Below the pieces are notes generated by a model. It was not told the origin of the DNA. It saw only the letters and a list, made by a program, of their open reading frames with translations, and made no database searches. Of a DNA stretch of 57,252 nucleotides, positions 1 to 57,252 are shown in pieces. The DNA comes from Roseivirga echinicomitans (lineage in GTDB: Bacteria > Bacteroidota > Bacteroidia > Cytophagales > Cyclobacteriaceae). Positions within the stretch are counted from its first letter, which is position 1, and each line of letters begins with the position of its first letter. A program made the position numbers and the translations under genes. The stretch lies in contig NZ_LRDB01000014.1 in the NCBI RefSeq assembly GCF_001592935.1, positions 1 through 57,252 of the forward strand. The letters run 5' to 3'.

Positions 1-2182
1 TTTGCCCTACTGAAGCACCCAATACCTTCCTAATTCCTATCTCTTTAGTTTTCTGACTGGCCAAAAAGGCGACCAAACCATACAGTCCTAAACAGCCAAT
101 GAGAATGGCAATGCCAGAAAAAATCTGGAAGAGGTTCATCATATTGGCCTCCTCTTCATAATTCTCCATTATACTTTCAGAAAATAGAGAGTAATCGAAA
201 AGCACATTTGGATATTGCTTTGTCCATGCGGCTTCAAGGGCAGAAATCACATTCCCCATTTGTTTATCGGTTCCTTCAAAACGAAGGGCTCCTTCATAGA
301 AATAACCTTGATATGTAACCAAAATAGTAGGTTCAATTTTCTCTTTCAGTGATTTTGTATGGAAGTCATTTATCACGGCAATTACTCTTTTTGCCTCAGC
401 AAAGCCGCTTTCTATTTGTTCCCCTATGGCATCCTCGGGGTTTTCAATCCCCATTAAATCCATGACCGATTTAGAAATAATCGCAACATCCAGCGTATCA
501 GTGGCATTAAAGTTTCTACCGGCCAGAATCTCGATACCATACAAATCCAAGTAATTTTCGTCCGCAACTTTATAGGCCGCATCGTAAGAACCTTCCATTT
601 CGAGCGGGGCATAACCGAAACTCGAGCCTATATTGTTATCAGATAATGGTGATGAAAAATTGAAGCTTATCTTTTCTATTCCTGCGAATGTTGAAAGCTC
701 ATTTCTCAACGGATTGAGTTTTTCGCTTGCATTAGTTGGTAGGGGAAAAGTAACAATGGATGTTTTTCTAAAGCCCAAGTCCTTCTCCTCGAAGAATTGC
801 ATTTGAGAGATAACCACCAGCGTACAAACCACCAATAGTTGTGAAATAACAAATTGAAAAACCACCAAGCCCCTGCGAGTATTCACATTACCAGAAAGTG
901 CCGATTGGCCTTTGTTTTTCAATGCCATTACAGGTGCCAGTCTGGATAAAATCAATGAGGGATATAAGCCAGCCATCAAAGTGACTCCTGCTGTTATCCC
1001 CAGCAAAATCATAATAAGCTGAGGGTCTTGAAGTAGGTTGAGTGATAGATTATATCCAACAAACTGCTCCATGTTTTTCATCATCAGTTCAGCAGCGCCC
1101 AACGATATCAAAACTGAAATGATGGTGATAAAAAAAGTTTCACCCAAAAATTGCTGCATCAACTGCTCCTTTCTTCCGCCCAAAACCTTACGAATACCAA
1201 CTTCCTTCGACCGCTTTATGGCCAAAGCCGTAGATAAATTCACGAAATTGATACAAGCAGTCAAGATTAAGAAAACTCCGATGGCTATTGGTATGGTCAG
1301 AAAATCAGAAGAAACCCCTGCGTCATTATAAGTGTTATACTGAGGCTGAAAATGGATATCGGCCATTGCTTGAAAGCCATACACCGTATTTTCCGGGTCT
1401 TCTGGCATATATTTTTTTACAATCTCTGTCAAGGCAGCCTCTATTTGGATATCCTCCACCCCTTTCGCCTTCAGAAAAAAGACATTGGCATTTGACGAAG
1501 TTGAGTTCCATGATTCTGGCTGATAGAAATCGAAAATTGACTTGATAGCCTCATATTCAATTATAAAGCTAAAAGGCACTGAACTGTTCACTGGCGGGTC
1601 TTTTACCACAGCCGTTATAAAAACGTCAAGTTTATCATTGAGCCTAACCTCTTTACCTATTACTCTGTCATAACCGCCATCAGTAATGCCGAAGAGTTTT
1701 TCAACCAAAGAAACCGAAATAACAGCGGAATTTGGCTTGTCCAAAGCGGTTTCAGGATTACCCAATTCAAACTCATAATCAAAAAGATTGAAGTACTCTT
1801 TGTCGGCAAAAGTAATACCATCCCTTTGCGCAAAGTGCTGTAAATCACCAATGGAATTGGTAATACTCAATTGACTTTCCCCTATTCCAAAAGTCCGAAC
1901 AGGCACGCCATAGTCAGGATAGTCGGTTTTAAAGGCAAGTGTAAAAGGATTCTGAATTCCCGCATCAAACTCTACCTGATTTGGGCTTTCAGTTCGTTTG
2001 GTAAACCTATAGAGGTTATCAAAATTGCTTTGGTACTGATCGAAACTCTTTTCGAAAAGCACAATTTTAAAGAGAACAATGGCTGCGCTAATTCCTAGTG
2101 CCAGCCCAAACACATTAATAATCGTGTAAGTCTTGTTTCTGGTAAGGTTTCTGAAAGCTGTTGTGATATAGTTTTTGAGCAT
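1..2182 (-). CDS. FtsX/MacB-like ABC transporter permease (3' end cut by window)
   Basis: This reading frame runs open from an ATG at 2182 (MLKNYITTAFRNLTRNKTYT) to the window edge, about 727 codons, so the C-terminus is missing. The N-terminus has one membrane segment followed by a large periplasmic MacB-core-like region. A cluster of membrane segments follows around 1300-950 with the family motif AIKRSKEVGIRKVLGGRKEQL, then a second periplasmic region. A last motif (TKEIGIRKVLGA) lies at the window edge. This duplicated layout is typical of Bacteroidota MacB/FtsX-type permeases, which pair with an ABC ATPase not visible here. Such proteins act in the inner membrane, usually in efflux or lipoprotein/envelope mechanotransmission; the substrate is unknown. 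It is divergent from a sigma-54 response regulator and has a sigma-54-like promoter in front, so I infer control by that two-component system. Confidence 0.9.
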   Translation of the reverse strand, partial: MLKNYITTAFRNLTRNKTYTIINVFGLALGISAAIVLFKIVLFEKSFDQYQSNFDNLYRFTKRTESPNQVEFDAGIQNPFTLAFKTDYPDYGVPVRTFGIGESQLSITNSIGDLQHFAQRDGITFADKEYFNLFDYEFELGNPETALDKPNSAVISVSLVEKLFGITDGGYDRVIGKEVRLNDKLDVFITAVVKDPPVNSSVPFSFIIEYEAIKSIFDFYQPESWNSTSSNANVFFLKAKGVEDIQIEAALTEIVKKYMPEDPENTVYGFQAMADIHFQPQYNTYNDAGVSSDFLTIPIAIGVFLILTACINFVNLSTALAIKRSKEVGIRKVLGGRKEQLMQQFLGETFFITIISVLISLGAAELMMKNMEQFVGYNLSLNLLQDPQLIMILLGITAGVTLMAGLYPSLILSRLAPVMALKNKGQSALSGNVNTRRGLVVFQFVISQLLVVCTLVVISQMQFFEEKDLGFRKTSIVTFPLPTNASEKLNPLRNELSTFAGIEKISFNFSSPLSDNNIGSSFGYAPLEMEGSYDAAYKVADENYLDLYGIEILAGRNFNATDTLDVAIISKSVMDLMGIENPEDAIGEQIESGFAEAKRVIAVINDFHTKSLKEKIEPTILVTYQGYFYEGALRFEGTDKQMGNVISALEAAWTKQYPNVLFDYSLFSESIMENYEEEANMMNLFQIFSGIAILIGCLGLYGLVAFLASQKTKEIGIRKVLGASVGQ

Positions 2183-2210
2183 AGTTTGACCTTTATGATA
2201 CAGCTGCCAT

Positions 2211-2226
2211 ACCAATAGCAGTGCCA
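2211..2226 (-). promoter_or_regulatory. Candidate sigma-54 (-24/-12) promoter of the ABC permease
   Basis: On the minus strand the sequence is TGGCAC, 5 bases, then TTGGT. The consensus is TGGCAC-N5-TTGCA, so the -24 box is perfect, the GG-to-GG spacing of 10 is right and the -12 box has GG in place of GC. It lies 28 bases upstream of the permease ATG at 2182, in the gap shared with a sigma-54 activator gene. The position and pairing support function; the -12 mismatch weakens it. Confidence 0.45.
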
Positions 2227-2337
2227 AACATATATACAATTGATTTACTGATAGTTACATCCAATTCGGAAAATAAATAGTCTATATATCGTTTGTTTTC
2301 AATACATTTAACTGTTTGGTTTTGATACAGTATCTCC

Positions 2338-3711
2338 ATGAGTAAGACAGAAGCAAAAATTTTAGTGGTTGACGATGATATTGATGTGCTTAACACCGCA
2401 CGGATGTATTTGAAACAGCAGTTCACACTGGTTCAAATTGAAAATGACCCAGAGCAAATCCCCGATCACTTAGAGCGTGAAGCCTTCGATGTAGTGTTGC
2501 TCGATATGAATTTCAAGAAAGGAGACAACGAAGGAGAAGAAGGTTTGAAGTGGCTCAACCGAATTCTAACCATCGATCCAAACGCGATAGTGATACTGAT
2601 TACAGCCTATGGTGAATTTGACTTGGCGGTGAAAGCTGTAAAGTCTGGTGCTACCGACTTTCTGCCTAAACCATGGAAAAACGAAAAGCTCTTCGGCACT
2701 ATTCAATCCGCCCTACAGCTAAGGCAAAGCAAGCTGGAAGTCGACCGACTGAAAAGCACTCAAAAAACGCTCTCCAGCGAGATTGATCAAAAGTTCGAGA
2801 ACTTCATTGGTGAATCATTGCCCATACAAAAGGTCTTCTCTTTAATTGAAAAAGTAGGCCCCACCGAAGCCAATGTCTTGGTTTTGGGTGAAAATGGAAC
2901 TGGAAAAGAGTTGGCCGCTCGTGCCTTACATCGCCAGTCGGAGCGAAAGGGCAAGGTTTTCATCAATGTAGATTTAGGCTCTATCAGCGAAAACCTTTTT
3001 GAAAGCGAACTCTTTGGCCATGTACGAGGCGCCTTTACAGATGCCAAAGAAGACAAACCCGGTAGGTTTGAGCTGGCTTCTGGCGGCACACTTTTTTTAG
3101 ATGAAATAGGTAATCTCTCTCTTCCTTTACAAGCCAAACTCCTCACCGTTTTACAACAAAGAAAAGTAAGTCGAGTGGGTTCAGGAAAAGAAATCTCAGT
3201 TGATATTCGTTTGATCTGCGCCACCAATATGCCATTGTACGAAATGGTGAAGGAAGGCACTTTCCGCCAAGATTTGCTCTACAGAATTAATACCGTGGAA
3301 CTGAGAATGCCCGCACTAGCCGAAAGAACTGAGGATATCGATTTACTCGTGCAGCATTTTATGCAGCTCTACGGTAAGAAATATCAGAAACCGAAAATGC
3401 GAATTGATCAAAATACCATTGCCAAACTCAAGAAGTATCATTGGCCTGGGAATATTCGCGAACTGCAACATGCCATAGAACGTGCCATCATTTTGGCTGA
3501 TGACCATAAGCTTACCGCTGACGATTTTGTACTTCAACCTAACCGCAGTAACAAACGTTTGGAGGAAGATATTCTAGACCTTTCAGAAATGGAAAAGCGC
3601 CTCATCTTAAAAGCGCTAGATAAGAACAACGGAAACGTAACCCGTGCCGCGAAAGATCTGGGCATTGATCGGTTGGCTTTGTATAGAAGACTTCAGAAAT
3701 ACGGACTGTAG
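2338..3711 (+). CDS. Sigma-54-dependent response regulator, NtrC family
   Basis: 457 aa with three domains in order. A receiver domain covers roughly residues 7-125, with phospho-acceptor Asp56 in LLDMN and a conserved Lys in LPKPWK. An AAA+ sigma-54 interaction domain covers about 153-385, with Walker A GENGTGKE starting at residue 184, the sigma-54 contact loop GAFTDA at 231-236 (a variant of GAFTGA) and Walker B TLFLDEIG. A Fis-type helix-turn-helix is at about 415-457. Phosphorylated proteins of this class remodel RNA polymerase-sigma-54 at -24/-12 promoters. The likely partner kinase is at 4575-5930, and the likely target is the divergent ABC permease, which has a sigma-54-like promoter. 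The ATG at 2338 starts directly with the receiver domain. The signal it answers is not evident. Confidence 0.95.
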   Translation: MSKTEAKILVVDDDIDVLNTARMYLKQQFTLVQIENDPEQIPDHLEREAFDVVLLDMNFKKGDNEGEEGLKWLNRILTIDPNAIVILITAYGEFDLAVKAVKSGATDFLPKPWKNEKLFGTIQSALQLRQSKLEVDRLKSTQKTLSSEIDQKFENFIGESLPIQKVFSLIEKVGPTEANVLVLGENGTGKELAARALHRQSERKGKVFINVDLGSISENLFESELFGHVRGAFTDAKEDKPGRFELASGGTLFLDEIGNLSLPLQAKLLTVLQQRKVSRVGSGKEISVDIRLICATNMPLYEMVKEGTFRQDLLYRINTVELRMPALAERTEDIDLLVQHFMQLYGKKYQKPKMRIDQNTIAKLKKYHWPGNIRELQHAIERAIILADDHKLTADDFVLQPNRSNKRLEEDILDLSEMEKRLILKALDKNNGNVTRAAKDLGIDRLALYRRLQKYGL

Positions 3712-3788
3712 TTGAGTTAAGGGTTAATAGGAATGAGTTATTAGGCAGAAGTTATCAGTTATCAGTTATCCGAAAATAGAAATCAGGA

Positions 3789-4508
3789 ATGAAAATACCC
3801 GTAATTCAAGGAGTAATTGATCGAAGAATTCTTATTAACTATCAAATTGATAAGGATGTACTTGAATCTTTCTTGCCACACCCTTTCAAGCCCAAATTAG
3901 TGAAGGGCAAAGGGATAGCTGGTATCTGCTTGATCCGATTAAAGGAAATCAGACCAAAAGGCCTCCCAAAAAGCATAGGCATTTCCTCTGAAAACGGAGC
4001 CCACCGAATTGCAGTAGAATGGGAGTCAGAAGGAATCACAAAAGAAGGAGTCTACATTCCTCGAAGAGATACTTCATCTAGACTCAACGCTTTCGCAGGA
4101 GGCACTCTCTTTCCAGGAGAACATCATTTGGCCGATTTTAAAGTGAGTGAATTAAGTGGTAATTATGAAGTATCGTTTGAAAGCAATGATCAAACAAAGC
4201 TTTTAATTTTGGCTAAAGTGACCGAAAAATGGGGCGACAATAGTATATTCCAAAACATCAATGAGGCCTCATCATTTTTTGAACAAGGCGCTGTTGGCTA
4301 TTCACCTAATAACAAAAAGACATTTGACGGATTAGAATTAAAAACCACAAACTGGAAAGTAACACCTCTCGAGGTTTTAAAGGTTGAATCTAGTTTTTTC
4401 GACAACGAACAAGTATTCCCAAAAGGGTCTGTGAAGTTTGACAACGCATTATTAATGAAGAACATCTCCCACGAATGGATCGGTCTAGAAGAAATATGCT
4501 CCAAATAA
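3789..4508 (+). CDS. DUF2071 (YqjF-like) family protein
   Basis: 239 aa, soluble, no signal peptide. It matches the DUF2071/YqjF family, whose members have an acetoacetate-decarboxylase-like beta-barrel fold. Recognisable family features are the N-terminal LINYQIDKDVLESFLP segment and the central SRLNAFAGGTLFPGEHH segment. No enzymatic activity is established for the family. It sits between the response regulator and the kinase gene on the same strand, with an 77-base gap upstream (containing three copies of the short repeat TTATCAG) and 66 bases downstream, so it is probably transcribed with them. Its insertion between the usually adjacent regulator and kinase genes is unusual. Confidence 0.8.
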   Translation: MKIPVIQGVIDRRILINYQIDKDVLESFLPHPFKPKLVKGKGIAGICLIRLKEIRPKGLPKSIGISSENGAHRIAVEWESEGITKEGVYIPRRDTSSRLNAFAGGTLFPGEHHLADFKVSELSGNYEVSFESNDQTKLLILAKVTEKWGDNSIFQNINEASSFFEQGAVGYSPNNKKTFDGLELKTTNWKVTPLEVLKVESSFFDNEQVFPKGSVKFDNALLMKNISHEWIGLEEICSK

Positions 4509-4574
4509 AAGAACCCATGAACATTAACCTCTTAACCAATACACTCATAACCCTTAACTATTAACTAACCAAAA

Positions 4575-5930
4575 ATGGTTTCAAAGCGATTCAGCCTTCT
4601 TGTAATAATTCGGATAACGTTATTGATGTTAACGCTAACGGGCTTGGCTTTTATTTTCGCCAAAACTGAGTTGTTCTTCAATCAAATCATTCTGCTTTCT
4701 ATTGTTATTATTCAGGTGGCTGAGTTGATACGCTTTATCACCTTCACCAACAGAGAACTGGCAAAACTTCTCTTGGCCATTCGCTATTCAGATTTTTCGA
4801 TTTCATTTAAAGGCAAGAAGCACGGCAAATCCTTTCAGGAATTACAAGATGCTTTTGTGGAAATTATAGAAGCCTTTAAAAAAGTATCCGTTGAAAAGGA
4901 AGCCCAGTTCAGGTTTCTAAAAGTGATTGTAGACAATGTGAACGTGGGGATCATTGCCATAAAGGAAGAGCATCAAATTGAGCTCATGAATAAAACCGCC
5001 CAAACTCTTTTAGGGGTTGGCGTACCCAATTATTGGAAGCAACTACAACAGCTTTCCCCTCAATTTTCTCGTGAATTTTCTGAGATGGACGACAACGAAA
5101 GAAAGTTAATTGAACTGAACGTTAAAGGTGATAAACTTCAAATTTCCGCCCATGTTACCCGACTGAAAATTTTAAACTTCAGGTACTCGATCATCACTTT
5201 TCAGAACATTAAGTCGGAGATTGAACAGAAGGAAATTGAGGCTTGGCATAAGCTTATTCGTATTCTTACGCACGAAATCATGAACTCGGTCACGCCTATT
5301 ACTTCACTTACGGAAACCATGCAGATGATGCTACACAAAGGCGAAAACCTTGAGAAGTCCATTGACGAAATTTCTGAAGAAGATTTGGCCGACATCCGTT
5401 TTTCATTGGAAACCATTCAAAGGCGAAGTGAAGGCCTTCTCCATTTTGTGGACGATTATCGTAAACTCACCCGAGTTAAAAATCTGGACAAAGAGCGCAC
5501 AGATGCCATTGAATTATTAGAAAACATGGCGCAGCTCATGAAGCCAGAGCTTCAGAAAGAGAACATCACATTGGAACTTCACCTTAAAAGTGCCTTCGAA
5601 CTTTCTATCGACAGAAAATTAATTGAACAGGTGCTGATTAACCTAATTACGAATGCAAAGCATGCATTAAAGGAGACTGAAAACCCTCGAATCACTTTAA
5701 GGACTTATTTCCGAGAGTCAGAAAAAGTAATTGAAGTGACGGACAACGGAATGGGAATTGAAGAAAGTAAGATTGATCAAATTTTCATTCCTTTCTTCTC
5801 TACAAAAGAACAGGGTTCTGGAATTGGGCTGAGCCTTTCTAAGCAAATCATGAAAAAGCACAAAGGTGACCTCACCGTCAAATCAGAGAAAGACCAAGGT
5901 GCCAGTTTCTTTTTAGTGTTTAAGTATTGA
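4575..5930 (+). CDS. NtrY-like sensor histidine kinase
   Basis: 451 aa. Two N-terminal membrane segments (about residues 8-28 and 34-53) with almost no periplasmic loop are followed by a linker and a PAS-like domain (about 110-215). A HisKA dimerisation/phospho-acceptor domain follows, with His233 in ILTHEIMNS. The C-terminal HATPase has N-box NLITNAKHAL, G1 DNGMGI, F-box FIPFFSTK and G2 GSGIGLSLSKQI. Lack of a periplasmic sensor domain suggests it reads an intramembrane or cytoplasmic cue. It most likely phosphorylates the NtrC-type regulator encoded upstream; this pairing next to FtsX-like permeases is common in Bacteroidota. It starts at the ATG at 4575 just before the first membrane helix. 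Confidence 0.93.
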   Translation: MVSKRFSLLVIIRITLLMLTLTGLAFIFAKTELFFNQIILLSIVIIQVAELIRFITFTNRELAKLLLAIRYSDFSISFKGKKHGKSFQELQDAFVEIIEAFKKVSVEKEAQFRFLKVIVDNVNVGIIAIKEEHQIELMNKTAQTLLGVGVPNYWKQLQQLSPQFSREFSEMDDNERKLIELNVKGDKLQISAHVTRLKILNFRYSIITFQNIKSEIEQKEIEAWHKLIRILTHEIMNSVTPITSLTETMQMMLHKGENLEKSIDEISEEDLADIRFSLETIQRRSEGLLHFVDDYRKLTRVKNLDKERTDAIELLENMAQLMKPELQKENITLELHLKSAFELSIDRKLIEQVLINLITNAKHALKETENPRITLRTYFRESEKVIEVTDNGMGIEESKIDQIFIPFFSTKEQGSGIGLSLSKQIMKKHKGDLTVKSEKDQGASFFLVFKY

Positions 5931-5991
5931 GTTCAACAGTTGCATAGTCTACAGACTTACCTGACCCAGCCACTTCTCACCTCACAAACCC

Positions 5992-6130
5992 CAAAGCTAA
6001 ATCATGCTGTAAGCATCTTTTTCAGTAACACAAGAAAACAAATTGTGAGTAGCAGACTACTACGCCCTTTGAAAAAAGCCCTACGGGATGACTGAATAGT
6101 TAGCTTGTCTGGCTAAATAATCTCTTTCGT
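5992..6130. repeat. Tandem repeat unit 1 (about 145 bp, complete)
   Basis: First of a series of related non-coding units. Each has a 5' block (5992-6039 here) containing the small hairpin ATGC-TGTAA-GCAT and the phrase TTTTTCAGTAACACAAGAAA. It is followed by a less conserved middle and a second block with CCCTACGGGATGACTG (about 6079-6094). The distance to the next 5' block is 147 bp. No open frame runs through it. It occupies the 324-base gap between the kinase gene and the GIY-YIG gene. Confidence 0.85.
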
Positions 6131-6138
6131 ACAAACTT

Positions 6139-6186
6139 CAAAGTTAAGTCATGCTGTAAGCATCTTTTTCAGTAACACAAGAAACC
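6139..6186. repeat. Repeat unit 2, 5' block only
   Basis: The 5' block of the repeat is present up to ACACAAGAAAC, then similarity stops. The GIY-YIG gene follows and the rest of the unit reappears after that gene (6582 onward). The arrangement looks like a repeat unit split by insertion of about 400 bp. Confidence 0.8.
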
Positions 6187-6254
6187 GTCCATTCGAGCAA
6201 CCAAAATCAGAAAGTAATTCTCATTTTTTATTTCCGAATTCAGTATTTTCAAAC

Positions 6255-6584
6255 ATGAAAGGTTTTCATGTCTACATTACAACTAACCCCTTAAAAGACT
6301 CTTTGTATACAGGCATGACCAACAACTTAGAATATCGAATCATTGAACATTATCTGAACAGAGGGCATAAGAAGACTTTCGCTGGCAGGTACTACTGCTA
6401 TTGTCTACTTTATTACGAGTTTCATCATTCTGCTGTAGGTGCTATAGAAAGGGAAAAGGAAATTAAAAGCTGGACAAGAGTTAAGAAAGAAGAACTTATA
6501 AACTCAATAAATTCAGAATGGCTGTTTTTGAATGATGAAATAACACCTTGGCCACCTGAACCTGATGTTACGGGGAGGGCTTAG
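6255..6584 (+). CDS. GIY-YIG domain endonuclease (UPF0213-like)
   Basis: 109 aa, a single GIY-YIG nuclease domain. The HVYITTN and LYTGMTNNLEYRIIEH segments correspond to the GIY and YIG strands with the catalytic Arg (in EYRII). The helix AIEREKEIKSW carries the metal-binding Glu, and an Asn lies in ELINSIN. Stand-alone proteins of this family are common in Bacteroidota; they are presumed DNA nucleases but their cellular role is unclear. The gene is embedded in a tandem array of 145-bp repeats, and its last codons and stop lie in repeat-derived sequence (GCTTAGCATC against GTAAGCATC). This suggests that the gene and the repeats belong to one mobile unit. The start is the ATG at 6255, preceded by an AT-rich stretch. 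Confidence 0.85.
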   Translation: MKGFHVYITTNPLKDSLYTGMTNNLEYRIIEHYLNRGHKKTFAGRYYCYCLLYYEFHHSAVGAIEREKEIKSWTRVKKEELINSINSEWLFLNDEITPWPPEPDVTGRA

Positions 6585-6709
6585 CATCATTTTCAGTACA
6601 ACAAGAAAACGAGTTGCGAGCAGCCAACTACTGCGTTGCGTGAAAAGACCCCTACAGGGATGAATGTAAAGCTGGCGTCAACTCTTACATAAAATCGTTC
6701 GCACAATAT
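6582..6709. repeat. Repeat unit 3 (5' truncated)
   Basis: It begins at the stop codon of the GIY-YIG gene with TAGCATCATTTTCAGTA, matching the middle of the 5' block. It continues through the CAAGAAAAC and CCCTACAGGGATGA blocks to the next unit. With 6139-6186 it makes up one interrupted unit; about 27 bp of the 5' block occur on both sides of the nuclease gene. Confidence 0.8.
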
Positions 6710-6850
6710 CTAAAGCTAAGTCATGCTGTAAGCATCCTTTTCAGTAGAACAAGAAAAGCAACAGTGGGACCTGTGATACGTGAAAAGATCCCTACGGGAT
6801 GACTGCAAGATCTGGCTTATCTGGTTAAGCCTCGGCATTGATACAAACCT
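6710..6850. repeat. Repeat unit 4 (complete, 141 bp)
   Basis: Complete unit with the 5' block at 6710-6757 and the CCCTACGGGATGACTG block at 6791-6806. It fills most of the 372-base gap between the GIY-YIG gene and the AsmA-like gene. I see no open frame in that gap. Confidence 0.85.
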
Positions 6851-6897
6851 CAACGTTAAGTCATGCTGTAAGCATCCTTTTCAGAATAGAAAGAAAC
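6851..6897. repeat. Repeat unit 5, 5' block only
   Basis: The last 5' block of the array, ending in TTTTCAGAATAGAAAGAAAC. It lies directly upstream of the next gene's promoter region. Confidence 0.8.
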
Positions 6898-6956
6898 TCA
6901 TTGCCACACTCAAAAACATTCTGGAACACTTTGTGTAATTTAGAAGGGTATCTGCT

Positions 6957-8606
6957 ATGGAAAAACCATCAAAAACTTGGCTCAGAATATTCAAAATTAC
7001 GGGAATCACTGTATTGACAGTAGGTTTATTGCTCTCAATCTTCGTTACCTTCTTTCTCAAAGACATCATTAACAATCGTTTAAAAAAAGAAATTAAAGAT
7101 ACATTTGGGGATTTTTATACCCTATCGTTTGAAAATAGCTACACCTCTTTATCATGGAATGGCTTCAATATAGAATTTGAAAAAGTGGAGTTCGAAACAG
7201 ACACTGCAAACAAATTCATGATGATCCGTTACCCCGCAGTTTTCTTTAAAACCAACTCGTTCAAAGTAGTCAATATCAACATTTCAGACCTTTTGTTTCG
7301 CTCTGTAATTGACGTAAACAAAGTAGCCATTGAAAAGCCTGAACTACTCTTCTTCATTCCAGAAAAAGAGAGCTTAATAGGAAATAACAACTCTAAGAAT
7401 GAAGACTCGAAAAAGAGTGCAATCGGGAGTATCCAAGTAGCCAACTTCGACCTCACTGATGGACATGCCTCTTTCGTCTTTCATCGAAATTTAGCAGATA
7501 CGCTCTACGCTGGAAAGCAGGTAAATGTAAAAATGGAAGATCTAAAAATTGATCTCAATTCTACTGAAAACATCATTAAAACCTCCAAAGTTGAACAAGT
7601 GGCTTTTTCGCTGAACGAAATCCTACTGAGCCCAAAAGACTCAGACTATAAATACCTGATTGACGGCATCAACTTTAACTATAGAGACGAATTACTCCAG
7701 TGCTTTGGCGTAGAAATAACTGCAAAAAGAGACCCTTATAAAATGACCTTGGAGAGTCAGTTTCGAAAAACCATTTTCAATATCACTTTAGATACCCTCA
7801 CTTATCAGTCAGGAAATTTTAAAGAACTGAAAGACCTTTCTTCCATAAAAGGCAAGACCTTACATTTGATCGGATTGGACATGAATCTTGTGAGAAACAA
7901 AAGCGTTCCACTGGATGAAACGCTCTATAAAGAACTATTTCACCAGTCCTTCCTCAACCTCCCAATCCCTGTTGAAGTTGATACTCTGTATTTAAAAGAT
8001 AGCAGCATTGATTATAAAATCTATAGCGACAAAGAGCTTCAACCTGGCAACTTAATACTGACACAGCTGAATGCTACAATTGCTAACCTTTATACTGAAA
8101 AGGAAAAACGTAACAGTATTAAAGCGGACTTTGAGGGTGTTTTCATGCAAGATGCCCCTTTTAAGTTCGAATTTAACCTTCCATTAAACGACCCTAATAA
8201 TCATACCTACAAAGGCTACATTGGCCCAATGAAACTCACTAGCCTCAACCCACTAATTGCTAACCTCACAAGGGTCAAGTTGGCGGAAGGTAAAATCAAC
8301 AGCATCAACTTTGAGGGCCGAGGAAACCAGTTAACAAACTGGGGAACCATGCGCTCTGACTTTGAAGGATTAAAACTGAAAGTAACAGACAATCAAAATA
8401 ATGAACGTTGGTTGCAGTCTGGTTTAGGCAACCTAATTACTAGGAGAAACAACAGAGGAAGCAAAAATGGACTCGCAGATTCAATTGAATACGTTTTTGA
8501 GCGCCCACCCTTCAAAGACCACCTCACACTTTATGCAGGAGGTTTGATTGAAGGTTTTGCACTAAGTATTCTTCCTGAATCGGTATATAACCTCATCATG
8601 CCGTAA
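6957..8606 (+). CDS. AsmA-like membrane-anchored envelope protein (hypothetical)
   Basis: 549 aa. One N-terminal membrane helix (about residues 13-33, after a basic start MEKPSKTWLRIFK) is followed by a long, beta-rich region without further membrane segments. The composition, the early anchor and phrases such as NRLKKEIKDTFGDFYTLSFEN and LNATIANLYTEKEKRNSIKADFEG recall AsmA/DUF748-type proteins. Members of that group sit in the inner membrane, extend into the periplasm, and are linked to outer-membrane lipid transport. Assignment is by overall character rather than a diagnostic motif. It is transcribed in the same direction as the antiporter gene 89 bases downstream, but a functional link is not evident. 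Confidence 0.6.
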   Translation: MEKPSKTWLRIFKITGITVLTVGLLLSIFVTFFLKDIINNRLKKEIKDTFGDFYTLSFENSYTSLSWNGFNIEFEKVEFETDTANKFMMIRYPAVFFKTNSFKVVNINISDLLFRSVIDVNKVAIEKPELLFFIPEKESLIGNNNSKNEDSKKSAIGSIQVANFDLTDGHASFVFHRNLADTLYAGKQVNVKMEDLKIDLNSTENIIKTSKVEQVAFSLNEILLSPKDSDYKYLIDGINFNYRDELLQCFGVEITAKRDPYKMTLESQFRKTIFNITLDTLTYQSGNFKELKDLSSIKGKTLHLIGLDMNLVRNKSVPLDETLYKELFHQSFLNLPIPVEVDTLYLKDSSIDYKIYSDKELQPGNLILTQLNATIANLYTEKEKRNSIKADFEGVFMQDAPFKFEFNLPLNDPNNHTYKGYIGPMKLTSLNPLIANLTRVKLAEGKINSINFEGRGNQLTNWGTMRSDFEGLKLKVTDNQNNERWLQSGLGNLITRRNNRGSKNGLADSIEYVFERPPFKDHLTLYAGGLIEGFALSILPESVYNLIMP

Positions 8607-8695
8607 TAATCGAAATGATTATTGCTCTTCTTTATCACACAATTCGATTAAAGGTTTTATTTTGCCATTACTGGTTTAAACCTTAATAGAAGTCA

Positions 8696-9937
8696 ATGGA
8701 CATTTTCAGCATCATTACCATACTTATTGTTCTTTCGGCAGTGTTTGCCTTTATCAATACCAAATTTCTGAAACTGCCTTTCACAATCGGGCTTATGCTC
8801 ATTGCGATTTGCTTTACCCTCGTTCTCACTATTCTAGGAAGTTTCAACCATTACATCTTAGATGAAGCCAAAATACTCATTGAATCCATCGACTTCGAAA
8901 CTGCCTTGCTCGACATTATGCTGAGCTTTTTGCTATTTGCAGGAGCGCTTCATACTAAACTCGATGCTCTTAAAAAACATAGAGTTCCCATTGCGCTATT
9001 TGCTACCATGGGCGTGGTGGTTTCTACCTTTATTATTGGAACGCTGATGTACTATGTGGCCATTCTCATCGGGCATGAAATCAATTACATCTATTGTTTG
9101 CTCTTTGGCGCTTTAATTTCTCCTACTGACCCTATTGCAGTTTTAGGGATTCTGAAAGATGCCAACGCACCCAAAAAACTCGAAATCAAAATTGTAGGAG
9201 AATCGCTGTTTAATGATGGGGTTGGCGTAGTTGTATTCTTGGTGATTTATAAAATTGCGGAACAAGGTTTGGCTTCGGTTGAGGCTACTGAAGTAAGCTT
9301 TCTTTTCTTCGAAGAAGTAGTGGGTGGAATTGCCCTCGGCCTTATTGGCGGATGGCTAGTATTCCAGCTTATGAGAACCATAGACCATTATGAAACCGAG
9401 GTAATTATTACGCTTGCCTTAGTAATGGGGCTCTCGGCTTTAGCCCATTTACTCCATGTTTCAGGGCCTTTGGCGGTTGTGGTTGCCGGTATTTTCATAG
9501 GAAATAAATCCCCCAAAATTGCTTGGTCAACGACCACACAGAATTATGTAGATAAATTCTGGGAGTTGCTCGATGTTTTACTCAACGCCATTCTATTTGT
9601 ATTAATCGGTTTAGAATTGCTTGTGATCACCATCAATGGTGAATACATCACCTTTGGTTTAATTGCCATTCCAGTAGCGCTTATCGCCAGATATTTAGCC
9701 CTAGCTGGCCCGGTAGCATTGTTTAAAAAGAAATTAGATTTCATTCCAAAAACCAACCTCATTATGACTTGGGGTGGAATTCGAGGAGGAATCTCCATTG
9801 CCTTAGCGCTATCGCTGAAACCAGAAATGGAGCGCGAGCTTTTCCTGACCGTCACTTATATTATAGTGGTTTTCTCGATCATTGGTCAAGGCTTAACCAT
9901 AGGCCCATTGGTAAAAAGGGTGTTGAAGAATAAGTAA
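8696..9937 (+). CDS. Na+/H+ antiporter, NhaP type (CPA1)
   Basis: 413 aa with 11-12 predicted membrane helices. The CPA1 core motif [17 protein letters not shown], followed by [14 protein letters not shown], holds the Asp residues of the ion-binding site (the ND motif of NhaP/NHE proteins). A C-terminal [16 protein letters not shown] segment is the conserved Arg-rich helix of the family. It exchanges Na+ (or K+) for H+ across the inner membrane and serves pH and sodium homeostasis, which suits a marine bacterium. The length equals that of short NhaP proteins without a cytoplasmic regulatory tail. It starts with the ATG at 8696. Confidence 0.93.
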
Positions 9938-10045
9938 TATGACTTTAGGAGCGTTAATCATTTTGGCGCACCTAAATTCCACCATTTATAAATCGGAGTT
10001 CGGAAGGTTCATATATTAGGTTATTTTTGAGGAAACCATTTAGCT

Positions 10046-11908
10046 ATGCATTTTTTCAAACCAACCTATTACAAATCACTCTTGCTGCTCAGCTTTGCTT
10101 TTTGCGCTTGCAGCTCTCCTACTGAAAACCTAAGTATCAACACCACCGAACCCGATTTCGATCCAATTTTGGTAGAAATGGACAGCATTCAGGTGAGTGG
10201 AGACCTTGGCGATTTTAAAGTAACCAAAAGCCAAAAGCAGATTGAAGAAGGTTTACAAATCATCACTTTCAAATTCGAAGCAGAAAAACCAAGTGAGCTA
10301 AAGCCCGTGTCTTTGTCTTTCAATTTTCCTTCAGTGGATATTAATGGCTATTGGAACCCGACCAATAATGATAGAACGAATTATTACAGAAGTCCACTAA
10401 GCTCAAAAGCATCGCAATGGGCGCCTGTCCTCACCCTCTACAATAACAGGCTTCAGAACAGAATTACATTTGCCCTTTCAGACGCGTTAAACAAAGTGGA
10501 CATCAGCAGCTATTTGCGTGAGGAAGATGTGAAGTTTTACCCCAACATCAGGCTCTTTACAGAGCGTATGCCTAAAACCACTTCTTATGAAATTGAACTG
10601 AGAATTGACACTCGACCACTTCCTTATTACGAAGCTGTTGAAAAAGTGAGCGCATGGTGGGCTTCTAAACCAGAATACACTCCGCTTGCTGTTCCGGATA
10701 TCGCAAAGCGACCAATGTATTCTACTTGGTACAGCTATCATCAGGGCATTACTGCCGAAGAAATTATTAAGGAATCTGCGATTGCTAAATCATTGGGCAC
10801 CGATGCCGTAATTGTTGACGATGGTTGGCAAACGCTTGATGGCAACCGAGGTTACGCCTACACTGGCGACTGGGAGCCCGATAGAATTCCTGACATGAAG
10901 GGTTTTGTAGATGGTGTGCATGCCACTGGCATGAAATTCATTCTTTGGTACTCGCTTCCGTTTATGGGGGAGAACGCCAAGAATTTTGAGCGATTCAAAG
11001 GCAAATACCTTTTCTACTGGAACGGACAAGGCACCTGGATTATGGACCCGCGTTATCCTGAAGTAAGGGAGTACATCATCAATACTTATGAAAAAGCACT
11101 AGACGACTGGGGACTTGATGGTTTCAAGCTCGATTTCATCGGTCGTTTTTCGGCACAAGCCGATACAGATTTGACGGCCAGAAATGGACGAGATTTCGCC
11201 TCGGTCAACGAAGCCACGGATCATTTAATGACGGAAGTCATGAACCGACTTAAGGCCAAAAAACCAGACATTATGATCGAATTCCGTCAGCCATACATTG
11301 GCCCATTGATGCGGAAATTTGGAAATATGTTGCGAGGCACCGATGTCCCGAACAATGCAGTGGCCAACCGAGTAGAGACCACCACTTTGCGCATTATGGC
11401 TGGAAATACAGCCGTTCATGCCGATATGTTTATTTGGAGAAAAGAAGAGTCTGTTGAGTCGGCTGCGCTTCAAATCTTAAATATTCTGTACAGTGTACCT
11501 CAGCTTTCCGTTCGTTTGGAAGAAATCCCTGAGCATCATTTGAATATGATCCGTTATTGGTTCAAGTATTGGAATGAGAACCGCGACATACTTCTCGATT
11601 CTAAATTTATTCCTTCAAACCCAAGTGCCAATTACCCCATGCTAACCGCCCACAATGGCAAAAAGCAGATCACCACCCTTTTCGAAGAGCTTTTGGTAAG
11701 ACCAGAAAGTGACAATCTTTCTGCTTTGGACATTGTGAATGCCAAGGGCAGCAAAATCATTATGCTGGAACTGGCAAAAGATTGGAAGGGCAATATTGCC
11801 GTTTTCGATACTGAAGGAAATGAGGTACTGAACAAGTCGGTTACTTTAAAAGCAGGCCTCAACCGCTTAGAAGCCCCACTTTCTGGAATGATTAAATTGA
11901 CTAAATAG
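10046..11908 (+). CDS. GH36-like alpha-galactosidase, predicted lipoprotein
   Basis: 620 aa. The N-terminus has a signal peptide ending in AFCACSS, a weak lipobox that suggests lipidation at the second Cys. An N-terminal beta-sandwich (to about residue 210) precedes a (beta/alpha)8 barrel starting at YSTWYSYHQGI. The barrel has DDGWQ, the catalytic nucleophile Asp in DGFKLDFIGRF and a probable acid/base Asp in RGTDVPNN, all matching GH36/melibiase enzymes. A C-terminal beta domain ends at LSGMIKLTK. Predicted to hydrolyse alpha-galactosides at the cell surface or periplasm; the exact substrate is unknown. No SusC/SusD or other carbohydrate genes are adjacent, so it is an orphan rather than part of a polysaccharide-utilisation locus. 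Confidence 0.85.
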   Translation: MHFFKPTYYKSLLLLSFAFCACSSPTENLSINTTEPDFDPILVEMDSIQVSGDLGDFKVTKSQKQIEEGLQIITFKFEAEKPSELKPVSLSFNFPSVDINGYWNPTNNDRTNYYRSPLSSKASQWAPVLTLYNNRLQNRITFALSDALNKVDISSYLREEDVKFYPNIRLFTERMPKTTSYEIELRIDTRPLPYYEAVEKVSAWWASKPEYTPLAVPDIAKRPMYSTWYSYHQGITAEEIIKESAIAKSLGTDAVIVDDGWQTLDGNRGYAYTGDWEPDRIPDMKGFVDGVHATGMKFILWYSLPFMGENAKNFERFKGKYLFYWNGQGTWIMDPRYPEVREYIINTYEKALDDWGLDGFKLDFIGRFSAQADTDLTARNGRDFASVNEATDHLMTEVMNRLKAKKPDIMIEFRQPYIGPLMRKFGNMLRGTDVPNNAVANRVETTTLRIMAGNTAVHADMFIWRKEESVESAALQILNILYSVPQLSVRLEEIPEHHLNMIRYWFKYWNENRDILLDSKFIPSNPSANYPMLTAHNGKKQITTLFEELLVRPESDNLSALDIVNAKGSKIIMLELAKDWKGNIAVFDTEGNEVLNKSVTLKAGLNRLEAPLSGMIKLTK

Positions 11909-11961
11909 GCTAGTCAAAAGAAATCAAGTAGGTGGCTAGCGGTCAATCAACCATCAGCCAC

Positions 11962-12744
11962 CTACTCATAATACACCACCACTTTAGGCTGTTCGGGTAA
12001 TGCCCTATAAATGGCCGTTAACGCTTTATCGTTGGCTTCTAAAATTACCGAAGGCTGATATTCATAAGGTTGAAAATTGACCATAGCAGTTAAAAAAGAC
12101 TTTGTCCTTTCCATTCTTCTCCCCGACCAAAAACTACGGTTGGCTTTTTTATCTACCGAAGTGAGGTCCTCATCTTGCGTAATAAGAAAGTGGATTCCGT
12201 TGTCGGTAATCAACTTGATGAAAACAGGTTGGTGCACCAAAGTGTCGGGTGTCGTAACCGAAGTCAGTAATTCTTCTGGGTTTTTGGGCGCTATCTTTTC
12301 AATAATAGGCTCCTTTATAATACTGGCTTCAGACAGCGTTACAGACAGAGGTTTTGAAAATGTTTGTATGTACATGCCCTGAGGTAATTTTCTGAGCATT
12401 GGATCAAGCTTCATTGAGGTCATTTTCACATTGTAAATCACTACGCCATTGATAAATAACCCTAAGGTGCTGTCTGGCACATTGATGATTAAATGGATAG
12501 AATCCTTCTTTGAAAGGCTTAATAAAGCATCTCTATAAGCGATCAAACGTTGAATCGAATCTAATTTAGCGTCATTATAAACCGCTATTGTTTCTTGATT
12601 TTTCTTCCATTCTGCCAATTTGTTTACTGGAGCCATGGCATACTTTACCAGCCCAAAAATTATTATGATCAGTATCATCGCTAAAGCGATATATAAGAAA
12701 ATTGTCTTCCCGCTTTTGCTTAGGTTTTTTTCTTGCGCTTCCAT
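11962..12744 (-). CDS. Membrane-anchored periplasmic protein in the L,D-transpeptidase cluster
   Basis: 260 aa, not recognised. A short cytoplasmic N-terminus is followed by one membrane helix (about residues 14-35, with six consecutive branched aliphatic residues). A short coiled segment (KKNQETIAVYNDAKLDSIQRL) and a periplasmic domain with regularly spaced beta strands (LIINVPDSTLGLFINGVVIY) follow. The gene starts 5 bases after the stop of the upstream L,D-transpeptidase gene on the same strand, so the two are almost certainly co-transcribed. This context points to a role in peptidoglycan cross-linking or lipoprotein anchoring, perhaps as a scaffold for the transpeptidases; that is inference. 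It shares no obvious catalytic motif with them. Confidence 0.75.
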   Translation of the reverse strand: MEAQEKNLSKSGKTIFLYIALAMILIIIIFGLVKYAMAPVNKLAEWKKNQETIAVYNDAKLDSIQRLIAYRDALLSLSKKDSIHLIINVPDSTLGLFINGVVIYNVKMTSMKLDPMLRKLPQGMYIQTFSKPLSVTLSEASIIKEPIIEKIAPKNPEELLTSVTTPDTLVHQPVFIKLITDNGIHFLITQDEDLTSVDKKANRSFWSGRRMERTKSFLTAMVNFQPYEYQPSVILEANDKALTAIYRALPEQPKVVVYYE

Positions 12745-12748
12745 TCAA

Positions 12749-13405
12749 TTAGAAAATAAAAACCTTAGAGCCAATGGGCAGCGACTTATACACCAACTCT
12801 AGGTTGGCGTCATCCAAACGAATGCAACCATGCGTTACAGGTAATCCCAAAAACCGCTGATAAAGTGTGCCATGAATCAAATATCCATCGCCAATGCTCA
12901 ACGAATAGTCGCCCAAAACCCCGTATTCAAAACGGGACGAATGATTTGGAGAAGGCACAGGTAAACCATCTTCTACGAAAGCCCAATCAGGTTTCTTCCA
13001 CACCGGGTCTTTGGTCTTATTCAATATTCTAAATTCGCCTTTTGGCGTCTTAAACATCCATTGCTTTTTACTGTCGTTGCCTTTTAGAAGGATATAACTC
13101 CCAGTTGAGCATATATCGCTTTTGATCAGATTCGTTCCCTTGTACAAGTAGAATTCATTGACCGTACTGTTCACTACCAAATAGTTATTTTTAGGAATAT
13201 TGGCCGAAAGTTTCTTATCCAAAACCGCCAATTGGTTCTGCATGTCGGTCAGTAAAGCGGCTTCGGTTTCCTTGTCTACTTTCACCACATCTTCCTGAGC
13301 AGTTAAGCTGATCATGATGGTTTGAATTTTCACCAAAACCAGCAGTAACAACACCATGGTTGTCGCCAACACTACCCATTTCCTTATGTTCGTTTTCTTC
13401 TCCAT
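12749..13405 (-). CDS. L,D-transpeptidase (YkuD domain), membrane-anchored
   Basis: 218 aa. One N-terminal membrane helix (about residues 10-28) anchors a short linker and a C-terminal YkuD domain. The catalytic signature VTHGCIRLDD contains His192, Gly193 and Cys194, with an upstream conserved His in GYLIHGTLY. Enzymes of this family form 3-3 cross-links or attach proteins to the meso-diaminopimelate residue of peptidoglycan in the periplasm. It starts with an ATG overlapping the stop of the upstream transpeptidase by one base (TAATG), so the two are translationally coupled. The adjacent lipoprotein with a C-terminal Lys makes protein anchoring a plausible role. Confidence 0.9.
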   Translation of the reverse strand: MEKKTNIRKWVVLATTMVLLLLVLVKIQTIMISLTAQEDVVKVDKETEAALLTDMQNQLAVLDKKLSANIPKNNYLVVNSTVNEFYLYKGTNLIKSDICSTGSYILLKGNDSKKQWMFKTPKGEFRILNKTKDPVWKKPDWAFVEDGLPVPSPNHSSRFEYGVLGDYSLSIGDGYLIHGTLYQRFLGLPVTHGCIRLDDANLELVYKSLPIGSKVFIF

Positions 13406-14499
13406 TATTTAGTTGGGAGCGGTTTAAGCGACCCCACGATAATTACTTGTGTATTTTCTGAAGCCAAGCCAAAAAGCTTGTCCATATCATTGTTATTTAA
13501 AGCGACACAGCCATCGGTCCAGTCCAAACCTTTCCCGCCATCACCGTGTATTTCTATTAAGTTGCCAATGGTGGCATTCTTTGGAATAATGCCTTTGGCC
13601 TTATTCTCCTTAAAGCGTTTCTGATCATCAGCATTCGGGTAATTCAGCAGTAAAGCTTTATAATATTTGGTCTGCCCATTCCCCTTTTTCTTCACTACCT
13701 TATACACTCCTTCAGGAGTGGTTTTATCCCCAGAGAGCATCTTATCCCCCATCCAGTTGGCACCAAGTTCCATATTGAAAGTATGGGTCAGTTTACCTTT
13801 GGCATATACATAGCAAAGCCTCTCCATCTTATCGATGACAAAAACGGTTTCATTCGCTTTGCGCGATTTTTCAATTCCTGCAGACACCCACTTTTTCCAT
13901 TGTGGATAGTCCTTAAAGAATTCGGTCATGGTAGCCTCGGCTTGCCCAATCAGTTGAGCCATGTCCTTTTCCAACTTGCTTAAGTTCTCTTTCAGAAGTG
14001 CAGCATTTCCACTTTCAAATGCAACAGACACTTCATGATAAAGCATACGCGATTGTGCAAGTCGTTTTACCGAGCTTTCACTTAGCGGAATATTTTTATA
14101 CTTTAGGTCGAAACGCTCAAACTGATCATCGATTAAATCGAGTCGTTTGCTGTAGTTCGACCATATTTTCTTGCTCATATTTTGAGCTGTACTCTTGGCT
14201 AATATTGCCGTTTCTGATGCTTTAGAAGCCAGCTGTTTTGTGATCAAAAAGTCCTTCATAAAGAAGAAACGATCGTTTTCTTTGGCCCAAGCCACCATGG
14301 CCGAGTCGTATAAAATAGTTGCCTTTTTATACAAATCTGGTGCGTATTCTGACGCCTGACTTTTTTCCGCTTCCGAAAGCTTTTCTCGTGCCTCGGTTAA
14401 TTCAGCCAGCGGAGGCTGAGGGAAAATGAAGGAAGGAAATAGTAATGCCATGAGAATTAGCACAGTGAGCAGAGCAATCGCTAGCCATTTGATTTTCAT
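13405..14499 (-). CDS. L,D-transpeptidase with helical periplasmic region
   Basis: 364 aa. An N-terminal membrane helix (residues 5-24) is followed by a long helical, probably coiled-coil region (about 32-205). The C-terminal YkuD domain (about 215-355) has conserved HGDGGKGLDWTDGCVAL and catalytic Cys331. The WTDGC form replaces the classical HGC, as seen in a large subgroup of these enzymes. Helical content similar to that of the neighbouring lipoprotein suggests they could interact. It is the first gene of a three-gene set (with 12749-13405 and 11962-12744) and lies downstream of the lipoprotein, separated by a terminator-like hairpin. It could ligate or cleave protein-peptidoglycan or 3-3 bonds; which of these cannot be told from sequence. 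Confidence 0.88.
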   Translation of the reverse strand: MKIKWLAIALLTVLILMALLFPSFIFPQPPLAELTEAREKLSEAEKSQASEYAPDLYKKATILYDSAMVAWAKENDRFFFMKDFLITKQLASKASETAILAKSTAQNMSKKIWSNYSKRLDLIDDQFERFDLKYKNIPLSESSVKRLAQSRMLYHEVSVAFESGNAALLKENLSKLEKDMAQLIGQAEATMTEFFKDYPQWKKWVSAGIEKSRKANETVFVIDKMERLCYVYAKGKLTHTFNMELGANWMGDKMLSGDKTTPEGVYKVVKKKGNGQTKYYKALLLNYPNADDQKRFKENKAKGIIPKNATIGNLIEIHGDGGKGLDWTDGCVALNNNDMDKLFGLASENTQVIIVGSLKPLPTK

Positions 14500-14515
14500 A
14501 TCTTTTCCAAAAATG

Positions 14516-14556
14516 AAAATCCCCTTTAGGCTTTGAAACCTTCAGGGGATTTTGCC
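14516..14556 (-). terminator. Hairpin terminator/attenuator after the lipoprotein gene
   Basis: AAAATCCCC (14516-14524) pairs with GGGGATTTT (14545-14553), with a partly paired 20-base loop. On the minus strand the stem is followed by a T-rich run. It lies between the lipoprotein stop and the transpeptidase start. It would let the lipoprotein be made in excess of the enzymes, as in loci for abundant structural lipoproteins. Confidence 0.75.
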
Positions 14557-14574
14557 TTTATCGTTCTATCTAAA

Positions 14575-15180
14575 TTACTTTCTTCTTGGAGCAGCTTTGT
14601 ATTTGCTGATCACTTCAGTTAATTCAGTATTGATTGTGCTTGCTTTTTCTTTAGCAACTTTCACTTTCGCTAACGAAGGCTTCAACTCACCATTTTGAAA
14701 CATTGTGTTTGATTCAGTAATAGAAGCTTCAACAACATCTAATTCAGTTTTGATCGCCTCTAATGCAGTCGTTCCTTCTTTGCCTTTAGGAGCCTCAGTA
14801 ATTAACTGTCTTCCTTGAGCAACCAAAGTCTGAACTTCTTCCATAGAAGCCAAGATTTCAGCTTTCACTGCTTCTTTAGTGGCTTCAGTGCTAGCAGAAA
14901 CTTCGTTAGCCATTGCAGTCACGTTGTTTAATTTCTCAACAGTCTTAGTGTACTTTTTGAAGAACTTAGATTTTTGCTCTTCCAAGCTTGCCATAGCTAC
15001 CGCCATAGAGTCATTCAAAGCATTGTATTGCTCGGTAACATACACTTCGGCACCAGCAACTTTTGCGGTTTCGATAGCAGCTGTAGCAGCATCAATTTCA
15101 GTTTGTGGTACATCTGCACAAGAAGTCATGCCTACCATACCAATGATCAATGCACCGATTAATTTGTTTGTAATTTTCAT
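14575..15180 (-). CDS. Helical lipoprotein ending in Arg-Arg-Lys (candidate Braun-lipoprotein analogue)
   Basis: 201 aa. The signal peptide ends in a lipobox MTSC with Cys21 as the lipidation site. The mature 181 residues are Ala/Glu/Lys/Thr-rich, free of Pro except near the ends and one loop (EAPKGKEG), and strongly helical/coiled-coil. The chain ends KYKAAPRRK, so the last residue is a Lys preceded by Arg. In E. coli Lpp, the C-terminal Lys (ending YRK) is joined to peptidoglycan by L,D-transpeptidases, and two such enzymes are encoded directly downstream here. The combination suggests a lipoprotein that is covalently attached to the cell wall; the attachment is inference. No family name is certain (some resemblance to DUF4398-type helical lipoproteins). 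Its mRNA has a stable leader hairpin and its own terminator, consistent with high expression. Confidence 0.85.
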   Translation of the reverse strand: MKITNKLIGALIIGMVGMTSCADVPQTEIDAATAAIETAKVAGAEVYVTEQYNALNDSMAVAMASLEEQKSKFFKKYTKTVEKLNNVTAMANEVSASTEATKEAVKAEILASMEEVQTLVAQGRQLITEAPKGKEGTTALEAIKTELDVVEASITESNTMFQNGELKPSLAKVKVAKEKASTINTELTEVISKYKAAPRRK

Positions 15181-15213
15181 AATTGTTTATTCTCTCTTTT
15201 TAATTGTTGATTG

Positions 15214-15227
15214 ATGCCCGAAGGCAT
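15214..15227 (-). promoter_or_regulatory. UUCG-capped hairpin in the lipoprotein mRNA leader
   Basis: On the minus strand ATGCC-TTCG-GGCAT forms a 5-bp stem closed by the extra-stable cUUCGg tetraloop, 34 bases before the lipoprotein ATG. Such 5' hairpins commonly protect mRNAs from decay; that role is inferred. Confidence 0.6.
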
Positions 15228-15447
15228 ACATGGTTTTAGTTTTGATCATGAGACGCAACATTTTCAAAAAGTAACATGGCCGTTGAAAATATATTTTTCG
15301 AAAGGTTCAGAAAAGCCCAAATCATTCAAATTTTGACGTATCGGTAGATTTTCAATTTTATATTCTCTCCTAAGAAAAAGTCTAGTTATCTTATCGACCC
15401 AATTTTATCAGAGGAAAAATCAGAAAATATTCCGCAATAGATCGAGC

Positions 15448-16092
15448 ATGAGAATTAAGAAACTGAGAGGACACCATCGCATCTGGAAGGACATTGAAAC
15501 GTGGAGAAGTGAAAACCTTAAGCTAGATATTGAATCCTTAAAAAGTAGCCAACGCGACCATACAAAAATCTGGGTCAGCCCCTATTGCGACTACACCATG
15601 CTCAACAGCGAATTCCCTCAACCTAAAGGTAAGACCCGCCAAAAAATCATGAATGGTTTGATTGACATTTATAATGAATGGAAAAAGCAGCTAGATGAGC
15701 TGGGCGAGCCTTACTATCTTAAAATGTGGCTTAACGATCCTTATTTCTCTCAATCTCAGGTAGTCTGTGCGATTGGTGATTTTCTCCACTTTTACGATCG
15801 TACATTCTTTAAGCCTGACCAAGAATACACAGCACAAACTGAACCTCAAATCAAAAACCTTCCTGCTGGCTTTAATTGGGAATGTCGCCTAGACGAAAAG
15901 CATTTGACCAGCAATGATCTAGGCCAGCCTGAAGATTACTTTGATGAAGAAGATTACCTCATAGAGAAAAGTCGGCTCGAAGCCCAAATAAAAAAACCAC
16001 ACCGGAAAACAGTCAGCAAATCAGATGACGGTGAAGTAACAGAGTATTACTCTTTCAAATTGGGTCATGCTTGGTTGGGAAGTAAGGACTAA
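15448..16092 (+). CDS. Hypothetical cytoplasmic protein
   Basis: 214 aa, not recognised. No signal peptide or membrane segment. The N-terminus is basic (MRIKKLRGHHRIWKDIETWR); the middle is rich in aromatic residues (WVSPYCDYTMLNSEFP, YYLKMWLNDPYFSQSQVVCAIGDFLHFYDRTF). The C-terminus carries an acidic stretch (DEEDYLIEKSRLEAQ) and a basic one. The ATG at 15448 is preceded by an AT-rich 260-base region that it shares with the divergent lipoprotein gene. Codon use resembles that of its neighbours, so it appears to be a resident chromosomal gene. I can suggest no function. Confidence 0.75.
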   Translation: MRIKKLRGHHRIWKDIETWRSENLKLDIESLKSSQRDHTKIWVSPYCDYTMLNSEFPQPKGKTRQKIMNGLIDIYNEWKKQLDELGEPYYLKMWLNDPYFSQSQVVCAIGDFLHFYDRTFFKPDQEYTAQTEPQIKNLPAGFNWECRLDEKHLTSNDLGQPEDYFDEEDYLIEKSRLEAQIKKPHRKTVSKSDDGEVTEYYSFKLGHAWLGSKD

Positions 16093-16261
16093 CCAAGTTA
16101 AATCACTTCAGTTTCCCTCTCAAAATTCATTTCCATAAAGGAGGAGCTCTCGTCTCTAAGGTTTTTTAAAAAATAAATCACCTCACTAATCACTCATTCA
16201 CAGACTGTTAGATAGTTTATTCAAAAATATTCAAATATTTTTATTTCAATGTTTGAACTTC

Positions 16262-16275
16262 AATGTTACAACATT
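16262..16275. promoter_or_regulatory. Probable MarR operator before the decarboxylase-like gene
   Basis: AATGTTACAACATT is a 14-bp palindrome with one central mismatch, 43 bases before the ATG at 16319. The same motif in perfect form precedes the marR-type gene (17019-17032), so it is likely the binding site of that regulator. Confidence 0.65.
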
Positions 16276-16318
16276 AGTTAGCTACTTGAATTTGAAAAAC
16301 TATAAAACAAAAAATACA

Positions 16319-16873
16319 ATGAGAAAATTTGAAGTACCTACAAGAGAACAAGTAGCCCCTGCGGCACAAGCAATTTTTGATGACGTAAAACAGAAAATCG
16401 GAATGGTACCGAACATCTATGCGACCATTGGCTATTCTGCAAACGCGCTAGATTCATACTTGGCCTTCCAAGGCGCACAGGCCAAAGGGTCATTTAATGC
16501 AAAAGAAAGAGAAGCTGTAGCGCTTGCTGTAGCACAAGCCAACGGCTGTTCATATTGCCAAGCCGCGCATACTGCCATTGGAAAAATGAATGGCTTTAGC
16601 GAAGAGGAGACTTTGAATTTAAGGGCTGGAAAAAGTGGAAATGAGCGTTTAAACGTAATTGTTGCTTTAGCAAGAGAGCTTACCCTTAAACACGGACGCC
16701 CCTCTAGCGAAACTGTAGAGAACTTCTTTGCACAGGGTTTTGACAATGCTGCGCTTATGGATTTGGTGCTTTTGGTAGCCGATAATACTGTAACCAACTA
16801 CGTGAACAACGTTACAGAAATAGCCATAGATTTCCCAGTGGCAAAACCGCTTGAAGAAGCCGCAGAAGCATAA
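16319..16873 (+). CDS. Carboxymuconolactone decarboxylase / AhpD-like protein
   Basis: 184 aa from the ATG at 16319. A longer reading from 16253 begins with a non-ATG codon, would span the operator, and is rejected. All-helical AhpD fold with the redox motif CSYCQAAH (Cys77, Cys80, His84), as in alkylhydroperoxidase D and related carboxymuconolactone-decarboxylase-family proteins. Likely a thiol-dependent peroxidase or similar redox enzyme in the cytoplasm. The MarR-type regulator encoded 196 bases downstream shares a palindromic operator with it. The pair therefore looks like an oxidant- or electrophile-responsive module, comparable in logic to OhrR/Ohr; the inducer is inferred. Confidence 0.9.
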   Translation: MRKFEVPTREQVAPAAQAIFDDVKQKIGMVPNIYATIGYSANALDSYLAFQGAQAKGSFNAKEREAVALAVAQANGCSYCQAAHTAIGKMNGFSEEETLNLRAGKSGNERLNVIVALARELTLKHGRPSSETVENFFAQGFDNAALMDLVLLVADNTVTNYVNNVTEIAIDFPVAKPLEEAAEA

Positions 16874-17018
16874 TTACTGCAATAATTATAGATAAAGTTT
16901 TTGGTGATTGTTGAACATAGCCATCTAGCAATCAGGGTCAAAGCCTTGTGCGTTAGATGGTCTATGTGTTTATAGGCCTTCTTCTATTAACTCGAATCAG
17001 ATTTTGATTTCCACAGTC

Positions 17019-17032
17019 AATGTTATAACATT
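17019..17032. promoter_or_regulatory. Perfect MarR-type palindrome (autoregulatory operator)
   Basis: AATGTTATAACATT is a perfect 14-bp palindrome, 37 bases before the marR-type ATG. The copy at 16262-16275 differs only in the centre, and both are followed by AG. Two occurrences upstream of functionally paired genes argue for a real operator. Confidence 0.7.
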
Positions 17033-17069
17033 AGGTCTAATTTAGTAAGCCACCCGACAATATTTTAAA

Positions 17070-17534
17070 ATGGATACGCAAACAAACGCTCAGAACACCA
17101 AAAGCATTAAGGAGCAATTGCGAGCAAACCTATTGTACTCCGCCTATTGGCTCAGCGATTTGACCACCGAGTTTTTAAAACAATACGATATAACTCAGCA
17201 GCAGTTCAATGTATTGACCATTTTGGGTGAACAACATCCCGAACCCATAAGTACCAAGCAGATCAGAGAACGAATGATTATTAGCAATTCTGATACTTCG
17301 CGTTTAATAGATAGACTTTGCGACAAAGGTTTAGCTTGGAAAAGACCTTGTACTCATGACGGCAGATTGATTCAGGCATTTATTCATGAAAAAGGCCAAG
17401 CACTTTTGAGCGAAATCGACCAGAACATGGGCAAGCTTGATGATGTGATGTTCAATATTACCGAAGCGGAAGCCATAGTAATGAACAAGCTATTGAACAA
17501 AATGAGGTTCCACGCCAAGGAGAAAATGGTTTAG
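17070..17534 (+). CDS. MarR family transcriptional regulator
   Basis: 154 aa, winged helix-turn-helix of the MarR family. The recognition region is PISTKQIRERMIISNSDTSR followed by LIDRLCDKGL and the wing RPCTHDGRLIQAFIHEKG (the conserved D-x-R motif). The N- and C-terminal helices form the dimer interface. Cys residues in the DNA-binding half (RLCDKG, KRPCTHD) could serve as redox sensors, as in OhrR-type members; this is inference. It probably represses itself and the AhpD-like gene upstream through the AATGTTAYAACATT palindromes. The ATG at 17070 fits the usual family length. Confidence 0.92.
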   Translation: MDTQTNAQNTKSIKEQLRANLLYSAYWLSDLTTEFLKQYDITQQQFNVLTILGEQHPEPISTKQIRERMIISNSDTSRLIDRLCDKGLAWKRPCTHDGRLIQAFIHEKGQALLSEIDQNMGKLDDVMFNITEAEAIVMNKLLNKMRFHAKEKMV

Positions 17535-17555
17535 GTTAGCCCGAATCTTTGGTCG

Positions 17556-18425
17556 CTATTTCTCCAACGCTTCAACTGGGCCAACTAAATGATCTACTGT
17601 TAAACTATCGCTCACCAAATTGAGCACCCCTAAAGTATCGATTGTCGTTTGGAGCATTGCTGGATTAAGGTGCGGACGAGGTGTCCAGCTTACATCTTTG
17701 AGCCATGCTTCTACATCTTCTGGCTTTAAATGATAGAAGTCACTGATCAGTTTCACTTTATCTGTACTAGCAATGAATTGAGTCACCTGTTGAAACAAGG
17801 CGTTTATAGTTTTTAATACTGCCTCTTTCTTTTCTTCGAAAGCCTTGTCCGACACGCAGATCACGAAGCAGCTGAAAGGCGTTTTCCGCTCTCCTACTCT
17901 TCTGAATTCTCCACTGTCCACTAAAGATTTGGTCGTGAATTTCTCCCATAGAAAAATGCCTGAATCGCCCTTTTGAAATGATTCACGGGCGCCTGCCAAA
18001 TCATCGATCACTTCGAATCTCATGTCCTCGATAGACCAGCCTCTCGCTTTTGCGTCAATAATAGCCATCAAGTGAGAGCCCGAACCATAGCGGCTAATCG
18101 CATAACGCTTGCCTTCAATGTCCGAAACAGTTTGCGAAGCAGAATTGGCAGGCACATGAATCCCCCAGGTCAAAAAGGAATCAACATAAAAGCTGAATAT
18201 TTTAAATTTCTTCCCCCTATCAATTCCTTGAACAGCACCTTCCGTAAGTAGCACTCCGATGTCTAAATCGCCATCGTGTAAAGCTTGCGCCAAAAGACCT
18301 GTGCCACCGTGATAATCCGCCCATTGTGGCGCAATACCAGATTTCTCAAGTGTTCCTGAAGAAAGTAATAGCTGCCATGGCATATTGAAATGTTCTGGCA
18401 CTCCCCCTATTTGCAATTCAAACAT
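17556..18425 (-). CDS. Periplasmic-binding-protein-like (NMT1/SsuA-type) protein without signal peptide
   Basis: 289 aa from the ATG at 18425; a longer version from a TTG at 18452 is possible but less likely. The fold is that of class II ABC solute-binding proteins of the NMT1/SsuA/ThiY type: an LQIGGVPEHFNMPWQ start, GGTGLLAQALHDGDLDIGVLLTEGAV and a SDIEGKRYAISRYGSGSHLMA hinge region. It has no signal peptide and no ABC permease or ATPase neighbours. It therefore probably acts in the cytoplasm, either as a binding protein or as an enzyme like the THI5/NMT1 relatives; the ligand is unknown. It ends 22 bases from the convergent marR-type gene. Confidence 0.75.
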   Translation of the reverse strand: MFELQIGGVPEHFNMPWQLLLSSGTLEKSGIAPQWADYHGGTGLLAQALHDGDLDIGVLLTEGAVQGIDRGKKFKIFSFYVDSFLTWGIHVPANSASQTVSDIEGKRYAISRYGSGSHLMAIIDAKARGWSIEDMRFEVIDDLAGARESFQKGDSGIFLWEKFTTKSLVDSGEFRRVGERKTPFSCFVICVSDKAFEEKKEAVLKTINALFQQVTQFIASTDKVKLISDFYHLKPEDVEAWLKDVSWTPRPHLNPAMLQTTIDTLGVLNLVSDSLTVDHLVGPVEALEK

Positions 18426-18565
18426 TATGCTGTCGAAAAATTTGAGGCGCAAAGAACACCAAAATCATAGAGAAAAGCGCCCAAAATGTTCAAAGAATGT
18501 CGTGCTCCTGAGGTAAGAGGTAGATTAAACCAGCAAAAGGTTTTAGAGAACGAGATGAAATGAAA

Positions 18566-18601
18566 AAAGCCTCCATGAGTAATTCAACTCACAGAGGCTT
18601 T
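18566..18601 (-). terminator. Rho-independent terminator of the tricorn-like gene
   Basis: AAAGCCTC (18566-18573) pairs with GAGGCTTT (18594-18601), with an inner stem TGAGT/ACTCA. A run of T follows on the minus strand. It is 21 bases after the stop at 18622. Confidence 0.8.
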
Positions 18602-18621
18602 GCTTACAATCAAGTATTAGT

Positions 18622-21600
18622 TTACCTGATTTCCTTCATCAATTCCTCAATGGCTTTTTCCAACTGTTGGTCTCTTCCTTTGTCTACAACACCCGGCATC
18701 AACTTCACTTTAAACTGAGGTTCAGTCTGGTTGTTTTCCATCCATTCACCTGCTTTGTTTTTAGCGCTTACAGGTACAACGCCCCATCTTCCTCCGTCAG
18801 GTAAACCTTCCCAACCAGCAAAACTACAAGTACCAGGCACTGGCATTCCTACTGTTTTTCCAATTTCGAGTTCAGCATAACCAATGGCAAAACAGCTGCC
18901 ATCAGAGTACATACTTTCGTTGAAGAGGGCCAAAGTCGGCTTTGTCCAGCGCGAGGTTGGTTCGCCTCCTACAACTTTGGCTTCAGTGGCATATGTAAGA
19001 AAAGGCTCGCCTGTGAAGAACATGGCCAAATCGGCCACCAAATCTCCTCCACCATTAAATCGAGTATCTACGACTACGGCCTTACGGTCTGAAAATTTGC
19101 CCATCATATCTTCGTAAATACTACGATAAGGCCCATCGCTCATGCCCGGAATGTGCACATAACCCAACTGACCATTACTCTTCTCTTCTACTTCTTTCTC
19201 GTTGATTTTCACCCAACGATCATATAACAAACCTCTTTCTGCACCTAGAGAAATAGGCTTCATCGTGATTTGTTGTCTCTTTTTAGTAGCAGGATCATAG
19301 ATTTCTAACAAAGTGAATTGGTCTGCCTTGCGGTTTAAGTACTTGGCTACATCAACATTCTGAGCAATGGTTTCTCCATCAATTTTCTCGATGATCATTC
19401 CCTTTTTCACATCGATGTTGGCTTTGTCTAGCGGCCCGCCTTTGATCACTTCGGCAATTAAAACACCATCGCCCTTATGCTTATAATCCATAAAAACACC
19501 AAGCGAAGCAGTGGCATCTGGGTTAGGAATACTTGTGCTGTACCTAGCGCCAGAGTGCGATACATTCAGTTCACCCAGCATTTCTGAAAGCATTTCTGAG
19601 AACTCATATGAGTTACCAATTGAAGGCAAATACTTAGCGTATTCTTTTCTCATTAACTCCCAATCAATGCCATGGAAAGTTGGTTCGTAGAAAACATTCT
19701 TGGTTCTAATGTAAACATGGTCGAACATATACTGACGCTCTGCAACGGCATCATAATTCATCTCACCTTTCACATCCACGCCTTCGCGTTTTCCGCTTTC
19801 CGGATCAATTTTAGAGATTTTACCTCCGCTCAATAAGTAAAGGTTCTTTCGTTCTTTGTCCCAAGTTAGGCTACCGAAACCAGCATCGAGTTTCAAAGCC
19901 ATTTTGGTTTCTCTGGTTCTTAAATCGGTACTCCAAAGGTTCATTCCTTTCTCGAAACGTGCCAAGTAATACAGCTTATCATCATCTTTAGAAAGCACGG
20001 CATCGCCCAAACTAGAAGAGTGGATGGTCATTTTCACCCTTCGGTCTTTCATGTCATCCCAATCGAAAGTGAGGTCTTTCACTTTTTCTACCTCCTTATC
20101 CTTATCGTCTTTTTTGTCTTTATCCGCATCTTTGTCTTCAACATCCTCCTTTTTGGTCGCCTTTTCGATTTCTTTCATCAAGTCATAATCTTCTTTACTC
20201 AGGTTATACTTATCCCAAGCATCTTGATCAAAGAACATGCTATACACATCACGTTGTGACGAACCGCTGGTGGCGTAACTCTTCAAGCCATCACGATTAC
20301 TAAACCAAATCATTTGCTTGCCATCATTCACCCATTTAGGACTTCTGTCACCATAGCCACTTTCGGTAAGGTTCACTCTTTTAGAACCATCTGCCGCCAA
20401 AAGCAAAATTTCGCTATTGCTCAATGTTTTTCCCCAATCGAAAAGAATCCATTTACTATCTGGGCTCCAAGTGAAAGACTGATCGCCATCACCCATGTGG
20501 AACAAATCATCTGGTGTCATTAAAACGGTAGCATTGTTGGAAGCCAAGTCCACTACTTTCAAAGTTCTTCTTCCTTCAATAAAGGCTAGTTTTTTTCCAT
20601 CGGGTGAAAAGTTGGGAAGGTAATTATCAAGCTTATTTTGCACCAAAGGCTCTTCTTTCAACAAGGTTGAAGCGAAGAAAAATGGCTCTTCGGTTTCACG
20701 AACTCTAGTGGTTTTGAAAATGCTCCATCTGCCATCTCTTTCACTGGCATATACCACTGATTTTCCATCAGGTGAAAAAGTCACGAAGTTTTCTTGCTCA
20801 GGCGTGTTGGTAATTCTTTTGGTGATAGAACCGTCTACAGAGGTCACAAACACTTCGCCACGGGCAGTAAATGCAATTTCCTTTCCGTTAGGCGAAATGG
20901 CCATTTCGCCAACACCACCATTGATAGAAACAAATTTATCACTATTGGCTTTGCTTTGTGTCACAATATTCACCGAAAGCTTTTTAGGCTGTTGCCCTTC
21001 TTTCATGGTGTATAGTTCTCCATCGTAGCCAAAGCTCAAAGTACCTGCACCCATGCTGAGGAAACGCACTGGATGCGTTTTGAAATTCGTCAATTGAGTT
21101 CTTGCAGCAGGATTGTCAAGCGAAAGCTTATGCACATTGAAATTGCCACTTTCTTCGCTTAAAAAGTAAAGGCTTTTCTCGTCTTGGCTATAAATCGGCT
21201 GACGGTCTTCTCCTACATAAGTAGTAATCATTTTGTGCGAATCCGCCTTTTTATCATACACCCAAATATCACGGGCAATGGCAGAGTTTTGATGCTTACG
21301 GAATTCGTTTTCGCCTCCTTTTTTATCGTGGTAAACCATCTGGCTTCCACTTTTATTCACCTGCACATACTCTGCTGGGAAAGAAAAAAGCTGGTCTACT
21401 CGACCTCCAGCCGCAGGCACGGAATATAATTCCGACTGAGAACCGTGTGGGTACTGTCTGTTTTCGGCCAAATCTTGTCTTAGCGCCCCAAACAACACCG
21501 ATTTGTTATCGGCAGAAAAAGAGAAAGGCTGCTCATCATTTGAATGGAAGGTAATGCGGTTGGCTTCTCCTCCACGGATATCCATGGTGAACACATCGAA

Positions 21601-21858
21601 ATTGCCATAACGGTCTGAAGCAAAAGCGATGGTTTTTCCATCTTTGCTAAACACAGGCATAAAATCATGCGATTCGTGGAAAGTAAGTTGGGCGGCATCA
21701 CCACCGTTGGCGCTCACCTTATAAAGGTCGCCTTTGTAGGTAAATACGATTGTAGTACCATCCGGAGAAATAACCGGATACCGAAGCCAGTTAGGTGCAG
21801 TTTGGGCAAAAATCCCTACCGAAACCAGCATTAAAAGTGTGATGAATTGCTTTTTCAT
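18622..21858 (-). CDS. Tricorn-like S41 protease with beta-propeller and PDZ domain, exported
   Basis: 1078 aa. The signal peptide (MKKQFITLLMLVSVGIFAQ) is followed by PD40/WD40-like beta-propeller repeats (about residues 25-560, repeated SPDGTTIVFTYKGDLY, FSPDGKSVVYASERDG). A charged Lys/Asp-rich linker, a second propeller half, a PDZ domain (about 760-850: GVLIAEVIKGGPLDKANI) and a C-terminal S41 protease domain follow. The protease core has VVVDTRFNGGGDLV and the nucleophile Ser in MYSDGSCF. Tricorn homologues degrade peptides; in Bacteroidota they are secreted or periplasmic. The length matches that group (about 1070-1090 aa). It has its own terminator and a 120-base upstream gap, so it is probably monocistronic. 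Confidence 0.92.
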   Translation of the reverse strand: MKKQFITLLMLVSVGIFAQTAPNWLRYPVISPDGTTIVFTYKGDLYKVSANGGDAAQLTFHESHDFMPVFSKDGKTIAFASDRYGNFDVFTMDIRGGEANRITFHSNDEQPFSFSADNKSVLFGALRQDLAENRQYPHGSQSELYSVPAAGGRVDQLFSFPAEYVQVNKSGSQMVYHDKKGGENEFRKHQNSAIARDIWVYDKKADSHKMITTYVGEDRQPIYSQDEKSLYFLSEESGNFNVHKLSLDNPAARTQLTNFKTHPVRFLSMGAGTLSFGYDGELYTMKEGQQPKKLSVNIVTQSKANSDKFVSINGGVGEMAISPNGKEIAFTARGEVFVTSVDGSITKRITNTPEQENFVTFSPDGKSVVYASERDGRWSIFKTTRVRETEEPFFFASTLLKEEPLVQNKLDNYLPNFSPDGKKLAFIEGRRTLKVVDLASNNATVLMTPDDLFHMGDGDQSFTWSPDSKWILFDWGKTLSNSEILLLAADGSKRVNLTESGYGDRSPKWVNDGKQMIWFSNRDGLKSYATSGSSQRDVYSMFFDQDAWDKYNLSKEDYDLMKEIEKATKKEDVEDKDADKDKKDDKDKEVEKVKDLTFDWDDMKDRRVKMTIHSSSLGDAVLSKDDDKLYYLARFEKGMNLWSTDLRTRETKMALKLDAGFGSLTWDKERKNLYLLSGGKISKIDPESGKREGVDVKGEMNYDAVAERQYMFDHVYIRTKNVFYEPTFHGIDWELMRKEYAKYLPSIGNSYEFSEMLSEMLGELNVSHSGARYSTSIPNPDATASLGVFMDYKHKGDGVLIAEVIKGGPLDKANIDVKKGMIIEKIDGETIAQNVDVAKYLNRKADQFTLLEIYDPATKKRQQITMKPISLGAERGLLYDRWVKINEKEVEEKSNGQLGYVHIPGMSDGPYRSIYEDMMGKFSDRKAVVVDTRFNGGGDLVADLAMFFTGEPFLTYATEAKVVGGEPTSRWTKPTLALFNESMYSDGSCFAIGYAELEIGKTVGMPVPGTCSFAGWEGLPDGGRWGVVPVSAKNKAGEWMENNQTEPQFKVKLMPGVVDKGRDQQLEKAIEELMKEIR

Positions 21859-21979
21859 ATGAGGGTTGATTTGTAGAGGGTGAAGCTATGAAAAAAAACA
21901 AATCACAGCTAACCGACAAAGAAGGAATTACACTGGCCAAAATAGAAAAACCGTATCGCTTGATCAGGACGGAACAATA

Positions 21980-22261
21980 CTAATTTCGTAACATCAGGAA
22001 TAAACCAGTAGCGAGAAGAATTAGAAAGGAGTACAGGTGAAGTGATTTTGGGTTGAATTTTTCTTTTGCCCAAAGCACAAGAGAGAATATTGGCAGAACA
22101 AACAACATTGCGATCATTGGAAGCCATAAAATTTCAAAAATCGCACCTACTACCGCGAAATAGTAAACATCAACAAACTGTCCCAAACACCAGAAAATGG
22201 CTGTCAGTATACTTAATATGAAAATTATTTTAGCAGTCTTTAACTTGTTGACTTCACTCAT
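21980..22261 (-). CDS. Small membrane protein, three helices
   Basis: 93 aa, not recognised. Three hydrophobic segments (about residues 11-30, 34-64 and 74-90) separated by short charged loops (WAKEKFNPKSLH) indicate a small inner-membrane protein. It has no signal peptide or catalytic motif. Its start lies 21 bases downstream of the stop of the DUF2461 gene on the same strand, so co-transcription is likely. Function cannot be inferred. Confidence 0.7.
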   Translation of the reverse strand: MSEVNKLKTAKIIFILSILTAIFWCLGQFVDVYYFAVVGAIFEILWLPMIAMLFVLPIFSLVLWAKEKFNPKSLHLYSFLILLATGLFLMLRN

Positions 22262-22282
22262 TCTTCTCTTTTAGATTCCTAC

Positions 22283-22948
22283 TTAATACTTACCGTCATC
22301 ATCCAATAAAGCAACATTCAAAAAGTCGATCATCGGTAAAATGGCCGAATAAGATTCGATTACCATATCATGAAAGCCAACTGAAAGAATATCCTTCCGC
22401 GTAATCGGACGCATGGCCGCAATGCTTTTCAGTCTCAGCAATTCAATAAACTCATGCTCTTGCGAATAGCCTTTAGGTGCAGTTTTCAATGCGCCCTCGG
22501 TATAAAAATGAAACCAACTTTTAAAGGGCTCGGCATTTAGGGTTTTCATCAACTTGTGACCTTCATAATCAATCTCAGTTCTGATTTTCTTGAGTCTTGC
22601 GCTGTCTGGATGCCAAATTCCGCCCGCCATTAAAGTTTCATCCGTGCCCAAGTGTACATAGAAATCGGCCAAGCCTTTCCCATGCCCAAACACCACTCCA
22701 AAATGGTCTTTATAGGTTGGCCTTTCAGGGTGAAACATCAAGTTGTTATTGATACGGCTAATGGCTTTTCTAGCCGTTGGCTGCACAATTCTTGGGTCGA
22801 TTTCCTTCAGCGAAGCTAAAACAGGCTCGAACAGATTGATTAATTCGTTTTTGGCTTCTTCGTAATAAGCCCTGTTCGCATCCATCCACTCTTTAGAGTT
22901 GTTTTTGCTAAGCTGTTCCAGAAATTCAAAAATCACTTTTCTTGCCAT
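22283..22948 (-). CDS. DUF2461 family protein, copy A
   Basis: 221 aa. Member of DUF2461 (TIGR02453). It contains the family landmarks NNSKEWMDANRAYYEEAKNE, ISRINNNLMFHPERPTYKDHF, GLADFYVHLGTDETLMAGGIWHPD and TAPKGYSQEHEFIELLRLKSI. No enzymatic role is established for the family. It is cytoplasmic with no signal peptide. The gene lies 31 bases downstream of a second, divergent paralogue on the same strand; the two share the same domain order but are clearly different in sequence, so the duplication is old. It starts with the ATG at 22948. Confidence 0.85.
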   Translation of the reverse strand: MARKVIFEFLEQLSKNNSKEWMDANRAYYEEAKNELINLFEPVLASLKEIDPRIVQPTARKAISRINNNLMFHPERPTYKDHFGVVFGHGKGLADFYVHLGTDETLMAGGIWHPDSARLKKIRTEIDYEGHKLMKTLNAEPFKSWFHFYTEGALKTAPKGYSQEHEFIELLRLKSIAAMRPITRKDILSVGFHDMVIESYSAILPMIDFLNVALLDDDGKY

Positions 22949-22979
22949 CGTCTTTATCCCCTGTTTTCCTCCTTAATGT

Positions 22980-23675
22980 TTACCCTTGATTTTCAATAAG
23001 GGAAATTCCATTCATATCAGTAGTGAGGTAGTCGGTCATGACATCGAAAAAAGGACGCAAGGCCAAAAATACCGACAAGGCATTTTCGACAAAATCGGGT
23101 GAGGTTACCTCCTTATCGGAGAAGCTCTTGAACACGTACATGGATTTATACCTTAAAAGATCAATGGAAGGATGATCTTTCTCAAAGCCCTTTGGCGCAG
23201 TTTTCAACTGCTCACCTTGCAAGCCTCCAAAGGTCTTTATGAACTTAGGATCGGAAATTACTTTCCTCAAGGGTTCATCATCCATCGCAATGTGATCACG
23301 AATAAGTTTGATATCATCGGCATTGGGTTGATAAAAACCTCCACCCACTACCGTATTTCCGCCTGGCTGTAAATGGAAGTAGTAGCCGCCTCTCAAAGCT
23401 GGTTTGGATCGATTGAAACTTCCAGCCCAACGTGGATTATAAGGGCTCTTATCTTTCGAAAAACGAACATCTCTATAGATCCGCATCAAACTCTTCTTTC
23501 CAGTAGCGGTGGTGATTTGGTCGTGTTCCGACAGCCCCGCCAACAAAGCATTGGCTACTGAAATTGCATTTTCATGGGCTTGTTCGTACTCCTTCTTATT
23601 GGCCGTAAACCATTCGCGGTTATTGTTTTCAGATAAGGTTTTCAGAAACGAAAAATTAGAGGAACTGATGTTCAT
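22980..23675 (-). CDS. DUF2461 family protein, copy B
   Basis: 231 aa from the ATG at 23675 (a TTG further upstream is less likely). Same family and order of motifs as its neighbour: ENNNREWFTANKKEYEQAHEN, MRIYRDVRFSKDKSPYNP, GYYFHLQPGGNTVVGGGFYQP and TAPKGFEKDHPSIDLLRYKSM. This copy is closer to the typical family consensus (IYRDVRFSKDKSPY). It is the upstream gene of a probable three-gene unit (23675 to 21980). The function is unknown; the conserved Arg, Asp and Lys in the central motif may form an active site, which is inference. Confidence 0.87.
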   Translation of the reverse strand: MNISSSNFSFLKTLSENNNREWFTANKKEYEQAHENAISVANALLAGLSEHDQITTATGKKSLMRIYRDVRFSKDKSPYNPRWAGSFNRSKPALRGGYYFHLQPGGNTVVGGGFYQPNADDIKLIRDHIAMDDEPLRKVISDPKFIKTFGGLQGEQLKTAPKGFEKDHPSIDLLRYKSMYVFKSFSDKEVTSPDFVENALSVFLALRPFFDVMTDYLTTDMNGISLIENQG

Positions 23676-23753
23676 GACTTTGATGGTTTGATATTTCAAC
23701 TAAAACTAACATTTACTAAACGAATGACCTGCTGAATTTGGGACATTTTATAT

Positions 23754-24650
23754 TTATCGATGCACTTGGTATTGAGCAGGCGGCAATACCTTCCCTAAAT
23801 CATCAAGCTGATCCCTTTCCATAGCAGTCGATTCGGTATAGGCCAAAGCTTGATCGAGTTGTTCTTTGGTTCGAATCCCTACCACAGCACTGGTGACAGC
23901 GGAGTGACTCAATATCCATTGCAAAGCCACATGTGACAGTTTCGTTTTGTCATCCGTGAGCTTCTTCATTTCGTTGACCAGCAATTCTATTTCTTTTGAC
24001 TTATAATTCAGGAAAGCTTCTGGGCTTTTACCTGCCAATAATCCTTTGGCTAAACCACCACGTGTCATGACGCCCACCTTATTACTTTCCAACAAGTCCA
24101 GCATTTCTTCTTCGGGCCTTCTGTCAAGCAAGCTGTATTGCATCATTACGCTAGCAATATTCGAGTTGGCTACATATTCCCGAATTACATTGGGGCGAAT
24201 GGAAGAGATGCCGTACCCCCTGATTTTACCTTCAGCTTTTAACTGCTCAAAAGCTTCGATCACTTCGCTGATCGGGTCTTCTATGGTTCCACCATGTAAT
24301 TGATAAATATCTATATAGTCAGTTTGCAGTCTTTTCAAGCTCTGATCAACTGCTTTGAGAATGTAGTCTTTCGAAGGGTTCCAGTCCCAACCACTGCCAT
24401 CAGCTCTTAGTTGATTGCCTACTTTGGTTGCCACAATCACCTCGGATCTTTTGCCTTTTAGTGCCTGACCAAGCGCTTCTTCGTTCTTTCCTTGGTCATA
24501 AAGGTCGGCAGTATCAAAATAATTTATTCCACCATCAATGGCAGCGTGGATCAACTCATCATTGATCTTTCGGCTCAAATCCATTGACATACAGCCGAAT
24601 GCGATTTCGCTGATTTGTAGTTCTGTATTTTTTAGCGCTCTATATTTCAT
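23754..24650 (-). CDS. Aldo/keto reductase
   Basis: 298 aa, a complete (beta/alpha)8 aldo/keto reductase. The catalytic residues are visible: Asp and Tyr in YFDTADLYDQG, Lys in VIVATKVG, and His in IYQLHGG. The NADPH-binding end is VVGIRTKEQLDQALAY. It reduces carbonyl compounds with NADPH in the cytoplasm; the natural substrate cannot be predicted. The ATG at 24650 is preferred over a GTG one codon upstream. It stands alone, divergent from the tRNA-Arg gene. Confidence 0.93.
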   Translation of the reverse strand: MKYRALKNTELQISEIAFGCMSMDLSRKINDELIHAAIDGGINYFDTADLYDQGKNEEALGQALKGKRSEVIVATKVGNQLRADGSGWDWNPSKDYILKAVDQSLKRLQTDYIDIYQLHGGTIEDPISEVIEAFEQLKAEGKIRGYGISSIRPNVIREYVANSNIASVMMQYSLLDRRPEEEMLDLLESNKVGVMTRGGLAKGLLAGKSPEAFLNYKSKEIELLVNEMKKLTDDKTKLSHVALQWILSHSAVTSAVVGIRTKEQLDQALAYTESTAMERDQLDDLGKVLPPAQYQVHR

Positions 24651-24697
24651 CACAAAAAACTAAACAGCAATAGATGCAAATAAATTCAAGGTTCAAC

Positions 24698-24729
24698 TTG
24701 CCAAAAGAAAATCGATTTTCATATATTTG
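24698..24729 (+). promoter_or_regulatory. Bacteroidota-type promoter of tRNA-Arg
   Basis: TTG at 24698-24700 (-33 region), a 21-base spacer and TATATTTG at 24722-24729 (consensus -7 TAnnTTTG). The tRNA begins 26 bases downstream. It is the clearest sign in the window of the primary sigma factor typical of Bacteroidota. Confidence 0.75.
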
Positions 24730-24754
24730 CACTCGCTTTTGAAAAGCGGATAAC

Positions 24755-24828
24755 GGTCCCTTAGCTCAATTGGATAGAGCAACTGCCTTCTAAGCAGTAG
24801 GTTTCAGGTTCGATTCCTGAAGGGATCA
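24755..24828 (+). tRNA. tRNA-Arg (anticodon UCU)
   Basis: 74 nt. The acceptor stem GGTCCCT pairs with AGGGATC, with discriminator A. D loop, anticodon loop CTTCTAA (anticodon TCT, reading AGA/AGG) and T loop TTCGATT are all canonical. CCA is not encoded. The 3' 23 bases are part of the att repeat of the integrative element: the element restored the tRNA 3' end on insertion. Confidence 0.97.
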
Positions 24829-24831
24829 CTT
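24806..24831. repeat. attL: 26-bp direct repeat at the tRNA 3' end
   Basis: Identical to 41107-41132. It covers the T arm and acceptor 3' strand of tRNA-Arg plus three bases. This is the usual crossover region for tyrosine integrases that use tRNA genes. Confidence 0.92.
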
Positions 24832-24834
24832 AAA

Positions 24835-24868
24835 AACCCCATCTGAGTAAATCAGTGGGGTTTTTTAT
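24835..24868 (+). terminator. Terminator of tRNA-Arg (left copy, element-borne)
   Basis: ACCCCA/TGGGGT with an inner CTGA/TCAG stem, followed by a T-rich run. A near-copy follows attR (41135-41172), so the element brought its own terminator for the interrupted tRNA. Confidence 0.85.
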
Positions 24869-24869
24869 T

Positions 24870-24891
24870 TTTTTGGCAAGCTATTGGCAAG
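24870..24891. repeat. Left arm-type repeat (22 bp)
   Basis: TTTTT followed by GGCAAG-CTATT-GGCAAG, in the same orientation and identical to 40979-41000 near the other end. The internal pair of TTGGCAAG sites 11 bp apart, roughly one helical turn, fits integrase or excisionase binding sites. Confidence 0.8.
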
Positions 24892-24951
24892 CGACACGGC
24901 CTTATCAACTAGAATTCGTTCGTCTAAAATGTGTTTTGATTAAATTACATC

Positions 24952-25542
24952 ATGCTTAATCTAAACATCAAAAACACATCAAATCCATACGAGGACTTTA
25001 AGAGAATTGCTTCAGATTTAATGAATAATTGTCTTTTACAGGTTAGTGAAGATTCATTTAGAATTATGGATATCGAATTTTACTATTATTCTGAACTCCA
25101 CAAAGATCCTTATAGCCATAAAAACCAAAAGCAATTGACCTCTAACGAATGGTACTTCCATGGGTCTGGACTCGATATTACTTTCGGAAATGGCGAATCC
25201 TTTGGTGGGATTCTAATAAGAGAAATTCAAGAAATGAACACGAATAATTATTTTTCTGGACCTATTGTCTCAGTTTCGAGAATTCTCAGTTCAATTAAGC
25301 AACTAGAAATTCGTGAGTTAAAGTTCGGACTCATTAAAAATAACAATCCTTTTAGTAGTGACCTTTTTCAAGCCCCTAGAATTGGCTTAAATAAAGCTCA
25401 TGATGAAGATTATCATTCTAGACCATATAGATTCCTAGTAGAGCCTAAAAAACCTCATAAAGAGAAGTCACGAATTATTGAAACAACCATGAACCTTCGT
25501 AATACCTCATTAAAGGATGCTCAAGAGATTATCTATAATTGA
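24952..25542 (+). CDS. Hypothetical protein, possibly 3-methyladenine-DNA-glycosylase-like
   Basis: 196 aa, soluble. Segments IEFYYYSELHKDPYSHKNQ and WYFHGSGLDITFGNGESFGGILIREI look like a conserved active-site region. The arrangement resembles the MPG/AAG-type DNA glycosylase fold (a Glu/Tyr-rich strand followed by a His and a Gly-rich strand). This is pattern resemblance only. It is the first gene inside the left end of the element and reads in the opposite direction to the restriction operon, so it is probably expressed separately. A DNA-repair or base-excision defence role would fit the surroundings but is unproven. Confidence 0.65.
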   Translation: MLNLNIKNTSNPYEDFKRIASDLMNNCLLQVSEDSFRIMDIEFYYYSELHKDPYSHKNQKQLTSNEWYFHGSGLDITFGNGESFGGILIREIQEMNTNNYFSGPIVSVSRILSSIKQLEIRELKFGLIKNNNPFSSDLFQAPRIGLNKAHDEDYHSRPYRFLVEPKKPHKEKSRIIETTMNLRNTSLKDAQEIIYN

Positions 25543-25585
25543 TTACAAGAAAGGAACTCAAGCCTCACTATTAGATGATCCCATC

Positions 25586-26311
25586 TTACACCTGATCAAT
25601 TAACTCCTCGAATCTTTTTCCAATACATCTAAAACAGATGCCTTTTTGCACGTGATTGTATTCTGGAAATCTCCCTGCACCAAAGCAACGATTGCAACGT
25701 GTATATTCTCCCAACACATCTCCTCTAGTACTATAAACAGGTATTTTCTTTTCTTTATGCTCATCCTCATGACATTGCCAACATAAGGTTAATAGATCTT
25801 CATTTTCATACTCCCAAGCCATACGACTTTGACGGTAGCACTCATGATGTACCTGCAAGTTAAATCCATACAACCACTTAAAATTTTTACTAAAGCTCTT
25901 ATTTAGTTCGAAAATTGTCTCTTGATCATAAATTAGTTCTTCTAGACTTTTACCATCTTCGAATAATTCTTGCGCAGAAACTTGATTGGTGGTTCGTACC
26001 ATATGATCTAATACCCTTATCGCAACGACCTTTTGTCTATTCTCAATCTCCTTCAAATAAACCGCAGCGTTTGAGTATTCAAAAGGGTAGTTAAATATCT
26101 CATGCTTAAGAATTTTAACTCCTTTACCAATGACGGTAAGCTTCGTACATTCTAGTTTTTCCTCAAATTCCTTTACCTCTGTTAATCCAATTATAGTTTC
26201 CTGAATAACTTTTTCATTGAAGCATATCTGACAGCAATTATTATCTCTTTTAAGTACTTCGGTGCGCTTTAATTTCCATTCGGGTTGCAAAAGCTGTTCT
26301 AAGTAATTCAT
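25586..26311 (-). CDS. HNH-type nuclease with C-terminal zinc ribbon, coupled to hsdR
   Basis: 241 aa from the ATG at 26311, one base after the hsdR stop (an earlier TTG inside hsdR is unlikely). The N-terminal LKRTEVLKRDNNCCQICF gives the first CxxC of an HNH/zinc fold. After an insertion of about 120 residues, LQVHHECYRQ and LLTLCWQCHEDEH supply the HH pair, the Asn/Asp position and the second CxxC. A further Cys4 ribbon follows (RCNRCFGAGRF, GICFRCIG). HNH proteins cut or nick DNA. Position as last gene of the type I restriction operon, with translational coupling, suggests it works with or adds to that system. The long insertion in the HNH core is unusual. Confidence 0.8.
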   Translation of the reverse strand: MNYLEQLLQPEWKLKRTEVLKRDNNCCQICFNEKVIQETIIGLTEVKEFEEKLECTKLTVIGKGVKILKHEIFNYPFEYSNAAVYLKEIENRQKVVAIRVLDHMVRTTNQVSAQELFEDGKSLEELIYDQETIFELNKSFSKNFKWLYGFNLQVHHECYRQSRMAWEYENEDLLTLCWQCHEDEHKEKKIPVYSTRGDVLGEYTRCNRCFGAGRFPEYNHVQKGICFRCIGKRFEELIDQV

Positions 26312-26312
26312 A

Positions 26313-29165
26313 TCATTCCCCCATCCCTCCAATAAATGTATCTACGAAGTCGACCATTTTGTCAACGATGCGCTCTATGGTAGTTCGTTTTTGAGCGAGC
26401 TTTGGCTTGGCTCCTTCAATCATGTTGAGAACGTCTGTACCTAATGGCTTGCGTTCTGTGAATAGATATTGATCTATCGAGGCCTGTAAAAGTTCAGGGT
26501 TTAGTTGTTCTTCATCTGCCAACTGACTAAGTGCTTTGCTACGCTCTTCTGTCCAGAAAGACTCGAAGACCTCATCAATCTGATCCATGTCTTCGACATT
26601 AGGCAGACTCTCATGAATGAACTTTTCTATCAACTCCTTTTTGCTCCTCAATTGAGCATCCCCGGCAATAGCATCGATAATCTCTTTTTTACGCTTCTCA
26701 TGATCCTCTGCTTTTGCTCCTTTCAATTGAGCCAATAGCTTAAGAATATAGGCTACATTAATTTCATCTCTATGAATGAGCTCTAATTCAAAGTCTACAT
26801 CATCGAGAATAGAAACCTTCTCTTTCTGACGGTCATTGCGGACTTTATCGTGAATGTCTAAGTATTTGCTTTTGTAGTCTTCAAACTCCTGCGAATCTAT
26901 GCCTATTTCCTCCTCATCGAAATCTGCAAAACCACTGAGTACATTTTTCAAACGCAAGAGTTCTCTAAATGCCTTCACAAACTCAAACTCCTCCTCCTCA
27001 GAAGGCAATGCATCGACACTGCCTACTGTTGGAGCAATCTCTTTCATCTTCTCTAAAGCAGCTTTGAACTTGTCGATGTAGTTCTCATAAGGCTCCATCA
27101 AAATCACCTCTCGGGCATCTTTGTTAGAGAATAGGGCTATGGCATCGTCTGTGGCTTTTTTAAGGTTTCTGAAGCAGACAATATTACCCTGCGACTTTGT
27201 TTCATCAAGCGTTCTGTTGGTTCGTGAAAAGGCTTGAATAAGGCCGTGATATTTGAGGTTCTTATCTACAAAAATGGTGTTCAGTTTTTTGCTATCGAAA
27301 CCTGTTAAGAACATATTCACCACGAGCAAAATATCCACTTCACCTTTCTTTACTCGACTTGAAATGTCATTGTAATAGTCATAGAATGACTTACTATCTC
27401 TGGTCGAATACTTGACACCAAACATCTTGTTATAGTCATCTATGAATTCATCGAGCTTTTCACGGGAATGTTTATCGAGCCCATAAAGCACTCTTGGGTC
27501 TTCCGCTACGGAAACCTCCTCACCTATTTGCCCATCAGCATTGGCATCTTCTTCATTGGGATTGTAACTGAAAATCGTAGCGATTTTAAGATTATGCTTA
27601 CCCTCAGCTTTGGCTGCCTTGAACAGCTCGTAGTAATGAATGAGACTCTTTACACCACTTACACAGAACATAGCTGTAAATCGCTTGCTATGTGTCTTTC
27701 GGTCGTGATTGAGCGCCACATAGTCAACAATCTTTCTGAGACGTTCAGGGCTCTCCAAAAGCTCCTTGGTGTCGATGTCCTCTACCTCAATGTCAATATC
27801 GTTTCGGCTGCCTTCTTTCTCTCTGTATCGGCCTACATACTCGATTGAAAACTTGAGTACGTTTTCATCTCTAATGGCATCGGTGATTACATATTTGTGA
27901 AGACACTCTTCAAAGAGGTCTTTGGTGGTTCTCTTGCCTTTCTCATTTTTTGCTGCGTTTTCAGCAAATATCGGTGTGCCTGTGAAACCGAACATCTGGG
28001 CTTCCTGAAACCAATCCTTAATTTTCTCATGTGTATCGCCAAACTGAGAACGGTGACATTCATCAAAAATGAAGACAATCTTTTTGTCTTTCTGATGCTC
28101 CATTCTGGTGGTGTACCGCTTTTTAGAAATGGCAGTATTGAGCTTTTGAATGGTGGTGACAATCAAAGGCGTATCATCAGAAAACTGTTTTACTAAGATC
28201 TCTGTATTATCTGTTGAGCTGACACTGTCTTTTTGAAAGCTATTGTATTCTTTGGCCGTTTGGAAATCAAGGTCTTTTCTATCGACTACAAACACTACTT
28301 TATGCACCTTGGGTAATTTCATTAAAACCTGCGCTGCTTTGAAAGAGGTAAGCGTTTTGCCTGAGCCTGTGGTGTGCCAGATATAACCGTTTTTGGTAGA
28401 GTTCTTAACACGATCAATGATGGCCTCCACTGCATAAAACTGGTATGGCCTGAGGATCATCAGCGCCTTCATGGTTTCATTGATGACTACATACTTGCAA
28501 ATCATCTTGCTCATGTGGCAAGGCTCTAGAAACTCTTGAGTAAAGGCCTCTAGGTTGGTGATAATGTTATTCTCTTTATCCGACCAATAAAAGGTGTTTT
28601 TAAAGCTCTCACGTTTTTGATTAGAGAAGTACTTAGTGTTTACGCCATTACTGATCACATAAAACTGCACGTACTGAAACAAGCCTAAAGAAGCTCCAAA
28701 CGAATGCTTTTGGTAACGCTTTACTTGGTTGAATGCCTCTTTCAGTTCTATCCCCCTCCGCTTGAGTTCAATTTGAGCAATGGGAATACCATTCATAAGC
28801 AGAGTAACATCGTAGCGGTTTTTGTACTTGCCTTCCATAGCGACCTGATTGGTAACTTGGAAGATATTCTGGCACCAATGCTCTTGCTGAATAAACTCTA
28901 GGTAAATACTTTCTCCGTTCTCTTTGGTGAGCTGGAATTTATCTCGAAGGGTTTTGGCTTTATCGAAAACTGAACCTTTGCTCAATTGATTAATGACCTG
29001 AGCAAACTCCTTTTGAGTTAAGGAAACACCATTGTGCTTCTCTAATTGAGTTTTAAGGTTAGCCAAAAGATCACCCTCGTCCTTAATGGTGACGAATTGA
29101 TACTTGAGCCCTTGTAATTGCTCAATCAGTTTATTCTCTAATGCCTGCTCTGGTTGTATGGTCAT
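26313..29165 (-). CDS. hsdR: Type I restriction enzyme, R subunit
   Basis: 950 aa. The N-terminal PD-(D/E)xK nuclease is seen in NRYDVTLLMNGIPIAQIELK (Asp and Glu-x-Lys). The SF2 motor follows: Walker A HTTGSGKT, motif II DECHRSQ, motif III GFTGTP, motif VI region QAFSRTNR. A helical C-terminal part that binds the methylase completes it. In complex with HsdM and HsdS it translocates unmodified DNA and cleaves at a distance. The ATG at 29165 overlaps the stop of the previous gene (ATGA). It belongs to one minus-strand operon with hsdM and hsdS, but is separated from hsdS by three accessory genes. No disruption is seen, so it should be active. Confidence 0.96.
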   Translation of the reverse strand: MTIQPEQALENKLIEQLQGLKYQFVTIKDEGDLLANLKTQLEKHNGVSLTQKEFAQVINQLSKGSVFDKAKTLRDKFQLTKENGESIYLEFIQQEHWCQNIFQVTNQVAMEGKYKNRYDVTLLMNGIPIAQIELKRRGIELKEAFNQVKRYQKHSFGASLGLFQYVQFYVISNGVNTKYFSNQKRESFKNTFYWSDKENNIITNLEAFTQEFLEPCHMSKMICKYVVINETMKALMILRPYQFYAVEAIIDRVKNSTKNGYIWHTTGSGKTLTSFKAAQVLMKLPKVHKVVFVVDRKDLDFQTAKEYNSFQKDSVSSTDNTEILVKQFSDDTPLIVTTIQKLNTAISKKRYTTRMEHQKDKKIVFIFDECHRSQFGDTHEKIKDWFQEAQMFGFTGTPIFAENAAKNEKGKRTTKDLFEECLHKYVITDAIRDENVLKFSIEYVGRYREKEGSRNDIDIEVEDIDTKELLESPERLRKIVDYVALNHDRKTHSKRFTAMFCVSGVKSLIHYYELFKAAKAEGKHNLKIATIFSYNPNEEDANADGQIGEEVSVAEDPRVLYGLDKHSREKLDEFIDDYNKMFGVKYSTRDSKSFYDYYNDISSRVKKGEVDILLVVNMFLTGFDSKKLNTIFVDKNLKYHGLIQAFSRTNRTLDETKSQGNIVCFRNLKKATDDAIALFSNKDAREVILMEPYENYIDKFKAALEKMKEIAPTVGSVDALPSEEEEFEFVKAFRELLRLKNVLSGFADFDEEEIGIDSQEFEDYKSKYLDIHDKVRNDRQKEKVSILDDVDFELELIHRDEINVAYILKLLAQLKGAKAEDHEKRKKEIIDAIAGDAQLRSKKELIEKFIHESLPNVEDMDQIDEVFESFWTEERSKALSQLADEEQLNPELLQASIDQYLFTERKPLGTDVLNMIEGAKPKLAQKRTTIERIVDKMVDFVDTFIGGMGE

Positions 29166-29848
29166 ACATTAAAATTTTTAAACTCCATACTCAATATCTT
29201 TTCAAACTCTTCTTTGCTGTTTCTTCCTTCATAAATCTTGGCTCTTCTATACCAACTTCGAAATGTGGGATGCCCTACCCTTTTTACATTTCCTTCAATG
29301 GTCCATCCATTTTCTTTACCATAAGAATCATGAGCAACCTTACTAAGGAAAATCACAAGTACTGGATTCAGAATTTGAACTAGATATTTATAAAATTCAT
29401 AAGCTAGCTTATGATCTTCTGAAGTTAAATCATATTTAATAGTTTCTCTTTCTTCTTCAGCTGGCCTTTGAAAATAGTTGTAATAACTAACTTCTTTATA
29501 GGCCTTTATCTTTGTTTCATAGCCAAATACATTTTGGATGCTCTGTGCAATATTAGTATGAATCGAGTGCCCCCATTTTTCCATTACTCCTTCAACATTT
29601 GCTCTGGTATTGGTCCAATTAAAAATGTGGCCGTCATTCAATGACTTTAGATATTCTACATCATTCCATTCAGAATAACCAATCTGATGATTATACTTTG
29701 CAGGTATATAATGCGACTCTGCAATCAACAAGGCTTTATGAGGACTTTCATTCCACTCTGCTCCAATAAAGGGAAGTAACTGTGGATGCCTTTTAAGGTG
29801 ATCAAATTGATTAATTAGTAGTTCATCGTATTGTGTGGTATAGTTCAT
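29162..29848 (-). CDS. Uracil-DNA-glycosylase-superfamily-like protein in the restriction operon
   Basis: 228 aa. The early strand ALLIAESHYIP corresponds to motif I of UDG-like folds, and the late VGHPTFRSW to motif II (HPS-type loop). YYNYFQRP and LNPVLVIFLSKVAHDSY lie between, in the expected order. I assign the superfamily with moderate confidence; whether it removes bases is unknown, since motif I lacks the usual Gln/Asp. Its stop overlaps the hsdR start (ATGA), so the two are translationally coupled. A base-recognising or excising protein inside a restriction operon could act on modified phage DNA; that is inference. Confidence 0.65.
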   Translation of the reverse strand: MNYTTQYDELLINQFDHLKRHPQLLPFIGAEWNESPHKALLIAESHYIPAKYNHQIGYSEWNDVEYLKSLNDGHIFNWTNTRANVEGVMEKWGHSIHTNIAQSIQNVFGYETKIKAYKEVSYYNYFQRPAEEERETIKYDLTSEDHKLAYEFYKYLVQILNPVLVIFLSKVAHDSYGKENGWTIEGNVKRVGHPTFRSWYRRAKIYEGRNSKEEFEKILSMEFKNFNV

Positions 29849-29854
29849 TACTGC

Positions 29855-31090
29855 TTATTTGAATTTCCTAAATGCTTGAGCAGTCTGATAAATACCATAC
29901 CCGATAAAAACTCGCCCTAGCAGGTCAAAGAGATAGAACCCGTTATAGAGCTCAAATTTTTCACAGAACTCTTGTCCTAGGTAATCAAACCTATGTATTG
30001 GCAATAAAAAGTATGCGTAGTTAGCTATTTCACTTCGCACAATATTTGGGTCAAAATTCCAAGCAAATTCGTATTTCGAGGTACCAAGAAGACTTAAGTA
30101 GAAAAAAAGCGCCCCAACTAGTAAAGTAAACAGCACTCCTTGGACATAGGCCGCACCATAGTAATTTGACATCCAGTTTAAACGGAGAATACCGATATTA
30201 AAAATACTTTTCCATTTCTCGATTAAAAACCTAAACCAAGGCTCTTTCTTCCCTTTGATATCCTTTTTTCGTAACCGGTATAAATTGATTCTTTGTTCTA
30301 CAAGAAGTGTTTTCTTCTCAAGTACCTTAAATGGTATTGATTCAACAGTATTGCTTGTTTTTTCATATTGCTCTTTAAAGAGCCTGAGTGTTTCTCTCTT
30401 ATTCTTTATCGGAATATCTCCATTCTTGCTGACTGCGTCTTCGAACTCATCATCATTTAACTTTCTCTTTAGAGATTTGAAGTCACTAACCCGAAGGTCA
30501 AACGCTCCTATCTGACCGGGAATTATTGCTAAAGACAAATCAAGCCCCTTTCTAAAAACAGTGCCTCTAAAAAGTATTAAGTGATTAATTAGAGAATAAG
30601 TGAATAGAACATTCTTCTCGAAAATAGCAGCTGAAAAAACTGCTACTTTTAAAAAGTCAGTCTTGTAGAAGATTGTTTCTTGAAAAAAATGAGTTCTCCA
30701 GAAATCTACTAACCCCTCAAATTTTGTATTTCTGAAGTTGGTCTTCTTGTGGAATCGACAACCCCTGAATCTTACTTTACCTGTGAACCTCGAGTTTTGC
30801 AAAGAAACATCTTCAAAAAAGTCACAACCTTCAAAGGTTACATTTCTGTTTGAAGTTGTGACCTTCACGTAAGATTTAAAATGGCAGTTTTTAAAGACAA
30901 CCTCATTGAGGTCAGCAGGTGTTGGGTAACGTCTATTGCAAAATGAATTTGGTCGGAGGCTTTGCCCTTCTTCAAATGAGAACTCATAGTTTTCAAAAAA
31001 ATTAATAGCCCGGTACTTTTTAAAGTCCACAGCATCACAAAGGGCGAATACATCCTCATGGTCAACAATTAGTAATTTCTCTTTTTCCAT
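29855..31090 (-). CDS. Pentapeptide-repeat-like membrane protein, accessory gene of the restriction operon
   Basis: 411 aa from the ATG at 31090. Residues about 45-215 form degenerate pentapeptide repeats with Phe/Leu every fifth residue (VVFKNCHFKS, VTFEGCDFFE, VRFRGCRFHK, TNFRNTKFEG, VDFWRTHFFQ), expected to fold as a right-handed beta-helix. A charged helical linker follows, then at least two C-terminal membrane segments (GVLFTLLVGALFFYLSLL and a helix near the end). Similar repeat-plus-membrane proteins occur among phage-defence genes, where the membrane part may act as an effector; the exact role is unknown. The start lies immediately after a duplicated hsdS 3' end, showing that it once followed hsdS directly. 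Confidence 0.75.
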   Translation of the reverse strand: MEKEKLLIVDHEDVFALCDAVDFKKYRAINFFENYEFSFEEGQSLRPNSFCNRRYPTPADLNEVVFKNCHFKSYVKVTTSNRNVTFEGCDFFEDVSLQNSRFTGKVRFRGCRFHKKTNFRNTKFEGLVDFWRTHFFQETIFYKTDFLKVAVFSAAIFEKNVLFTYSLINHLILFRGTVFRKGLDLSLAIIPGQIGAFDLRVSDFKSLKRKLNDDEFEDAVSKNGDIPIKNKRETLRLFKEQYEKTSNTVESIPFKVLEKKTLLVEQRINLYRLRKKDIKGKKEPWFRFLIEKWKSIFNIGILRLNWMSNYYGAAYVQGVLFTLLVGALFFYLSLLGTSKYEFAWNFDPNIVRSEIANYAYFLLPIHRFDYLGQEFCEKFELYNGFYLFDLLGRVFIGYGIYQTAQAFRKFK

Positions 31091-31095
31091 ATCAC

Positions 31096-31147
31096 ACAAA
31101 CATCTGCTGCAACAGCCCTTTTTTAAAGTCCTTCATTTGATCGATTT
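31096..31147. repeat. Duplicated hsdS 3' end (copy A)
   Basis: 52 bp matching 31828-31879 at 49 positions. On the minus strand it still reads IDQMKDFKKGLLQQMFV-stop, a copy of the HsdS C-terminus. It flanks the 31160-31795 gene together with the real hsdS end. Confidence 0.9.
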
Positions 31148-31159
31148 AAATTTGAGCCG

Positions 31160-31795
31160 TTAGCCTATCATTTTATGAATACTAAGAATAAAATTCTGTT
31201 TAGACTCCAATACTTTTTCAAGCAGTTCCTTGGAGTTAACATTTGTTGTACCGTAAACAAACAGATCTCCGATAGCTTTCAAAATTTTCTGTGGTGAAGC
31301 CTTTTTTTCACTTTTCTCTGTTCTTTGAACATTTAAGCTTCCATCATTGATATGATCTCGAAGTTCATTGAGAATTTTTAAGAAAGCTCTCGTTTCTGCT
31401 TTACCTACCAACTTTTCTTCAAAAAAGAATGAAGCATATTCTATACTTGACTTAAATTCATTGAGGTGAATTTGGAAGTTAGTATCTAGTTGTATTAAGT
31501 CAGGTTTCTTTTCACCGAGAGAGACGTGCACTAAATTGATAAGCACATTTGATTTTTTTATAAGTCCTTCAGATAATTGAAGTCTAATTTTCTTTAATTC
31601 TACTGCCTTCTCATCCCAAACTTTAAAAGCAAACTGACTAAGCGTAAACCCTAAACCAATCAAAGCCAAGACCAAAGGATACCTAAACTCTTTGTCTTCA
31701 GGGATTTGGTTAGCATACAGCAGATAAGCCAAAAATAGAGAAAACACAAAAATCAGCAGCGCAATTAAAACACGGTATTTAACCCAATTACTCAT
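31160..31795 (-). CDS. Two-helix membrane protein inserted behind hsdS
   Basis: 211 aa, not recognised. Two N-terminal membrane helices (about residues 8-28 and 38-58) with a short loop are followed by a long cytoplasmic helical region rich in Lys and Glu, including QRTEKSEKKASP. The layout (two helices plus a soluble helical domain) is common among membrane effectors in defence islands, but no motif proves this. It is bracketed by two 52-bp direct repeats of the hsdS 3' end, so it forms a separable 0.7-kb cassette within the restriction operon. Confidence 0.7.
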   Translation of the reverse strand: MSNWVKYRVLIALLIFVFSLFLAYLLYANQIPEDKEFRYPLVLALIGLGFTLSQFAFKVWDEKAVELKKIRLQLSEGLIKKSNVLINLVHVSLGEKKPDLIQLDTNFQIHLNEFKSSIEYASFFFEEKLVGKAETRAFLKILNELRDHINDGSLNVQRTEKSEKKASPQKILKAIGDLFVYGTTNVNSKELLEKVLESKQNFILSIHKMIG

Positions 31796-31823
31796 TATTC
31801 AATAAATATTACTTATCATTCAT

Positions 31824-33122
31824 TTATACAAACATCTGCTGCAATAGCCCTTTTTTAAAGCCCTTCATTTGATTGATTTCCTTATCAAATCCTTGAAGTT
31901 TTGTATCTATTGAAGTCAGAAAATCGACTATTTTAACTTGCTCCTCCTTAATTGGCAATGATAGTTCCATTTTGACAAGGTGAGTTTTAGATATGCCTAA
32001 TACGGACACTCCAGTTGCTAATCTCATAATTTGCCTCCTTATATCTACCGTTTGAAATAGGTAGCCTTTAAACCCCAAAGTGAAGTTCTTATCAATGTCC
32101 CTTCCTATGTAGGTATGTAAGCCCGCAACAACAAACTCATTATTGAGGTCAATTAATTCGATCGCTTTACCAATATCCTTGTAGTCTTCACTGGCATCTG
32201 CGATTATCAAATCACCTTCTTGGCAAAATTGCTCAGCCTTTATCTTTGACGTATCCACTTCTTCATTAATGAATGGAACCTCCTCATCATTTAACTTAAA
32301 GTTAGACCTGAACTTGGTATGTATATCGCCATAATGAATGTTCTTAATCGATCCCGATTCGTAGTTAAGCAGACTTCTAGAGAAGGAATTTGTACCAAAA
32401 AACTCAATCACCCCCCCCAACCTCTTCTCCTCCCAACCTGGAAAGCTTGTACCATCTGGGCGTTTAAAGCGGAGCTCTGGGTTGGTTTGGCCTGCTTTTG
32501 GAAAGAGCTTTTGCATTACCCCTTTTTTGTAGGTTTCGAGCTTTTCTTTTTTGGCGGTGAGCAAACGGATCTTCTCATCTACCGCACTTAAAAAATCAGC
32601 AATTTTATCCTGTTCTTCAATTTTAGGATAATTGAGTTTAGTATTAAGAATGAACTTCTGGGAAATATTTGTTTGTGATGTAGCCAACCCACTATACTTA
32701 CTCATCAATTGTTTTTGAGCCTTCCTTGTACCTAATAAAATTGCAAAGAACTTGTGATTATTACCTCCAACTCGAACTCTAATTATCTTATCAGATAACA
32801 TTAATTTATTTCTAACTAGGCCCACATAGGCAACAACACCAACCCGATTGGTTGGACCTGCTCTTGTAATTAGAATATCATTTTCAACTACTTCGATCTC
32901 CTTTCTCGCCTCTAATTTCTCTGGTAACTTCTTATTTTCTTTTTCATCAAAACCTCCCCAAACCACCGAGGTAGTTTTTAATACTCCCCATTCATTATTC
33001 GTAGCACTTCTTTCTTCACATTGGGGACTCCAACCTGATTCTATAACACTTACCTCAGAATCTAACCTAGCTTCCTTCCAAGGCTCACTATACCCTTTAA
33101 ACCTTAATTTAGGAACAATCAT
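31824..33122 (-). CDS. hsdS: Type I restriction-modification specificity subunit
   Basis: 432 aa. Two target-recognition domains (about residues 1-150 and 225-380) are separated by conserved helical spacers. The central one reads KIRLLTAKKEKLETYKKGVMQKLF and the C-terminal one DKEINQMKGFKKGLLQQMFV. HsdS selects the bipartite methylation/cleavage site. Its ATG follows the hsdM stop by 2 bases. A run of eight G in the coding strand (32411-32418) lies at the start of the second half (EKRLGGVIEFF). Slippage there would remove the second recognition domain and alter specificity, as in the gonococcal NgoAV system. Confidence 0.95.
   Translation of the reverse strand: MIVPKLRFKGYSEPWKEARLDSEVSVIESGWSPQCEERSATNNEWGVLKTTSVVWGGFDEKENKKLPEKLEARKEIEVVENDILITRAGPTNRVGVVAYVGLVRNKLMLSDKIIRVRVGGNNHKFFAILLGTRKAQKQLMSKYSGLATSQTNISQKFILNTKLNYPKIEEQDKIADFLSAVDEKIRLLTAKKEKLETYKKGVMQKLFPKAGQTNPELRFKRPDGTSFPGWEEKRLGGVIEFFGTNSFSRSLLNYESGSIKNIHYGDIHTKFRSNFKLNDEEVPFINEEVDTSKIKAEQFCQEGDLIIADASEDYKDIGKAIELIDLNNEFVVAGLHTYIGRDIDKNFTLGFKGYLFQTVDIRRQIMRLATGVSVLGISKTHLVKMELSLPIKEEQVKIVDFLTSIDTKLQGFDKEINQMKGFKKGLLQQMFV
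31828..31879. repeat. hsdS 3' end (copy B, in the gene)
   Basis: The genuine end of hsdS; partner of the 52-bp repeat at 31096-31147. Same orientation, 680 bp between the copies. Confidence 0.9.
32411..32418 (-). repeat. G8 homopolymer in hsdS (possible phase-variation tract)
   Basis: Eight consecutive G in the coding strand, codons TTG GGG GGG GTG. As sequenced the gene is in frame. Tracts of this length in genes are prone to slipped-strand changes. Confidence 0.8.
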
Positions 33123-33124
33123 AC

Positions 33125-34729
33125 TTACACTTTCACAGGTGAATCAATCCCTAATTCTGAACAGTAGTCGGCTATCTTTTGGTCGATAGCAGTCATTTGT
33201 CCTTCTAAATCAGCCAAGTCTTTACTTACTGTTTGTAAGTCAATAGTCTCCTCTTCTTCAAAGGTGTCTACATAGCGAGGGATATTGAGGTTATAGTCGT
33301 TTTCTTTGATCTCTTCAAGGCTGGCTACATAACTGTACTTTTCTTCTAGCTCACCACTTGGCACTCCTTCCACTACATAATTGCGGTAAGTCTCAATAAT
33401 CTTATCAAGGTCTTTTAAGCGAAGGTTATTCTGGTTTTTAGACTTTTCGAAATGTTGGCTGGCATCAATAAATAATACCTGATCGGGATGTTCCTTACAC
33501 TTTTTAAACACCAAAATACTGGTGGGGATTGAAGTACCATAGAAGATATTGGCAGGCAAACCGATCACAGCATCGAGCCAATTTCTATCTTCAATTAAAT
33601 ACTTTCTAATATGGCCTTCGGCTGCGCCTCTAAACAAAACCCCATGAGGCAATACGCAAGCCATAGTGCCATTCTCATGTAAATGGTAAAGCATGTGCTG
33701 CACAAAGGCAAAGTCGGCCTTAGAGCTTGGCGCCAACTTACCGTATTGGCTAAAACGGTCGTCTGTCATATGCAAGCTGCTGGCACTCCAATTAGCAGAG
33801 AATGGAGGATTGGCCACCACGGCCTCAAACTGATGTTCTAAATGCTGCGGATGTTCTAAAGTATCTTCTTGCCGAATATCGAATTTAGCAAAGTGCACCC
33901 CATGCAAAATCATGTTCATGCGAGCTAAATTATAGGTGGTACGGTTCAACTCTTGACCGTAGAAATGGCCTACTTCCTCCACCTCTTTGGCTACACGCAA
34001 TAAGAGCGAACCACTACCACAGGTAGGATCATACACAGATTTAAGTCGGGTTTTACCCACAGTGACCAATCGGGCCAAAATGGTAGAAACCTCTTGCGGA
34101 GTATAGAACTCCCCTGCTTTCTTCCCTGCGCCAGAAGCAAACTGTCCGATGAGGTATTCATAGGCATCGCCTAGCACATCGGAATTAGCGTCTTCTAGCT
34201 TAAAATCAATTTTGTCTAAGTGGCCAAGTACTTTTACAATCAGGTCGTTTTTGGCTTTTTCTGTTCTACCGAGTTTGGTAGATGTCAAGTCGAGGTCTTC
34301 AAAGAGCTTATTGAAATCATCTTCCGATTCCGTGCCCATGGTACTCTGCTCAATGTAGTTGAGAATATTGGTGAGGTCTTCTAGGATAAAGCTGCTATCG
34401 CCTTCTTCTGCCCTGCTGGCTCCTTTATTGGCAATGGCACTAAATAGCTGTGCTGGTTTAAGGAAGTAACCGAGCTCTTCTAAAGCCTCAGCTTGCAAAA
34501 AGCTGAGCATTTCATTTCCATCGGGGGTGCCTTCTATCAGTTCTTCATATTGTAAACCATCTTCTTGCAATTGCTCATTGGCGAAGAGGTACATTTTCTC
34601 AGAAAGGTATTTATAGAAAATAAAGCCAAGGATATAGTCACGGAATTCATCCGCATCCATTTTGCCTCTTAGCTCATTGGCAATATTCCAGAGTTGTTGT
34701 TGTAGTTGTTTTTTTTGGTCGTCAGACAT
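33125..34729 (-). CDS. hsdM: Type I restriction-modification DNA methyltransferase
   Basis: 534 aa. An N-terminal helical HsdM_N domain (about 5-150) is followed by the N6-adenine methyltransferase core. The SAM-binding motif YDPTCGSGSLLL is near residue 220 and the catalytic NPPF (ANPPFSANW) near 307. A C-terminal helical tail contacts HsdS. It methylates adenine in both half-sites. The ATG at 34729 begins MSDDQKKQLQQQLWNIANEL, typical of the family. It is followed directly by hsdS. Confidence 0.97.
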   Translation of the reverse strand: MSDDQKKQLQQQLWNIANELRGKMDADEFRDYILGFIFYKYLSEKMYLFANEQLQEDGLQYEELIEGTPDGNEMLSFLQAEALEELGYFLKPAQLFSAIANKGASRAEEGDSSFILEDLTNILNYIEQSTMGTESEDDFNKLFEDLDLTSTKLGRTEKAKNDLIVKVLGHLDKIDFKLEDANSDVLGDAYEYLIGQFASGAGKKAGEFYTPQEVSTILARLVTVGKTRLKSVYDPTCGSGSLLLRVAKEVEEVGHFYGQELNRTTYNLARMNMILHGVHFAKFDIRQEDTLEHPQHLEHQFEAVVANPPFSANWSASSLHMTDDRFSQYGKLAPSSKADFAFVQHMLYHLHENGTMACVLPHGVLFRGAAEGHIRKYLIEDRNWLDAVIGLPANIFYGTSIPTSILVFKKCKEHPDQVLFIDASQHFEKSKNQNNLRLKDLDKIIETYRNYVVEGVPSGELEEKYSYVASLEEIKENDYNLNIPRYVDTFEEEETIDLQTVSKDLADLEGQMTAIDQKIADYCSELGIDSPVKV

Positions 34730-34766
34730 AATTTAAATTAGATGGCTTCAAGCTATAATTAACAAA

Positions 34767-35108
34767 TTAAGTATTGAAGAGGTGATCACTATTATCCTTA
34801 ATGATATCCTCAACATTTTTAGCATGATCTCTTGTTTTAGTCGCCAATGTACGAAACTCCAAGTTCGACCAATTTTTCAAAATAAATTTTCGCTTATCCT
34901 CATTATTTCTAGTACCGACTCCGTAAGGCTTTGGGTATAGAGATTTCATTCTTTTCTGACATTCCACGCCAATACCAAAAAGTATTTTGCGCTTTGTTCC
35001 TACTTCTCGAATTTGATAAACTCCAGACCCTTGAGGCCCTTCTATATTTCTACAATCTTCGGGCCTTGGCATTTTTCGCCATGAAGACCAATTCTCGTTT
35101 TCAATCAT
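34767..35108 (-). CDS. GIY-YIG-like small protein upstream of hsdM
   Basis: 113 aa. GSGVYQIRE and KILFGIGVECQKRMKSLYP resemble the two strands of a GIY-YIG fold (GVY and FGIG in place of GIY and YIG, followed by an Arg). AKNVEDIIKDN near the end may supply the Glu and Asn. The motifs are divergent, so it may be an inactive or specialised member. It lies 37 bases upstream of hsdM on the same strand and is likely the first gene of the operon. A role as a controller or accessory nuclease of the restriction system is possible but not shown. Confidence 0.6.
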   Translation of the reverse strand: MIENENWSSWRKMPRPEDCRNIEGPQGSGVYQIREVGTKRKILFGIGVECQKRMKSLYPKPYGVGTRNNEDKRKFILKNWSNLEFRTLATKTRDHAKNVEDIIKDNSDHLFNT

Positions 35109-35280
35109 TCATATTCATTTAAGTACTCAATGGCAATATTCCAGAGTTATTATCGCTGACTATTTTTAGTCCACAGACATTGTGCATTATGGAAAAGCAA
35201 TTAATCTACGGCATTGAAAATTATTAAGCAACTTCAATTAAATAAGAAATGAATTATATTGAACCTTCAACCGCGCAATA

Positions 35281-36381
35281 ATGAGTGATAAGACACATTT
35301 TAATCCATCCAAAGTTTATTTCATCATTTTAGCATTTGGTGGACTATTATTGGTCGCTTACATATGCTTACTTACCCTTAATTTCAATCAAGCCGATGCC
35401 ACAACATCTGGCGCCATTGGTGATGCTTTTGGTGGAGTTGCAGCACCTTTTGTTGGTACTGCTGGGGTTTTATTGACATTTCTAGCCTTTTGGGTACAGT
35501 ATATAGCCAACGAGCGACAGAGAGAGGCTTATGAACAGCAAAGAAATGATATTAAGCGAGAACGATTTGAGAATAAATTTTATGAGCTTTTGAGGCTTCA
35601 CAAAGAGAATGTGAATGAGGTCAATATTAATCATGGAGCGTTTAAGGGTAGAGATGCATTTATTCTGATGTATCGAGAATATAAATTCATCTATTTGATC
35701 GTGGAAGAAGAGGTAACACAACACCTTAAGACTTATCAACTAGGTGATTTCGAACTAAAACAAATGTCACATCGATTCGCATTTGATTTCTTCATGAATG
35801 GCGTAGGACCAAGTACAGATGAATATTATGAAGCAATGGGCAAACCAGGACCGGTGAATGTTCTGTACATAAAAATAAACAATAAACTGAAGGAGCTTAC
35901 TCGACCACACAAAGATGATAAAGCTTATCGAGCTGGACACTTTGAAGTAAAGTTTGGTTACAAGCCTGTTAATGGTCACATCTCCAGATTAAGCCATTAC
36001 TACCGTCATTTATACCACACCATAAGATTTGTGGTAAATGAGGAACAAACCTTTTTACAAAATTATGATTTCATAAGACTCTTTAGGTCACAGCTTTCAA
36101 TACACGAAGTAGCACTTTTATACTATAATTCATTTTGGTACAAAGGTCAAAAAATGTGGAAAGATGAAATGAGTGACGGCAAAATAAACCACTACATCAT
36201 TGACTATAAACTCTTAAAAAATCTTCCTGAAACGGTTCAAAGCTTTGGCTTAAAAGCAAGCGAAAAGCTTAGAAAAGAAATGAAAATTCAAAAAAACTGG
36301 TCGGATAAAAAAATCGATCATGAAGTAAAACTTTCCTTCGAACAAACCGAAGATAATGTCGCAATATTCGAGCAAAAGTAG
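35281..36381 (+). CDS. Putative phage abortive infection protein (AbiC-like)
   Basis: 366 aa. Two N-terminal membrane helices (about residues 12-32 and 52-74) are separated by ATTSGAIGDAFGGVAAPFVGT. They are followed by the charged helical stretch YIANERQREAYEQQRNDIKR and the FENKFYELLRLHKENVNEV segment characteristic of the putative AbiC family (PF16872). The remaining cytoplasmic domain is helical and aromatic-rich (HISRLSHYYRHLYHTIRFV). Such proteins are thought to abort phage infection from the inner membrane; the mechanism is unknown. It is divergent from the restriction operon and alone on its strand, so it has its own promoter in 35109-35280. Confidence 0.82.
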   Translation: MSDKTHFNPSKVYFIILAFGGLLLVAYICLLTLNFNQADATTSGAIGDAFGGVAAPFVGTAGVLLTFLAFWVQYIANERQREAYEQQRNDIKRERFENKFYELLRLHKENVNEVNINHGAFKGRDAFILMYREYKFIYLIVEEEVTQHLKTYQLGDFELKQMSHRFAFDFFMNGVGPSTDEYYEAMGKPGPVNVLYIKINNKLKELTRPHKDDKAYRAGHFEVKFGYKPVNGHISRLSHYYRHLYHTIRFVVNEEQTFLQNYDFIRLFRSQLSIHEVALLYYNSFWYKGQKMWKDEMSDGKINHYIIDYKLLKNLPETVQSFGLKASEKLRKEMKIQKNWSDKKIDHEVKLSFEQTEDNVAIFEQK

Positions 36382-36539
36382 TTTTGTAGATATCAAACAT
36401 CAAACTACTCGAAAGGTCTTCAATAAGCAATTGAATTAACATGATCAGAAGAGAAAATGAGATTTTGTTAGCAATTTATCATGCAGACCATATGAAATGT
36501 GAGCCGTAAATTCCACTACTAGCTTTTCTCAACATTGAA

Positions 36540-36725
36540 TTAGCTGTTATGCAGTGTTGGTGACATATCTTCATCTTCCAGAATCAAAGGCCCTTGTAAA
36601 AACTTCTGGTTCTTATCGGTCGGGTTTATTGTAGGCCTCGCATTCTCTTCAATAGATTTCGCTTCGATAAACTCAAACATATTAGAAGGCGATTCATTAT
36701 TTTCTGCTTTACGTGTAGATCTCAT
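36540..36725 (-). CDS. Small hypothetical protein (uncertain)
   Basis: 61 aa from the ATG at 36725. Acidic and hydrophilic (SPSNMFEFIEAKSIEENARP, GPLILEDEDMSP), probably disordered; no motif recognised. The upstream extension to 36800 starts at a non-ATG codon and looks non-coding. It might be a small regulator or antitoxin-like peptide, or chance; nothing in the sequence decides. Confidence 0.35.
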   Translation of the reverse strand: MRSTRKAENNESPSNMFEFIEAKSIEENARPTINPTDKNQKFLQGPLILEDEDMSPTLHNS

Positions 36726-36900
36726 TTTAAAAAACAATAGGATGTAATACTTTTCTCTTTGTAAGCAATACAAATTAAACACCTTATCGCTGCTTTGCAA
36801 TTACTATTAATCAAGACTCCATTCATGGATTGTAATTAATTTTCAATCTTTAGTTAGTTACTAATTATATTAGTACAGCTAAATAAATTAGTTTTGAGGT

Positions 36901-37296
36901 ATGATTCGAGAAGAGGGCTTTTACATTGTAGAGAAAAAGGGTGGGTTCTCTAAAACAGTACACTTCCTTTGGATTTATGTCAAAAACAGAAAGAAATACT
37001 TTCTTATTGATGATAATAATCCGGTTCTATTTACCGAAGATTCTAGCCAAGAGTTAAATGAATTCAAATTTATTAAGAAGCTTACCACCAATAGAAAGGA
37101 CCTAGAATTCAAAAGGACTGTAATAACAATCAAAACCGAATTCGGAAATCATACATTCGAATTCAAGTCCTTTAATTTCATCGCTTTATACAGATTAGTA
37201 TTTATTCTATTGCCAGGTATAGGCGAAAGTCTGAGGTTTAGGCACTTTGTTAAGAGACTTTTGAATGACATTAAGCAAGGAAAATTCGATTCGTAA
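36901..37296 (+). CDS. Hypothetical protein in the island
   Basis: 131 aa, not recognised. Beta-rich and basic N-terminal two thirds (HFLWIYVKNRKKYFLID, FKRTVITIKTEFGNHTFEFKS), then a hydrophobic stretch (FIALYRLVFILLPGIGESL) that could be a membrane-associated helix, and a basic end (RHFVKRLLNDIKQGK). Preceded by an AT-rich 100-base region with a TAATTATATTAG stretch. AT-rich codon use fits the island rather than the surrounding chromosome. No function suggested. Confidence 0.6.
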   Translation: MIREEGFYIVEKKGGFSKTVHFLWIYVKNRKKYFLIDDNNPVLFTEDSSQELNEFKFIKKLTTNRKDLEFKRTVITIKTEFGNHTFEFKSFNFIALYRLVFILLPGIGESLRFRHFVKRLLNDIKQGKFDS

Positions 37297-37565
37297 GGCG
37301 TATCACTTCTCTTAAATTACTCATTGGTAAATGAGAGGATTTTCATCCTTTAAAAACGGTGATTTATTACTTTTTTAACATTAACATTGATTAACATTTT
37401 CAAAAATTTAATCACCTGATAATCTGATAATTAATTTTCAAAGTGTTGTCCGAAAGGTTATTAGAATAAAAGCAATTGAGAACATTTTTTTTAGAAGTTT
37501 GAGAAGATGCTGAAACAGTTTAAAAGGTTGTCATTATTCGTCAATTCACAGCGTCAAATTCGTAT
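37297..37565. other. Non-coding AT-rich stretch
   Basis: No open frame of note on either strand. It contains the repeated pentamers AACATT (TTAACATTAACATTGATTAACATT at 37375-37398), which could be iterons or protein-binding repeats next to the Rep-like gene. Nothing else seen. Confidence 0.4.
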
Positions 37566-37730
37566 TCAATAACATGATTTTATAACCTCAATCACTTCAG
37601 CTTTACCCTGTAAATACTCTTTATATAATCTTGCGTTTAGCTCAGGATCATAAGTCTCACGAATTTCGATTTCAATAGACTCTTTCACTAAAAAGAAAGC
37701 CGAGTTTTTTATTCTTGTTTCCTTATTCAT
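37566..37730 (-). CDS. Small ORF, 54 aa
   Basis: 54 aa, starting MNKETRIKNSAFFLVKESIE and ending in IEVIKSCY. Amphipathic helical composition, charged, no membrane segment. ATG at 37730, TGA at 37566. The balanced composition and position just downstream of the Rep-like gene on the same strand (98-base gap) suggest a real gene, perhaps a small regulator of the element. There is no recognised family. Confidence 0.5.
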   Translation of the reverse strand: MNKETRIKNSAFFLVKESIEIEIRETYDPELNARLYKEYLQGKAEVIEVIKSCY

Positions 37731-37828
37731 TCTTCAATATACTCTAGAAAGGTAGATGTTCAGATGTTAGCATTACTCAACATTTCCCTTTCTCTATTTA
37801 AAACAAGTCTAGTCAAAACATAAACACA

Positions 37829-38767
37829 TTATGTACCCTTTTTTTCACTTAATAACAAGTTCAGATTGAGCTCTTTGAGCAGGAGTTCATTTAGGTTGAT
37901 TTTTGGATTTAATAATGCCCTTGATTTTTTCACACTTTCATTAACCCTAGCAAGGTCAGTTTTCCCTCCACCTTTCTGTTTCAGTACTCTATTGAACTCT
38001 GAATAAGCATCTGAATAATATAACATGATATTCTTGATGTCGCTGGTTTTCATATCTGGCGACAATTGAGGAAATAGCCGAAAATTAATACCACCTGTCA
38101 CCTGACGCCAATGACTGTAAATAGGAGACTCCATATCGAACAAGTCTGCCCCTTTTTTTACGCCATGCTTTCTTAAGAAGTTTCTATCAAAATACTTAAT
38201 TTCAAACCGGTATGACCCAGGCCGAACATAGCTTACATCTTTGGCTAAGATGTTCTTCTTTGCCACATCATAAATTTTAATCTCAAACTGAGTTAATTGG
38301 AGATGCCAACCGTAAATCTCTCGTGACTTACTCTTCTTCATAGCGTCAAATAAGCTATTCTTATACGCTGCCTTTAGTCGAGGAATTAAATCGAAATCCT
38401 CATGGAAATAAACACCAACCTCAACATGATCGATCTCAAAATTTAAAGCATTCTGACCTAAATCTATACTCAGGTTTTCAAAGGCTTCGTAACACTCCTC
38501 AATACTAAAGGTGCAAGCATTATTTCCATGATAATATTTCCATAAAGAGTTTTTCAAAACATGCTTACCATGTAGTAAATCTACCTTCTGATAAAAACCT
38601 CTTTCTTCTTTGGGTACGTTATACGTCCAATATTTTGGAAACCCAGGAGAGAGAATTGATTCAGAAGGTTTAAAAAGCCTATTCATGTACTGAATAGGCT
38701 TTTTCCGCATTAACTGAAATAGGCCCAAATCTGTATCAGGCCTCATGACAATGAAATCAAACGCCAT
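37829..38767 (-). CDS. Rep-like protein of the integrative element (tentative)
   Basis: 312 aa. The layout resembles replication-associated proteins of the gene II/X (G2P) or related rolling-circle type. An N-terminal beta-rich domain (ALNFEIDHVEVGVYFHEDFD) is followed by LTQFEIKIYDVAKK and GSYRFEIKYFDRNFLRKHGVK. A helical C-terminal part is rich in Leu. A clear HUH motif is not visible, so this is a moderate-confidence guess. It overlaps the HTH gene upstream by 11 bases and belongs to the mobility module. A Rep protein would allow the excised circle to replicate; that is inference. Confidence 0.5.
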   Translation of the reverse strand: MAFDFIVMRPDTDLGLFQLMRKKPIQYMNRLFKPSESILSPGFPKYWTYNVPKEERGFYQKVDLLHGKHVLKNSLWKYYHGNNACTFSIEECYEAFENLSIDLGQNALNFEIDHVEVGVYFHEDFDLIPRLKAAYKNSLFDAMKKSKSREIYGWHLQLTQFEIKIYDVAKKNILAKDVSYVRPGSYRFEIKYFDRNFLRKHGVKKGADLFDMESPIYSHWRQVTGGINFRLFPQLSPDMKTSDIKNIMLYYSDAYSEFNRVLKQKGGGKTDLARVNESVKKSRALLNPKINLNELLLKELNLNLLLSEKKGT

Positions 38768-39023
38768 CTTTGTTTACCATTTCCTCCAAGTCCGCAATTA
38801 CCCAGTGTCTAGAAAACAGTATTCTTCCGTGGACTTTAATGGCTCTAATTAATCCTTTGGCGACCCAACGGTCGAAGTTGGTCAATGAAGTACGACAAAA
38901 CTCAGCCGCCTCCTCTCTAGTTAAAAAATGTTGTGGCTCCTGACTTTTTGAAAGCTTCTGGTCTACTAAATCTTCAACCTGCTTTCTGATTTCGGCAATG
39001 ATAATTGAATTTAAATGTCTCAT
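38757..39023 (-). CDS. Excisionase/HTH_17-type DNA-binding protein
   Basis: 88 aa from the ATG at 39023 (the extension to 39077 begins without ATG and encodes an unlikely hydrophobic stretch). A MerR-like helix-turn-helix is visible in FLTREEAAEFCRTSLTNFDRWVAKGLIRAIKVHGRILFSRHW, the layout of HTH_17/excisionase proteins in Bacteroidota elements. It probably controls excision or the Rep-like gene, which it overlaps. The neighbours are Rep-like downstream and a coiled-coil protein then integrase upstream. Confidence 0.8.
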   Translation of the reverse strand: MRHLNSIIIAEIRKQVEDLVDQKLSKSQEPQHFLTREEAAEFCRTSLTNFDRWVAKGLIRAIKVHGRILFSRHWVIADLEEMVNKDGV

Positions 39024-39120
39024 AATAAATATTATAATGAGACGAAATAGGGGGTTATAAGCACCAATATGTTCCATAAACCCTCACAAGATCACTTGTG
39101 AGGGTGAGAATGTGAGGGGC

Positions 39121-39714
39121 TTAAATCTTTACTTTCTTTTCGAGAGGTATTTTATTCTCTAGCTCCTTCATGTCTTTAATTAATGAGTCAACCACCTTTT
39201 GTATTGTCACTCGAACTTGGTTGAGGTTTTCATAATAATCTTCATCACTCAACTTTACTTCACGATCACTTGAAGGCCTTTCCATGCCTAAGGCTATCCT
39301 CATAGATTCAGCCCCTACATTGGTTATTAAGTTTGATCCTTCTCCAATTTTTTCATTCGTGTTTCTAAAAACATCCAAACCTTTTAGTTCTTTGATTAAA
39401 ATAGCTAACTGACCAAGCGTCAATGATGAATTAATCCCTGTGCCTATCTTGTTTTTAATCCTTTTTTCTTGGCTTTCGGATACTTCTTTTATGGTGTCAG
39501 ATAAAGAGGTAACCGAGTAATCCAATTCATCTTTTATAAAACTAATTTCGTCTTGAAGTTTAATATTTTCTGCTTCCAGTTCATCAAACTTCACTGCAAC
39601 ATTGAAAAACTGTTCCTCAACCCGCTTCTCCCAAAAAGTATTAAGCGAATCCCCAATTAGTCTTTCAATTTCGTTTTCAGACCATTCTCTATTATAACCT
39701 CGTTCTTCGTACAT
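39121..39714 (-). CDS. Coiled-coil hypothetical protein next to integrase
   Basis: 197 aa, hydrophilic and helical, with heptad-like patterns (VKFDELEAENIKLQDEISF, VTIQKVVDSLIKDMKELENK). No membrane segments or catalytic motif. It ends 43 bases before the transcript region of the HTH gene and begins just after the integrase stop on the same strand, so it probably shares transcription with the integrase. Proteins of this kind occur in mobilisable elements beside int, but their function is unknown. Confidence 0.65.
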   Translation of the reverse strand: MYEERGYNREWSENEIERLIGDSLNTFWEKRVEEQFFNVAVKFDELEAENIKLQDEISFIKDELDYSVTSLSDTIKEVSESQEKRIKNKIGTGINSSLTLGQLAILIKELKGLDVFRNTNEKIGEGSNLITNVGAESMRIALGMERPSSDREVKLSDEDYYENLNQVRVTIQKVVDSLIKDMKELENKIPLEKKVKI

Positions 39715-39716
39715 AT

Positions 39717-40976
39717 TTAAAATAACATTACGTCTATCAAATCTTGATCACTTACTGAGTAATAGTGATCATTAATTACTTTCTCTGTCTTTCCGGTAAT
39801 CACTGCCACATGCTTTGTAGAGACACCCCATTTGTGACAAAGCGTGATAAACGTCTTTATCGCCAAGTGAGAAGTTACAAGCGAGCTTAACGACTGAAAA
39901 TCACCTGGTTCAACCTCTATTTCTCTGTTTATTCCTACAAGCTCAAAAAGGTCTTTGAGGTACTCATTGTATTTTTGATCGGATATTCTTGGCAACTGAT
40001 AGTCGTACTTTTCCAAAATTATTAGCGGAATTGGCTTTAATGGAATAAGGGCTCGTTTTCTCTGCTTCTCGGTTTTCAGCTCAATCACTTTCACCTCTAC
40101 ATCACCTTTATTCACCTTGCTGATATGCTTTTGGTTTAATCGATTCAAATCACCTACCCTCAACCCTACGAAGCAATTGAAAACAAACCTATCTCTGATT
40201 CTAGCTAACTTCTCATGTTTTGATAAGTCATAATCTATAAGGCTATTCACTTCTTCTTCAGTAAGATAAAACACTTTTTTCTGCGATTTAAAAACCTTGA
40301 ACTCTTTCGTATCAATATCCGAATGAACTGAAAACCCTCTACTTCTCGCCCAATTAAGCACTCCTTTCAGCGTCTTTACATTCTTGCCAATTGTGCTATC
40401 CTTTTTAATTCCTTTGTGCGTATTTCTTAAAAAAGAAATGAAATCATCATAGTAATTAAGATCTACTTGATTTATAGCGAATTGGTGCCCTACCGCTTTG
40501 TGAAAGTTTTTAATATGATTCAAAGTACTCTTATACTGCCTAATCGTATTACTTGAAATTCCAGATGTTTGCCTAGAGGTCAAGTAATCTTCATATACCT
40601 CCTCGATCAAGGGTATTTCATATTCTTCGATTGATTGATTGAAACCAGACTCAAACTCTTTCTTGACAAAATTTGGAGTTGGATCAATGCCCTTCGCCAA
40701 TAATCTATTAGCTGCTGACTTCACAGAAGCAATAACTAGTTCAATGCTGTCAATGGCTTCCAGCCTACCTTTTGATCTCTGTTTTATGAAAGGCGCAATC
40801 AACTCCAGCCTACCACTTCTTTCAACAATCTCTAATACTTCCGGATTAACCTTACATGCCTGAAAATCTGCTGTTTTACTATTGTGTTGATATCTGACGT
40901 ATAATGTAGTCTCACCTTTGGCACTGAGCCTCGGGTTTTTCAATGCGTCTTTCTTAAATATTACTTTGGTTGTCAT
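39717..40976 (-). CDS. Tyrosine-type site-specific integrase
   Basis: 419 aa from the ATG at 40976 (a TTG four codons earlier would lie in the arm repeat). An N-terminal arm-binding domain (ARM-type, RLSAKGETTLYVRYQH) is followed by a SAM-like core-binding domain (about 110-220). The catalytic domain has Arg in CFVGLRVGDLNRL and a later His-x-x-x-x-His-like segment SSLVTSHLAIKTFITL. The final VAVITGKTEKVINDHYY carries the Tyr nucleophile. The second-box Arg is less clear in this divergent Bacteroidota form. It integrates the island into tRNA-Arg and sits at the right end, directly beside the 22-bp arm repeat. Confidence 0.92.
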   Translation of the reverse strand: MTTKVIFKKDALKNPRLSAKGETTLYVRYQHNSKTADFQACKVNPEVLEIVERSGRLELIAPFIKQRSKGRLEAIDSIELVIASVKSAANRLLAKGIDPTPNFVKKEFESGFNQSIEEYEIPLIEEVYEDYLTSRQTSGISSNTIRQYKSTLNHIKNFHKAVGHQFAINQVDLNYYDDFISFLRNTHKGIKKDSTIGKNVKTLKGVLNWARSRGFSVHSDIDTKEFKVFKSQKKVFYLTEEEVNSLIDYDLSKHEKLARIRDRFVFNCFVGLRVGDLNRLNQKHISKVNKGDVEVKVIELKTEKQRKRALIPLKPIPLIILEKYDYQLPRISDQKYNEYLKDLFELVGINREIEVEPGDFQSLSSLVTSHLAIKTFITLCHKWGVSTKHVAVITGKTEKVINDHYYSVSDQDLIDVMLF

Positions 40977-40978
40977 TG

Positions 40979-41000
40979 TTTTTGGCAAGCTATTGGCAAG
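40979..41000. repeat. Right arm-type repeat (22 bp)
   Basis: Identical to 24870-24891, same orientation. It lies 2 bases upstream of the integrase ATG, so integrase binding here could also repress its own gene. Confidence 0.8.
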
Positions 41001-41106
41001 TGTAATATACTATAAGAGCACAAAATAACATACAATATGCCCCACATATTTATTTCACATCACCAAACAAGGCTTCAGATAGCTATTTATTGTAACCTCA
41101 AAAATT

Positions 41107-41132
41107 AGGTTCGATTCCTGAAGGGATCACTT
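41107..41132. repeat. attR: 26-bp copy of the tRNA-Arg 3' end
   Basis: Identical to 24806-24831. The tRNA 5' part is missing, so this is a recombination scar and not a gene. It marks the right end of the island. Confidence 0.92.
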
Positions 41133-41134
41133 TT

Positions 41135-41172
41135 AAACCCCTCTGATAATTTCAGTGGGGTTTTTGTTTTTT
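41135..41172 (+). terminator. Original tRNA-Arg terminator, displaced by the island
   Basis: AAACCCC/GGGGTTT with an inner CTGA/TCAG stem and a T tract. Homologous to the hairpin after attL but differing in loop and tail. It is probably the native terminator from before insertion. Confidence 0.75.
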
Positions 41173-41882
41173 AAGGGATTAGATACAGCGCAAGTATATA
41201 CTCAACAAAATAGGCCCTTAGCTCTCCCGAAGTTTCAGGACGATACAAATCCTTATCATCTATGCTTCCACTTTTTTTGTCTGCATCACAGATTTGATGG
41301 ATTACGGGATTTCACTGATTTGGTACCAAAGCTCGCCTTTGTTGCGTGTTTTTACCAACAAATTGAGGGGCTTGCTATAACTTTCTTTTTATCCTGACCC
41401 CGAACTTCTCGGAGGAAGAAACCAAAGGTGTTACGCCCCTTCAGGGCTTAATTAAGTTTATGCTGAATTACGGATGGGCTGCACCCATCCTTATGATATT
41501 TCGCCCCGTTGGGGCTAAGTCGCAGAAATATTTAACTCACATAGCCCTGAAAGGGCTTTATATGAAAACGAAGGATGCAACCCTTCGGAAACAGATCTAC
41601 ATATTAATAAGTCCTGAATGGACGAGATAAGCCTCTTCATAAAATAAGTCACTAGCCACAGGCAAGCGACTGCTTCGGTGTTAGACCCTTCGCTTCACTC
41701 AGGGATGGAAAAAGGTATTAGTACATTTAAAGATCAGTTTCTTTAAAGAAGCTTTAGCTCGTTCTTTCCACTAAACGCCAGCCTTTGTTACGTGTGCCTT
41801 GCTAATAGACCTATTATGGCTTAGTATGATTACAAAAATTTTAAAATATTTGTTTATTAGCTGAATAGTCTATTTTTGAAGT
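41173..41882. other. Gene-free region with degraded repeats
   Basis: 710 bases between attR and the next gene with no credible coding frame. It contains a REP-like palindrome cluster (41437-41557). It also has two copies of a short phrase GCCTTTGTTGCGTGT / GCCTTTGTTACGTGT (about 41337 and 41793). Several repeat families seem to have accumulated beside the island boundary. Confidence 0.6.
41437..41557. repeat. REP-like cluster of short-loop palindromes
   Basis: Four GC-rich hairpins in 120 bp: GCCCcttcaGGGC (about 41437-41450), GGATGGG-CTGCA-CCCATCC (41472-41490), GCCCC-GTT-GGGGC (about 41503-41515) and AGCCCT-GAA-AGGGCT (41543-41557). The group resembles intergenic REP elements of Bacteroidota, which are often spread by RAYT transposases. 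No transposase gene is present here. Confidence 0.75.
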
Positions 41883-42992
41883 ATGAGAACTTCACAGAGT
41901 CGTTTGTTTAAGTGTATGTTGGTGTGTTCAATCTTGACCTTTTTTTATGTGGTTCAAGGTTGTGAAAAAGGCGTAGAAGTGGATGAACTCCCTGAAGAAC
42001 CTGAGCTCCCTATTGTAAAGGTTGATGAGTCCTTCTTTTATGTAGCAGATATTAAAGAACCGTGGAGAGAAGCCTTATTTAGCACAGATGAAAACATTGT
42101 CTATCTTTTTAGCCGAGAAGAGAATGGCAAAATGATTATTTATAACTATGAATCGTATTCGGTTGTAGCCGAGGGGGTTAAATCGGATAAAATTCTGGAT
42201 TACCCCGTGGCCATTGGTCAATTCAATGATAGTAAGGAGCTCTATATTGGTAGTGGTAAATATGTCAACGTATATGATGGAAAAACCCTAGAGCATAAGG
42301 AAAAGCTTAGAGCACTTGAAGATGGAGACAGTCAATACGTTTCTAGTTTGGAATTTAGAGAGCCTAACCTTCTTTTTATTGGTGCTTGTAACACTAGTAA
42401 CTCGAACAAAAATAAGGGTACTCTAACTATTGATAGGAGTAGCGGCCAAAGGATCGCGAGATCTCAGTACGGAGATAATTGCGTGAGAATAAAGACTTTC
42501 AAGAATGGGTTGGTTAATGACGAAATAGGTGTGTTTGGAGTAGGATTTCAAACCTCAAGCCCATGGCTTATTTCAGACTTATTTGATAAATCGGGGGATG
42601 TAGTAAGTAATAGTTTTAAGGCTGTAGCTGTGAATAAAATGTCACGAGATATATTAGCCACTAGTGAGGATGCGGATTACTTTGTTACTGGAGAAAGAGG
42701 CAATATCTTCGATAAGAAAACTACGGATCTACTAGGTAGTTTGAATGGCGATTTTAGGAACTATTTCTTAAATGATGACGGGTCTAAAATCTTCGCAATA
42801 AAGGATTATTCGTCTATTGAGGTCTTTGAATACCCATCTCTTAAATCATTAGGACTTATTAAATTGGCGGATGAATCGTTGACAGAGTATCTAGTGCCAA
42901 CCAAAGGCTTTGTTGATGGAGATAAAGTAATATTGGTTTATCTATCCATAGAAAAGATATATATGTCCAAATTGGATATTCCTAAATTTTGA
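41883..42992 (+). CDS. Lipoprotein with beta-propeller-like fold
   Basis: 369 aa. The signal peptide ends in a lipobox VVQGC (Cys27). The mature part starts with a Pro/Glu-rich linker (ELPEEPELPIVK). It continues with repeated beta-strand blocks (LFSTDENIVYLFSREENGKMIIYNYESYSVVAEG, ELYIGSGKYVNVYDGKT, KIFAIKDYSSIEVFEYPSLKSLG) that read like WD40/quinoprotein-type propeller blades. Probably a surface or periplasmic binding protein; the ligand is unknown. It is isolated, with the REP-rich region upstream and a convergent mnmE remnant 6 bases downstream. Confidence 0.75.
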   Translation: MRTSQSRLFKCMLVCSILTFFYVVQGCEKGVEVDELPEEPELPIVKVDESFFYVADIKEPWREALFSTDENIVYLFSREENGKMIIYNYESYSVVAEGVKSDKILDYPVAIGQFNDSKELYIGSGKYVNVYDGKTLEHKEKLRALEDGDSQYVSSLEFREPNLLFIGACNTSNSNKNKGTLTIDRSSGQRIARSQYGDNCVRIKTFKNGLVNDEIGVFGVGFQTSSPWLISDLFDKSGDVVSNSFKAVAVNKMSRDILATSEDADYFVTGERGNIFDKKTTDLLGSLNGDFRNYFLNDDGSKIFAIKDYSSIEVFEYPSLKSLGLIKLADESLTEYLVPTKGFVDGDKVILVYLSIEKIYMSKLDIPKF

Positions 42993-42998
42993 ACTCTA

Positions 42999-43073
42999 TC
43001 ACTTCCCGATACAGAACTTACTAAAAATATTCGCCAATAAATCATCGGTGGTGACCTCGCCAAGGTAATGGAG
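42999..43073 (-). pseudogene. mnmE: 3' remnant of mnmE (tRNA modification GTPase)
   Basis: The minus strand reads LHYLGEVTTDDLLANIFSK then FCIGK-stop, the unmistakable C-terminus of MnmE including the Cys motif FCIGK. Four residues (ITGE) usual in LGEITGEVTTDDL are missing, and the frame breaks upstream. The intervening sequence to about 43260 shows only faint, frameshifted similarity. It is not a working gene. The fragment may be a scar of recombination at the mnmE 3' end, a known attachment site for genomic islands such as SGI1. Confidence 0.75.
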
Positions 43074-43301
43074 GCTTTAGCAAATAACTCTAAGAACTCA
43101 ATAGATAGATCAATCCGTGCCCAATGAGAAATCGTAATCTTCACAAACATGGGGACTATAAAAGCAAAAAACTCGCCCTGGGACGCTGTTCGAATGGGTA
43201 GCGTGGCGAGTACTGTTAATACAAATGTACGTAAAGCCAACAGAAAGAGGTTGTACATTTCTGTATTTTCTCCAACGCCAATATCAGTATACTTCTGATA
43301 A

Positions 43302-44975
43302 TCAACCCTTAGCCTCTTCCTCCTTCAACTTCCTCCTTAAAATTTTGCCCACATTGGTTTTAGGCAGTTCGGTTCTGAACTCATAATGTTTCGGACGTTT
43401 GTAGCCAGTTAGGTTTTCATGGCAATAGTCGCGTATCTCCTCTTCGGTGAGTGATGGATCAGATTTTACGATAAAAGCCTTTACACATTCGGTTGAATGC
43501 GGGTCAGGAACTCCGATAACTGCTACTTCTAACACTTTTGGGTGGTCAGCAATTACATTTTCAACATCGTTAGGGTATACATTGAAACCAGAAACGTTGA
43601 TCATGTCCTTTTTACGGTCTACAATTTTGAAGAAGCCTTCCTCATCCATCACACCGATATCTCCTGTTCTGAAATAACCTCCTTCAAAGAATACTCCTTC
43701 ATTCTTCTTATTCCAATAGCCAGACATTACTTGCGGCCCTTTCACGCAAATCTCTCCTGTTTCGCCTTGTGCCAAGCGGTTTCCATCATCATCGTAAATG
43801 GCCAATTCGGTTGAAGGCACAGGCAAACCAATCGTTCCTATTTTATGTGTCCCATCCAATGGATTACAACAAACAACAGGAGAAGTTTCGCTCAAACCAT
43901 AGCCTTGCACTAAAGGAGTACCCGTGTCTTGTTGCCATTTTTTAGCCACAAAATCTTGCACCGCCATTCCTCCCCCAATAGAGACTTTGAAATGAGAGAA
44001 ATCGATTTCTTTAAAATTAGGTTGGTTCAGCAGTCCGTTGAAAAGGGTATTTACTCCCGTAAATAAGGTAAATGAATGTTTCTTTAGTTCTTTCACAAAG
44101 CCCGGCATATCACGCGGATTGGTGATCAGCACGTTTTTAGCACCAATGTGCATCATAAATGTGCAGTTCACATTTAAAGCAAAAATATGATAGAGCGGAA
44201 TGGCCGTAATCATAATGTCTTTTTGCCCTTCTTTTAAAAGCGGCTTAAAAACCTGGGTAATAATAAGTGTATGGGCTACCACATTATTATGCGAAAGTAT
44301 AGCTCCTTTCGAAACACCAGTGGTTCCACCGGTATACTGAAGAAAGGCAGTGTCCTCCCCTTTTATTTCTGGCTTGGTGTATTTCATTCGTGCGCCTTTG
44401 GCCATGGCGCTTTTTAGCGAAATTGGATTGGGTACTTTGTAAGCAGGCACCATCTTTTTAATGTGCTTCACCACAAAGTTGACAACCTTCCCTTTCAGGC
44501 CACCAAGCATGTCGCCCAGTTCGGTAACGATGATGTTTTCAACAGAAAGGTTTGGCATTGCCTCCTCTAAGCTCTTGGCGAAATTGGCCATGATCACAAT
44601 GGTTTTTACACCTGCGTCATTGAACTGATGCTCCATTTCGCGATGGGTATACAGCGGATTCGTGTTGACCACAATACAACCAGCTTTTACCGCGCCAATA
44701 AGCACCACAGGGTATTGCAAACAGTTTGGCATCTGGATGGCGATTCTATCCCCTTTTACCATGCCCAATTCATTTTGCAAATAGGCAGCAAAGTTGGTCG
44801 AAAGTTGGTCTACTTCTTGAAAAGTAAGTATACCGCCCATGTTCTCGAAAGCCTCGCGGCTACCAAACTGATTGAAGGCATTCTGATAAAGTTCTAGAAG
44901 GTTTTTAGGGCGTTGATCTTCAATTTCTGCGGGAACACCCTTTGGGTAATGCGCAATCCAGGGGAAAGTACTCAT
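43302..44975 (-). CDS. fadD: Long-chain fatty-acid-CoA ligase
   Basis: 557 aa, adenylate-forming enzyme. The AMP-binding motif YTGGTTGVSKGA, the acyl-CoA synthetase motif around QGYGLSETSPV, the FRTGDIG and the FACS motif region DRKKDMINVSGFNVYPNDVE are all present. The C-terminal catalytic Lys lies in PKTNVGKILRRKL. It activates fatty acids to acyl-CoA for beta-oxidation or lipid synthesis in the cytoplasm. Length and motifs match bacterial FadD. It appears monocistronic; a terminator for the tRNA-like RNA lies in front of its ATG. Substrate chain length is inferred from the family. Confidence 0.94.
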   Translation of the reverse strand: MSTFPWIAHYPKGVPAEIEDQRPKNLLELYQNAFNQFGSREAFENMGGILTFQEVDQLSTNFAAYLQNELGMVKGDRIAIQMPNCLQYPVVLIGAVKAGCIVVNTNPLYTHREMEHQFNDAGVKTIVIMANFAKSLEEAMPNLSVENIIVTELGDMLGGLKGKVVNFVVKHIKKMVPAYKVPNPISLKSAMAKGARMKYTKPEIKGEDTAFLQYTGGTTGVSKGAILSHNNVVAHTLIITQVFKPLLKEGQKDIMITAIPLYHIFALNVNCTFMMHIGAKNVLITNPRDMPGFVKELKKHSFTLFTGVNTLFNGLLNQPNFKEIDFSHFKVSIGGGMAVQDFVAKKWQQDTGTPLVQGYGLSETSPVVCCNPLDGTHKIGTIGLPVPSTELAIYDDDGNRLAQGETGEICVKGPQVMSGYWNKKNEGVFFEGGYFRTGDIGVMDEEGFFKIVDRKKDMINVSGFNVYPNDVENVIADHPKVLEVAVIGVPDPHSTECVKAFIVKSDPSLTEEEIRDYCHENLTGYKRPKHYEFRTELPKTNVGKILRRKLKEEEAKG

Positions 44976-45023
44976 GAATTAAAATTTGGCTATCATCAAA
45001 TATAAAGATGAATTACCAAAAAA

Positions 45024-45051
45024 AAAGGAGGCTAACAAACAAGCCTCCTTT
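45024..45051 (-). terminator. Terminator of the tRNA-like RNA
   Basis: AAAGGAGGCT (45024-45033) pairs with AGCCTCCTTT (45042-45051). On the minus strand eight T follow the stem. It is 52 bases downstream of the RNA's CCA end and 49 bases upstream of the fadD ATG. Confidence 0.88.
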
Positions 45052-45102
45052 CAATCTAAGAAAAACAAACTGAATACGTTTCCAAACTAATATTCAAAAT
45101 GA

Positions 45103-45222
45103 TGGCTGTAGGGGAAGGAGTCGAACCTTCACGGAGAGATTAGTCGTCAGGTAGTTCAGATTTATTTCTTTTTCTCCACCCTCGAGAAAGGAGGGCATGG
45201 CTGCCTGTTTCATCACCCTACA
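45103..45222 (-). ncRNA. Atypical class II tRNA-like RNA with a 48-nt variable region
   Basis: On the minus strand a cloverleaf can be drawn. The acceptor TGTAGGG pairs with CCCTACA, then comes discriminator G and an encoded CCA. The T arm is GAAGG-TTCGACT-CCTTC. The D arm ATG-AAACAGGCAGC-CAT is Leu-tRNA-like with the GG pair, and the anticodon arm is CCCTC-CTTTCTC-GAGGG. The variable region is 48 nt, with GGAGA/TCTCC able to form its stem. Odd points are the anticodon (UUC, nominally Glu) on a Leu/Ser-type body, a pyrimidine at position 37, a T at position 1 and a total of 117 nt without CCA. It has its own promoter box and terminator. It could be an unusual tRNA, a non-decoding tRNA, or a decayed gene. 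Confidence 0.6.
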
Positions 45223-45250
45223 GTATAAAGTTTCTCTTTTGAAACTGTTT

Positions 45251-45258
45251 CAAAGGTA
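45251..45258 (-). promoter_or_regulatory. -7 promoter box of the tRNA-like RNA
   Basis: TACCTTTG on the minus strand, a full match to TAnnTTTG, 28 bases before the RNA 5' end. It overlaps the palindrome TTTGAAAC-T-GTTTCAAA (45238-45254), a possible operator. A good -33 box is not evident. Confidence 0.5.
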
Positions 45259-45367
45259 ATACAAACAGTTGGTTCATTAAAATATCAACAACATATTGAT
45301 TAAATATTTAGAGATAAAATAATTATAAACTATTTTTATTGCTGAATCAATAATTTCAACAAAAATT

Positions 45368-45835
45368 ATGGCCGATAATTACGAAATCGATAATGTGGAT
45401 TTGAAAATCCTTTCGCTTCTTCAGCATAATGCCAAAAAACCTTACACCGAAGTAGCCAAACTGGCTTACGTTTCTAGCGGAACAGTACATGTAAGAATGA
45501 GTAAGCTTGAAAAGATGGGCGTAGTGAAAGGGGCTTCCCTAGATTTAAACCTTGCAAAGCTGGGTTATAACGTCTCTGCCTTTTTAGGGGTATTCCTTTC
45601 CAAAAGTTCGTTGTATGAAAAAGTGGCTACACAGCTAAAGAAAATACATGAGATTACAAGCATTCACTACACCACAGGAAATTACTCCATGTTTGTTCGC
45701 ATTTATGCCAAAGGCACAGATCACTTGAAGGATATTCTCCACGATAAAATTCAGAAAGTAGACGGTATCGAGCGCACAGAAACCTTTATCATACTTGAAG
45801 AAACTTTAACCCGAAGTATTCAGTTGGAAGGGTGA
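45368..45835 (+). CDS. Lrp/AsnC family transcriptional regulator
   Basis: 155 aa. An N-terminal winged helix-turn-helix (IDNVDLKILSLLQHNAKKPYTEVAKLAYVSSGTVHVRMSKLE) precedes the RAM ligand-binding/oligomerisation domain (ISAFLGVFLSK-like strand, ITSIHYTTGNYSMFVRIYAK, LHDKIQKVDGIERTETFIIL). Members bind amino acids and regulate metabolism. It is divergent from the tRNA-like RNA and 125 bases upstream of sufB on the same strand; a promoter box in front of sufB suggests separate transcription. Its targets are unknown. Confidence 0.92.
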   Translation: MADNYEIDNVDLKILSLLQHNAKKPYTEVAKLAYVSSGTVHVRMSKLEKMGVVKGASLDLNLAKLGYNVSAFLGVFLSKSSLYEKVATQLKKIHEITSIHYTTGNYSMFVRIYAKGTDHLKDILHDKIQKVDGIERTETFIILEETLTRSIQLEG

Positions 45836-45924
45836 CCAAAGGGGTTTCTAAACTCATAATAGCTTTTAGTAATAGTTTATTGAAAAAAGGAATTGAACAA
45901 ACCAATCCTTTAATCTATAAGTTG

Positions 45925-45932
45925 TACCTTTG
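45925..45932 (+). promoter_or_regulatory. -7 promoter box of the suf operon
   Basis: TACCTTTG, a full match to the Bacteroidota consensus, 28 bases before the sufB ATG. A clear -33 element at the usual distance is not obvious. No IscR/SufR gene is next to it. Confidence 0.55.
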
Positions 45933-45960
45933 TATTTAAAACGATTCTAAATAACTAGGA

Positions 45961-47406
45961 ATGGGTAAAGACGATCAGATATTAGAAGAGTTCACCTCTA
46001 AGGAATACGAGTTCGGATGGACAGTAGACTTTGAGGCAGATGAGGCTCCAAAAGGTTTGAACGATGATATCATTCGGTTTATTTCTGCAAAAAAGGAAGA
46101 ACCGCAATGGATGCTAGACTGGAGGCTTGAGGCTTTTCATGCTTGGCAGAAAATGAAAGAACCTGAGTGGGCCAATGTTCACTATCCAAAAGTAGACTTT
46201 CAGGACCTTATATATTACTCTGCACCAAAGAAGAAAAAGCAGGTCAACTCGCTAGATGAAATCGATCCGGAAATGATCGCTACTTTCGAGAGGCTTGGTA
46301 TTTCGCTTACAGAGCAAAAAAGACTTACGGGAGTTGCTGTAGATGCTGTTATCGATTCGGTTTCGGTAGCTACTACTTTCAAAGAAACTTTAGGCGAGCT
46401 AGGAATTATCTTCTGTTCATTTTCAGAAGCCGTGCGCGAACACCCAGAGCTGATCAAAAAGCACATGGGTTCAGTAGTACCAGCCAACGATAATTACTAT
46501 GCAGCACTAAACGCAGCGGTATTCTCTGACGGTTCATTCTGCTTTATTCCAAAAGGCGTAAGATGCCCAATGGAACTTTCCACTTACTTTAGAATCAATG
46601 CCGCCAATACAGGTCAGTTTGAAAGAACCCTGATTGTAGCTGAAGAAGGATCTTATGTAAGTTACCTAGAAGGTTGCACCGCTCCTATGCGTGATGAAAA
46701 CCAATTGCACGCTGCGGTTGTAGAAATCAAAGCAGCAAAAAATGCAGAGGTAAAATACTCAACGGTTCAGAACTGGTATCCAGGAAATAAAGAAGGTGTA
46801 GGTGGTATTTACAACTTCGTAACCAAACGTGGTATTTGCGAAGGTGACCATTCTAAAATCTCATGGACTCAGGTAGAAACTGGTTCGGCTGTTACTTGGA
46901 AATACCCTTCATGTATTCTGAAAGGTGATTATTCAATTGGTGAATTCTATTCAGTAGCCGTAACCAATAATTACCAACAAGCCGATACAGGGACCAAAAT
47001 GATTCACATTGGCAAAAACACCAAGTCGAGAATCGTATCAAAAGGTATTTCTGCTGGCAAATCGCAAAACAGTTACCGAGGCCAAGTGCACGTAATGAAG
47101 CGTGCGACCAACGCCCGAAACTTCTCTCAGTGCGATTCACTTTTGATGGGTGATAAATGTGGAGCACATACTTTCCCTTATATCGACATCGAAAATCAAT
47201 CGGCTCATGTAGAACACGAAGCCACCACCTCTAAAATTGGAGAAGATCAAATCTTCTATTGCCAACAAAGAGGGATTAATCCGGAGGCTGCCGTAGCACT
47301 TATCGTAAACGGATACGCCAAAGAAGTACTTAAGCAATTGCCAATGGAGTTTGCCGTAGAGGCACAAAAACTTCTTGCTTTGACGCTTGAGGGATCTGTA
47401 GGCTAA
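45961..47406 (+). CDS. sufB: Fe-S cluster assembly scaffold protein SufB
   Basis: 481 aa, the usual length. Characteristic segments are [36 protein letters not shown] and the C-terminal [28 protein letters not shown]. The Cys in EGCTAP and the residues of [10 protein letters not shown] are conserved sites for sulfur transfer and cluster formation. SufB with SufC and SufD forms the cytoplasmic scaffold on which [Fe-S] clusters are built. First gene of the suf operon, starting at an ATG at 45961. Confidence 0.98.
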
Positions 47407-47433
47407 CTGTTCAATGTTTTGAGTTTATTGTTT

Positions 47434-47865
47434 ATGGCAACAATTACTAGGTTTGAAGATTTGAATATTTGGAAAGAAGCAAGAATTCAGGCACAAGGTA
47501 TTTATGCTCAAATAATTAACAATCAAAACATTCAGGATTACCCACTGAAAAATCAGATAAACGGTTCATCAGGTTCAGTAATGGATAACATTGCCGAAGG
47601 CTATGATAGAAAAGGAAATAAAGAGTTTAAGCAGTTTTTAGCAATTGCTTTCGGTTCAAACGGAGAAGTAAAATCTCAATATAGAAGTCTCTATAGGTGC
47701 TATATCAACCAAAAGGATTTTGACGAATTCATTAAGAGAAATGAAAACATATCAAAAATGCTTACCGGTTTTATAAAGTACCTAAATCGAACAGAGTTTA
47801 AAGGCACAAAATTCATCATCGAAGAGCCTATAGCAGAATATACTTCGACAAACCTTGAGCATTAA
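47434..47865 (+). CDS. Four-helix-bundle protein (S23/23S rRNA IVS-like) inside the suf operon
   Basis: 143 aa from the ATG at 47434. It matches the TIGR02436 four-helix bundle family (RFEDLNIWKEARIQAQGIY, SGSVMDNIAEGYDRKGNKEFKQFLAIAFGSNGEVKSQ), whose members also occur as ORFs in 23S rRNA intervening sequences. Their function is unclear, and they behave like small mobile inserts in many Bacteroidota. It is flanked by short degenerate repeats of AACATTAAAC/CACTAAAC type (47868-47900), and separates sufB from sufC, which are normally adjacent. A role in Fe-S assembly is therefore unlikely. Confidence 0.85.
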   Translation: MATITRFEDLNIWKEARIQAQGIYAQIINNQNIQDYPLKNQINGSSGSVMDNIAEGYDRKGNKEFKQFLAIAFGSNGEVKSQYRSLYRCYINQKDFDEFIKRNENISKMLTGFIKYLNRTEFKGTKFIIEEPIAEYTSTNLEH

Positions 47866-47909
47866 ACTTTGAACATTAAACACTAAACACTAAACATTAA
47901 AGAGTTAAG

Positions 47910-48668
47910 ATGTTATCAATAAAGAATTTACACGCCAGAATTGAAGAAAAGGAAATCCTTAGAGGGATCAACCTAGAGATCAAACCAGGTGAAGTACACG
48001 CGATCATGGGCCCTAACGGTTCTGGAAAAAGTACTTTGGCTTCTGTGCTTGCTGGGCGAGAGGATTACGAAGTGACTGAAGGGTCAGTAGAGTTTTTAGG
48101 CAAAGATTTACTTGAAATGGAAGCTGATTTTCGGGCAAGAGAAGGTCTTTTCTTGGCTTTCCAGTATCCAATCGAGATACCTGGTGTAAGCACGACCAAC
48201 TTTATGAAAACGGCTGTCAATCAAATCAGAGAGCATCATGGAGAAAAAGCACTCGATGCAGTTTCTTTCTTGAAACTGATGAAAGAGAAAATGAAGTTGG
48301 TTGAAATCGACCAAGCTTTATTGAGCCGTTCTTTAAATGAAGGTTTCTCTGGTGGAGAAAAGAAAAGGAATGAGATCTTCCAAATGGCGATGCTTGAGCC
48401 AAAGCTCGCCATTCTTGACGAAACCGATTCAGGCCTTGATATCGATGCACTTAAAGTTGTGGCGCACGGTGTTAACACCCTGAAAAACAAAGATAACGCC
48501 ACTATCGTGGTAACTCACTACCAAAGACTTTTGGATTACATTGTTCCTGATTTTGTACACGTTCTTTATAATGGAAGAATAGTGAAGTCAGGCACTAAAG
48601 AATTAGCCTTAGAGCTAGAGGCCAGAGGTTACGATTGGATTAAGGAAGAAGCAGACGCAACCGCTTAA
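47910..48668 (+). CDS. sufC: Fe-S assembly ATPase SufC
   Basis: 252 aa ABC-type ATPase. Walker A GPNGSGKST at about residues 34-42, Q-loop in LAFQYPIEIPG, signature LNEGFSGGEKKRNEI, Walker B AILDETDSGLD and H-loop VVTHYQRLL. It drives conformational change of the SufBCD scaffold. It follows the four-helix-bundle gene by 44 bases and precedes sufD by 11 bases, consistent with a continuous operon. Confidence 0.98.
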   Translation: MLSIKNLHARIEEKEILRGINLEIKPGEVHAIMGPNGSGKSTLASVLAGREDYEVTEGSVEFLGKDLLEMEADFRAREGLFLAFQYPIEIPGVSTTNFMKTAVNQIREHHGEKALDAVSFLKLMKEKMKLVEIDQALLSRSLNEGFSGGEKKRNEIFQMAMLEPKLAILDETDSGLDIDALKVVAHGVNTLKNKDNATIVVTHYQRLLDYIVPDFVHVLYNGRIVKSGTKELALELEARGYDWIKEEADATA

Positions 48669-48679
48669 GCAGATATTTT

Positions 48680-50005
48680 ATGGAAAAAATTGCAGGACAA
48701 TCGATCTTAAATTCGCTTGAAACTCAATTTGAGGCGTTTGAAAAAGGCTTGAATGGGCAAAGTCAATCGGCAGCACATGCTGTTAGAAAAGAAGCTTTTA
48801 CAAGCTTGATGAACTCTGGCTTTCCTGGCCCTAAAAGCGAGGAATACAAGTTCACCAACTTTACCAAAGCCGTTGAAAAGAACTTTGAGTTGAATGCAGC
48901 AAATGCTGATTTTGGTTTAAGTAACACTCAGGTTTCAGGCACCCAAATCCAAGGGTTGGACGCGCATAAAATCGTGTTCTTGAACGGGGTTTACTCAAGC
49001 GATCTTTCTGACAATATTCAAGTAGAAGGTTTAAAAGTAGAATCACTTGCTGAAGGTTTCAAATCCAATTCAGCATTATCTCAGGAGAATTTTGGCACCA
49101 AAGCCAAGTTCGCAGAAGATGCTTTTGTAGCCTTGAATACTGCTTTCAGTCAGCATGGTGTAACGATTGAAATCGCTGATAAAGCGGTAATCGAAAAACC
49201 AATTGTACTTTACTTTATTGGCGACAGTTCAAAAGCAGAGCTTTCATACCACATCCGAAATATTGTTGTAGCAGGGAAGTTCTCTCAAGCCACTATCATT
49301 GAGAAATTCGATACCGTTGGTGAACACAAGAGTTTTACAACTTCTGTAAACGAAATCAGTGTGAGCGAAAGCGCGCATCTTCGTTTTTTCAAAATTGAAA
49401 ACGATACTGAGCAAGCTTATCACATTTCAAATATTCATGCTTCACAAGGAGCAAACAGCAATTTCAAGGTATTTACCTTCTCGCTCAATGGAGCGATGAT
49501 TCGTAATAATCTGAATGTAAAACTTCAGGCCGAAGGAATTGAAACCTACATGAATGGCCTCTATTTATTGGATGGAAAAACGCATGTAGACAACCATACC
49601 GTTGCTGATCATATGATGCCAAATTGCTATTCAAACGAATTGTATAAAGGCATAATGGATGGCAGTTCGAAAGGAGTTTTCAATGGAAAAATATTTGTTC
49701 GTCCTGACGCACAAAAAACCAATGCATTCCAGTCGAATAAGAATATTCTGATTTCTGACAGGGCTACCGTAAACACCAAACCTCAATTAGAGATTTGGGC
49801 AGACGATGTTTCTTGTTCGCATGGTTGTACTACTGGCCAGTTGGATATGGATGCCCTCTTCTACCTACGAGCGAGAGGAATCCCAAGAGATAAAGCATTG
49901 GCAATTCTATTGAAGGCTTTCGCGAACGATGTATTAGAAACCGTTGAAAACGAAGCGATCAAAGAATACCTCGCTGCGATTATAGAAACAAGGTTGGAAA
50001 AATAA
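48680..50005 (+). CDS. sufD: Fe-S cluster assembly protein SufD
   Basis: 441 aa. A right-handed beta-helix core homologous to SufB, with the C-terminal signature CSHGCTTGQLDMDALFYLRARGI and an AFANDVLETVENE tail. It pairs with SufB and SufC in the scaffold complex and helps iron entry. It is separated from sufS by three bases. Length is typical for Bacteroidota SufD. Confidence 0.97.
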   Translation: MEKIAGQSILNSLETQFEAFEKGLNGQSQSAAHAVRKEAFTSLMNSGFPGPKSEEYKFTNFTKAVEKNFELNAANADFGLSNTQVSGTQIQGLDAHKIVFLNGVYSSDLSDNIQVEGLKVESLAEGFKSNSALSQENFGTKAKFAEDAFVALNTAFSQHGVTIEIADKAVIEKPIVLYFIGDSSKAELSYHIRNIVVAGKFSQATIIEKFDTVGEHKSFTTSVNEISVSESAHLRFFKIENDTEQAYHISNIHASQGANSNFKVFTFSLNGAMIRNNLNVKLQAEGIETYMNGLYLLDGKTHVDNHTVADHMMPNCYSNELYKGIMDGSSKGVFNGKIFVRPDAQKTNAFQSNKNILISDRATVNTKPQLEIWADDVSCSHGCTTGQLDMDALFYLRARGIPRDKALAILLKAFANDVLETVENEAIKEYLAAIIETRLEK

Positions 50006-50008
50006 ACC

Positions 50009-51253
50009 ATGGCTCAGACTTTGGAAAAACACACATTGGACATTCAAAAAATCAGGGCGCAATTCCCAGTGCTTCATCAAGAGGTTAACGGTAAGCCTTT
50101 GATTTACTTCGATAATGCCGCCACAAATCAAAAACCTAAAAGGGTGATTGATGCTTTGGTGAAGTATTACGAACATGACAATGCGAACATCCACAGAGGA
50201 GCACATGCCTTGGCCGCTCGTGCTACAGAAGCATTTGAAAACACACGTGTTTCCGTACAGAAGTTTATTAATGCCAACGAGCCAGAAGAGATCATTTTCA
50301 CAAAAGGCACTTCTGAAAGCATAAACCTAGTCGCTTCAAGCTGGGGGAGAAAGTTCTTGAACCCAGGAGACGAAGTTTTGATTTCGACCCTAGAGCATCA
50401 CTCCAACATTGTGCCTTGGCAAATGATTTGTGAAGAGCGCGGAGCTGAACTCAAAGTAATGCCCATCAACGAGGCTGGTGAAATTATTATAGAAGCACTT
50501 GACGAGTTGATTACGGAGAAAACCAAAATGGTAGCATTCAACCATGCCTCCAATTCTTTGGGCACCATCAACCCGGTAAAATACATCATCGACAAAGCGC
50601 ACGCAGTGGGTGCCAAAGTGTTGGTGGATGGCGCACAAGCCTCATCTCACCTCACTGTTGATGTTCAAGCATTGAATGCAGATTTCTATGCTTTTTCTGC
50701 CCACAAAATGTACGGTCCAACAGGTTTGGGTGTGCTATACGGAAAACGAGATATTCTCGAAAAAACCCCTCCTTATCAAGGCGGTGGAGAAATGATTAAA
50801 GAAGTGAGTTTTGATAAAACCACTTACAACGATATTCCTTACAAATTTGAAGCAGGCACTCCAGATATTGCCAATGTAATCGCTTTCAACGAAGCCATTC
50901 TTTTTATTAATGAATTGGGTAAAGAGAACATTGCCGCTTACGAGAACGAACTTTTGGCTTATGCTACCGATAAAATCGCCCAAATAGAAGGCGTGAGACT
51001 TATTGGTACAGCCAAAGAAAAAGTGAGTGTACTTTCCTTCGAAGTAGAAGGAATTCATCACTTTGATTTAGGTATGTGGCTCGATGCTAAGGGAGTTGCT
51101 GTTAGAACTGGCCATCATTGCACTCAGCCATTAATGGACCATTACTGTATCGAAGGAACTGTTCGTGCGTCATTTTCTGTTTACAACACAGTTGAAGAAA
51201 TAGACGCCTTTATTGAAGCCTTAAAAAGCACAATCAGCAAATTCAAGAAATGA
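50009..51253 (+). CDS. sufS: Cysteine desulfurase SufS
   Basis: 414 aa, class V aminotransferase fold. PLP-binding Lys233 in SAHKMYGPTG and catalytic Cys371 in RTGHHCTQPLM, as in group II (SufS-type) desulfurases. It removes sulfur from cysteine as a persulfide and passes it to SufE. The stop overlaps the sufE start (ATGA), so the two partners are translationally coupled. Confidence 0.98.
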   Translation: MAQTLEKHTLDIQKIRAQFPVLHQEVNGKPLIYFDNAATNQKPKRVIDALVKYYEHDNANIHRGAHALAARATEAFENTRVSVQKFINANEPEEIIFTKGTSESINLVASSWGRKFLNPGDEVLISTLEHHSNIVPWQMICEERGAELKVMPINEAGEIIIEALDELITEKTKMVAFNHASNSLGTINPVKYIIDKAHAVGAKVLVDGAQASSHLTVDVQALNADFYAFSAHKMYGPTGLGVLYGKRDILEKTPPYQGGGEMIKEVSFDKTTYNDIPYKFEAGTPDIANVIAFNEAILFINELGKENIAAYENELLAYATDKIAQIEGVRLIGTAKEKVSVLSFEVEGIHHFDLGMWLDAKGVAVRTGHHCTQPLMDHYCIEGTVRASFSVYNTVEEIDAFIEALKSTISKFKK

Positions 51254-51681
51254 GCGAAACCATAAACGATATTCAAAACGAGATCATCGAAGAGTTTTCA
51301 ATGTTAGATTCCGACATGGAAATGACCATTGAATATGTTATGGAATTGGGACAGCAACTGCCAGAAATGGCTGAGGCACTCAAAAACGAAGATAACATTG
51401 TTAAAGGCTGTCAATCTAAAGTTTGGCTAAATGCCGAAACGAAAGATGGTAAAATGTACCTCGAAGCTGACAGCAATACTGCGATTACCAAAGGCTTGGT
51501 AAGTATTCTAGTGAGAATCCTTAATGGACACACACCTCAAGAAATCCTTAATGCAGACCTTTACTTTGTAGACAAAATTGGTTTAAATAGATTCATCGGA
51601 ACGCAAAGATCAAACGGATTGGGCGCTATGATGAAGCAAATAAAAATATACGGGTTAGCTTATTCTGCTAAGGCGGAATAA
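51250..51681 (+). CDS. sufE: Sulfur acceptor protein SufE
   Basis: 143 aa. The conserved Cys54 in VKGCQSKVWL accepts persulfide from SufS and transfers it to SufB. Further family residues are seen in LVSILVRILNGHTPQEIL and NRFIGTQRSNGLGAM. Starts within the sufS stop codon region by an ATGA overlap. Confidence 0.97.
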   Translation: MSETINDIQNEIIEEFSMLDSDMEMTIEYVMELGQQLPEMAEALKNEDNIVKGCQSKVWLNAETKDGKMYLEADSNTAITKGLVSILVRILNGHTPQEILNADLYFVDKIGLNRFIGTQRSNGLGAMMKQIKIYGLAYSAKAE

Positions 51682-51715
51682 ATAACAATAAAAACAAAAC
51701 TCAAAATTCAAAACG

Positions 51716-51817
51716 GTGGCGAGCAATTATGACCTTGAGCAAAGAACAGAACAGTTCGCCAAAGACGTTAGGAAATTTATAAGATCATTGACATTAGATT
51801 TAGTTCTTGTTATTTGA
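51716..51817 (+). pseudogene. Remnant of a second four-helix-bundle gene between sufE and the DUF59 gene
   Basis: A 33-codon open stretch (GTG at 51716 to TGA at 51817) reads ASNYDLEQRTEQFAKDVRKF. This resembles the N-terminus of the FDLEERTxxFA-type four-helix-bundle proteins (a subgroup distinct from the intact gene at 47434). The rest is missing. It is most likely a decayed insert, leaving 153 bases between sufE and the DUF59 gene. Confidence 0.55.
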
Positions 51818-51834
51818 GATTTTGAAGTTGAATT

Positions 51835-52143
51835 ATGGAAGATAACTTAAGAGACCAAGTTGTAGCTGCAATTAAGACAGTGTACGACCCCGAAATACCT
51901 GTAGATGTTTATGAATTGGGTTTGATTTATGAAATCAATGTTTTCCCAGTAAACAACGTTTATGTTCTGATGACATTGACATCTCCTTCTTGCCCTGCGG
52001 CAGAAGTGATACCAGAAGAGGTAAAACAAAAAATCATGGCACTTGAAAGTGTAAATGATGTAGAAGTTGAATTGACTTTCGACCCACCATTTACACAAGA
52101 CATGATGTCGGAAGCAGCCAAGCTAGAACTTGGTTTTATGTAA
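51835..52143 (+). CDS. DUF59/MIP18 family Fe-S assembly protein (SufT-like)
   Basis: 102 aa. The family motif DPEIPVDVYELGLIYEI and the LTSPSCPAAEVIPEEV segment with its conserved Cys identify the MIP18/PaaD/SufT group. These proteins help deliver Fe-S clusters. Presence at the end of suf operons is common. ATG at 51835, preceded by a decayed four-helix-bundle remnant. Confidence 0.93.
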   Translation: MEDNLRDQVVAAIKTVYDPEIPVDVYELGLIYEINVFPVNNVYVLMTLTSPSCPAAEVIPEEVKQKIMALESVNDVEVELTFDPPFTQDMMSEAAKLELGFM

Positions 52144-52194
52144 GAATAGCCAAAACGGCTTTTAAGATTTAGAAACGAAATAAAATTAAGAAAT

Positions 52195-52611
52195 ATGTAT
52201 CCTGAACATTTACTCGTCCCATTCAGACAAGAATTAACTGAAGCGGGTTTTACAGAGCTGAAAACAGCTGAGGCTGTTGAAGATCATTTGAAAAATCAAA
52301 AAGGCACTTCTTTGGTAGTGATCAACTCGGTTTGTGGTTGCGCTGCTGGAACAGCAAGACCAGGTGTTAAGATGGCTTTAAAGCTATCAGACAAAAAGCC
52401 TGACCATCTTACTACTGTTTTTGCTGGTGGCGACATCGAGGCAACTGCTAAAGTAAGAGAGTTCCATATGCCTTATCCTCCTTCTTCTCCATCAGTTGCT
52501 CTTTTCAAAGATGGTGTATTGGTGCATTTTGTTGAAAGGCATCACATTGAAGGCAGAACAGCAGATATGATTGGTGGCCATTTGGCTGACGTTTTCGAAG
52601 AGTACTGCTAG
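52195..52611 (+). CDS. Bacilliredoxin (BrxA/BrxB, YphP/YqiW family)
   Basis: 138 aa thioredoxin-like protein with the CGC motif (Cys47-Gly-Cys49 in [14 protein letters not shown]), the hallmark of bacilliredoxins. In Firmicutes they remove bacillithiol from proteins. In Bacteroidota they are frequent in suf operons, where they could protect or repair cysteines of the assembly machinery. It is 51 bases downstream of the DUF59 gene and followed by a strong terminator, so it is the last gene of the operon. Confidence 0.92.
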
Positions 52612-52627
52612 TACTTTATATTCCATA

Positions 52628-52663
52628 AAAAAGGGTCGATTTCTTACGAAATCGACCCTTTTT
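52628..52663. terminator. Strong bidirectional terminator, suf operon end
   Basis: Perfect 16-bp stem AAAAAGGGTCGATTTC / GAAATCGACCCTTTTT with a four-base loop. It serves the suf operon (+) and probably the convergent small-protein gene (-). Confidence 0.93.
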
Positions 52664-52681
52664 GTTGTTGTATCAGTTGGG

Positions 52682-53071
52682 TTATAGATCCAATCGATAA
52701 ATGAAAACATTGTTTAACTCTGCTAAGAAATCGCAAGCATTTACAATCGTTCTCAATTGCTTATTTGCCATTTGTTCCAAAGTGTGAATTGGCGCCTCCA
52801 AAAGTAAATTATTACTTCCGTCATAAATCATGATCATTTTGATCAGCTCAGGCTTGACGTTACCCTGATCATCAACAACGAAATCTAATTCGTAATCCAT
52901 CAAGTTCAACTCATGTTTTACTTCAGAGATTAATTGAAAGGCTTCTTCTTTCGTTAATCTTTCATTGTCAATATTTTGTGCCATTGACATTGTACTTATG
53001 CCTAAAAAAAGGCAAATCATTAAAGGGATTCTTCTCCCTAAATTGTCGATTGTGTTGTTTATTGAGTTCAT
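52682..53071 (-). CDS. Small secreted protein, copy A
   Basis: 129 aa, with a signal peptide (RIPLMICLFLGISTMSMAQ). The mature part is a compact alpha/beta domain (LTKEEAFQLISEVKHELNL, YELDFVVDDQGNVKPELIKM). It is not a recognised family. Closely related to 53314-53706, including the leader sequence, so the pair arose by tandem duplication. Exported to periplasm or outside; function unknown. Confidence 0.8.
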   Translation of the reverse strand: MNSINNTIDNLGRRIPLMICLFLGISTMSMAQNIDNERLTKEEAFQLISEVKHELNLMDYELDFVVDDQGNVKPELIKMIMIYDGSNNLLLEAPIHTLEQMANKQLRTIVNACDFLAELNNVFIYRLDL

Positions 53072-53097
53072 GACCTTGTGTTTTTAAGTTTAACATT

Positions 53098-53115
53098 ACT
53101 GCTAACAAAAGCAGT
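53098..53115 (-). promoter_or_regulatory. Leader hairpin of copy A
   Basis: On the minus strand ACTGCT-TTTGTT-AGCAGT, 27 bases before the ATG. The matching leader of copy B has a compensating base-pair change, which supports a selected RNA structure. Confidence 0.5.
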
Positions 53116-53254
53116 TGACCTACCCCTTTTTGACAACCCATACATCAACTAGTTTAACTTACTGATTAACAATTGCTTGATTTAACATTTATTAGGAAAT
53201 CAACTTAAATTATGTTCAATAACGTACACAATGACTCTTCATGAAATTCATAAA

Positions 53255-53296
53255 AAACAAAAGAGGCCACTTCATATGAAGTGGCCTCTTTTGTTT
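53255..53296 (-). terminator. Terminator after copy B
   Basis: A 42-bp perfect palindrome, centre 53275/53276, with AAACAAAAGAGGCCACTTCA as one arm. It follows the stop of copy B by 17 bases and precedes the copy A leader. Confidence 0.88.
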
Positions 53297-53313
53297 ACTA
53301 CTAATTCTACTGA

Positions 53314-53706
53314 CTATAAATCTAATCTATAATAGAAGGTGTTATATGATTCGATTAAGAAATCACTTGAGTTTACTAACCTTCTTAACTCCTTGTTGCT
53401 CATTTGTTCTACGGTGTGGATTGGAGCTTCTAAAAGCAACTCGTTATCCTTGTCGTAAATCTTGATGACCTTAATCGGAGAAGGCTTAATGTTACCTTCG
53501 TCATCAATTACGAAATCCAATTCGCAATCATTTTTCAGATTCAAATCGTGTTTTACTTCTGAAATCAATTCAATAGCTTCTGCTCTTGTTAATTTTTCAT
53601 CAGCAATTTCTGATGCCATTGAGATTGTACTTATGCCTATCAAAAGGCAAATCATTAAAGGAATTCTTCTCCTTAAATTGTCGATTGTGTTGTTTATTGA
53701 GTTCAT
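53314..53706 (-). CDS. Small secreted protein, copy B
   Basis: 130 aa from the ATG at 53706, the position equivalent to copy A (an upstream start at 53745 would run through the leader hairpin). A signal peptide (RIPLMICLLIGISTISMA) and the same domain (LTRAEAIELISEVKHDLNL, CELDFVIDDEGNIKPSPIKV, APIHTVEQMSNKELRRLV). No known family. Function unknown. Confidence 0.8.
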   Translation of the reverse strand: MNSINNTIDNLRRRIPLMICLLIGISTISMASEIADEKLTRAEAIELISEVKHDLNLKNDCELDFVIDDEGNIKPSPIKVIKIYDKDNELLLEAPIHTVEQMSNKELRRLVNSSDFLIESYNTFYYRLDL

Positions 53707-53733
53707 GACCTTGTTGTTTTTGAGTTTAACATT

Positions 53734-53751
53734 GCTGCCGACCAAAGCAGC
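53734..53751 (-). promoter_or_regulatory. Leader hairpin of copy B
   Basis: On the minus strand GCTGCT-TTGGTC-GGCAGC, corresponding to 53098-53115. The outer A-T pair of copy A is G-C here, a compensatory change. Confidence 0.5.
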
Positions 53752-53944
53752 TGACCTACCTCCTTATGACAACGCTTATGCCAAATAATATATACAATTG
53801 ATTATCAGCTATTTATATTGTGTTTTACTTAAGGAAACAGACTCATTTCCGTTCACAACCGTACACATTTGTTCGATAGTGTCACAATGAAACTTTTATC
53901 GATTTCTATCGTCCCATTAGGAACATATAAGGGAAAGAAGAATA

Positions 53945-53970
53945 AAAGAGCCTATCCCCATAGGCTCTTT
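53945..53970 (-). terminator. Terminator of the lipoprotein gene at 54044
   Basis: AAAGAGCCTAT / ATAGGCTCTTT with a 4-base loop, 74 bases after the stop at 54044. T-rich flank on the minus strand. Confidence 0.85.
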
Positions 53971-54043
53971 ATAAGACTTGAAAACAAAAAGTTTCCAAGT
54001 CCTCCCCTCAACACAAAGTGTCTTTTATAAATTAATTTCCTTG

Positions 54044-54484
54044 TTATTTCTCTAGGCTCACCGTATAGTTCCCGGAAGTTCCAGCTACCACTCCACCGCC
54101 AGAATGTGTAAAACTGAATTTAAACCTAGTCACACTCAAATCTAGAATAGTCACTTCCTCACCTGTGTCTAAATTAATACTCCCAGCAACCTCACTTACC
54201 CAAGTCCAGGTGCCTGTAGCTCTGAATAGATTACCCCCATTGATTGTAGTATAGGTACCATCAGCGAATGAAATTGAAAAGTCTGGATAATTCAAGCTCA
54301 CATCTTGACCATCCAAAGTGATTTGCCCATTGACACCATAGATCCAGTCCCCAGCTAATTTCTCAAAAGCCAATTCTTGATTTATTAGCCCATTAGGGTC
54401 TACTGTTCCACATCCTATAATGATCATAACGATTAATACTAAGGCACTCAGGGTTTTGGTTCTATTAATTTTCATAACTCTCAT
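54044..54484 (-). CDS. Lipoprotein, lipocalin-like (hypothetical)
   Basis: 146 aa (143 if the third-codon Met is used). Lipobox IIGC and a mature beta-rich domain (LAGDWIYGVNGQITLDGQDV, LFRATGTWTWVSEVAG, LDLSVTRFKFSFTHSGGG). The pattern resembles small lipocalin-like lipoproteins of Bacteroidota, but no motif fixes the family. The ATG overlaps the stop of the giant T9SS gene upstream (ATGA), so the two are translated together. Confidence 0.75.
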   Translation of the reverse strand: MRVMKINRTKTLSALVLIVMIIIGCGTVDPNGLINQELAFEKLAGDWIYGVNGQITLDGQDVSLNYPDFSISFADGTYTTINGGNLFRATGTWTWVSEVAGSINLDTGEEVTILDLSVTRFKFSFTHSGGGVVAGTSGNYTVSLEK

Positions 54485-57252
54485 TTTTTGATCATGACCT
54501 TTTTCCTTACAACTGACCTACCATCGCTAAACTGAACAACATAAATACCGCTGTTATACTCAGAAACATCCAATTGCAAATTTCTCTCTGTAAATGCTTT
54601 CCTACTAAACATTGGTGTACCCGATATATCTACCACTTCGACATCAAGCTTTATTGCTCCTAGTTCTGATAAGTCAATATTGATTATTCTATTTGCCGGG
54701 TTAGGGAATACGTTGATCGATTCTGGTTTGATTTCACCATCATCTACTCCCGTGATTATCGCCCCTTCACCAGATACATCTACCGAAATGGTGCCTGCAT
54801 TGGTGATAAACTGGATTGTTCCTGCATAGATTTTCACTTCCATTGGTTTAAAGCCGAAGTCGATGGTTCTGCTTTCACTTGGATTTATTATGATCCCTGT
54901 AACGGTTCCAATAAAGCCTTCTGGAAACAACACACTGTTGACGACTAATGCTGCTTCTCCATCATTATGGATGGTAATATCAAATTTGCTTGTTAGGCCT
55001 AAATCGGTTACTGGAATATCAATATTTGAAGTAATTCGAAGTTCTGGCTCTTCCACATTGGTAATCGTAATGGTAAACACTTTTTCGAAAGCACCTCCTC
55101 TACCATCGTCAGTTTTAACTCGGATGCTATAACTTGTTTTGGTTTCGAAATCGAAGACTGATGCTGTTTTTAAGCTTGGGCCATCAATGATGAACTGTGC
55201 ATTGTCCGTACTGCCCGTTCCCGTAACCAAGCTATAAATATGCCCAGTAGATTGATCTGCATCTATTGTAGTGAAACTTCCAATCACTGCTGCTACTTGA
55301 TTATTCTCCGTAATACTGGATGAACTAATGGTGATGTCTGTTGGTGGTAAGTTCGTCATGTACACCTCACCTGTAAATGTTGCTGACAATGGATTATTGG
55401 CGGTATCTACAATAGATTGATCATTCTTCAGGTTCAGGCCAATGGTGCCTTCTCCAGAAATTCCATTGAGGCTTATGTCATAGGTTTTGGCATCTACCTG
55501 TGTAACGGTGTTTAATGTTCCTGTAGCGGTGCCAGTCAATATCACTTCAAAGTCAGTGAGGTCTACACCCGTCACATCTTCTGAGAAGGTTGCTCTAAAA
55601 CTGACCAATGCACCTAGTACTGGATTGCTATCTTTCCTTGTAATGGAAACTCCTGTTGGCGCTGTAGCATCAAATGCTGTAGTTAAAACACTACTTGCTT
55701 TATTGGCATTCCCAGGGGCATCAGTGACATTATTGGCTGGAAGACCCACCGTCACTGTACCATCTGCTCCTGGAGTAATTTCCACCGTCCATGCTTTTCC
55801 TGAAATTGTTTCCACCAAATTACTAGCCGTACCATTGGTCACTTGAATATCACTAATTGCAAAGCCTGTGACTATTTCCTCAAAGCTAATATTCACCTCA
55901 AATTTGATGTTCGTCAATGGGCCTACAGCGGTAGTCAAAGTTGCTGTTGGTGATACACCATCAACCAATACCGCAGCGGTTGAGGCCACTTGGTTTAGGT
56001 TTAACAAAGCATCTGTGCCAAATGAATCTTGGATTGTTCCTCCATTAAGGTCAATACTTGTCCCTAATGCTATCCCATCATTGTCTAAATCTCCCTCCGT
56101 AATTGTATAGCTGAATATTGCCGTGTTACTATTGCTTACAGCAGCTTTTAGATTCGCTGTCTTCATACTTGCCCCAATCGTAATTGGAATGCTTGGCGTG
56201 CCTGTAGTACTAATGGCCAAATTAAAAGTTACGGTTAAGTCTAATCGATCTCCTATGTTATAAACCTTGTTTAAAGGCACAGCTACTGCTGTTACAATAC
56301 TTGCATCAAGCCTTGTAATTATTCTAGTTGCTTGAATTGCTGCATTATTAGCCAAATCGCTAACATCTGCTGTAACGGTTTCTGTGGTATTAATAACAGC
56401 TATATCTGTCTTTGGTACCGTCAGACTCCATTCATTATTTACTACAGTAGTGGTATATGTTTTGTTGTTCAAGCCTATGGTCGCTATTTGACCATCCTCT
56501 ATTCCTGTTGTCGTGCCTGAAATAATTTGATCAGCTGATCGCTCTAAAAGATCTACCACATCATCAATAGCAATTATAGAAATATTGATTGTTGGCTTGG
56601 TCTCATCATTCGTTATGCTTAACTGAGTTGCCGCTGTGTTACTATTACTCGATGCATCAGTAGCTTTTCCCGCTGCTACATCGACTGTAGTTATACCATC
56701 TCCTACTGGCGTGATAGTAGCGGTATAAACTGTGGCGCTGGCTGCATTAAAGTTACTAACGGCACCATTGCTCACCGTAATATCTCCGATCACAAAATTT
56801 GTAACAGCATCAGAGAAGGTAAAGGTAGCTGTAAACGCTCCAGGGTTTGGGCTTGTAGCAATAGTGCTAATAACCACCGTTGGACGCTTGGTGTCAATCG
56901 TGAAGTTTCCAGAATCAGTAGTACCTGCTCCAATATTACCTGCATTGTCTGTTACTCCGGTATTCGCTACAGTGAACACATTGGTCGCAGCCTCCAAGTC
57001 AGCGGTTGGGGTAAAGGTAGCTGTGTAAGTCGTTCCTCCATCGGCTGAGCTTACCGCGGTCATCGTCCCGTTTGGAATGGTAATATCAGCATTGGCAAAG
57101 CCGGTCACTACTTCTGAGAAAGTGAAGGTTACCAATGTTGTTTCCCCTACCTTCAAAGCTGCATCTGCAATAGTGATAGCAACAGTAGGTCTTTTGGTAT
57201 CGATTGTGAAGTTTCCAGAATCAGTAGTACTTGCTCCAATATTACCTGCATT
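54481..57252 (-). CDS. Giant T9SS-exported adhesin-like protein (5' end cut by window)
   Basis: At least 923 residues; the frame continues past the window edge. It contains repeated bacterial Ig-like domains of about 100 residues (DTKRPTVVIST, FTFSEVVTGFANADITI, GVTDNAGNIGAGTTDS). A cadherin-like domain (ENNQVAAVIGSFTTIDADQ, YSIRVKTDDGRGG), a choice-of-anchor/ASH-like domain and a C-terminal sorting domain of the T9SS type A follow (INVFPNPANRIINID, ending in SVVRKKVMIKK). Exported across the outer membrane and attached or released; probably an adhesin. It is followed by a coupled lipoprotein gene. Confidence 0.93.
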   Translation of the reverse strand, partial: NAGNIGASTTDSGNFTIDTKRPTVAITIADAALKVGETTLVTFTFSEVVTGFANADITIPNGTMTAVSSADGGTTYTATFTPTADLEAATNVFTVANTGVTDNAGNIGAGTTDSGNFTIDTKRPTVVISTIATSPNPGAFTATFTFSDAVTNFVIGDITVSNGAVSNFNAASATVYTATITPVGDGITTVDVAAGKATDASSNSNTAATQLSITNDETKPTINISIIAIDDVVDLLERSADQIISGTTTGIEDGQIATIGLNNKTYTTTVVNNEWSLTVPKTDIAVINTTETVTADVSDLANNAAIQATRIITRLDASIVTAVAVPLNKVYNIGDRLDLTVTFNLAISTTGTPSIPITIGASMKTANLKAAVSNSNTAIFSYTITEGDLDNDGIALGTSIDLNGGTIQDSFGTDALLNLNQVASTAAVLVDGVSPTATLTTAVGPLTNIKFEVNISFEEIVTGFAISDIQVTNGTASNLVETISGKAWTVEITPGADGTVTVGLPANNVTDAPGNANKASSVLTTAFDATAPTGVSITRKDSNPVLGALVSFRATFSEDVTGVDLTDFEVILTGTATGTLNTVTQVDAKTYDISLNGISGEGTIGLNLKNDQSIVDTANNPLSATFTGEVYMTNLPPTDITISSSSITENNQVAAVIGSFTTIDADQSTGHIYSLVTGTGSTDNAQFIIDGPSLKTASVFDFETKTSYSIRVKTDDGRGGAFEKVFTITITNVEEPELRITSNIDIPVTDLGLTSKFDITIHNDGEAALVVNSVLFPEGFIGTVTGIIINPSESRTIDFGFKPMEVKIYAGTIQFITNAGTISVDVSGEGAIITGVDDGEIKPESINVFPNPANRIINIDLSELGAIKLDVEVVDISGTPMFSRKAFTERNLQLDVSEYNSGIYVVQFSDGRSVVRKKVMIKK

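Follow-up and report, generated by a model that had tools for sequence, protein, structure and literature searches.

The window, a 57,252-nucleotide stretch of the Roseivirga echinicomitans genome, carries on its minus strand four genes that encode, in this order, a lipoprotein, an L,D-transpeptidase-like protein with a WTDGC active site (LDT1), a second one with an HGC active site (LDT2) and a protein with one predicted transmembrane helix, an arrangement that an earlier note on this DNA had read correctly. Both LDTs are PF03734 proteins and are the only ones in the genome; five other carriers (G007, G013, G300, G465 and G549) likewise have two such proteins and the other carriers three to five. 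The first gene (14575..15180), represented by 22 homologous loci, encodes a predicted outer-membrane lipoprotein of 201 residues with the lipobox MTSC, Cys21 (codon 15118..15120) and the C-terminus KYKAAPRRK, as described before. The lipobox Cys is kept in 22/22 aligned homologues, lipidation being predicted. The helical character proposed for the mature chain agrees with the AlphaFold2 prediction (mean pLDDT 87), which places four helices at residues 26-70 (briefly interrupted twice), 78-129, 134-162 and 166-196. From the helix count, the two chain ends would point the same way, with K134 and the C-terminus on the lipid-anchor side of the bundle. Conserved positions are found in the helical body and in one loop, AP(K/R/T)GK(E/D)G (residues 130-136, 14773..14793), which contains K134, and none in the tail. 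DUF4398 (PF14346) matches the lipoprotein with 10.5 bits, below the gathering cut-off of 27.9, and is matched by 7/22 homologues at E 0.01 or better; weak matches to AAA_13 and other Pfam families were taken as coiled-coil noise. PF04728 (LPP) is absent from the R. echinicomitans genome at E 0.1, and the 22 members, which match 10 Pfam families in all, do not match it either, in line with the suggestion that the system is independent of Lpp.

LDT1 (13405..14499, 364 residues) combines an N-terminal hydrophobic segment, a lipoprotein-like helical domain (residues 26-194, 13918..14424) and a YkuD catalytic domain (13438..13848) with Cys331 in the motif WTDGC-V-A and hence Ala at Cys+2. The N-terminal domain and the lipoprotein are homologous over the full length (hhalign probability 98.7, E 4e-16), and this profile comparison makes the domain paralogous to the entire lipoprotein, a relationship that is new here. 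DUF4398 scores 29.7 bits in LDT1, above the cut-off of 27.9. LDT2 (12749..13405, 218 residues) consists of an N-terminal hydrophobic segment and a YkuD domain (PF03734, 67.3 bits) with the motif HGC-I-R at Cys194. The residue at Cys+2 is reported to separate DpaA-like enzymes (Ala or Asn) from transpeptidase LDTs (PMC8263019). It is Ala in 19/19 LDT1 and Arg in 20/20 LDT2, suggesting a hydrolase-type LDT1 and a ligase-type LDT2, which fits the ligase and the possible cleaving enzyme that had been proposed beside the lipoprotein.

These activity calls draw on this one residue, on models matched below their cut-offs and on the tree. The NCBIfam DpaA model is matched by 19/19 LDT1, far below cut-off, and the next best model by 6; the LDT1 of the window reaches 30.3 bits against DpaA (NF040599, equivalog cut-off 365), the best E among the 19 being 3.5e-12. 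Among PDB profiles, LDT1 matches the YkuD protein 8ikr best and Pgp2 less well. None of the 20 LDT2 matches the DpaA model at E 0.01, and all 20 match the LdtE model as well as PRK10260 and PRK10190, which we take to be LdtB and LdtA, all far below cut-off; the model of the LD-carboxypeptidase ElsL is also matched by 20/20, more weakly. The tree was built from 16/19 LDT1 and 17/20 LDT2 (L019, L020 and L119 being omitted as near-duplicates) and 27/58 paralogous ORFs (14 WTxGC, 5 SIGC-type and 8 YcbB-type), the ORFs left out including the cassette repeats L082 and L083, L086 and L089 with no usable domain, and L053, which equals L079, and beyond these the ones over a size cap. LDT1 forms a clade of its own (99/98) inside a group (98/98) that includes E. 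coli DpaA, and DpaA itself groups with the five Bacteroidota SIGC-type proteins (100/99), apart from LDT1. LDT1 thus shares with DpaA the Ala at Cys+2 and with DpaA and Pgp2 a model or PDB match, but differs from DpaA in its separate clade and its WTxGC motif, and an assignment of LDT1 as DpaA was rejected on the grounds of this clade. DpaA-like SIGC or TIGC proteins that group with E. coli DpaA occur in other Bacteroidota. LDT2 is a separate clade (98/99) on a long branch, outside E. coli LdtA/B/C/E.

The fourth gene (11962..12744) encodes 260 residues, with one predicted transmembrane helix and a periplasmic domain in the AlphaFold2 model (pLDDT 83). It gives one moderate profile match, to LDT2 (hhalign probability 73, E 3e-5), and 7.5 percent with LDT1, in the C-terminal part only; sequence searches of Pfam and the PDB gave no YkuD match. 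On the moderate profile match, the periplasmic domain probably has a decayed YkuD fold that lacks the Cys, which would make the protein a dead LDT.

Two hairpins had been taken to indicate that the lipoprotein mRNA is expressed more highly than the enzymes, and of these the terminator-like one held up better. The hairpin in the gap between lipoprotein and LDT1 (14516..14553) folds with -20.2 kcal/mol (z -2.3, 8/200 shuffles as good), and a stem with a CCCC/GGGG core stands at the same place in 7/7 aligned genomes by eye. Its consensus keeps 9 pairs, 3 of them with two-sided changes; 10/63 cells are broken, the covariation term is unfavourable (+0.51, 7 genomes), and the hairpin is not among the calls of an automatic terminator scan. 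The UUCG hairpin of the leader (15214..15227) folds weakly (z -1.0, 35/200 shuffles as good) and is present by eye in 3/7 genomes, the window's and those of the two nearest relatives; with so weak a fold and such poor conservation it was discarded as a sign of high expression.

All four genes occur in the same order and on the same strand at 18/22 lipoprotein loci, spanning five genera of the own family and three families outside the class, and the set is therefore old. The 18 include L111, in which the LDT1 frame is broken; the other four are L112 at a contig edge, L123, in which no fourth gene was recognised, and L114 and L115, which have only the lipoprotein. In a phylum sample, 8 of 233 genomes are strong lipoprotein carriers (E below 1e-60) and all 8 carry LDT2, which is found in 9/395. 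A scan of genome contigs gave matches only in the two nearest species. Weak partial lipoprotein-like matches made up 10 of the 18 matched genomes in one search and 6 of 11 in another. PF13645 has no match in 7 genomes, a result of little information since 0/14 control genomes exceed the cut-off either. Orphan lipoproteins, with the three partner genes gone from the locus, are found in G478 and G424; as both belong to one genus, probably a single event is behind them.

Could the lipoprotein be tied covalently to the wall through its C-terminal Lys? The C-terminal Lys of Lpp is needed for its attachment, and E. coli Lpp ends in YRK as the window lipoprotein ends in RRK (Lys201, codon 14578..14580). 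The earlier note had proposed such a tether and named variable C-termini without Lys as evidence against it. This is what the family displays: a terminal Lys is present in 7/22 lipoproteins, all from the genus Roseivirga and one neighbour, whereas Lys is missing from the final three residues in 9/22 and from the final 16 in 3/22, so that a conserved C-terminal Lys tether was rejected as the family-wide mechanism. Two genomes of one genus keep the lipoprotein without LDT1 or LDT2. The terminal Lys of the window lipoprotein is also not special because 12/45 ORFs of the window (greedy ORFs of at least 120 residues, LDT1 and the lipoprotein included) and 18/63 ORFs of six related loci end in Lys. 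In Roseivirga and G300, however, the four differing tails AAPRRK, TASNRK, TARK and SAKK all end in [RK]K (7/7 lipoproteins), and a clade-specific C-terminal attachment is therefore possible. The only invariant Lys of the family is the internal K134, kept in 22/22 sequences of the alignment column, including seven with only 5-8 lysines; such retention is not unique to K134, since the same seven all keep Lys at K102 too. The paralogous domain of LDT1 has by eye no conserved Lys at this point, the LDT1 of L022 happening to have GKE. In the two loci without LDT1 and LDT2 the loop around K134 is altered and K134 itself is kept; in a post hoc comparison 5/8 conserved columns changed at 126-140 vs 2/17 elsewhere.

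Among known systems, E. coli Lpp with LdtA/B/C and DpaA resembles the locus in pairing a helical lipoprotein, lipidated at its N-terminal Cys (here by prediction), with a ligase-type and a DpaA-group YkuD enzyme. It differs in that Lpp is one helix of 58 residues vs a predicted four-helix chain of about 180 residues here, in the missing PF04728 match and unconserved terminal Lys of the window family, and in that here the enzymes share an operon with the lipoprotein, a copy of which LDT1 bears. Lpp is reported to be limited to a subset of Gammaproteobacteria (PMC8263019), and among the titles given by literature searches none concerned a link between outer membrane and wall in Bacteroidota that is covalent or coupled to LDTs. 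DalA (RSP_1200) of Rhodobacter sphaeroides, a lipoprotein of the outer membrane, has the predicted LDT gene RSP_1201 just downstream and a second one, RSP_1199, adjoining by locus number, and was proposed as a peptidoglycan-transpeptidase scaffold (PMC10470522). According to the part of that report used here, DalA co-precipitates with the two predicted LDTs RSP_1199 and RSP_0243, the product of RSP_1201 did not co-precipitate, and no covalent attachment of DalA to peptidoglycan was found (PMC10470522). The likeness is one of description. DalA is a divisome lipoprotein of an alphaproteobacterium, and the same part of the report describes no LDT with a lipoprotein-like domain (PMC10470522).

With DalA as precedent, we favour, at slightly short of an even chance, a dedicated peptidoglycan-editing module in which the lipoprotein would act non-covalently as scaffold or regulator for the making and trimming of L,D-bonds. 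LDT2 would form such bonds as a transpeptidase-type enzyme and LDT1 would cut them as a DpaA- or LD-carboxypeptidase-type enzyme. The N-terminal domain of LDT1 being a diverged version of the lipoprotein, the paralogous helical domains may bind each other in the periplasm, with the lipoprotein held in the outer and LDT1 in the inner membrane, and thereby bring the catalytic domains into position. As a membrane-bound relative of the LDTs that has probably lost catalysis, the fourth protein might regulate the pair. That G478 and G424 keep orphan lipoproteins suggests a function independent of LDT1 and LDT2. The gene set, its order and conservation, the domain paralogy and the diagnostic active-site residues are established directly, and membrane locations, association and division of labour would follow as we infer them.

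A covalent tether would look much the same, with a ligase-type enzyme, a DpaA-type enzyme and a helical lipoprotein, and this is the caveat to the scaffold. LDT2 would then attach the lipoprotein to meso-DAP through one of its Lys residues and LDT1 would free it, as LdtA/B/C and DpaA do on Lpp, the Lys being terminal K201 in the Roseivirga clade or an internal one (K134 or another) family-wide. We regard this as unlikely, if well worth considering: an enzyme pair of fitting types adjoins the lipoprotein and is the sole PF03734 pair in this genome, the five others having the same count of two, LPP is lacking, the [RK]K end persists through changed tails, and K134 is invariant even in K-poor sequences and without a conserved counterpart in the LDT1 copy. 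Tethers through a Lys that is not C-terminal are moreover reported for LimB of Coxiella (PMC12274547, PMC12729407) and, via a Lys of the C-terminal tail, for Lpg1810 of Legionella (PMC11841132), covalent links there and a candidate here. Against it stand the scarcity of the terminal Lys and the three tails without any Lys in the last 16 residues, the retention of K102 in the K-poor sequences as well, the presence of K134 in the two loci that have neither LDT1 nor LDT2, and the placing of K134 and the C-terminus near the lipid anchor that the helix count predicts. Attachment by K134, or clade-specifically by K201, is thus possible, but its most novel form, a phylum-old Lpp counterpart in which LDT2 joins K134 to meso-DAP and LDT1, docking via its K134-less paralogous copy, releases it, seems very improbable. 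An operon for plain 3-3 cross-linking and stem trimming, with which the lipoprotein shares only the operon and an ancestral domain, we hold to be improbable. 3-3 cross-links are reported as the commonest YkuD product (PMC12729407), the lipoprotein is conserved in its helical body and one loop with a variable tail, and a terminator-like hairpin stands between it and the enzymes; yet the four-gene order is kept in 18/22 loci, some outside the class, and this, together with the full-length paralogy of lipoprotein and LDT1, speaks for a functional connection.

The module, whose single operon encodes both a ligase-type and a hydrolase-type enzyme, the sole PF03734 enzymes of the genome, is a concrete candidate for such a link between outer membrane and wall in Bacteroidota, and one that can be deleted. 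An enzyme bearing a copy of the adjoining lipoprotein would be an unusual means to aim the editing of the cell wall.

The four-gene cassette, on the minus strand at 15180-11962, encodes a lipoprotein of 201 residues, the two PF03734 (YkuD) proteins LDT1 (364 residues, with WTDGC) and LDT2 (218 residues, with HGC), and a fourth protein of 260 residues with one predicted transmembrane segment. The LDT1 and LDT2 frames share one base, and four bases lie between LDT2 and the fourth gene; the 75 bases between lipoprotein and LDT1 contain a terminator-like hairpin. LDT1 and LDT2 were the only PF03734 proteins found in the genome, which gave no match to the LPP family, nor to PF13645, in a search in which no control passed the cut-off either. 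No title on the four-gene set was found in the literature searched, whose coverage left out most subscription journals. Elsewhere in the window, 52682-53071 and 53314-53706 encode tandem small proteins (129 and 130 residues) that by eye are alike at both ends, and 26313-34729 resembles, by eye only, a type I restriction-modification locus.

When a single sequence served as query, six of 59 relatives had the lipoprotein, and these six also gave full-length LDT1; four further genomes matched only the LDT1 catalytic domain. The genus also includes Roseivirga seohaensis and R. ehrenbergii, and their lipoproteins share 96 percent identity with that of the window. The same type of query gave no lipoprotein in 13 of the 19 genomes searched of the genus, and therefore the set is often gained or lost. 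In profile searches, 15 of 390 family genomes, from six genera, had the lipoprotein, as did 8 of 233 phylum genomes when E had to be below 1e-60. For LDT2, an E value of 1e-15 or lower was reached in 9 of the 395 genomes searched across the phylum; seven of the nine lie outside the class, and in each of those seven the lipoprotein shares the LDT2 locus. Altogether 22 lipoprotein loci were collected, of which 18 hold the complete cassette in the same order and strand, the fourth gene being matched weakly in L121 (E 6e-4) and L122 (E 8e-4). The 18 represent five genera within the family and, beyond the class, three families. Locus L111 is counted among the 18; its LDT1 frame (L111:6702-7922) is broken in the contig, possibly by sequencing error, with a recognised piece of only 83 residues. 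Of the other four loci, L112 is cut short near a contig end, no fourth gene was recognised in L123, and in L114 and L115 the lipoprotein stands alone.

Among the nine family loci outside the genus, a sigma-factor gene stands divergent beside the lipoprotein in seven (L032, L109, L111, L112 and L114-L116) and about 2 kb away in L110; L032:8333-8905, the copy searched against Pfam, matches Sigma70 regions 2 and 4. A protein of 132-136 residues and no assigned family lies nearby in six of the nine, and neither gene was found within 6 kb at the six loci of the window's genus. Seven of the nine have a protein of 154-171 residues with a hydrophobic stretch near its N-terminus, located after the cassette in four, after a lone lipoprotein in two and upstream in L110; the two searched against Pfam (L032:4544-5008 and L114:6886-7374) match no family. 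Outside the class, six of seven loci (L117-L121, L123) have a DNA-binding regulator near the cassette (Trans_reg_C in L118, the one searched).

The enzymes appear to be of two types. Transpeptidase LDTs carry Arg two positions after the catalytic Cys, most DpaA-like proteins carry Ala or Asn, and LD-carboxypeptidases likewise lack Arg there, according to the available text of PMC8263019, which also reports DpaA-like proteins in Bacteroidetes. This residue is Ala in all 19 LDT1 and Arg in all 20 LDT2 sequences. With all scores far below cut-off, NCBIfam models gave DpaA for 19/19 LDT1, then PRK10190 for six; for LDT2 they gave PRK10260, LdtE and PRK10190 each in 20/20 and, more weakly, the LD-carboxypeptidase ElsL also in 20/20. 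Among PDB profiles LDT1 matched 8ikr (a YkuD protein) first, followed by the LD-carboxypeptidase Pgp2, 4xzz (Csd6) and 7o21; for LDT2 the L,D-transpeptidase 4lzh ranked first, ahead of 9tyw, 4xxt and B. subtilis YkuD. In a tree of 66 rows, LDT1 falls into a clade of its own (99/98), nested in a 98/98 group together with E. coli DpaA and with WTxGC proteins of a single domain; LDT2 makes up a separate clade (98/99) outside the E. coli LdtA/B/C/E group. The tool warned of long branches meeting, which makes the deep joins uncertain. By its Ala and its grouping LDT1 is therefore predicted to be hydrolase-type, and, having its own clade, it was rejected as a DpaA orthologue.

LDT1 and the lipoprotein also have a domain in common: profiles of 22 lipoproteins and 19 LDT1 match with probability 98.7 (E 4e-16) between residues 21-194 of the window lipoprotein and 26-194 of LDT1. 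With fewer sequences the probability was 88 percent, over the N-terminal 80 residues, some of which belong to the signal peptide. The DUF4398 cut-off is passed by the window's LDT1 and missed by the lipoprotein, and the AP(K/R/T)GK(E/D)G loop of the lipoprotein has, in an alignment by eye, no conserved counterpart in LDT1. The fourth protein, an alpha/beta domain in AlphaFold2 (mean pLDDT 83), is probably a pseudo-LDT. Its C-terminus (IYRALPEQPKVVVYY) is similar to that of LDT2 (VYKSLPIGSKVFIF) and nearly its whole periplasmic part matches LDT2 profiles (73 percent, E 3e-5), against 4 percent when six sequences each were compared; the match to LDT1 profiles is 7.5 percent. By eye, none of the 18 sequences has Cys in the catalytic column.

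The lipoprotein had been proposed in the earlier note as a Bacteroidota counterpart of Braun lipoprotein (Lpp), tethered through its terminal Lys. As a conserved feature this fails on the outcome that the note itself had named as refuting, since C-termini vary and the final residue is Lys in only 7 of 22 (six of Roseivirga and G300, a further genome). Four end in Lys-Ser or Lys-Gly and two in Lys-Arg-Ser or Lys-Arg-Gly, nine lack Lys in the last three residues, and the last Lys precedes the end by 62, 16 and 21 residues in L120, L122 and L123. Terminal Lys is moreover cheap, given its frequency among ORF ends (12 of 45 in the window, 18 of 63 across six related loci); a Dickeya paper states that, in E. 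coli, more than 20 percent of the periplasmic proteins and of the lipoproteins taken together have it (PMC12274547). Roseivirga and G300 have four different tails, every one ending Arg-Lys or Lys-Lys, and this constancy speaks in favour of a clade-specific C-terminal role. In the available part of the Dickeya paper, proteins with Lys-Lys ends are attached, a single C-terminal Lys is enough in the OutB box, and Lpp without its last Lys attaches about 50-fold less (PMC12274547).

A covalent tether is the main rival to a non-covalent role. The enzyme types of LDT1 and LDT2 fit it, and LimB (PMC12274547, PMC12729407) and Lpg1810 (PMC11841132), as far as these sources go, are attached through lysines that are not terminal; but the tails vary, and an even helix count in the model would set both candidate lysines, K134 in the loop and the C-terminal K201, at the membrane end. 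Orphan lipoproteins also speak against it. Genomes G478 and G424 retain the lipoprotein and have one PF03734 match each, elsewhere in the genome, at 28.6 bits, against 58 bits or more for the listed cassette LDTs. The small gene that follows the cassette in L032, L109, L113 and L116 directly follows the lipoprotein in both, and LDT1, LDT2 and the fourth gene therefore appear to have been excised. In loop 126-140 five of eight otherwise conserved columns are changed in at least one orphan, against 2 of 17 elsewhere, a post hoc count from one genus; K134 is kept in both.

A precedent for partnership is DalA of Rhodobacter, an outer-membrane lipoprotein which, as in the cassette, is encoded beside an LDT gene and is a non-covalent partner of LDTs; in the available account RSP_1201, the LDT encoded just downstream, did not co-precipitate (PMC10470522). 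On the favoured reading the cassette would be a module for editing L,D-bonds, and its lipoprotein may serve as the outer-membrane partner of LDT1.
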